Assembly: GCA_022426245.1 (NCBI GenBank)
Contig: JAKMDW010000024.1
Span: 1-34,120 of the forward strand
DNA: 34,120 nt
Direction: 5' to 3'
Source: Alphaproteobacteria bacterium
Lineage (GTDB): Bacteria > Pseudomonadota > Alphaproteobacteria > RS24
The first letter of the stretch is position 1. Each line of letters begins with the position of its first letter. Made by a program: the position numbers and the translations under genes. Shown piece after piece: positions 1 through 34,120 of the stretch. The notes under the pieces are model-generated. The model saw nothing but the letters and a program-made list of their open reading frames with translations, had not been told where the DNA came from and did not search any database.

Positions 1-236
1 TTCGGGCGCGTGGCCGCAACCCCAAAAGGCTTATTGGAGGCCCCAATATGCGCGCGCTCGGCCGCCGCCAGCAGGGCTTTCGATGGCACACAGCCATAAT
101 TCAGGCAATCGCCGCCCATTTTATGGCCCTCGACCAGCACGGTTTGAGCGCCCATTTGAGCCGCGCCCGCCGCCACAGACAGCCCGCCTGAGCCGCCGCC
201 AATCACGCAAATATCGGTTTTAATATGTTCAGCCAT
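1..236 (-). CDS. FAD-dependent pyridine nucleotide-disulfide oxidoreductase, N-terminal part (truncated by window edge)
   Basis: Only the first 78 codons are inside the window; the gene runs off the left edge. The start ATG (complement of 234-236) lies 10 bases after the stop of the membrane protein gene upstream, so the two probably share a transcript. The visible part has a Rossmann FAD-binding motif GGGSGG at residues 13-18 and the redox-active pair in GGDCLNYGCVPSK (Cys44 and Cys49, CxxxxC). This spacing is typical of class I flavoprotein disulfide reductases such as dihydrolipoamide dehydrogenase, mercuric reductase and soluble transhydrogenase-like enzymes. The substrate cannot be told from this fragment. 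From memory, a 'mercuric reductase-like' enzyme next to a TVP38/TMEM64 protein is a common pairing in Proteobacteria; that part is recall and not shown by the sequence. Confidence 0.9.
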   Translation of the reverse strand, partial: MAEHIKTDICVIGGGSGGLSVAAGAAQMGAQTVLVEGHKMGGDCLNYGCVPSKALLAAAERAHIGASNKPFGVAATRP

Positions 237-246
237 AATCTCTCTC

Positions 247-1008
247 TTAAGAATTATCTTCTTTCGCGCCGTTAAATTTGCGCCATAAAACCGGCGCCAA
301 CGACAATAATGCCAGAGCCACAAGCGGGCCCAGCATTTGCGGGTCGGTCATCACGCTTAAATCGGGTTGCTGACCGGCTTGCAACAGCACTGATATACCA
401 TTGCCGATAGAAGCAAAGACAAAAGTGCCGGGCATGATGCCGAAAAAAGTGGTCAGCAAGAAAACCGGAAAGCGCACACCGACCAATGCCCCGCCCAAAT
501 TGACAATGAAAAACGGAAATATCGGAAGCAGCCGCAAAATCAGCATGTAAGACCAAGCGTCGCGATTAAACGCCGCCTCAAATTTTTGCAAAGACGGCCC
601 CCATTTTGACCCGGCCCGCGCCCGCGCCCGCAATGCATCGCCGACAATATAACGCGCCGCAACAAATAAACCGCTCGCACCGATTGTGGCGGCGAAAATA
701 ATAATCAGACCACCGGCCCATGTGCCGAACATCAAACCACCGGCCAGGCTGAGCCACAAAGCCCCGGGCAAGGAAAACGCCACGGCGGTGATATAAACCG
801 CCATATACGCCAATATGGCGACCAGCCGATTATCAGCGACCGCGCGTTTTAACGCCGCCTCGTTTTCAGCCAGCCCTTGATAGCTGATGAGCGCCTCCAA
901 ATCATAAGCGAAAAAAACCGCTATCAACGCGGCGAAAGCCCCGATAAGGGCCAGTCTTTTACCCAAACTTGTCGCCGCATTACCTACATCCTTATTATTG
1001 TCGCTCAT
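247..1008 (-). CDS. TVP38/TMEM64 (DedA-like, SNARE-associated) family inner-membrane protein
   Basis: The 253-residue protein has several hydrophobic segments. One follows a short charged N-terminus (about 20-35), and others lie at about 65-90, 95-120, 155-200 and 225-240. The central GLMFGTWAGG-type stretch, the loop with RYIVGDALR and the later RLLPIFPFFIVNLGGALVGV block are the conserved core of the VTT domain, in which re-entrant loops and an Arg-Pro motif are thought to contribute to lipid transport or scrambling. The physiological substrate is not known. It is the first gene of a probable two-gene unit with the flavoprotein reductase that starts 10 bases downstream. Confidence 0.85.
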   Translation of the reverse strand: MSDNNKDVGNAATSLGKRLALIGAFAALIAVFFAYDLEALISYQGLAENEAALKRAVADNRLVAILAYMAVYITAVAFSLPGALWLSLAGGLMFGTWAGGLIIIFAATIGASGLFVAARYIVGDALRARARAGSKWGPSLQKFEAAFNRDAWSYMLILRLLPIFPFFIVNLGGALVGVRFPVFLLTTFFGIMPGTFVFASIGNGISVLLQAGQQPDLSVMTDPQMLGPLVALALLSLAPVLWRKFNGAKEDNS

Positions 1009-1050
1009 CTGATAGCTCCCCTATTCATTGTTTGGCTCCGTTGTTGGCTC

Positions 1051-1084
1051 TGTTATTGGCTGAATTGTGTTATTGGCTGAATTG
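1051..1084. repeat. perfect 17-bp tandem duplication
   Basis: The unit TGTTATTGGCTGAATTG occurs twice in direct succession (1051-1067 and 1068-1084). Decayed TTGGCTC-like copies precede it from about 1030. It sits in the 259-base gap between the divergent TVP38 and rpmH genes. No protein is encoded here and no function is evident; it is upstream of the candidate rpmH promoter. Confidence 0.85.
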
Positions 1085-1173
1085 TTTAGCCAAATTTTGC
1101 TGTCCGCCAGCGACCCTGTTTAAGGGAAGATTCGGCGTTACGCGTCTTTCTACAGTCTTATTGCCCAATGTGA

Positions 1174-1202
1174 TTGACTTTGCATCGTTTTTTAGCTAAA
1201 TC
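1174..1202 (+). promoter_or_regulatory. candidate housekeeping promoter for rpmH-rnpA-yidC
   Basis: TTGACTT at 1174-1180 is followed after 14 bases by GCTAAATC at 1195-1202. This fits the published Caulobacter sigma-73 consensus TTGaCgS-N10-14-GCTANAWC almost perfectly. It lies about 65 bases upstream of the rpmH start and points into the operon, where a strong growth-rate-linked promoter is expected. No transcription start has been measured here. Confidence 0.6.
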
Positions 1203-1267
1203 CCCCCCAGATATACAAGGACTCTTTCAGAAAACTTTATTTTTCTGTTTGTTAAGGAGTGGGTCAC

Positions 1268-1402
1268 GTGAAAAGAACTTTTCAACCAAGCAATCTGGTG
1301 CGCAAACGCCGCCACGGTTTCCGCTCCCGCATGGCCACGAAAAATGGTCGTTTGGTGTTGGCACGTCGCCGCGCACGCGGTCGCAAAACCCTGTCTGCCT
1401 AA
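1268..1402 (+). CDS. rpmH: 50S ribosomal protein L34
   Basis: This 44-codon gene starts with GTG at 1268. A Shine-Dalgarno AAGGAG lies at 1254-1259 with an 8-base spacer. The product begins [18 protein letters not shown] and continues through RMATKNGR to [12 protein letters not shown]. It is the small, extremely basic L34 of the large ribosomal subunit and has the usual length of 44 residues. It is the first gene of the conserved rpmH-rnpA-yidC cluster, and rnpA begins 20 bases after its stop. Confidence 0.97.
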
Positions 1403-1422
1403 GACGGTTTTAAGAAAAACTG

Positions 1423-1842
1423 ATGAGCGAAGCCCGTCACGCTCTATCCAGCTTGCGTGTTCGGCGCTTGTTTCTGGCTGCCGCGAAGGCACAAAAGCAA
1501 GTGCGTCGCGGCATGGTGGTACAAGCCCGCGCGCGCGATAAAGACGAACCCGCCGCCACGCCTGTGCGTTTCGGCCTCACCGCCAGCAAGAAAATCGGCA
1601 ATGCGGTTGCCCGCAATCGTGCGCGGCGTCGGCTCCGCGCGGCAGCGCAGGAAATTTTACCGCTGGAAGGACGCGCCGGCTTCGATTATGTGATGATTGG
1701 GCGGGTTCATACCGCGCCGCGCCCGTGGCAAATGCTGAAAAATGATTTACGCTCCGCCCTTAAGGCGCTGCACAATGACACCCCTGAGCCGACCGACTCG
1801 GCCAAGCCAAATGGACCCAATGAGGACGCGCAAGATGAATGA
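1423..1842 (+). CDS. rnpA: ribonuclease P protein component
   Basis: The 139-residue basic protein helps the RNase P RNA bind the 5' leader of pre-tRNA. It carries the family signature SKKIGNAVARNRARRRLR at residues 55-72 (the RNR motif) after the FGLTASKK strand. The C-terminal tail of about 20 residues (Pro, Asp, Glu and Asn rich) lies beyond the usual fold and looks non-conserved. Its coding end overlaps the yidC start by 8 bases (1835-1842), suggesting translational coupling. There is no yidD gene between rnpA and yidC, although many bacteria have one there. Confidence 0.95.
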   Translation: MSEARHALSSLRVRRLFLAAAKAQKQVRRGMVVQARARDKDEPAATPVRFGLTASKKIGNAVARNRARRRLRAAAQEILPLEGRAGFDYVMIGRVHTAPRPWQMLKNDLRSALKALHNDTPEPTDSAKPNGPNEDAQDE

Positions 1843-3682
1843 TCAAAATAATTTTCTAGTGGCTATTGTCTTGAGCCTCGCTGTTTTATTGGGCTGGCAG
1901 TTTTTCGTCACCGAGCCGCGCCTTGAAGAAGAACGCGTGCGTCAACAAGCCGAAGCCGCCCTGCAGGACAATGGTTCCGGCTCTGCCGTATCGCCGGTGC
2001 AAGATGCGCCGCAAAATGATTTGGCTAATGATTTGGCTGCCGAGATTGCCCCGCAAGCCGAAAACGGCGCGCCGCAAGTGGCAAGTGCCGCAGTGCCTGC
2101 CGGTTTTGCCGCAGCCCCGCGTTTGAGCGTCGAAACCCCGCAACTGACCGGCTCGATTGCGCTGATGGGTGCGCGTTTTGATGATTTGGTTTTGAAAGCC
2201 TATGGCGCCAATGCCGATGAAGACGCGCCACGGCAGGTTTTATTGCAAAGCGAGGGCCAAAAAGGCCATTGGCAGGCGCATCATGGTTTTGTCGCCGCGC
2301 CAAACAGTCCGATTACCCTGCCAGATGAACAAACCGTTTGGGAACTGGTCGCGGGCAGCACGCTGACGCCGCGCACACCGGTGACGCTGCGCCATGTGAC
2401 ACCGGAAGGCATTGTGCTGACGCAAGACATTAGCGTTGACGCGAACTTCATGTTCACCATCACGCAAAAAGCGCAAAATAAATCAGACGCCGCCGTAACG
2501 CTTTATCCGTTTGGACAAATTACCCGCACCGGCACACCGCAGCTGACGGACTTGTTTATTCTGCACGAGGGGCCTATCGGCTTTTTCGGTGAAGAAGGTC
2601 TGAATGAAGTCGATTATGGCGACTTGCTGAGCGACGGCCCGGTCAAGAAAACCGCAACCGGCGGCTGGCTTGGCATGACCGATAAATATTGGGCCGCCGC
2701 GCTTGTGCCCCCACAGAAGGCCGCCTTTACCGGACGCTTTACCGGACGCACAAATGGCGCCAGCGCCCCGACCTATCGCAGTGATTTTCTCCTCGCCGGA
2801 GAAACATTGGCCCCCGGTCAAAGCCTCAACACCACGAGCCAGTTTTTTGCCGGTGCCAAACGCGTTGACCTGATTGATAATTATGCCGATGAGGGCGTGA
2901 CGCGCTTTGACCTGCTGATTGATTGGGGTTGGTTTTACTTCCTGACCAAGCCGATGTTTACCGCGCTGGCGCTGTTTTACAGCCTGCTGGGCAATTATGG
3001 TGTGGCGATTTTACTGGTCACGATTTTGATTAAACTGGCCTTTTTCCCGCTCGCCAATCGTTCATATGAGACCATGGCGAAAATGAAAAAATTGCAGCCC
3101 CGCATGGTGCAAATCCGTGAGCTTTATAAAGATGACCGGCAAGCGCAGCAGCAGGAATTGATGAAAATTTACCGCGAAGAAAAGCTCAATCCGCTGGCCG
3201 GTTGCTTGCCCATTTTGGTGCAAATTCCGGTGTTCTTCTCGATTTATAAAGTGCTGTTCGTGACCATTGATATGCGCCACCAACCGTTTTTCGGCTGGAT
3301 ACAAGACCTGTCCGCACCCGACCCGACCTCGCTGTTCAATCTGTTCGGCCTATTGCCTTTTGATGTGCCGAGCTTTTTGCTGATTGGAATTTGGCCGTTG
3401 ATTATGGGCATTACCATGTTTGTGCAAATGCAAATGAACCCGCCGCCGCCCGACCCGATTCAGGCGCGCATGTTCCAAATACTGCCGATTTTCTTCACCT
3501 TTATTCTCGCCGGTTTCCCGGCCGGTTTGGTGATTTACTGGGCATGGAACAATTTCCTCTCACTCTTGCAGCAAGGCTATATTATGCGCCGCCATGGCGT
3601 TGAAATTGAGCTTCTGGCCAATCTCGGCTTCGGGCGCAAATCTGCGCAAGAAGGTGGCAGCAATGACGGATCAGACAAATAA
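1835..3682 (+). CDS. yidC: membrane protein insertase YidC (Oxa1 family)
   Basis: The protein is 615 residues if translation starts at [14 protein letters not shown] (ATG 1835), which places the first transmembrane segment right at the N-terminus as in other proteobacterial YidC proteins. An open frame extends upstream inside rnpA but would bury this segment. After TM1 comes an Ala/Asn/Gln-rich linker, then a large periplasmic beta-sandwich domain (about 90-330), and then the conserved five-helix insertase core. The core includes [21 protein letters not shown], the cytoplasmic coiled hairpin with [29 protein letters not shown], and the final [19 protein letters not shown]. It inserts and folds inner-membrane proteins alone or with SecYEG. 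It overlaps rnpA upstream and engB downstream. Confidence 0.96.
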
Positions 3683-4343
3683 GGCCGACGCCTTAATCGA
3701 GGCCGGACGCTGGCTATTGGCGCAAGGCACGGAGTTTCGGCTCGGTGTCGTGGCGCTAGAAGCCCTGCCGGATGCCGATCGCCTTGAGATTGCTTTTGCC
3801 GGACGCTCCAATGTCGGCAAGTCATCGCTCATCAATGCAGTGACCGGAACGAAAAGTTTGGCGCGCACTTCCAACACACCCGGACGGACGCAGGAATTGA
3901 ATTTTTTCATGCTGGCCCCGCAGCGCAATAATGGCGCAGCTTGGCTGGTTGACCTGCCGGGCTATGGCTATGCCCGCGAGAGCAAAACCAAAATCGCGGC
4001 GTGGAATATATTGCTCAATGATTATCTGCGCGGACGGCCGAATTTACGCCGTGTCTTTGTGCTGGTTGACAGCCGTCACGGTTTGAAGAAAAACGACCTC
4101 GCCATGATGGATGATTTGGATGTCGCTGCCGTGTCTTATCAGATTGTGCTGACCAAGACCGATAAGCTGAAGAAAAATGCGCTTGAACATGTGCTGGAGG
4201 CAACCCAAACCGCGCTCCTCAAACGCCCTGCCGCGCATCCTGAAATTATCGCAACATCAAGCGAAAAGGGCGATGGCATTGCGCACATACGCGCCGCCAT
4301 TGCAAGTCTGGTTGATTTGTCCGAATTGGGATATAAGGCCTGA
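3663..4343 (+). CDS. engB: ribosome biogenesis GTP-binding protein YsxC/EngB
   Basis: The 226-residue TrmE-Era-EngA-EngB-type GTPase acts in late 50S subunit assembly. The P-loop is GRSNVGKSS at about residues 47-55, switch I contains NTPGRTQ, the G3 motif is DLPGYG at about 97-102, and the G4 motif is TKTD in the [11 protein letters not shown] stretch. I chose ATG 3663 because AAGG lies just upstream and [15 protein letters not shown] gives the usual short N-terminus; a longer in-frame extension starts inside yidC. The gene overlaps the last 20 bases of yidC, consistent with one transcript. Confidence 0.95.
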
Positions 4344-4380
4344 TACTGAGCGTAACTTTATATTTTGAATTGCGGACATC

Positions 4381-5316
4381 ATGACGGGTAAAGCGACATT
4401 GCCGCCTAAAGGCAAAAGCAAAAGCAAAACGGCCAGTCCTTCGGATTGGCTGGAAAAAGCGCATGTGCTGACCGAAGCACTGCCCTTCATGCAGCTTTAT
4501 GACAAGAAGACCGTGGTCGTTAAATATGGCGGTCACGCCATGGGCGATGACACGCTGGCGCAGCAATTTGCCCATGATGTCGTACTGTTGAAACAGGCCG
4601 GCATCAATCCGGTGATTGTGCATGGTGGCGGCCCGCAAATCGCAGCCATGCTGGAGCGGCTCAATATTAAAAGCAGTTTCAAAAACGGCTTGCGGGTAAC
4701 CGATGCGCAGACCATTGAAGTGGTTGAGATGGTGCTGGCCGGCGCGATTAACAAACAAATCGTCACCGCGCTAAACGCAGCGGGTGGCACAGCCGTCGGC
4801 CTGTCGGGCAAAGATGGGGATTTACTGGTCGCCAAAAAAACCCGCAGCAAAACCAAAAACCCGACCTCGAATATTGAAAAAGCGGTCAATTTGGGCTTCG
4901 TCGGCACGCCGACAAAAGTCAATGCGCATATTCTGGAGGTCATGCTGGCCTCGGATATTATTCCGGTGATTGCGCCGATTGCCACCTCGGCCAATGGGCA
5001 GACGCTGAATGTAAATGCCGATACGGCGGCCGGGGCCATCGCCGCCGCGCTTGATGCTGAGCGTTTATTGATGCTGACCGATGTGGACGGCGTGAAGGAT
5101 AAAAAAGGCAAGCTCATTGAACGCCTCACCAAAACGCAAGCCGCGCGGCTGATTAAAAACGGCACGGCCCAGGGTGGCATGATTCCGAAACTTGAGACCG
5201 CCATTGACGCGGTTAAAAACGGTGTCACCGCTGCCGCCATTTTGGACGGACGTGTGCAACATGCGATTTTGTTGGAATTATTTACCGAGCTGGGTGCCGG
5301 CACGTTGATCGAGTAA
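4381..5316 (+). CDS. argB: acetylglutamate kinase
   Basis: The 311-residue amino-acid kinase phosphorylates N-acetyl-L-glutamate, the second step of arginine (ornithine) synthesis. The nucleotide and substrate loops are visible as [11 protein letters not shown] near residue 46 and [10 protein letters not shown] near 79-88. The [19 protein letters not shown] and [12 protein letters not shown] blocks of the C-terminal lobe are intact. The N-terminus has a Lys/Ser-rich stretch of about 20 residues (KGKSKSK) ahead of the usual ALPFMQ helix. The gene starts 37 bases after engB in the same direction; the engB-argB neighbourhood is common in Alphaproteobacteria. Confidence 0.96.
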
Positions 5317-5320
5317 GCTG

Positions 5321-6331
5321 ATGCGCCGCACTTCCCTCCTCCTCTTTATCGGCCTGATGGTTGGCCTTATCGGTGGCCTTGCCCCGCAAGCCGCTAAGGC
5401 GGATATGCGGTTGTGCAATGAAACATCTTATGTGCTGCAGGTTGCCGCCGCCGCCCGTCAAGGCGTGGTCAGCAAAACCGAGGGCTGGATAGAACTTTTG
5501 CCCGGCGTCTGCCGGCGCGCTTTGGCCGATATGCCCGACGATGCGCAAGCCTATGTTTACGCCAAATCCGACGACGCCCATGCGGGTGAGGGGCTGGTAT
5601 TTGACGGCAGCGAACGCTTTTGCGTGGCCTCTGAGAATCGCAGTTTTTCGGTTGAGGGACGCCGCGATTGCCGCCGCCGCGGGCTGATTGAGGCCGACTT
5701 TGCTATTGTCGCAGGAAATTCCGGGCGCCGCTTGGTCGAATTTACCGAAAAGAGCAATTATGGTCGCCGCCGCGCCCGCACCGCCGGTTTGCAACGCTTG
5801 CTGTCCGATTTGCAATATGAGATTGGCGCGATTGACGGCTTTGGCGGGGAGCGCACACGCGAGGCCGAGGCGGCTTACAAATTGCGTTATAGCGTCAAGG
5901 GCGACCCCAAGGGCGAGGCGTTGCTGGGCAGGTTGATTAAAACGGCACAAATCGAAGCCGGAGAGCGCGGACTGACTTTGTGCAATCGCACCGCGCATCT
6001 CATTTGGGCAGCGACCGCGCAATTGCGCAATGACCGTTTTAACACGCGCGGCTGGATGCGGGTTCCGGCTGATGAATGCACGCAAGTTATCAATGAAAGC
6101 CTGAGCGATCGTTTTTACTTTTACTATGCCGAAGCAGTGAGCGATGATGGCCGTCTGCTGCGCGAAGCCGGGCGCGCCAAAATTTGGAGTGGCGAGCGCG
6201 TTTTGTGCACCAAGCCGACACGCTTTGCTATTGATGGCGAAGAGAATTGTCTGGCGCGCGGCTATGACACACATGGGTTCAAAAAAATCGATACCGGCGC
6301 AGCGCGGCGCTGGACGATAAATCTGGAGTAG
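5321..6331 (+). CDS. secreted protein with two DUF1036 domains flanking a peptidoglycan-binding-like segment
   Basis: The 336-residue protein has a clear signal peptide (about 1-27, ending APQAAKA). Two related units follow. Each starts with an LCN motif (RLCNETSYVL at 30-39 and TLCNRTAHLI at 219-228), and each has four cysteines in similar spacing: 32/64/101/117 and 221/253/296/310. This is the DUF1036 pattern, of unknown function. Between them, residues about 157-208 contain GLQRLL, then IGAIDGFGGERTREAEAAY, which resembles a PG_binding_1 repeat (LQ..L, G.IDG.FG..T..A). A periplasmic role near peptidoglycan is inferred from this and from the signal peptide. It lies 4 bases after argB and 2 bases before the HAD gene. 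Confidence 0.8.
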   Translation: MRRTSLLLFIGLMVGLIGGLAPQAAKADMRLCNETSYVLQVAAAARQGVVSKTEGWIELLPGVCRRALADMPDDAQAYVYAKSDDAHAGEGLVFDGSERFCVASENRSFSVEGRRDCRRRGLIEADFAIVAGNSGRRLVEFTEKSNYGRRRARTAGLQRLLSDLQYEIGAIDGFGGERTREAEAAYKLRYSVKGDPKGEALLGRLIKTAQIEAGERGLTLCNRTAHLIWAATAQLRNDRFNTRGWMRVPADECTQVINESLSDRFYFYYAEAVSDDGRLLREAGRAKIWSGERVLCTKPTRFAIDGEENCLARGYDTHGFKKIDTGAARRWTINLE

Positions 6332-6333
6332 TT

Positions 6334-7020
6334 ATGCAGTCTTTTGCCGATATTAACGGCTGGGTGTTTGACCTCGACAACACGCTTTATCCGGCCAGCC
6401 AAAACCTGTTCGCCCAAATCGACAAACGCATGACCGCCTTTATCGGTGAAGCGTTGAGCGTCGGGAAAGACGAGGCCTTTCGTCTGCAAAAGCAATTTCT
6501 GGGCGAATATGGCACGACGCTGGCCGGATTGATGAATAAATATGGGCTTCCGCCCGGCCCGTTTCTGGATTTTGTGCATGATATTGATGTCTCGGTTTTA
6601 CCCCCTGACCCGAAATTATCTGACGCCATTGCCGCCTTGCCCGGTCAGAAATTTATTTTCACCAATGGCACGGTGGAGCACGCCGAGCGCGTGATGACCC
6701 AGCTTGGCGTGGCACGCCATTTTGAGGATATTTTTGATATTGTGGCGGGCGATTACAGTCCCAAACCCAATCCCGAAATTTATCCCGCCATGCTGTCGCG
6801 CTTTGGCTTAACGGCTGAAAAAACCGCTTTCTTCGAGGATATGGCGCGCAATCTGACACCGGCGCACCGGCTTGGCATGACGACGGTTTTGGTTGAGCAA
6901 ACCGGCAGCGATACGCTTGAGGCGATGAATATGCCGAGTGAATATCGCGACCATGAAGAGGCGCATATTCACCATAGGACAAATGATTTATCGGGCTTTT
7001 TGAATAGAATTGCGGGCTAA
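6334..7020 (+). CDS. HAD-superfamily hydrolase, pyrimidine 5'-nucleotidase-like
   Basis: The 228-residue enzyme has the complete HAD catalytic set: motif I FDLDNTLYP (Asp13 nucleophile, Asp15 acid/base), motif II FIFTNGT, motif III Lys in SPKPNPEIY, and motif IV FFEDMARN. An alpha-helical cap lies between motifs I and II. The FDLDNTLYP plus KPNPE arrangement is that of the Sdt1/PynA-like pyrimidine 5'-nucleotidases, which dephosphorylate UMP, CMP or damaged pyrimidine nucleotides. The exact substrate is inferred from family resemblance. It is the last gene of the rpmH-led run and is followed by a 134-base gap before dapD. Confidence 0.85.
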   Translation: MQSFADINGWVFDLDNTLYPASQNLFAQIDKRMTAFIGEALSVGKDEAFRLQKQFLGEYGTTLAGLMNKYGLPPGPFLDFVHDIDVSVLPPDPKLSDAIAALPGQKFIFTNGTVEHAERVMTQLGVARHFEDIFDIVAGDYSPKPNPEIYPAMLSRFGLTAEKTAFFEDMARNLTPAHRLGMTTVLVEQTGSDTLEAMNMPSEYRDHEEAHIHHRTNDLSGFLNRIAG

Positions 7021-7078
7021 TCCGCCATAGGTGATCGGCACGGCTCTTAATCATTTTGGACTGTTTTTTGAACCCTTC

Positions 7079-7106
7079 TTGACTGGCCGCACGGGGCTGC
7101 TAGTTT
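7079..7106 (+). promoter_or_regulatory. candidate promoter for dapD-dapE
   Basis: TTGACTG (7079-7085) is separated by 13 bases from GCTAGTTT (7099-7106). The -35 box is good, and the -10 matches only the GCTA half of the Caulobacter-type consensus. It lies in the only sizeable gap between the HAD gene and dapD, about 50 bases before the dapD start. Confidence 0.4.
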
Positions 7107-7154
7107 CCGCTCAAATAACGGCCCGCATGTAACGACGAACAAAGGATTGAAGAG

Positions 7155-8009
7155 ATGGATACTCAAACCATGCAGCAGGTGATCGACGCCGCTTTTGACG
7201 ATATTGCGGCCGTCTCTGCCGAGACACAAGGCGATGTGCGCGATGCTGTTAATGGCGCGCTGGACGCTCTAGATAGCGGCACGCTGCGCGTTGCTGAAAA
7301 AACCGGCAATGACCTACAAGGTGACCCGCAGGCGGGGGATTGGCAGGTCAATCAATGGCTGAAAAAAGCCGTGCTTTTGTCTTTCCGCCTCAATGATATG
7401 ACACCCCACTCAGGCGGCCCACAAGGCACAGACTGGTGGGATAAAGTGCCATCGAAATTTGACGGTTGGGGCGCAGCAGAATTTACCGCGGCTGGTTTTC
7501 GCGCCGTACCAAACTGCATTGTGCGTCGTTCTGCCTATATTGCGCCGGGTGTTGTGTTGATGCCGAGCTTTGTCAATCTGGGTGCCTATGTCGATAGTGG
7601 CACCATGGTTGACACTTGGGCAACCGTCGGCTCTTGCGCGCAAATCGGCAAAAATGTTCATATTTCAGGCGGTGCCGGCATTGGCGGCGTGCTGGAACCG
7701 CTGCAAGCCGGTCCGGTGATTATCGAAGATGATTGCTTTATCGGCGCGCGTTCAGAAGTGGCCGAGGGCGTGATTGTGCGCCAGGGCGCAGTCTTGTCCA
7801 TGGGTGTGTTTATTTCCGGTTCGACCAAAATCGTGGACCGCGCAACCGGCACGATTTATCGCGGTGAAGTGCCGCCCTATGCGGTGGTGGTGCCGGGCAC
7901 CTTGCCATCAGATGATGGCGGGCCGAACCTGGCTTGCGCGGTTATCGTCAAAACCGTTGATGCGCAGACCCGCAAAAAAACCTCGGTCAATGAGCTATTG
8001 CGCGATTAG
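7155..8009 (+). CDS. dapD: 2,3,4,5-tetrahydropyridine-2,6-dicarboxylate N-succinyltransferase
   Basis: The 284-residue enzyme transfers succinyl from succinyl-CoA to tetrahydrodipicolinate in the succinylase branch of lysine and meso-diaminopimelate synthesis. The N-terminal helical domain is followed by a left-handed beta-helix of hexapeptide repeats, from about [19 protein letters not shown] to [16 protein letters not shown]. The [21 protein letters not shown] segment is characteristic of DapD. The start ATG 7155 has AAAGGA at 7141-7146 with an 8-base spacer. dapE follows after 9 bases, so both are surely co-transcribed. Confidence 0.97.
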
Positions 8010-8018
8010 GATAAGTGA

Positions 8019-9182
8019 ATGAGCCACATCGACCCTGTTGAACTTGCGGCCCAACTGATCCGCTGCCCCTCGGTAACCCCTGCCGAGGCGGGTGCGCTTG
8101 ACCTGTTGCAAGAAACATTGACCGGTCTGGGCTTTACCTGCACACGCCTGCCCTTTGAAGAAGACGGCACCGCACCGGTTGATAATCTCTATGCGCGATT
8201 GGGCAGCGAAGGCCCGCATATTTGCTTTGCCGGTCACACTGATGTCGTGCCGGTCGGCGATGCCGATGATTGGCAGGACGACCCATTCGCCGGTGAAATT
8301 CGCGCGCAAGCCCTCTGGGGACGCGGCGCCGCCGATATGAAAGGCTCGATTGCTGCTTTTGCCGCCGCTGTTGCCGGCTATTGCGCGGCGCATGACGACA
8401 TTGCCGGGTCGATTTCCTTTCTCATTACCGGCGACGAAGAAGGCCCCAGCATTAACGGCACCCGCAAAATGCTTGGCTGGCTGGAAGAACAAGGCGAGGT
8501 CATTGATGATTGCCTGGTCGGTGAACCGACCAATCCTGATGTGCTGGGCGATATGATAAAAATCGGCCGCCGCGGCTCAGTGAATGGCGTGGTGCGCGTC
8601 ATCGGCACGCAAGGCCATGTCGCCTATCCGCATTTGGCCGATAATCCGGTGCCGCAGCTTGTGACCCTGATGGGCCATTTGGCCAATGGAAAACTCGATG
8701 ATGGCTCGACGCATTTTCAGCCTTCGAATTTGGAGATTACCAGCATTGATGTCGGCAATGACGCGACCAATGTCATTCCTGCCGATGCGACAGGCCGATT
8801 TAACATTCGCTATAATGATCATTGGGACGCCGAGAAAATCAGCGCGTGGATTAAAACCCGCCTTGATGAAGCGGTGGCAAACGCGGCAGGCGACGCGCAT
8901 TATGAGCTAGAGCTTTTTCATACGGGCGACTGCTTTTTGACCGTGCCCGGCCCATTTGTCGAAACACTGAGTGCGGCGGTGGAAGAAGTAACGGGTCGCG
9001 CGCCGGTGCTTTCAACCTCGGGCGGCACGTCAGATGCGCGCTTCATTAAAGATGCCACCCGCGTTGTCGAGTTTGGTTTGGTCGGTAAAACCATGCACAA
9101 AGTCGATGAAAATGTGCCGGTTGATGATATTCGCCAGCTTGCCAAAATTTACCAAAAACTTTTGGACGGCTATTTCGCCTAA
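8019..9182 (+). CDS. dapE: succinyl-diaminopimelate desuccinylase
   Basis: The 387-residue M20-family di-zinc hydrolase removes succinate from N-succinyl-LL-diaminopimelate, two steps after DapD in the same pathway. Metal and catalytic residues are visible in FAGHTDVVPVGD (His and Asp), GRGAADMKGS (bridging Asp) and ITGDEEGPSINGT (catalytic Glu-Glu). The dimerisation domain includes GHVAYPHLADNPV, and the late His sits in GKTMHKVDENV. Length is normal. The end faces truA across a 7-base gap with no visible terminator. Confidence 0.97.
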   Translation: MSHIDPVELAAQLIRCPSVTPAEAGALDLLQETLTGLGFTCTRLPFEEDGTAPVDNLYARLGSEGPHICFAGHTDVVPVGDADDWQDDPFAGEIRAQALWGRGAADMKGSIAAFAAAVAGYCAAHDDIAGSISFLITGDEEGPSINGTRKMLGWLEEQGEVIDDCLVGEPTNPDVLGDMIKIGRRGSVNGVVRVIGTQGHVAYPHLADNPVPQLVTLMGHLANGKLDDGSTHFQPSNLEITSIDVGNDATNVIPADATGRFNIRYNDHWDAEKISAWIKTRLDEAVANAAGDAHYELELFHTGDCFLTVPGPFVETLSAAVEEVTGRAPVLSTSGGTSDARFIKDATRVVEFGLVGKTMHKVDENVPVDDIRQLAKIYQKLLDGYFA

Positions 9183-9189
9183 AGCAGGT

Positions 9190-9960
9190 TTAAGAACCGA
9201 TTTCGGGCTCAACCAAAATGTCAGCCGGATAATCAACCTGCATTAATGTTAGCCCACAGGCCGGAGCCACGGGCGGGCATTGGGCGCGGTCGGCAGCACC
9301 CAGCGCATCGCGCGCATCCTGCGGCGACCATTTTCCTTCCCCTACATGTTTCAGCGCACCGGCAAGAGAGCGCACTTGATTGTGCAAAAATGACGGCGCA
9401 GCGGCGGTGATGACAATCTCCTCACCCTGTTGGGCGACCGCCAAATCAGACAGGGTCTTCAACGGCGATTTGGCTTGGCACTGCACCGACCGAAATGTCG
9501 TGAAATCATGCTTGCCGACAAAATAAGTGGCCGCTTCTTGCATCGGCGCGAGCGCTAATTTTTGCGGCACAAACCAAACGCGTTCGCGGTCCAAAGCAGG
9601 CACAGCGCGGCGTGCCAAAATGCGATATTTATAATGCCGCGCTTGGGCAGAAAAACGCGCATCAAATGTGTCTTGTGCATAAGCCGCCGCGACCACCGCC
9701 ACGGGCTGCGGCTTCAAATGATAATTGAGACCGGCCATTAATTTGTCGGGTGTCGGTGCGCTTTCGAGATCGAGATGCGCCACTTGTCCGCGCGCATGAA
9801 CACCAGTGTCTGTGCGCCCCGCGCCAAAAGCCGTCACTGTCTCACCGCAAAACCCGATAATCGCCGCGTTTATCGCATCTTGCACCGCGCCGCCATCGCG
9901 CTGGCTTTGCCACCCGTAAAACGGCGTGCCGTCATATTCTATGGTCAGGCGATAGCGCAT
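9190..9960 (-). CDS. truA: tRNA pseudouridine(38-40) synthase
   Basis: The 256-residue enzyme isomerises uridines 38-40 in the tRNA anticodon arm. The catalytic Asp is in AGRTDTGVHARGQVAH, the family signature, and the N-terminus MRYRLTIEYDGTPFYGWQ is typical. It is the last gene of the minus-strand def-fmt-truA unit. Its ATG overlaps the fmt stop by one base (TAATG), implying translational coupling. Confidence 0.97.
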   Translation of the reverse strand: MRYRLTIEYDGTPFYGWQSQRDGGAVQDAINAAIIGFCGETVTAFGAGRTDTGVHARGQVAHLDLESAPTPDKLMAGLNYHLKPQPVAVVAAAYAQDTFDARFSAQARHYKYRILARRAVPALDRERVWFVPQKLALAPMQEAATYFVGKHDFTTFRSVQCQAKSPLKTLSDLAVAQQGEEIVITAAAPSFLHNQVRSLAGALKHVGEGKWSPQDARDALGAADRAQCPPVAPACGLTLMQVDYPADILVEPEIGS

Positions 9961-10880
9961 TATGTGTCCAGTTTCTGCGCCGGCACCAGACCGCGCCCGC
10001 GCAAAAAATCCGCGCCCGTCATCGCGCCCTTACCGGCCGGCTGCACGGTGACGAGCTGCAACGCACCCTCACCGCAATAAATGGCACCGCTTTCGGCAAC
10101 CGTCGCCATTGTGCCATTGGCGGCAATCGGTTTGGCGGCAAGCACTTTCACCCGTTTGCCATTGGCTTCAAACCATGCGCCGGGGAAAGGCGATAAGCCG
10201 CGAATATGCGCGTCCAGCGTCGTGGCTGACCGACTGAAATCAATTTTGGCCTCGGCTTTATCAATTTTCTCGGCATAGGTCACGCCGTCTTGGGGCTGTT
10301 CATGCGGCACCAAATCATCTGCCATTAAGGCTTCACCGATCGCCGCGCCGCCCAAAAGCGCAAGCTTGTCGTGCAAGCTTTGTGCCGTATCATCGGCGGC
10401 AATGGCGATGCGTTTTTCAAGCAGTACCGGCCCGGTATCAAGCCCCGCTGCCATTTGCATAATGGCGACGCCGGTCTCAGCATCGCCGGCCATAAGGGCG
10501 CGCTGTATCGGCGCAGCCCCGCGCCAGCGTGGCAATAGCGAAGCATGAATATTCCAACAACCTTGCGTCGGCGTGTCCAGCCAGTCTTGCGGTAAAATCA
10601 TCCCATAAGCGACCACCACGGCGAGGTCGGGCTGAAGCGCATGAAAGCGTTCCAGCTCGTCTTTATCTTTCAGGCGTGTCGGGGTGAAAACCTGAATGCC
10701 CGCCGCTTCGGCGGCTTGGTGCACAGGCGATTTGGTGAGCTGCAAGCCGCGGCCCTGCTTGGCCGGCGGGCGGGTGTAAACGGCGACGATATTATACGCA
10801 TCATTTGTTGCCGCGCGCAGCGCTTCAAAAGCCGGCACAGCAAAATCCGGCGTTCCCATAAAGACGATTGACTGCGCCAT
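9960..10880 (-). CDS. fmt: methionyl-tRNA formyltransferase
   Basis: The 306-residue enzyme formylates Met-tRNAfMet using 10-formyltetrahydrofolate. The N-terminus IVFMGTPDFAVPAFEAL and the catalytic Asn-His block NIHASLLPRWRGAAPIQ are diagnostic. The LDTGPVLLE stretch supplies the conserved Asp, and a C-terminal OB-like domain follows from about residue 205. It lies 19 bases after def, which removes the formyl group later, a conserved functional pairing. Confidence 0.97.
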   Translation of the reverse strand: MAQSIVFMGTPDFAVPAFEALRAATNDAYNIVAVYTRPPAKQGRGLQLTKSPVHQAAEAAGIQVFTPTRLKDKDELERFHALQPDLAVVVAYGMILPQDWLDTPTQGCWNIHASLLPRWRGAAPIQRALMAGDAETGVAIMQMAAGLDTGPVLLEKRIAIAADDTAQSLHDKLALLGGAAIGEALMADDLVPHEQPQDGVTYAEKIDKAEAKIDFSRSATTLDAHIRGLSPFPGAWFEANGKRVKVLAAKPIAANGTMATVAESGAIYCGEGALQLVTVQPAGKGAMTGADFLRGRGLVPAQKLDT

Positions 10881-10899
10881 GTGCTTTACCCGGCGACGG

Positions 10900-11529
10900 T
10901 CAGACGCGCGTGGCCTGATCGGCCAGTTCGCGTTCGGCTTTTTGCAGCTTTTTAAGAACCATTTGGCGTTTGAGCCGCGATAAATGGTCCAGAAAGACGA
11001 TGCCGTTCAAATGGTCCATTTCGTGTTGAATGCATGTCGCCAACAGGCCATCACAGTCAATTTCTTGCGCCGCGCCATCATAATCAAGGAAGCTGATTTT
11101 GCATTGGGCGGGGCGTTCAACATCATCGTAAAAGCCCGGCACGGAGAGACAGCCCTCTTGATAATTGCGCTTTTCAGCTGCCGTCCAAACAATTTCAGGA
11201 TTGACGAAAAAGCGTGGCTTTTCATCTTTCAGCAAATCGTGCCAGCGTTTGGCCTCTGCCGCTTCCTCGTTATCTTCGTCGGACGCTTCCTCATTATCCG
11301 CCGCGTCCATTTCAATATCTTCCTCGCCTTTTGAAGGGGAAATATCCATGACGATAATGCGCTCGGCCACGCCGATTTGTATCGCCGCGAGGCCGATGCC
11401 ATTGGCGTGATACATGGTTTCCAACATGTCATCCATTAGCGCGCGCGTCGCATCGGTCACTTCCGCTACCGGCGCGGAAATGGTTTTCAATCGCGGATCA
11501 GGCACTTCAATAATCGGTCGTATGGTCAT
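10900..11529 (-). CDS. def: peptide deformylase with an acidic insertion
   Basis: The 209-residue iron/zinc hydrolase removes the N-formyl group from nascent proteins. The three family motifs are present: GIGLAAIQIG (44-53, usually GxGLAAPQ, here Ile for Pro), EGCLS (125-129, metal-binding Cys127) and QHEMDH (168-173, metal-binding His and catalytic Glu170). Residues about 66-93, between strand IIVMDIS and RFFVNPEI, form a strongly acidic Glu/Asp/Ala insertion not found in typical 165-180 residue deformylases. The start MTIRPIIEVPDPRL at 11529 is the conserved N-terminus. There is no Shine-Dalgarno sequence close to it, and a longer upstream frame lacks family similarity. Confidence 0.95.
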   Translation of the reverse strand: MTIRPIIEVPDPRLKTISAPVAEVTDATRALMDDMLETMYHANGIGLAAIQIGVAERIIVMDISPSKGEEDIEMDAADNEEASDEDNEEAAEAKRWHDLLKDEKPRFFVNPEIVWTAAEKRNYQEGCLSVPGFYDDVERPAQCKISFLDYDGAAQEIDCDGLLATCIQHEMDHLNGIVFLDHLSRLKRQMVLKKLQKAERELADQATRV

Positions 11530-11535
11530 GCATTT

Positions 11536-11564
11536 GAGATAAGCCTTGCGAGCGCCAGCGTCAA
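11536..11564 (-). promoter_or_regulatory. candidate def promoter, transcript possibly leaderless
   Basis: Read on the minus strand, TTGACG (11564-11559) is followed after 17 bases by TATCTC (11541-11536). The -35 is good; the -10 matches only 3 of 6 positions. If used, transcription would begin at about 11529, on the def ATG itself. That would fit the missing Shine-Dalgarno. Confidence 0.35.
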
Positions 11565-11596
11565 GGTAGAGAGCTTGCCATGCGAATCGGCGCACT

Positions 11597-12721
11597 ATGC
11601 GCCTCATGGAATGGCTTTTGATTATTTTGGCGGTTTTGGCCGGTTTGGGCGGCGGTGCAATCCTGACCATGCTGTTGCGCCGCGACACTGGCGACAATGA
11701 CGATAATGGCGCGCGCGCGCAAATGCTGGCGCAGATTGATGCCATGCGCGCCGAGCAAGGCCAGCTTGTCGGTCGTTTGGGGCAATTGGCCGAAAACCAG
11801 CAACGCACCCAAGGCGAACTGGCCCGCACCATGACCGAGCAATTGGGTCAGGTGAGTAAAAACATGGCCGAGAACCTAACCGCCACACGCGAGAAGACCG
11901 CTAAATCATTGGGTGATTTGGGCGAGCGCCTATCGCTTATCGACAAGGCGCAGCAGGAAATCACTGCGCTGTCGAGCCAAGTGGTCGAGTTGCAGCATAT
12001 TCTCGACAATAAACAAGCCCGCGGTGCTTTTGGCGAAGCGCAGCTTAACGATATTGTTACCGATGGCCTGCCCGAAAGCGCCTATGATTTTCAGCACACA
12101 TTGTCGAATGGCAAACGCGCCGACTGCCTCATTCGCCTGCCCAATCCACCCGGGCCCGTGGTGGTCGACAGCAAGTTTCCGCTCGAAGCGTTTCAGAAAT
12201 TGCGCACCGCCGAAGATGATGCACAAACCCGCGCCGCGCTGACGCAAATGAAAACCGACACGCTGAAACACGCGCAGGATATTGCCTCAAAATATATTAT
12301 TTCCGGTGAAACGGCAGATGCCGCGCTGATGTTCTTACCCTCGGAAAGCATATTTTCCGAGCTGCATTTGCGCCTCCCCGATGTGGTCGATAAATGCCGT
12401 GCGCTGCGTGTCTATCCGGTTTCGCCCAACACCATGTCGCTGACACTCAACACGGTGCGCGCCATTATGCGCGATGTGAAAATGCGCCAACAAGCGGGGC
12501 TTATTCAAAAAGAGGTTGAAAGCCTGTTGGTTGATGTGACGCGCATTGATGAACGCATCGCCAAATTACGCGGCCATTTCGACCTCGCCGGAAAAGATAT
12601 TGAGCAGATCGAAACCTCGAGCCGAAAAATCAGCGCGCGCGGCGAGAAAATCACATCGCTGGAGGTCGAAACCACGCAAGAGACAGACACGCCGGATTTA
12701 TTGGCGGGTGAGCGCGATTAA
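11597..12721 (+). CDS. rmuC: DNA recombination protein RmuC
   Basis: The 374-residue protein has an N-terminal membrane anchor (about residues 4-26, LLIILAVLAGLGGGAILTML), a coiled-coil stretch rich in Gln, Glu and Lys (about 40-130), and the RmuC nuclease-like core. The core has ARGAFGEAQLNDIV, LPNPPGPVVVDSKFPLEAF (PVVVDSKFP is the family hallmark, with the predicted catalytic Asp-Ser-Lys), FLPSESIFSEL and VYPVSPNTMSLTL. RmuC limits inversions at short repeats in E. coli; its biochemical activity is poorly defined. An in-frame ATG at 11606 (MEWLL) is an alternative start, and neither has a clear ribosome site. Confidence 0.93.
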   Translation: MRLMEWLLIILAVLAGLGGGAILTMLLRRDTGDNDDNGARAQMLAQIDAMRAEQGQLVGRLGQLAENQQRTQGELARTMTEQLGQVSKNMAENLTATREKTAKSLGDLGERLSLIDKAQQEITALSSQVVELQHILDNKQARGAFGEAQLNDIVTDGLPESAYDFQHTLSNGKRADCLIRLPNPPGPVVVDSKFPLEAFQKLRTAEDDAQTRAALTQMKTDTLKHAQDIASKYIISGETADAALMFLPSESIFSELHLRLPDVVDKCRALRVYPVSPNTMSLTLNTVRAIMRDVKMRQQAGLIQKEVESLLVDVTRIDERIAKLRGHFDLAGKDIEQIETSSRKISARGEKITSLEVETTQETDTPDLLAGERD

Positions 12722-12731
12722 CCTTTTAGTG

Positions 12732-13319
12732 TCACCGCCTTGACTTCATGGCCGCCAAAAGCGTGCCGTCATCGAGGTAATCCAATTCGCCGCCCACCGG
12801 CACACCATGCGCCAGCCGGGTAATGCTCACGCCGCTATCGGCCAGCATATCGGTAATCACATGCGCCGTGGTCTGCCCCTCCACCGTGGCATTGGTCGCC
12901 AGAATAATCTCACCAATCGCGCCATCGGCGCAGCGTTGTTTCAACCCGGCAAGGTTCAACTCATCAGGGCCAATCCCGTCCAGCGCCGACAATGTGCCGC
13001 CCAAAACATGATACCGCCCCTTCACCGCTTGCGCGCGTTCCAGCGCCCATAAATCACCGACATCTTCAACCACACACAGCACTGAGGCATCGCGGCGCGG
13101 GTCGGCACATATTGTGCAAGGCGAGGTCGTGTCAATATTGCCGCAGCTATCACAGGTAATGATTTTATCCTGCGCCATGCGCAGCGCTTCGCTGAGCGGG
13201 TCGAGCAGGGTTTCGCGCCGCCGCATCATTTGCAATACGGCGCGGCGCGCGGACCGCGGGCCAAGCCCGGGCAGGCGCGCCAATAGTTTCACCAGATTTT
13301 CAATCTCTGCGCCGGCCAT
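12732..13319 (-). CDS. recR: recombination mediator protein RecR
   Basis: The 195-residue protein works with RecF/RecO in loading RecA at gaps. It has the N-terminal helix-hairpin-helix [14 protein letters not shown], the four-Cys zinc finger [16 protein letters not shown], and a Toprim domain starting at [14 protein letters not shown]. The C-terminal Walker-B-like segment includes [20 protein letters not shown]. Its start codon overlaps the dnaX stop by one base. In most Alphaproteobacteria ybaB lies between dnaX and recR; it is absent here. Confidence 0.97.
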
Positions 13320-15310
13320 TAAGCGTCGGCATCCGTGTCGGATGCTTCGCCATCATCGAGCGGCGCTTCACCATTATCGGCCGACAGGCCAGTGTCAAAA
13401 TCACTAATGGAGACAATTTCGGCTTTGGGGAATGCGGCCAGAGCCGTTTTGATGAACGGGTCTTCCAAAGCCGCTTCCTCGCGGCGATCGGCGACACTTT
13501 GTTTTACCGCGCCAATGGTCGCCGCGCCCTGTTCTTTCGACAAGGACACGACCCAGCTTTGGCCGGTCCAGTCGCGCAATTTGCGGGTTAATTCCTGCGC
13601 CACATTATCTTGGCCCTCGGCAAGCCGTAACTCGATGCGACCGGCGCGCGCGCCACCTTGCGGCGTAAAGGCGGCGGCTTCAAAAGCCACCAGATGAACG
13701 CCGTTTTCAAGCGCGTGTTTGAGGCCGATATCGCGTTTTTCCGCAACCATATCGACCACCGCCTGAAAATTTTGCAGAACCGGTGCGTTTTGCGTTTGCG
13801 CCATCACCGCCGGTGCTGTCGATGCTGCGGTTGAGCCGTGCGAAGCGACCGGCCCTGATGCATGGCTCCCGCCTGCCGAGGCTCCTCCAGACGCAGCCCC
13901 CCCAGAATTCGAAGCCGGGGCAGCAGACGCTTTCGGTGCCGCATCATAGTGCTTAATCAATTCTTCCGGCGATGGCATATCTGCCAAATGCGCCAGTCTT
14001 ATGAGCACCATTTCCGCCGCCGCGCGCGCATTACCGGCGCGCGCCACCTCGTCGGTTCCGGCCAGTAAAACCTGCCAGACGCGCGATAAAATCCGGGTCG
14101 AAAGCTTTTCCGCCGCCGCCACGCCGCGCGCGCGCAACTGTGCGGAAAAGGCAATGTCCTCTTGCGCCGCCGGCACAAATTTCAATCTTGTGAGCCAATG
14201 CGTCAGTTCAGCCATATCGGCCAAAATCACCGCCGGGTCGGCACCCATGACATATTGCGCTTCGAATTCAGCCAGCGCTTCGCTGACCTGACCCGCCATC
14301 ACCAAGTCAAACAGGTCGAAAATTCGGCCCCTATCGGCGAGGCCCAAAAGGCCACGCATCGTCGTCTCATCAACGCCGCCCGAACCGTCAGGGTCGATAT
14401 GCGCCCCATCCATGTGGGCAAGCGCGCGGTCAAGCAAAGACAGCGCATCACGCGCCGAACCGTCAGCCGCGCGGGCAATCAGCTTCAGTGCCTCCTCGGG
14501 CAGTGACACATGTTCGGCAGCGCAGGTGCGGCTCAGCAGGGTTTGCGTATCGTCCAGCGTCAAACGGCGCAGGTCAAAACGCTGGCACCGCGACAGCACC
14601 GTCACCGGCACTTGGCGGATTTCAGTTGTGGCGAAAATGAATTTCACATGTTCGGGCGGCTCTTCAAGGGTTTTCAACAAGCCGTTAAAAGCCGCCTTTG
14701 AGAGCATATGCACCTCATCAATAATATAGACTTTGAAGCGCGCCGCGCTGGGTGTGTAGCGCACATTGTCAATAATCTCGCGAATATCGCCGATGCCGGT
14801 GCGCGAGGCGGCATCCATCTCAATCACATCGACATGCGTGCCGTCCATAATGGCCGCACAATGCGCCCCATCCTCAGCCAAGGCCATGCTGGGCGCGTTC
14901 ATCGTTTCGGTTTGATAGTTCAGGGCGCGCGCCAAAATGCGCGCCGTAGTGGTTTTGCCGACACCGCGCACACCGGTCAGCATAAAGCCATGCGCGATGC
15001 GCCCACTGTCAAACGCATTGGTCAGGGTTTGCACCATCGCCTCTTGGCCGATTAAATCATCAAAATTGCGGGGGCGGTATTTGCGCGCCAGCACCTTATA
15101 GCTGCCATTTGTAGCGCCATTAACTTCTGTGCCATTAACCTCAGTGCCATTATCAGCATCGGCATCGGCCAGCATGTCAAAACCCGGGGCGTCATCGGAA
15201 AATTCCGGCGCTTCCCCATCTTGTTCAACTGCTTGATCAAGAGACGCATCATCGCCGCCGGTAAGCGCGTCCTCAGGAGCAATATTGTCTTCGTTATCTT
15301 CTATCATCAT
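13319..15310 (-). CDS. dnaX: DNA polymerase III subunits gamma and tau
   Basis: The clamp-loader ATPase has 663 residues from ATG 15310; an adjacent ATG at 15307 is better spaced from AGGG and would give 662. A longer frame runs into the SRP RNA gene and is not real. An acidic extension of about 70 residues with the repeat [12 protein letters not shown] precedes the ATPase start [19 protein letters not shown]. Walker A is GVRGVGKTT (about 113-121), Walker B IIDEVHML, sensor 1 FIFATTE and the arginine finger [11 protein letters not shown] Gly/Ala/Ser-rich linker (about residues 460-510) separates the core from the C-terminal tau region. Only one Cys (GAHC) remains of the E. coli four-Cys zinc module, as I recall is usual in Alphaproteobacteria. 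Confidence 0.95.
15118..15147 (-). repeat. 15-bp in-frame tandem repeat within dnaX
   Basis: Two 15-base units (plus strand CATTAACTTCTGTGC and CATTAACCTCAGTGC), followed by a third partial copy, encode the NGTEV repeats in the acidic N-terminal extension of DnaX. They are slightly diverged at silent positions. Confidence 0.8.
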
Positions 15311-15381
15311 CGCCCTAAAGCTGCCGTAACAATCATCATTATCGCCTCGGGACACCTTACGGTTCAGTCCGCGACATGAGA

Positions 15382-15483
15382 GGTGAGAGACTGGACAGGC
15401 AACCCGCACCGAACTCGTTAGGGCTGCTTCCTTCCGGATCTGACCCGGTTGGCGAGGGATGCGTCTGCCGCCAATCTCTCCCC
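15382..15483 (-). ncRNA. ffs: signal recognition particle RNA, small (4.5S) bacterial type
   Basis: Read on the minus strand, the region contains GGGTCAGATCCGGAAGGAAG followed by CAGCCC, the near-invariant domain IV of SRP RNA with its GGAA tetraloop and asymmetric internal loop that binds Ffh. The ends pair as a long hairpin: GAGAGATTGG (15480-15471) with CCAGTCTCTC (15394-15385). This gives an RNA of about 100 nt. It lies about 70 bases upstream of dnaX on the same strand, a common position. Exact ends are estimated from the pairing. Confidence 0.95.
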
Positions 15484-15486
15484 TTT

Positions 15487-15492
15487 CTTATA
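15487..15492 (-). promoter_or_regulatory. -10 element of the ffs promoter
   Basis: TATAAG on the minus strand (inside GCTATAAG) ends 3 bases before the run of Gs that begins the SRP RNA hairpin. Its position suits a start at about 15480-15483. The -35 is weak (CTGTAT about 17 bases further upstream). Confidence 0.5.
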
Positions 15493-15586
15493 GCAGAGGC
15501 AGCCGACAGATACAGCTATTTTGCCACTGATTGACGGGGATAGATTGCGGTGGCACTCTCTTGCGCAGTTTGACAGGAGAGACTTT

Positions 15587-16537
15587 ATGGCTTTGGCCGA
15601 AAACCCCATCATGTTCGCCAATAATCCGCTCGACCGCGCCGGTCATCAGCGCGGCAATCCCGACTGGCTGGCCGCACAATTGGCTGCCGAGACGGCCTTG
15701 ATTGTGCCGATGTGGAATTTGCAGCCACTGGTCTTGCCGGAAATTCAACCGGGCGATGGGCGCGATGTCGGCTATTTGCCGAAAGCCGCTTTTGGCGAGG
15801 CCTTTGATTTTGAGCGCGCCGATAAGGCGATTGTGTTTCTTGGCCTCAATCGGTGGGGCAAGCCGCTTTTCGCTGCTGATATCAGCCATATGAGCAGCCC
15901 TGAGGATATCGGGCCGTTTAGGGGCATGGGTATTTTCGAAGATTTGCGCGCGCTCTCCGCCATTGGTGATATGCCGCGCACGGAATTGGCAATTTTGGCG
16001 CAAGCCAAAGGCATGCTGGATTGGAACCTGCGCCATCCGTTTTGCGCCCAATGCGGGTCCCCAACCAACATGTTGGAGGGCGGCTATAAGCGTATTTGTG
16101 GAAATTGCGGCGCTGAGCATTTTCCGCGCACCGACCCAGTCGTCATTATGCTGGCCACGCATGAAGACCAATGCTTGCTGGGACGTCAACGCGGTTGGCC
16201 CGAAGGCATGTTGAGCGCCTTGGCCGGTTTTATGGAACCCGGCGAAACCATGGAAGAAGCCGTGGCGCGCGAATTGCAAGAAGAGGCCGGTCTTGAGATT
16301 AACAGCGTCACTTATTTGGGCTCGCAGCCCTGGCCTTTTCCCGGCTCATTAATGATTGGCTGCATGGCCGAGGCCAGCTCGCTCAATGTCACGGTTGATG
16401 AGGTCGAATTGGAAGAAGCGCGCTGGGTCAGCCGCGCCGATGTCATTTCGTCAATGCAAGGCAATGGCCCGCTGGGCGTGCCGCCGAAAATGGCGATTGC
16501 ACATCAGCTCATGCAGGCTTTTGCTTCGGGGAAATAA
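15587..16537 (+). CDS. nudC: NAD(+) diphosphatase / NADH pyrophosphatase (Nudix, NudC)
   Basis: The 316-residue enzyme hydrolyses NAD(H) to NMN(H) and AMP and, in well-studied members, removes NAD caps from RNA. It has an N-terminal NUDIX-like domain, a four-Cys zinc ribbon (Cys153, 156, 171, 174), the Nudix box beginning GFMEPGETMEEAVARELQEE (about 214-236), and the NudC-specific SQPWPFPGSLMIG. I start it at ATG 15587, which has AGGAG at 15575-15579; an upstream in-frame ATG overlaps the non-coding leader. TTGACG at 15531-15536 could be its -35 box, but no convincing -10 follows. Confidence 0.95.
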   Translation: MALAENPIMFANNPLDRAGHQRGNPDWLAAQLAAETALIVPMWNLQPLVLPEIQPGDGRDVGYLPKAAFGEAFDFERADKAIVFLGLNRWGKPLFAADISHMSSPEDIGPFRGMGIFEDLRALSAIGDMPRTELAILAQAKGMLDWNLRHPFCAQCGSPTNMLEGGYKRICGNCGAEHFPRTDPVVIMLATHEDQCLLGRQRGWPEGMLSALAGFMEPGETMEEAVARELQEEAGLEINSVTYLGSQPWPFPGSLMIGCMAEASSLNVTVDEVELEEARWVSRADVISSMQGNGPLGVPPKMAIAHQLMQAFASGK

Positions 16538-16560
16538 CAGGCGAATAGGCGGGGTTTTGC

Positions 16561-17403
16561 CTAGCTCTCTCTCAGCGCAGCGCGTTCAGGCGCGGCTTTA
16601 TAGACACCGAGAATATCCATTTCCGAGCAGTAGAAGCTCAGCTCCTCCAGCGCTTGACGCACCGGTTCGTTCTCCGGATGTCCCTCAATATCGGCATAAA
16701 ATTGGGTCGCCAAAAAGCCGTTTGGCTGATAGCTCTCAAGCTTGGTCATATTGACTTTATTGGTCGCAAAACCGCCCAATGCCTTATACAGCGCAGCCGG
16801 CACATTGCGCACACGGAAGATGAAGCTAGTAATCACATTGTCTTCATCCGGCTCGGCATCATCGGGCGAAGCCGACATGATGAGGAAACGCGTTGTGTTG
16901 CTCGCGCTGTCTTCAATGTTTTCGCGCAACACTTTCAGGCCATAAATTTCTGCCGCCAGCTTGGAAGCAATCGCCGCATGGCTCGGCGTTTTGGCGGCTG
17001 CCAAATCGCGCGCGCTGCCTGCCGTATCGGCGGCGACTTGCGCCGTCAAACCCAATTCACCGATGAGATTGCGGCATTGGCCCAGCGCCATTTCATGGCT
17101 GTGAACATGGGTCAGCGCGGCTTCATCGGCCTCGGGTAAAGCCAATAAGCAATGGTTCACACGCATGAAATACTCACCGATAATGTAAAGTTTGGAGCCG
17201 GGTAAAAGCCGGTGAATATCGGCAACCCGACCGGCCACGGTGTTTTCGACCGGCATCATGGCCAGCGCTGCCGTGCCGTCGCGCAAAGCGGCAAACGCAT
17301 CGTCGAAACTGGCGCATGGCATTGCCTGCATGTCGGGATAACAATCGACACAGGCAATATGGCTATTGGCACCCAATTCGCCCTGAAACGCTATTTTACT
17401 CAT
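16561..17403 (-). CDS. pheA: prephenate dehydratase
   Basis: The 280-residue monofunctional enzyme converts prephenate to phenylpyruvate in phenylalanine synthesis. It begins KIAFQGELGANSH, has the substrate-loop MPVENTVAGRV, and carries the catalytic NTTRF motif (about residues 165-169). A C-terminal ACT domain (FRVRNVPAALYKALG to ESYQPNGFLATQFYADIEG) is the likely site of phenylalanine feedback. No chorismate mutase domain is fused. Its start overlaps the kdsB stop in an ATGA, so the two are translationally coupled. Confidence 0.96.
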   Translation of the reverse strand: MSKIAFQGELGANSHIACVDCYPDMQAMPCASFDDAFAALRDGTAALAMMPVENTVAGRVADIHRLLPGSKLYIIGEYFMRVNHCLLALPEADEAALTHVHSHEMALGQCRNLIGELGLTAQVAADTAGSARDLAAAKTPSHAAIASKLAAEIYGLKVLRENIEDSASNTTRFLIMSASPDDAEPDEDNVITSFIFRVRNVPAALYKALGGFATNKVNMTKLESYQPNGFLATQFYADIEGHPENEPVRQALEELSFYCSEMDILGVYKAAPERAALRES

Positions 17404-18140
17404 TTGTTTTGCCCTTTTAACACCGCTTCAGCATGCGCCAAGTCTTCGGGCGTATCAACACCCACGGGCACCGTATCGACAATCGCCGCGTGAATGGTGA
17501 AACCGGCCTCCAGCGCGCGTAATTGCTCCAGCCGCTCGCGCTGCTCGAGCGGCGATGGCGGCAGGGCGACGAATTTATCAAGCGCAGCACGCCGATAGCC
17601 ATAAATGCCGATATGATGATAAAGCGGACCCGCGCCAGACGGTGCGGTGGCGCGCGTGAAATACAAAGCCTGAGCGATATTCGGCCCGCGCGGGCTAAGC
17701 ACGGCTTTCACCACATTCGGGTTTTCGCGCTCTCGCGCATCGGTAATTTCCGCCACCAAGGTTGACATATCAGCGCCCTCGAGAGCGGCCAGACAATCTT
17801 GCACCAATTGAGGCTCCAGCGTCGGCAGGTCACCTTGCAGATTGATAATCGCATCATGTCGGGCATCGCCATCGACAGCTTGTAACGCGGCGTGAATACG
17901 GTCAGAGCCTGATGGCAAATCCGGGTCGGTTAATATGGCTTCGCCGCCCGCGCTTTCAACTGCATCAGCAATTTCAGCCTCGGCGGCGGCCACCACAACG
18001 CGGCCACAATCAGCCTCTTGGGCGCGCTTCAACACTTGCACAATCATCGGCAGGCCGCAGATTTGCGCCAATGGTTTATTGGGCAGGCGCGTTGAGGCCA
18101 TGCGTGCCGGAATGAGGATTATCGGGTTTTGACCCATCAT
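17400..18140 (-). CDS. kdsB: 3-deoxy-manno-octulosonate cytidylyltransferase
   Basis: The 246-residue enzyme activates Kdo as CMP-Kdo for lipid A inner-core assembly, which indicates an organism with Kdo-containing LPS. The N-terminal IILIPARMASTRLPNKPLA nucleotide-binding loop, LPSGSDRI, INLQGDLP, and HHIGIYGYRRAAL with SPLEQRERLEQLRALE are family hallmarks. I place the start at 18140 (MMGQNP; GGAG 10 bases upstream). A 47-codon in-frame extension upstream does not resemble the family. The next ATG at 18137 is equally possible. Confidence 0.95.
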   Translation of the reverse strand: MMGQNPIILIPARMASTRLPNKPLAQICGLPMIVQVLKRAQEADCGRVVVAAAEAEIADAVESAGGEAILTDPDLPSGSDRIHAALQAVDGDARHDAIINLQGDLPTLEPQLVQDCLAALEGADMSTLVAEITDARERENPNVVKAVLSPRGPNIAQALYFTRATAPSGAGPLYHHIGIYGYRRAALDKFVALPPSPLEQRERLEQLRALEAGFTIHAAIVDTVPVGVDTPEDLAHAEAVLKGQNK

Positions 18141-18333
18141 GTGCTGTTTGCTCCGCCAATTCGATACAGTTCGGGTAGAGTTGCGACTCACCGGTTCTTT
18201 TCCTAATCTGTGCGACGCTAGGCCGCAAGCGGAATCGATAGGGTTGATGCCGGAAATTGCGTAAGGTGCGGCCAAATTCAAGGTCGTTTGACGTCTTGCT
18301 ATCTATGTCCTTTCGCATTTTTTGGGGGAAATA

Positions 18334-18849
18334 ATGGACAGTTTTGAGCTCAATAAAATCGCCGGTGCCGTCTTGTTCACCTTGCTGGTTTATTTAGGTG
18401 TGCAAAATCTCGGTTCGGTGTTGTTCGATCCCGAGCCCGCCGACCCGCTGGCTTATGTCGTTGAGGGCGTCATTGAAGAGGGCGCTGTTGCCGTTGCTGT
18501 GGTTGCTGAAGAAGTTGTGCCAATCGCTGATATGCTGGCCACGGCCTCGATTGAAAAAGGCATGAAGGTCGCCAAAAAATGTGTGTCCTGCCATAGCTTC
18601 GATGCGGGCGGAGCCAACAAAATCGGTCCGGCACTCTATGGCGTGGTTGACCGCACAATCGGTCAGCATGGCGGCTTTAGCTATTCCGGTGCTTTGTCGG
18701 GCTTGGGCGGTGCATGGGATTATGAAGCACTGAACGGCTTTTTGGAGAATCCAAAAAAATATGCGGCCGGCACGAATATGGCTTTTGCGGGTTTGCGCAA
18801 AGCCAAAGACCGGGCCAATATTATTGCCTATCTCGACAGCCTTAAATAA
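18334..18849 (+). CDS. membrane-anchored class I c-type cytochrome (CycM / cytochrome c552-like)
   Basis: The 171-residue protein starts at ATG 18334 behind GGGGGAA. An uncleaved N-terminal transmembrane anchor (about residues 8-31) is followed by an acidic, Val/Ala-rich linker of about 40 residues and a single heme domain. That domain has CVSCH (Cys83, Cys86, His87) and the distal Met in AAGTNMAFAG. This layout matches alphaproteobacterial CycM-type cytochromes, which carry electrons between the bc1 complex and an aa3 oxidase in the inner membrane. The partner here is inferred. An intrinsic terminator follows 20 bases after the stop. Confidence 0.9.
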   Translation: MDSFELNKIAGAVLFTLLVYLGVQNLGSVLFDPEPADPLAYVVEGVIEEGAVAVAVVAEEVVPIADMLATASIEKGMKVAKKCVSCHSFDAGGANKIGPALYGVVDRTIGQHGGFSYSGALSGLGGAWDYEALNGFLENPKKYAAGTNMAFAGLRKAKDRANIIAYLDSLK

Positions 18850-18869
18850 GCCTGTCCGCTCGGTTAAAA

Positions 18870-18906
18870 GCCGCGACAAGTCTTCTTGTGCGCGGCCTTT
18901 ATTTTT
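18870..18906 (+). terminator. intrinsic terminator after the cytochrome c gene
   Basis: GCCGCGACAAG (18870-18880) and CTTGT-G-CGCGGC (18885-18896) form an 11-bp GC-rich stem with one bulged G and the loop TCTT. The stem is followed by C and TTTATTTTT (18898-18906). Stem, loop and U-tract are all canonical. It also argues against the longer reading frame of the following gene, which would begin within this hairpin. Confidence 0.9.
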
Positions 18907-18959
18907 GCTTCGATGCCTCTGCCCCTAATTTACAATCGTGCAAGGATCCGGGAGTGTTT

Positions 18960-20741
18960 GTGAAATATCGGTTTTTATCCGTGCTGCTTTTGCCGTTTTT
19001 GCTGATTGCGCCGTCAAATGCCGGCGACTGGCAACACGGGCTGTCACTCTTTGGCAAGCCTGATTTGGCCAAGGGCTTTGCCCATTTTCCTTATGTCAAT
19101 AAAGACGCGCCGAAAGGCGGCACGGTGCGGATTGCCGCGATCGGCTCTTTTGACAATCTCAACCAATTCACCATTAAGGGCAACACCGCCATCGGCTTGG
19201 GATTGATGCACGACACGCTGATGACCTCATCGCTGGATGAAGCCAGCGCCGGATATGGGTTGATTGCCGAGGCGGTGAAATATGCCGATGATTTCAGCTC
19301 CGTCAGCTTTCGGCTGAACAAACGGGCGCGGTTCTCAGACGGCACGCCCATCACCGCCGATGATGTCGCCTTCTCGCTCACCGCGCTGAAAAAAGCCCAT
19401 CCATTTTATCGCGCTTATTATGCCGATGTGGTCGGCTATGACAGCGCTGATGCGCATCAGATTACCTTTCGCTTCGGCCAGACGGGCAATCGCGAATTGC
19501 CGATGATTTTGGGCCAATTACCGATTTTGAAAAAAGCCTATTGGAATGGTGAGGGTCGCTCGCTGGCTGATACGACACTGGAAGTTCCGCCGGTTTCGGG
19601 CGCTTATAAAATTGCCAAATTAGAGGCCGGTCGTTCCATCACCTATCAACGCCGCGATGATTATTGGGCCAAAAATTTGAATGTCAGTATTGGCAAGCAC
19701 AATATCGATAACATTAAGTATATTTATTTCGGCGATGATACAGTGGCCTTTGAGGCGTTGAAAGCCCAAGAGGTTGACTATCGAAGCGAGTTCTCTTCGC
19801 GCATTTGGGCCACCGGATATGACACGCCTGCGGTCAATAGCGGCGCCATGGTGAAAGAAACCGTGACACTGGAAAATGTCGCCGGCATGCAAGGCTTTGT
19901 CTTTAATCTGCGCCGCGCGCGTTTCGACAATATCCATGTGCGCGAGGCCTTGAACTGGGCTTATGATTTTGAATGGACGAAAAAGAACCTTTTTTACGGC
20001 CAATATGCCCGCACCGGTTCATTTTTTCAGGGCTCCGAATTGGCCGCCAGCGGCGCGCCCTCGGCTGATGAATTGGCCCTGTTGGAACCGCTGCGCGACA
20101 AGCTGCCGGCCAAAACCTTCGCGCCGCTATTTGAAAATCCGGTGACCGATGCCAGCGGCAATATCCGCACCAATTTACGCAAAGCCCGGGCCTTGTTTCA
20201 AAAAGCCGGTTGGCGCATTGAAGACGGCAAATTGACCAAAGATGGAGACGTTTTCACTATTGAGTTTTTGCTGGTGCAACCCGCCTTTGAACGCATTGTG
20301 GCGCCCTATATTAAAAACCTCGCCAAGCTGGGTATTGAAGCCAAATTGCGCACCATCGACCCGACGCAATATCAAAACCGCGTGACCAATTATGATTATG
20401 ACGCGGTGGTGATGAGCTTTGGCCAATCGCTGTCGCCGGGCAATGAACAGCGTGATTATTGGTCATCTGACGCCGCTGAGCGGCCGGGCGGGCGCAACTA
20501 TATCGGCATTAGGGATGCCGCTGTCGATGCGCTGATTGAGGCGCTTATTTTTGCCAAATCGCGGGCTGAATTGGTGAGCGCGACCCGCGCCCTCGACCGC
20601 GTTCTCATCTCAAATCATTATGTGATGCCGCAATGGCACGCCCCGCATGAGCGTCTTGCCTATTGGCAAGACCTCACCCGCCCCGCTAATATGCCAAAAC
20701 ACGGGCTCGGCTTCCCGACCATTTGGTGGAAGGAAAAATAA
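18960..20741 (+). CDS. yejA: extracellular oligopeptide-binding protein, family 5 (YejA-like)
   Basis: The 593-residue periplasmic substrate-binding protein starts with GTG 18960, five bases after GGGAG (18950-18954). It has a signal peptide ([20 protein letters not shown]). The mature protein shows SBP_bac_5 features: [50 protein letters not shown], and the late [23 protein letters not shown]. It delivers peptides to YejBEF. In E. coli the system takes up microcin C; in Agrobacterium a YejBEF system imports muropeptides. The specificity here is inferred. A TACAAT -10-like box lies at 18931-18936. Confidence 0.93.
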
Positions 20742-20745
20742 CAAT

Positions 20746-21852
20746 ATGGCCGCTTATATTCTACGCCGCTTATTGCTTATGGTGCCGACCATTTTCGGCA
20801 TTATGGCGATCAGTTTTGCCATTGTGCAATTCGCTCCGGGTGGGCCGGTGGAGCGGGTCATTGCACAATTACAAGGCCATGATGTCAGCGCCACCTCGCG
20901 CTTTACCAGCACCCAAGATGGCGGGGCGACGGGGGGCAATATCGCCGCGCAAGCCTCGGTCAATTCAAAATATCGCGGCGCGCAAGGCCTCGACCCCGAA
21001 TTTATCGCCGAGTTGGAAGCCCAGTTCGGTTTTGACAGGCCCGTGCATGAGCGTTTCTTGAAAATGATCGGTGATTATGCGCGGTTCGACTTTGGCGAAA
21101 GCTATTACCGCGACATTCCGGTTACTGAGCTGATTATGGAAAAGCTGCCCGTCTCCATCACTTTGGGTTTATGGACGACGCTGCTGACCTATCTGATTTC
21201 CATTCCGCTCGGCATTGCCAAAGCGCGACGCGATGGCACGCGGTTTGATGTCTGGACCTCGGCCATCATTATTGTCGGCTATGCCATTCCGGGGTTTTTG
21301 TTTGCGGTCATGTTGATTGTGCTGTTTGCCGGTGGCTCTTATCTCGATTGGTTTCCGTTACGCGGATTGACCTCGGATAATTTTGATGAGCTGAGCCCGC
21401 TCGGCCAAATAGCCGATTATCTCTGGCACATCACCCTACCGGTTTTGGCCATGACGATTGCCGGCTTTGCGACCACCTCATTGCTCACCAAAAACGCCTT
21501 TCTTGACGAAATACGCAAACAATATGTTGTGACCGCGCGCGCCAAAGGGCTGGACGAAACCCGGGTGCTTTACGGCCATGTGTTTCGCAATGCCATGCTG
21601 ATTGTCATTGCCGGTTTTCCGGGTGCTTTTATCGGCGCATTTTTCACCGGCTCGCTGCTGATTGAGACTATTTTCTCCCTCGATGGGCTGGGGCTGCTGG
21701 CCTATGAGAGCATCATCAATCGCGATTATCCGGTGGTCTTTGGCTCGCTTTATATTTTCGGGCTCATCGGCCTTGTGGTCACGCTGGTGTCCGATCTGAC
21801 CTATATGTGGGTTGACCCACGTATTGATTTTGAAGCGCGGGGGCAGGGATAA
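20746..21852 (+). CDS. yejB: oligopeptide ABC transporter permease YejB
   Basis: The 368-residue inner-membrane permease begins [18 protein letters not shown], with the first helix at about 8-28. A long periplasmic insert follows. The BPD_transp_1 core has the EAA loop at about [23 protein letters not shown], which contacts the ATPase. The start is four bases after the yejA stop. A longer open frame overlapping yejA was rejected because it lacks family similarity. The stop overlaps the yejE start (TAATG). Confidence 0.95.
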
Positions 21853-22919
21853 TGGCACGGCTGATGCGCGCGCGCCTCACATCCCTCTCGCCGCTCAGCC
21901 AGCGGCGTTGGCGCAATTTCAAAACCAATCGGCGCGGGTTTGTCTCGCTTTGGCTGTTCGCCATATTGTTCTTTGTCACCCTGTTTGCGGAATTTCTGGC
22001 CAATGATAAACCACTGCTCATTCGCCATGAGGGGGGCTATTACACGCCGGTTTTCACCAGCTATGCAGAAACCGAATTTGGTGGCGACTTCGCCACCGAG
22101 GCTGATTATCGTGACCCGTTTGTGGTCGCGTTAATTGAGGGTGCGCAAGGCGAGAAAGACGGGTTCATTATTTGGCCGCCTTTGCGTTACAGCTATGACA
22201 CCATCAATCTCAATCTCAACCGCCCGGCGCCTGCGCCGCCCAGCGCCGAAAACTGGCTCGGCACAGATGACCAGGGACGCGATGTGCTGGCGCGACTGAT
22301 TTACGGCTTCCGCATTTCAGTATTGTTCGGCCTCGCCCTGACCCTTGCATCCTCGCTTATCGGTATTGCGGCGGGTGCGGTGCAGGGTTATTTCGGCGGC
22401 TGGACTGATTTGACCATGCAGCGTTTTATCGAAATATGGACCTCTGTGCCGTCGCTTTATCTCCTCATCATCATCGCCGCCGTCATCGAACCGGGCTTTT
22501 GGATCCTGCTGGGTATTTTATTGCTGTTCTCATGGGTGGCGCTGGTCGGCGTGGTGCGGGCCGAGTTTTTGCGCGCCCGCAATTTTGAATATGTCGAAGC
22601 GGCGCGGGCTTTGGGGGTTTCCAACACCACCATTATGCGCCGCCATTTACTGCCCAATGCCATGGTGGCGACGCTGACCTTCATGCCGTTTATCCTGAAC
22701 GCCTCGATCACCACCCTCACCTCGCTTGACTTTTTAGGCTTTGGCCTGCCGCCCGGCTCGCCCTCATTGGGCGAATTGCTGGCTCAAGGCAAAGCCAATT
22801 TGCAAGCACCATGGCTCGGGCTGTCGGGCTTTTTCACCATTGCCATTATGCTGTCGCTGCTGATTTTCATCGGCGAGGCGGTGCGCGACGCATTTGACCC
22901 GCGCAAGACCATGATGTGA
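21852..22919 (+). CDS. yejE: oligopeptide ABC transporter permease YejE
   Basis: The 355-residue permease has an Arg-rich cytosolic N-terminus (LSQRRWRNFKTNRRGF) before the first helix. A periplasmic loop with NWLGTDDQGRDVLARLIYGFR (the OppC/DppC family signature) follows, then the transmembrane core with the EAA loop EYVEAARALGVSNTTIMRRHLLPNA. It pairs with YejB to form the channel. One-base overlap with yejB and a 7-base gap to yejF indicate a single transcript. Confidence 0.95.
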   Translation: MARLMRARLTSLSPLSQRRWRNFKTNRRGFVSLWLFAILFFVTLFAEFLANDKPLLIRHEGGYYTPVFTSYAETEFGGDFATEADYRDPFVVALIEGAQGEKDGFIIWPPLRYSYDTINLNLNRPAPAPPSAENWLGTDDQGRDVLARLIYGFRISVLFGLALTLASSLIGIAAGAVQGYFGGWTDLTMQRFIEIWTSVPSLYLLIIIAAVIEPGFWILLGILLLFSWVALVGVVRAEFLRARNFEYVEAARALGVSNTTIMRRHLLPNAMVATLTFMPFILNASITTLTSLDFLGFGLPPGSPSLGELLAQGKANLQAPWLGLSGFFTIAIMLSLLIFIGEAVRDAFDPRKTMM

Positions 22920-22926
22920 GCCCCCC

Positions 22927-24519
22927 ATGCCAGCGCTTTTAAACATTGAAAATCTCTCGGTCGGCTTCATCAGTGATGGACAAAAATCCACCGCCGTCAA
23001 CAACATCTCCTTGCGTATCGGCCATGGCGAGACTGTCGGCTTGGTGGGGGAAAGCGGCTCGGGTAAGTCTGTCAGCGCGCTATCGGTATTGCGCCTACTG
23101 CCCTATCCCACGGCCTTTCACGATAGCGGCGCGGTTTACTTTGACGATGTTGACCTGATGTCGCAACCCGAGCACGTTATGCGCACCGTGCGGGGCAATC
23201 GCATTTCGATGATTTTCCAAGAGCCGATGTCGTCGCTCAATCCCCTGCATTCCATCGAAAAACAAATCTCCGAAATTATCGAAATTCATCAAGGCATGAA
23301 CCGCGCTGAGGCGCGTGCCGAAACGCTGCGCCTGTTGGAGCGTGTCGGCATTACCAATGCCGAAAAACGCATGAGTGCTCTGCCGCATGAATTATCGGGC
23401 GGGCAAAGACAGCGCGTGATGATTGCAATGGCGCTGGCCAATCAACCCGATTTGCTGATTGCCGATGAACCGACAACAGCGCTTGATGTCACCATTCAAA
23501 AACAAATTCTCGACTTGCTGAAGGAATTGCAGGCGGAATATGGCATGTCGGTTTTACTGATTACCCACGACCTCTCCGTCGTCAAAAAAATGGCCGATCG
23601 GATTTATGTCATGCAACATGGTGACATTGTCGAGGAGGGGCCGGTAACCCAAATCTTTGAGGCGCCGCAACACGCCTATACCAAGCAGCTTATCAATGCC
23701 GAGCCGAGCGGCACAGCGCCGCCGCTACAAGAAACCGTGCCGCTGATTGAGGCCGATAAATTGCGCATTTGGTTTCCGATTAAAACCGGCCTTCTGCGCC
23801 GCACCAGCGACCATGTGAAAGCGGTGACAGATATCAGCTTCACCGTCAACCGAGGGGAGACGCTCGGTATTGTCGGGGAAAGCGGCTCGGGCAAAACGAC
23901 TTTGGGACGCGCGCTTTTAGGTCTGCAAGGCGCTGCCGGCAAAGCCCGTTTTGACGGTAAGGATATTATTGGTGTCTCGCGCAAAGCGCGGCGCTCCCTG
24001 CGCCGCCATATGCAGATTGTTTTCCAAGACCCGTTTGGCGCGTTAAGCCCGCGCATGAGCGTCGGGGATATTATTACCGAGGGGTTGCGGCTGCATGAGC
24101 CGCAGTTAAAGCCTCAAGAAGTTGAGCTACGGCTGCACGATATCATGCGCGAGGTCGAGCTCGACCCCGCTATGGCGGCGCGCTATCCGCATGAATTTTC
24201 AGGTGGTCAAAGGCAACGTATTGCGATCGCCCGCGCGCTGATTTTATCGCCGCAATTCATCGTGCTGGACGAGCCTACCAGCGCGCTCGATCGCTCGGTG
24301 CAGGCCCAAATAATTACGCTGCTGCGTCGCCTGCAAAGCGAGAAAGGGCTGACTTATTTATTTATCAGCCATGATCTGAAAGTCGTGCGCGCGCTGTCGC
24401 ATCGCGTCATGGTGATGCAAGAGGGTGTGTGTGTTGAAGAAGGCGCCGCCGAGCAGATTTTCACCAATCCGCGCGAAGCCTATACGCAGGAACTTCTCGC
24501 CGCCGCACTTGATGGCTAA
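22927..24519 (+). CDS. yejF: oligopeptide ABC transporter ATP-binding protein YejF (two fused ATPase domains)
   Basis: The 530-residue protein contains two complete ABC ATPase domains. Domain 1 has Walker A GESGSGKS (about 41-48), Q-loop FQEPMSSLNPL, signature LSGGQRQRVMIAMAL and Walker B LLIADEPTTALD. Domain 2 has Walker A GESGSGKTT (about 317-325), Q-loop FQDPFGALSPRM, signature FSGGQRQRIAIARAL and Walker B IVLDEPTSALD. Each is followed by the oligopeptide/dipeptide-type C-terminal extension. The dual-domain form replaces the separate D and F ATPases of Opp/Dpp systems. It closes the yejABEF operon. Confidence 0.96.
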   Translation: MPALLNIENLSVGFISDGQKSTAVNNISLRIGHGETVGLVGESGSGKSVSALSVLRLLPYPTAFHDSGAVYFDDVDLMSQPEHVMRTVRGNRISMIFQEPMSSLNPLHSIEKQISEIIEIHQGMNRAEARAETLRLLERVGITNAEKRMSALPHELSGGQRQRVMIAMALANQPDLLIADEPTTALDVTIQKQILDLLKELQAEYGMSVLLITHDLSVVKKMADRIYVMQHGDIVEEGPVTQIFEAPQHAYTKQLINAEPSGTAPPLQETVPLIEADKLRIWFPIKTGLLRRTSDHVKAVTDISFTVNRGETLGIVGESGSGKTTLGRALLGLQGAAGKARFDGKDIIGVSRKARRSLRRHMQIVFQDPFGALSPRMSVGDIITEGLRLHEPQLKPQEVELRLHDIMREVELDPAMAARYPHEFSGGQRQRIAIARALILSPQFIVLDEPTSALDRSVQAQIITLLRRLQSEKGLTYLFISHDLKVVRALSHRVMVMQEGVCVEEGAAEQIFTNPREAYTQELLAAALDG

Positions 24520-24522
24520 TCG

Positions 24523-25359
24523 CTAAAGCCGCTTTATTACCGTTACCGCTCCGCCATTCGCGGCTTTGATGCGCGCGCAAGCGGCGTCAAACGGTTCTTC
24601 AGCCACCGCCATATGATGCGCATTGGCGTGCAGCAAAAGATTATCGCCCGAGATAAAACCGACATGGCCTTTCCAGAAGACAATATCGCCATAAGCCGGT
24701 GTATCGGTTTTTTGACCCAATGCCGCTTGCTGCATATCGCTGTCGCGCGGACACGCAAAGCCACAGGCCCATAAAGCGGCCTGCACCAAGGCCGAGCAAT
24801 CAAGTCCGGTCGCCTCGCGCCCACCCCAAAAATAGGGTGCGCCGATAAAGCGTCGCGCCACCGCAACCGGGTCTTGCTCAAACTCATCGACCGCGACCAT
24901 ATGGCGGGCATAAAGGAAGCCGCCATGCGCCAGTTCAGCGAACCCCGACTGTTCAGCCACCACGCTCAGCTTGGCGCCAAATGAAACAGCCATTAAAGGG
25001 CGGCTTTTAATATCACGGTCGCGGTAAATAAAACTGCGCTGAGCGGCCAGCTTATGGGTGACCGCATGGGGCGCATCAAAAGCATTATCGGGCACATAGC
25101 CGACATAATCATCGGCCTCCGCCTGCCCCCATGCCCAACCGTTTTTTACCTCGAAAATGCGAAACGTCTCGCCATAGAGAAGCTGGCTGTCTTGCATCGC
25201 GCCGTCAGCCGGACTGCGCCGCAATGTTGCCACCGGCGCGTTGATCTGTTTCACCACCCCGTCAACAAATTTCGGCGCGGCCACTTCGCCGCGTAAATGT
25301 GCGGCGGCCAAATCATCGCGCCACGGATTAAGGCGCGGGTCTGGTTTTTGCGATGGCAT
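24523..25359 (-). CDS. NlpC/P60 family cysteine peptidase with SH3-like N-terminal region
   Basis: The 278-residue protein lacks a signal peptide, so it should be cytosolic. Residues about 45-150 look like two bacterial SH3-like segments (LRRSPADGAMQDSQLLYGE, RIFEVKNGWAWGQ). The C-terminal half is an NlpC/P60 domain with catalytic Cys in ATGLDCSALVQAAL, His in WKGHVGFI, and a third polar residue in LLHANAHHMAV. Such enzymes cleave gamma-D-Glu-diaminopimelate bonds in peptidoglycan peptides. The start ATG 25359 lies one base after the stop of the upstream aminopeptidase gene, so the two are an operon. A longer frame extends into that gene and was rejected. Confidence 0.9.
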   Translation of the reverse strand: MPSQKPDPRLNPWRDDLAAAHLRGEVAAPKFVDGVVKQINAPVATLRRSPADGAMQDSQLLYGETFRIFEVKNGWAWGQAEADDYVGYVPDNAFDAPHAVTHKLAAQRSFIYRDRDIKSRPLMAVSFGAKLSVVAEQSGFAELAHGGFLYARHMVAVDEFEQDPVAVARRFIGAPYFWGGREATGLDCSALVQAALWACGFACPRDSDMQQAALGQKTDTPAYGDIVFWKGHVGFISGDNLLLHANAHHMAVAEEPFDAACARIKAANGGAVTVIKRL

Positions 25360-25360
25360 G

Positions 25361-26734
25361 TCATTGCCCGCCGAAACGGTCTTCCAAATAATCATAAACC
25401 GCGCGAATGGCCTGCGCCTCGCCACCGACCGGACGACCGGCGCGGGATTTGGCGTTCCAAGCATACGTATCGAAATGGACCCAATCGGGACAAGCCTCGA
25501 CAAAGCGCGCCAGAAACAAGGCGGCGGTAATCGAGCCGCCCATGGGCGAGGACGATATATGGCTAATATCAGCAATAGAGCTGTCGAGCCAACCATCATA
25601 ACCGGCCCAAAGCGGCATCCGCCAAAGCGGGTCATGGGTGTTGGCCGCCGCCAGGCTCAGCCCTTGGGCCACTGCGTCACTATGGGTGTAAAACGGCACA
25701 ACCTCCGGGCCCATGGCGACACGCGCCGCACCGGTCAGTGTGGCGAAATCAACCATCATATCAGGGCTTTCGCTATCGGCCTCGGCCAGCATATCGGCCA
25801 GCACGAGGCGGCCTTCCGCATCGGTATTGCCAATTTCGACGCTCAGCCCTTTGCGGCTTTCAAGCACATCGCCGGGGCGAAACGCATCAGGCCCAATGGC
25901 GTTTTCGACCGCCCCAATCATCAGCCTTAAGCGAACCGGCAATTGCGCGTCCATCACCGCATCGGCCAGCGCAATCGCCAAGGCCGCGCCGCCCATATCC
26001 TTTTTCATCAAATCCATATAAGTGCCGGGCTTCAAATTAAGGCCGCCCGTATCAAAGCAAACGCCTTTGCCGATAAGCGTCAGTTTGGGCGAATCTTCAT
26101 CGCCCCAAACAAGGTCGAGGAGACGCGGCGCTTCTTGCGCGGCGCGCCCGACCGCGTGAATCATCGGATAGTTTTGGCCAAGCAAATCATCACCGGCAAT
26201 CACCTTGAGCTTGGCTTTGTGCGATTTGGCGAGGCTTTGCACCACCGCCTCCAGCGCCGCCGGCCCCATATCGGCAGCCGGTGTGTTGATGAGATGGCGC
26301 GCTGAATAAACAGCCCGATTGAGCCGGTCAATGCGCCCGCGATCTTGGTCTTTATCGAGCACAAGGCGCGGCCAGTCGCCCTCATGTTTGGTCTTCTTAT
26401 AATGGTCGAAACGATAACACCCCATCGCCCATGCCAAGGCCGCCATATCGGCAATCGCTGGCGGCGCAGATGTGTCGAGGCGATAAGCTCCGGCCGGTAA
26501 TTTTTGAGGCAAAGCCGCCAGCGCCAACGGGTCCGGATTTTTGCCCAAACCCAGCAGCACAGCGTCCAATCCACCGGCGCTATCGGGCAGCAATAAAACC
26601 TCACCGGCGGCCGCGGTGTAATGCGCGGTCTCCATCCAAGCCAGATGCGGACCGGCCAAACCTTTTTTCCAATCGGCCAACATAGCGGGCGTTAAAGCGC
26701 GAATGAGACAGGCCGGTTTGAACTTATCAATCAT
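25361..26734 (-). CDS. M17 family leucyl aminopeptidase-like metallopeptidase
   Basis: The 457-residue protein shows the M17 catalytic core: the metal-binding Lys and Asp in GKGVCFDTGGLNLKP, Lys and Asp in LMKKDMGGAAL, and the signature NTDAEGRLVLAD. The N-terminal domain is shorter and more divergent than in E. coli PepA. The protein probably belongs to the subgroup often annotated as leucyl aminopeptidase or PepB-like in Alphaproteobacteria. It removes N-terminal residues from short peptides in the cytosol. The pairing with the NlpC/P60 gene one base downstream suggests stepwise breakdown of imported peptides. Confidence 0.93.
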   Translation of the reverse strand: MIDKFKPACLIRALTPAMLADWKKGLAGPHLAWMETAHYTAAAGEVLLLPDSAGGLDAVLLGLGKNPDPLALAALPQKLPAGAYRLDTSAPPAIADMAALAWAMGCYRFDHYKKTKHEGDWPRLVLDKDQDRGRIDRLNRAVYSARHLINTPAADMGPAALEAVVQSLAKSHKAKLKVIAGDDLLGQNYPMIHAVGRAAQEAPRLLDLVWGDEDSPKLTLIGKGVCFDTGGLNLKPGTYMDLMKKDMGGAALAIALADAVMDAQLPVRLRLMIGAVENAIGPDAFRPGDVLESRKGLSVEIGNTDAEGRLVLADMLAEADSESPDMMVDFATLTGAARVAMGPEVVPFYTHSDAVAQGLSLAAANTHDPLWRMPLWAGYDGWLDSSIADISHISSSPMGGSITAALFLARFVEACPDWVHFDTYAWNAKSRAGRPVGGEAQAIRAVYDYLEDRFGGQ

Positions 26735-26744
26735 TTAAATATTA

Positions 26745-26759
26745 TCCGGCATGGCCGGA
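26745..26759. other. small perfect hairpin upstream of the aminopeptidase gene
   Basis: TCCGGC-ATG-GCCGGA forms a 6-bp stem with a 3-base loop, 10 bases upstream of the aminopeptidase start and 55 bases after the SDR stop. On the minus strand it is followed by an A/T-rich stretch without a proper U-run. It is therefore a weak terminator candidate at best, or a 5' UTR stem or operator. A TTGACA (minus strand, 26772-26767) lies next to it, but spacing to any -10 is poor. Confidence 0.35.
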
Positions 26760-26814
26760 AAAATGATGTCAACAGACATGACAAAATCCATCACAGTGAA
26801 AAACTGTCGACAGA

Positions 26815-27618
26815 CTATCGCGCCGTTAAAGCGTAATCAATGACCAGCTCAGAGCCGTTGACGTAAGATGAGGCATCGGAGGCCAAATAGACAACGCCAT
26901 TGGCGATGTCATCAGGGTGCCCGGGCTTGCCACCGGGCACGCTAGCGGCAGCCAAATTGATATCAATGCGGTTGCCGCCCGGTGCCATCATTTCAGGATT
27001 ATTGGCGGCGATACCGGCAATTTCACGTCCCCAAATATCCGTATCAATAATGCCCGGATGCACGCTATTGCAACGTATCGGCATATCGCCAGCCGCGCAT
27101 TCTGCGGCCACTGATTTTGAGAATAAACGCACCCCGCCCTTGGTGGCACAATAGCCCGCAAGGCCTGAAGCGCCGCGCAAACCGGCGATTGACGAGATAT
27201 TGATAATCGACCCCGAACCGGTTTCCGCCATCAGCGGAATGGCGTGTTTGCAGCCCAGAAAAACGCCATCGAGATTAATCGCGGTTTGGCGCTGCCAATC
27301 GTCGAGCGACATATCGATAATCGACACGCCAATGGCGATACCGGCATTATTTACCAGCACATTCAAGCCACCTTCATGGGCTTTGATATCAGCGATAATA
27401 TCGACCCAGACTTCTTCTTTGGTGACGTCGTGCACCAAAGCGCGGGCCTTGCCGCCGGCCTCGGTAATGAGTGAGACGGTTTTTTCAATCCCCGCCTCAT
27501 TAACATCCGTGACAATCAGGCTGGCGCCCGCTTCAGCGAGTTTTTGGGCGCAAGAGCGCCCGATACCGCCTGCCGCGCCCGTAACCAGCGCGACTTTTCC
27601 GCTACAATCATTCAACAT
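26815..27618 (-). CDS. short-chain dehydrogenase/reductase (classical SDR)
   Basis: The 267-residue NAD(P)-dependent oxidoreductase has the dinucleotide motif TGAAGGIG (13-20), NNAG (90-93), the catalytic Ser in INISSIAG (142/143), and YCATK (Tyr156, Lys160). Asp38 after the second strand (LIVTDVN) suggests NAD(H) preference. The overall sequence resembles secondary-alcohol, hydroxysteroid or cyclopentanol dehydrogenases. Its substrate is not recognisable. It begins 13 bases after the P450 stop on the same strand, so it probably oxidises a product of that enzyme or a related alcohol. Confidence 0.92.
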   Translation of the reverse strand: MLNDCSGKVALVTGAAGGIGRSCAQKLAEAGASLIVTDVNEAGIEKTVSLITEAGGKARALVHDVTKEEVWVDIIADIKAHEGGLNVLVNNAGIAIGVSIIDMSLDDWQRQTAINLDGVFLGCKHAIPLMAETGSGSIINISSIAGLRGASGLAGYCATKGGVRLFSKSVAAECAAGDMPIRCNSVHPGIIDTDIWGREIAGIAANNPEMMAPGGNRIDINLAAASVPGGKPGHPDDIANGVVYLASDASSYVNGSELVIDYALTAR

Positions 27619-27631
27619 AAACGGGGTCCGC

Positions 27632-28909
27632 CTAATCGCGGCAAATGACGTTCATTTTGGTGTAGCCCTTGACGAAGCTGGAAATATTCCGGCTTGGCTC
27701 GCCGATCACTTCTACTTTCGAGAAACGCTTGAGCATTTCGTCCCAAAGAATTTGTAACTGCAATTCTGCCAGACGGTTGCCGAAGCAACGGTGAATGCCA
27801 AAGCCGAATGAAATGTGATTGCGCGCATTGGGCCGGTCAAAAATCAGGGCATTGGGATTTTCAAATTTCCGCTCATCGCGATTGCCCGACACATACCACA
27901 TGGCAACTTTGTCGCCTTTCTTAATGGTCTTGCCATGCATGTCGACATCCTCCAAAGCCGTGCGGCGCATATAGGCCAAAGGCGTTTGCCAGCGAATGAT
28001 TTCAGCCACTGTATTGGGGATGAGGTCGCGATTGGCGCGCACTTTTTCCCATTCAGCGGGGAACAGGCTGGAGCCGTAAATCGAGGCCGACATGGAATTA
28101 CGGGTCGTGTCATTACCGCCGACAATCAGCAGAATGAGATTGCCCAGATATTCCATTGTGTCCATATCTTTGGTTTCTTCGCCATTGGCCAGCATGGTGA
28201 TAAGGTCATGGCCGTCCTTGCCGACACGTTGCTGCCAAAGCCCCATGAAATATTCGACACATTCCATCAATTCGGCGCGGCGCGCGTCTTCGCTTTCAAC
28301 GATACCGGTCTCTGGCCCTGCGGTTGCAACATCTGACCAACGGGTCAGCTTGCGGCGGTCTTCAAACGGGAAGTCAAACAGGGTCGCGAGCATCATGGTG
28401 GTCAGCTCAATCGACACGGTATCAACCCAGTCAAATTCTTCATTGATGGGCAGCGTGTCCAGCAGGTCTGAGGTGCGCTGACGAATAAGGGTCGACATTT
28501 CAGCCAAGCTCATGGGCGAGACAATCGGTGCGACCGTTTTGCGCTGCACATCATGTTTGGGCTGGTCCATAGCGATGAACATGGGCAGGACGAAATCCTC
28601 TGCCGGATTGGGCAGCACAATGGCGGGCTCTGATGAAAAACGCTTATGGTCCGTATCAATCGCCATAATATCGTCATAGCGGGTCACCGACCAGAAAGGG
28701 CCGATCGGCTCATCCATCTCTGTGCGCCCCTCTGAGGTCCAGCCATCTTTGGTGTAATGCAGCGGGTCTTCATTGCGCATGCGCTCAAATACCGGCCACA
28801 TTTCTTCCGACGGCCATAAATGCGGATTGGATACATCCAAATCCTCTAGCGGCGTGTTATAGGCATAATCATGCCCGGGCACGGTTTCTTCTTTAATCGC
28901 TTCGCTCAT
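27632..28909 (-). CDS. cytochrome P450, CYP153-like (alkane / fatty acid terminal hydroxylase family)
   Basis: The 425-residue soluble P450 has the I-helix oxygen-activation motif GGNDTT (264-269), the K-helix EIIR (303-306), and the heme loop FGFGIHRCFG with ligand Cys375. Long stretches match what I remember of CYP153A enzymes: LEDLDVSNP, GPFWSVTRY, MFIAMDQPKHDVQR, IIRWQTPLAYMRR, MWYVSGNRDERKF and GNRLAELQLQILW. CYP153 enzymes hydroxylate n-alkanes or fatty acids at the terminal carbon, using a ferredoxin and ferredoxin reductase. Neither partner gene is in this window. About 10 residues (57-66, WTSEGRTEMD) appear inserted before GPFWS compared with CYP153A. ATG 28909 has GGGAG six bases upstream. 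Confidence 0.93.
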   Translation of the reverse strand: MSEAIKEETVPGHDYAYNTPLEDLDVSNPHLWPSEEMWPVFERMRNEDPLHYTKDGWTSEGRTEMDEPIGPFWSVTRYDDIMAIDTDHKRFSSEPAIVLPNPAEDFVLPMFIAMDQPKHDVQRKTVAPIVSPMSLAEMSTLIRQRTSDLLDTLPINEEFDWVDTVSIELTTMMLATLFDFPFEDRRKLTRWSDVATAGPETGIVESEDARRAELMECVEYFMGLWQQRVGKDGHDLITMLANGEETKDMDTMEYLGNLILLIVGGNDTTRNSMSASIYGSSLFPAEWEKVRANRDLIPNTVAEIIRWQTPLAYMRRTALEDVDMHGKTIKKGDKVAMWYVSGNRDERKFENPNALIFDRPNARNHISFGFGIHRCFGNRLAELQLQILWDEMLKRFSKVEVIGEPSRNISSFVKGYTKMNVICRD

Positions 28910-28971
28910 GTCGGTCTCCCAAAGTAAAAGTCAGCGCCATTTTCGGCTTAATATTCAAGCATCGCTCAAAG

Positions 28972-28987
28972 ATGACGCATGCGTCAT
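28972..28987. promoter_or_regulatory. perfect 16-bp palindrome, candidate operator upstream of the P450
   Basis: ATGACGCATGCGTCAT is its own reverse complement. It is centred about 70 bases upstream of the P450 start in the divergent P450/thiC gap. Perfect palindromes of this length are typical operators of dimeric repressors or activators. No regulator gene is in the window, so the protein is unknown. Confidence 0.5.
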
Positions 28988-28989
28988 AT

Positions 28990-29000
28990 ATGGTAACCAT
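28990..29000. promoter_or_regulatory. second inverted repeat next to the 16-bp palindrome
   Basis: ATGGT-A-ACCAT is a perfect 5-bp inverted repeat around a central A, two bases from the 16-bp palindrome. It is a candidate second operator half or independent site; alone it would be weak evidence. Confidence 0.3.
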
Positions 29001-29106
29001 TAAATTTTCTCTGTTTCAAGCCTTTTTGCACAAAACTCACGGGTTTTTTGCGCTGTTTTGTCCATTGCGCTTGCGCCCAGACATCGCCAAATCTAAGGTC
29101 ATACCT

Positions 29107-31213
<2,107 letters not shown>

Positions 31214-31216
31214 ACC

Positions 31217-32764
31217 CTAATCGCTATATTTGCATGCATTAGGGCCACCGTCACATTCATATACCCTGACATAATCCACTAACATTTTATGACCTCCGTC
31301 AGGAAATTCGCTATTAGTGATTGCCCCTCCGATAGAACCGCCAATTGCGAGATTAAGAACAATATGAAAGTCTTGATCAAAGGGCGCATTATCTGAGTTT
31401 CCTACAGCATGTGGGCCATCTCTCCATGATGTTTTTGGGGCTGTCCAATACGGCTGACCATTCAGATACCATCGGATTTCATCAGGATGCCAATCAACTC
31501 GATAAACATTAAACTTTTCCGGCTCCGCGGGGATCCACCTAGTTTGATATGTATGGTGATTAGCCTGGGGACTTAAATAGTGGATAGCACCTCCAATCGA
31601 AGGCCCGCCACTTCCATTCTCCATGATGTCTATTTCACCTGAATTAGGCCAAAAACCATAGGTGTTGTCGGTTGGTAACATCCAAAAGGCTGGGAAGGTT
31701 CCTTGCCCCTTTGGCAATTTTATTCGTGCCTCGAAGCGGCCATATTTAAAGTCTCTTTTAAGTCTCGTGTGGATGCGTCCAGAGGTATATCCCCGAGTGG
31801 CTGGATCACCATAATTGTTCGTGGCCGTATAGGTCTCGATTAAAGCAGTTAACTCTAGATTACCATTACTTACGGAGACGTTATCAGGTCTACCGGTATA
31901 ACATTGTGCCTCACCATTACCGCCACCAAAACATGCCGTCGCTCCTCGGTCATTTAGATCCCTGAGGTACATATCGTTTAACGACCAGTTATTAACGGTA
32001 TCCAGAGAATTTCCGTCAAACTCATCTTGCCAAACCAAATTCCAATCATTACTGCCAGATTGAATCGGGGTCGGGTTAGGAGTTGTACTCGCGCTATCGT
32101 CTGCGCTATTGTAGTCGTCATCGCTGGAATTATCGGTGCTTACACTGCCGATATTTCCAACCACAGCAGTGCTGGGTCTGCTTCTGACCGATTTTGAGTC
32201 ATCTTCGATTAAAAAGCCTATGGCTGCACCAATTGCAAATGGTCCTGCGATTGACCAGAAGCGCCCACTAAAGGGACTTTCGCCTGACGACCCCGATTGT
32301 GATGCATGCCTTTTAGTATCAAGACGCCCATAATGCAGGTTCTTATGATGATCCCTTAGGTGCGAATAGGTAAAAGTAATTCCTACAAACTCATCATCAC
32401 GATTTCCAAAGCCGTCAAGACGGTGTCCGGCTTCAAATGTAAGGCCAAAGGGCAAATGAGCTTTTATCGAATGAGCACCGCCACTTTTCCAGTCTCCAAT
32501 TTTAGATTTAGTTTCAAAAGCCTGGCGGTGATAGCTAAGCTTTGGAAAGTAAGGCACTGCCGGCAAGGGCATTGAGACGTCTAAAAACCGAAGGTCATTT
32601 TCTAATGTCAGTTCTTGAACTTCAGTTCCTCCCCAAAGAGGAAGAACGGTATGTTCAGATCTGTCCGCCGCGTGGGATGAAGCCCCCGCGGCACAAAGTG
32701 CTGCCAAGATAAACAACCGTTTTATCAAAAACCTATCTTTCCACTTACGACTGTTGGCTACCAA
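31217..32764 (-). CDS. secreted glycoside hydrolase family 16 enzyme (laminarinase-like) with unrecognised N-terminal domain
   Basis: The product is 515 residues from TTG 32764; TTG 32728, giving (M)IKRLFILAALCAAG, is the better start for the signal peptide. No ATG exists until residue 65. Residues about 34-165 form a domain I do not recognise. A Gly-rich hydrophobic stretch (about 168-186, SIAGPFAIGAAIGFLI) and a Ser/Asp/Thr linker (about 205-238) follow. The GH16 domain (about 240-503) has GEIDIME (nucleophile Glu377, Asp379, acid/base Glu382), TFPAFWMLP and HIVLNLAIGG, a pattern typical of beta-1,3-glucanases, so laminarin is the likely substrate. It follows the symporter gene with a 7-base overlap. 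Confidence 0.88.
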   Translation of the reverse strand: MVANSRKWKDRFLIKRLFILAALCAAGASSHAADRSEHTVLPLWGGTEVQELTLENDLRFLDVSMPLPAVPYFPKLSYHRQAFETKSKIGDWKSGGAHSIKAHLPFGLTFEAGHRLDGFGNRDDEFVGITFTYSHLRDHHKNLHYGRLDTKRHASQSGSSGESPFSGRFWSIAGPFAIGAAIGFLIEDDSKSVRSRPSTAVVGNIGSVSTDNSSDDDYNSADDSASTTPNPTPIQSGSNDWNLVWQDEFDGNSLDTVNNWSLNDMYLRDLNDRGATACFGGGNGEAQCYTGRPDNVSVSNGNLELTALIETYTATNNYGDPATRGYTSGRIHTRLKRDFKYGRFEARIKLPKGQGTFPAFWMLPTDNTYGFWPNSGEIDIMENGSGGPSIGGAIHYLSPQANHHTYQTRWIPAEPEKFNVYRVDWHPDEIRWYLNGQPYWTAPKTSWRDGPHAVGNSDNAPFDQDFHIVLNLAIGGSIGGAITNSEFPDGGHKMLVDYVRVYECDGGPNACKYSD

Positions 32765-34120
32765 AAGAAGATGTAGATAGCTACCAGAACCAAAGAAAGA
32801 GAAATCGCAGCTTGGTTAAATCCGCGTGCGGTAGCAAAGTTCATCCCGCCCAAGTTAATCGCGCGGGCATCGTCACCCTTATTAATATTGGAAACGAAGT
32901 ATCCAACTGTTAGGCAACTTAAGAAGACAAGCCAAATACGGATTACGAAAGCCAATTCTGGAGCAATGAATTTCAATGCAATATTTGCGAACACGGAGAC
33001 GACAAGCATCGCGATAGCACCCTGCGCGTTACTGCCTTTCCAGAACATGCCAAGTAAGAAGACTGAGACAATGCCAGGGGCAATAAAGCCTGTATATTCT
33101 TGGATAGCCTGGAAGGCACTCTCCATGCCGCCCAGAAAAGGACGTGCTAGTATCACAGCAATTAGAATCGCTATAGCGGAGGTCAACCGGCCAACCGCTA
33201 CGTAATGCGACTCTGATCGACCCGGAGAAATTAAGTCTCGATAAATATCCATCGTAAAAATGGTTGAAATGGAATTCATCATAGACGCCAGCGAAGACAC
33301 TATCGCAGCAATAAGTGCAGCAAATACCAGTCCACGAAGGCCTTCAGGTACAAGCCCCATCAAAATGCCGTAAGTCGAATCAGGGCTAGCGGCTAATCGT
33401 GCCATATCTAATTGGCCTTGTTGCGCTAAATATAGCGCCGCGATACCTGGAATGACGACGATAATTGGAATAAGCAATTTTAATACCGCCGCAAAAATAA
33501 GTCCTTTTTGGGCTTCAGCTAGACTTTCGGCACCAAGAGCACGCTGGATGATATATTGGTTGAAGCCCCAATAAGAAAAATGGAGGACCCATAAGCCGCC
33601 CAGCAGCGTCCAGATACCCGGGAGGTTGTTATAACTAGGGTTTTCTGGGGCTAAGATCATCTCGAAGTGACCCGGTATCTCACCCATTAGAGTACTGAAC
33701 CCGGCCATAATGCCAGCGCCGTCGCCAACAAGTGAAAGGACAATACCGGTAATAGCGAAACCACCAGCGACTAAGACTACAACTTGTATGATATCAGTTA
33801 GAGCTACAGCCTTAAGTCCACCATAAAGGGAATAAACCACAGCAAAAGCGGCGAGCCCTATCATTGCCCCAAGAACATTCCATCCAGTCAATGCCGATAA
33901 AGCCAGCCCACCCAGCCAAAGAACTGCTGTAAGATTTACGGCAGTATATAAAATTACCCAAAAGACTGCCATTATTGATTTAATGGAGCTTCCGAACCGC
34001 AGTTCCAAGAATTGCGGCATAGTGTAAATCTTTTTTTCAAGAAAAATTGGTAGAAAGTATTTTGCGACAATAATTAATACAATTGCTGCTTGCCATTCGT
34101 AAGCTGCTATTGCCAGTCCC
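32758..34120 (-). CDS. sodium:solute symporter, SSS (SGLT-like) family, 5' end beyond the window
   Basis: The frame is open to the right edge, so the gene is truncated at its N-terminus; 453 residues are visible. Just inside the edge is KKIYTMPQFLELRFGSSIKS, the family's conserved region after the early helices. At least ten further hydrophobic segments follow, with SLYGGLKAVALTDIIQ (an SSS signature), a WGFNQYIIQRALGA block, and ASLASMMNSISTIFTMDIYRD with its Ser/Asn-rich sodium-site helix. The resemblance is to bacterial sugar and myo-inositol symporters of this family. Its overlap with the GH16 gene suggests it imports the glucose or oligosaccharides that enzyme releases. Confidence 0.92.
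   Translation of the reverse strand, partial: GLAIAAYEWQAAIVLIIVAKYFLPIFLEKKIYTMPQFLELRFGSSIKSIMAVFWVILYTAVNLTAVLWLGGLALSALTGWNVLGAMIGLAAFAVVYSLYGGLKAVALTDIIQVVVLVAGGFAITGIVLSLVGDGAGIMAGFSTLMGEIPGHFEMILAPENPSYNNLPGIWTLLGGLWVLHFSYWGFNQYIIQRALGAESLAEAQKGLIFAAVLKLLIPIIVVIPGIAALYLAQQGQLDMARLAASPDSTYGILMGLVPEGLRGLVFAALIAAIVSSLASMMNSISTIFTMDIYRDLISPGRSESHYVAVGRLTSAIAILIAVILARPFLGGMESAFQAIQEYTGFIAPGIVSVFLLGMFWKGSNAQGAIAMLVVSVFANIALKFIAPELAFVIRIWLVFLSCLTVGYFVSNINKGDDARAINLGGMNFATARGFNQAAISLSLVLVAIYIFFW

Follow-up and report, generated by a model that had tools for sequence, protein, structure and literature searches.

The fusion gene and its locus

The window, by which we mean the whole stretch of 34,120 nucleotides that was analysed, carries on its minus strand an intact open reading frame (31217-32764) that contains the residues cited in an earlier note on this DNA. 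Judged from the sequence, the more likely start is a TTG at 32728 rather than 32764. The product would then begin with a signal peptide (MIKRLFILAALCAAGASSHA, followed by ADRSEH; 32669-32728, minus strand) for which cleavage is expected after SHA, and the similar signal peptides of homologues end near the same point. At the other end of the protein lies a laminarinase-like GH16 catalytic domain (31220-32044, minus strand). GH16 was the only family that Pfam found in the whole protein (PF00722 at residues 290-446, positions 31427-31897; 65.6 bits against a cut-off of 22). Laminarinases and glucanases in the PDB matched residues 239-503 in sequence searches, with E values down to 4e-39, and both the NCBIfam and the PDB sequence matches were confined to the GH16 part. 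The catalytic E-x-D-x-x-E motif is present as GEIDIME, and E345, D347 and E350 (mature numbering) are invariant in six homologues. The GH16 part also has four invariant cysteines, which suit an oxidising compartment and argue for an exported enzyme. Neither Pfam (E up to 10) nor NCBIfam nor the PDB sequence search matched the first ~200-230 residues. A sodium:solute symporter gene lies upstream on the same strand and runs off the contig (32758-34119); its homologue in a related locus (L013) matches PF00474 with an E value of 9e-61. The symporter gene stops ~30 bases before the proposed TTG, and the two genes are probably co-transcribed. A thiC-like gene converges on the fusion gene from the opposite side.

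We found seven complete fusion genes in six assemblies, including the one in the window. A second copy lies in the same assembly on contig C99, with 56% identity over 171 residues and the same thiC-like and symporter neighbours, and the other five come from five related assemblies, metagenome-assembled genomes labelled 'Rhodobiaceae bacterium' by NCBI. An eighth fusion gene (L030) is cut at a contig end. All seven complete genes encode the same order of parts: signal peptide, N-terminal domain, hydrophobic segment, Gly- or acid-rich linker and GH16. A frameshift that joins two separate genes, which the earlier note had named as a result that would undo its reading, is ruled out by these full-length homologues, all of which have the same one-frame fusion. 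In all seven cases a sodium:solute symporter gene adjoins the fusion gene. Two loci (L013 and L015; Pfam was run on L013) have the order TonB-dependent receptor, second secreted GH16, symporter and fusion gene, an arrangement suggestive of a beta-glucan utilisation locus. A surface endo-glucanase would make sense beside a receptor, a second GH16 and an SSS symporter.

Two of the homologous loci have features of their own. The C99 copy (L002, 6356 bases), in an assembly of 1.8 Mb with a contamination estimate of 3.5%, could reflect a duplication or a contig from a related species that was binned in. The fusion gene of L014 (contig C64 of G001, an assembly in the genus of the window) is near-identical to its counterpart in G022, which belongs to a different genus of the family; by domain, 93-94% of the amino acids are identical, and recent transfer or a misbinned contig could account for this.

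Among 28 genomes of the family, the N-terminal domain was found in two genera only, and searches with its profile through the class (385 genomes) and the phylum (398 genomes) gave no relatives outside the family. The weak extra-family matches that were read, to MtaB-like, FlgG-like and other proteins, were attributed to chance. In the genomes searched the domain always stands N-terminal to GH16, and the same strands otherwise occur only in full inverse-autotransporter (IAT) barrels. The question raised by the earlier note of whether homologues always carry the same C-terminal enzyme can thus be answered: apart from the full IAT barrels, all that were found carry GH16.

The N-terminal domain and inverse-autotransporter barrels

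The first clue to the nature of the N-terminal domain came from weak single-sequence matches to long proteins that Pfam assigns to IAT_beta (E 7e-33 and 1e-33). A profile of the domain matched full barrels of the same family with E values of 7e-12, 7e-11, 2e-7 and 7e-6, each time within the C-terminal part only, and a profile-profile comparison with hhalign gave 97.1% probability and an E value of 4.9e-11 over 78 columns. Reciprocal HMM searches agreed: the IAT profile scored 20-44 bits against the fusion proteins and the domain profile scored 12-45 bits against IATs, with 1,400 shuffled half-barrels reaching 1.9 bits and 1,000 shuffled IATs reaching 5.0 bits. These comparisons make it very probable that the segment at 32354-32593 (minus strand) shares ancestry with strands beta8-beta12, which form the C-terminal part of the 12-stranded inverse-autotransporter barrel (IAT_beta, PF11924). 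The full-length family relatives align with intimin (4e1s) across barrel and linker, and the strands were numbered from this match together with the intimin strand assignments of PMC13078405. The PF11924 model itself did not match the fusion protein up to E 10, and among PDB sequences the domain profile returned chance matches only (E 0.37 or worse). A carbohydrate-binding module was dropped as a candidate after no such match appeared in Pfam or the PDB. The domain that the earlier note called unrecognised is indeed missed by Pfam, NCBIfam and PDB searches, but it does have relatives, in the C-terminal part of inverse-autotransporter barrels. The note had counted a match to a known anchoring domain as evidence against its reading; what emerged is a match to half of one.

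We examined the fold with AlphaFold2, modelling a single chain. With six sequences as input, the model was a six-stranded meander at mature residues 16-22, 26-34, 43-54, 60-71, 76-84 and 90-99, with pLDDT 69-84 in the strand blocks and a mean of 54 for the whole model; the helices after the strands, including one at mature residues 137-158, have low confidence. A second homologue used as query gave the same six strands plus one of three residues, with pLDDT about 72. The first strand (EVQELTL, 32603-32623, minus strand) is short, follows a conserved W-GG motif and is present in both models. It corresponds to beta7 by position only and lies outside the profile-profile match; we infer that it represents this strand. 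The six predicted strands fill the interval between signal peptide and linker and the gene start leaves no space for others, so a twelve-stranded barrel in one chain is not what this gene encodes. Foldseek found no match at E 0.001 or below with either model. In VIA comparisons, outer-membrane or organelle beta-barrels topped the lists for both models, but at Z scores of 7-8, which is background level; the top rows included a chain of a BAM substrate-assembly complex (Z 7.8), TamA (7.7) and Tom40 (7.1; 2.6 A over 74 residues). Intimin was absent among the VIA rows shown, but little can be concluded from this with models of such quality. The structure comparison fits a partial barrel and is suggestive only.

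The domain is under purifying selection. Across six homologues it has 26 invariant columns, and its dN/dS in the two closest pairs is 0.19 and 0.10, compared with 0.27 and 0.08 for GH16 and with 0.73 and 0.30 for the linker. The fusion of this domain to GH16 claimed by the earlier note is therefore real, as judged from the intact reading frame, the seven homologues, the invariant columns and these low ratios. At the end of the last predicted strand (beta12; 32372-32401, minus strand) lies the motif GITFTY. All seven homologues have G-x-x-F-x-aromatic/aliphatic here, which is the pattern of the C-terminal beta-signal recognised by BAM. In beta11-beta12, 7 of 9 positions on the polar face are invariant and 3 of 10 on the hydrophobic face, as would be expected if the polar surface faced a lumen and the hydrophobic one faced lipid. 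Strand beta9 is not clearly amphipathic.

The strands are followed by a hydrophobic segment (SIAGPFAIGAAIGFLI; 32207-32254, minus strand), modelled as a helix with low confidence, and then by a disordered linker (32045-32206, minus strand; pLDDT about 30) that is acidic and Ser/Asp-rich in the window protein and Gly-rich in most homologues. The earlier note had described the hydrophobic segment as glycine-zipper-like and suggested that it may insert in, or associate with, the outer membrane. We find that its Gly spacing varies among homologues, which read IAGSVALVAALAGGGGGGG, TAGTIALIALLAGGGG or IVAPLALGLAVGELM; the label is thus an unfair one, and if any part lies in the membrane it is more likely to be the beta-strands. 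The segment occupies the place of the intimin pore linker but has no similarity to it. The pore-linker motif (R-x-x-x-V-x-R-x-N type), which aligns with intimin in the full-length relatives (RRFEKVRRxN), is absent after the last strand in all seven half-barrel proteins. In intimin, this linker sits in the barrel pore. When the family was searched with the hydrophobic segment, the readable non-fusion matches were lipoproteins with a lipobox and poly-Gly and one RTX-like protein, and matches of this kind point to no function for the segment. Separately, three subtilase-like lipoproteins of the family (L098, L100 and L101) have a lipobox followed by 7-9 glycines, a Gly run similar to the linker in the half-barrel proteins.

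Proposed surface display and alternative readings

Collectively, the barrel homology and the beta-signal suggest a model in which a half-barrel displays the enzyme at the outer membrane. Sec would export the protein, and the first 100 or so mature residues would form a six-stranded antiparallel sheet, the counterpart of one half, the C-terminal one, of an inverse-autotransporter barrel. After recognising the beta-signal in the last strand, BAM would insert the sheet in the outer membrane, where a pair of copies would most simply make up a closed barrel of 12 strands (6+6). Its lumen would be threaded, from the periplasm to the outside, by the hydrophobic Ala/Leu/Gly segment and the flexible linker, and the GH16 domain would fold at the surface and cut what is presumably a laminarin-type beta-glucan for uptake. 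Closure by two copies is proposed because no monomeric outer-membrane barrel is known to have as few as six strands. If each chain gives an even number of strands, the closing contacts would be antiparallel, and the extra N-terminal strand would supply the evenness. We rate outer-membrane display of GH16 by the half-barrel at slightly better than an even chance, and the fuller statement, that the half-barrel must oligomerise, most simply as 6+6, and displays a laminarinase, at about an even one. The most specific form, a homodimeric inverse autotransporter in which two six-stranded halves build one barrel and export two enzyme copies through a shared pore, is tentative and on balance doubtful. 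The short first strand, the poor amphipathy of beta9, the moderate confidence of the models, the lack of a significant Foldseek match and the absence of an intimin-type linker all count against display, as does the hydrophobic segment, which is unusual in a Sec-exported outer-membrane protein. The proposal of the earlier note that the enzyme is tethered to or displayed on the outer membrane thus gains from the barrel homology and the beta-signal, but the hydrophobic segment is not borne out as the part that inserts.

The strongest alternative, which we think unlikely though worth weighing, is that the half-barrel has been repurposed and does not span the membrane. It would then serve as a tether in the periplasm or at the inner face of the membrane, or as a ligand-binding sheet, and GH16 would be periplasmic. 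Having six strands only, one of them weakly amphipathic and the first one short, together with the loss of the pore-linker motif, is what this reading would lead one to expect, and the second GH16 encoded nearby would fit as a plain secreted or periplasmic enzyme. A sheet released from membrane insertion would, however, not be expected to keep its beta-signal, the conserved polar and variable hydrophobic faces of beta11 and beta12, or exactly the C-terminal end of the barrel that BAM recognises.

Two further readings seem improbable to a similar degree. In the first, the half-barrel closes with another protein into a mixed, or split, barrel or remains joined to BamA in a hybrid one. A half requires a partner, and two assemblies (G001 and G002) encode both the fusion protein and a passenger-less full IAT, although only the linker and GH16 of the G002 fusion protein are visible, at a contig end. 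Against this, two assemblies that encode the half-barrel, G016 (100% complete) and G019 (99%), gave no other IAT_beta match, and no partner resembling the N-terminal half was seen adjoining the gene. There is thus no need to invoke a full IAT as the partner, and a homo-oligomer is simpler. In the second, the domain serves for export only: BAM would engage the half-barrel, the enzyme would be passed out, and cleavage of the linker would then free it. The long, disordered and poorly conserved linker (dN/dS 0.3-0.7) that precedes the enzyme would suit such a release, but the linker alignment has no conserved cleavage motif, and the passengers of inverse autotransporters stay attached after translocation (PMC6555100).

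Far less probable is an inner-membrane helix, with the N-terminal sheet in the periplasm and the enzyme in the cytosol. The hydrophobic segment includes a 15-residue run with a mean hydropathy of about 2, but it is short; in all seven homologues its 19-residue mean is 1.3-1.8 and its Hessa sum is unfavourable (+3.1 to +5.0 kcal/mol), values that make it a weak stop-transfer signal. A cytosolic endo-glucanase would be senseless beside a TonB-dependent receptor gene, and the four cysteines of GH16 likewise speak against this topology. The view of the earlier note that a cytosolic GH16 makes no sense is therefore upheld, by these cysteines and by the poor stop-transfer segment. Equally remote is a functionless gene wreck, a decayed inverse autotransporter joined by accident to GH16; the protein does lack one half of the barrel as well as the linker, but the reading is already disfavoured by conservation, with low dN/dS (0.10-0.19) and invariant columns in the domain and with a fusion that is shared by two genera, a separate signal peptide being present in each.

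If the half-barrel does insert in the outer membrane, then an inverse-autotransporter barrel cut to half still anchors, which would bear on how barrels evolve by gain and loss of hairpins and on the fewest strands that BAM needs. It would also place a polysaccharide-degrading enzyme on an export route whose known passengers are mostly adhesive, offer a short N-terminal tag for displaying enzymes at the surface and add a further way in which marine bacteria keep laminarinases there. If the homodimer is correct, it would be a type V architecture without a report in the literature searched, and a monomeric barrel halved into an oligomeric one would have been caught within a single bacterial family.

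Comparison with known systems

As an enzyme, the protein shares its catalytic domain and GEIDIME motif with GH16 laminarinases (e.g. PDB 3iln, 4crq and 2vy0). The N-terminal anchor is an addition here; the solved homologues match the catalytic domain alone.

Inverse autotransporters (type Ve; intimin and invasin) have 12 strands, typically carry Ig-like or lectin-like passengers and keep the passenger attached once it is translocated (PMC6555100). The fusion protein has in common with them the sequence homology in beta8-beta12, an N-terminal anchor with a C-terminal passenger, a Sec signal peptide as read from the sequence and the beta-signal of the last strand. It differs in having six strands rather than twelve, no intimin-type pore linker, no Pfam match and an enzyme, GH16, in place of an Ig-like, lectin-like or similar adhesive passenger. 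Since it departs from the class in the number of strands in one chain, the linker motif, the type of passenger and the Pfam match, we would not class it as type Ve; it is a relative that may work alike. In a literature search of partial coverage, neither a glycoside hydrolase carried by an inverse autotransporter nor a halved barrel was reported. The six alphaproteobacterial IAT passenger proteins read in a phylum sample (L079, L080, L081, L090, L078 and L082) have long repetitive passengers that by eye look like right-handed beta-helices, and none has GH16.

The closest relatives of the half-barrel are the passenger-less full IAT barrels of the same family (L009, L010, L011, L034 and L035), which are its likely source. 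These differ from it in having 12 strands, the linker motif, about 300 residues and no passenger in cis. Like L077 from another alphaproteobacterial family, they end after the pore linker, and in each case the gene directly downstream, on the same strand, encodes a secreted protein that contains Cys and has no Pfam family over the cut-off where scanned. The downstream proteins are weakly alike (E 7e-8 for L009/L035, others weaker), and barrel and downstream gene are possibly a two-gene inverse autotransporter.

A further likeness, to the trimeric autotransporters (type Vc), is one of architecture and carries no claim of sequence similarity. YadA has a C-terminal anchor and forms a trimer to which each chain gives four strands. 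If the display model is right, each chain of the fusion protein would likewise give part of a 12-stranded barrel.
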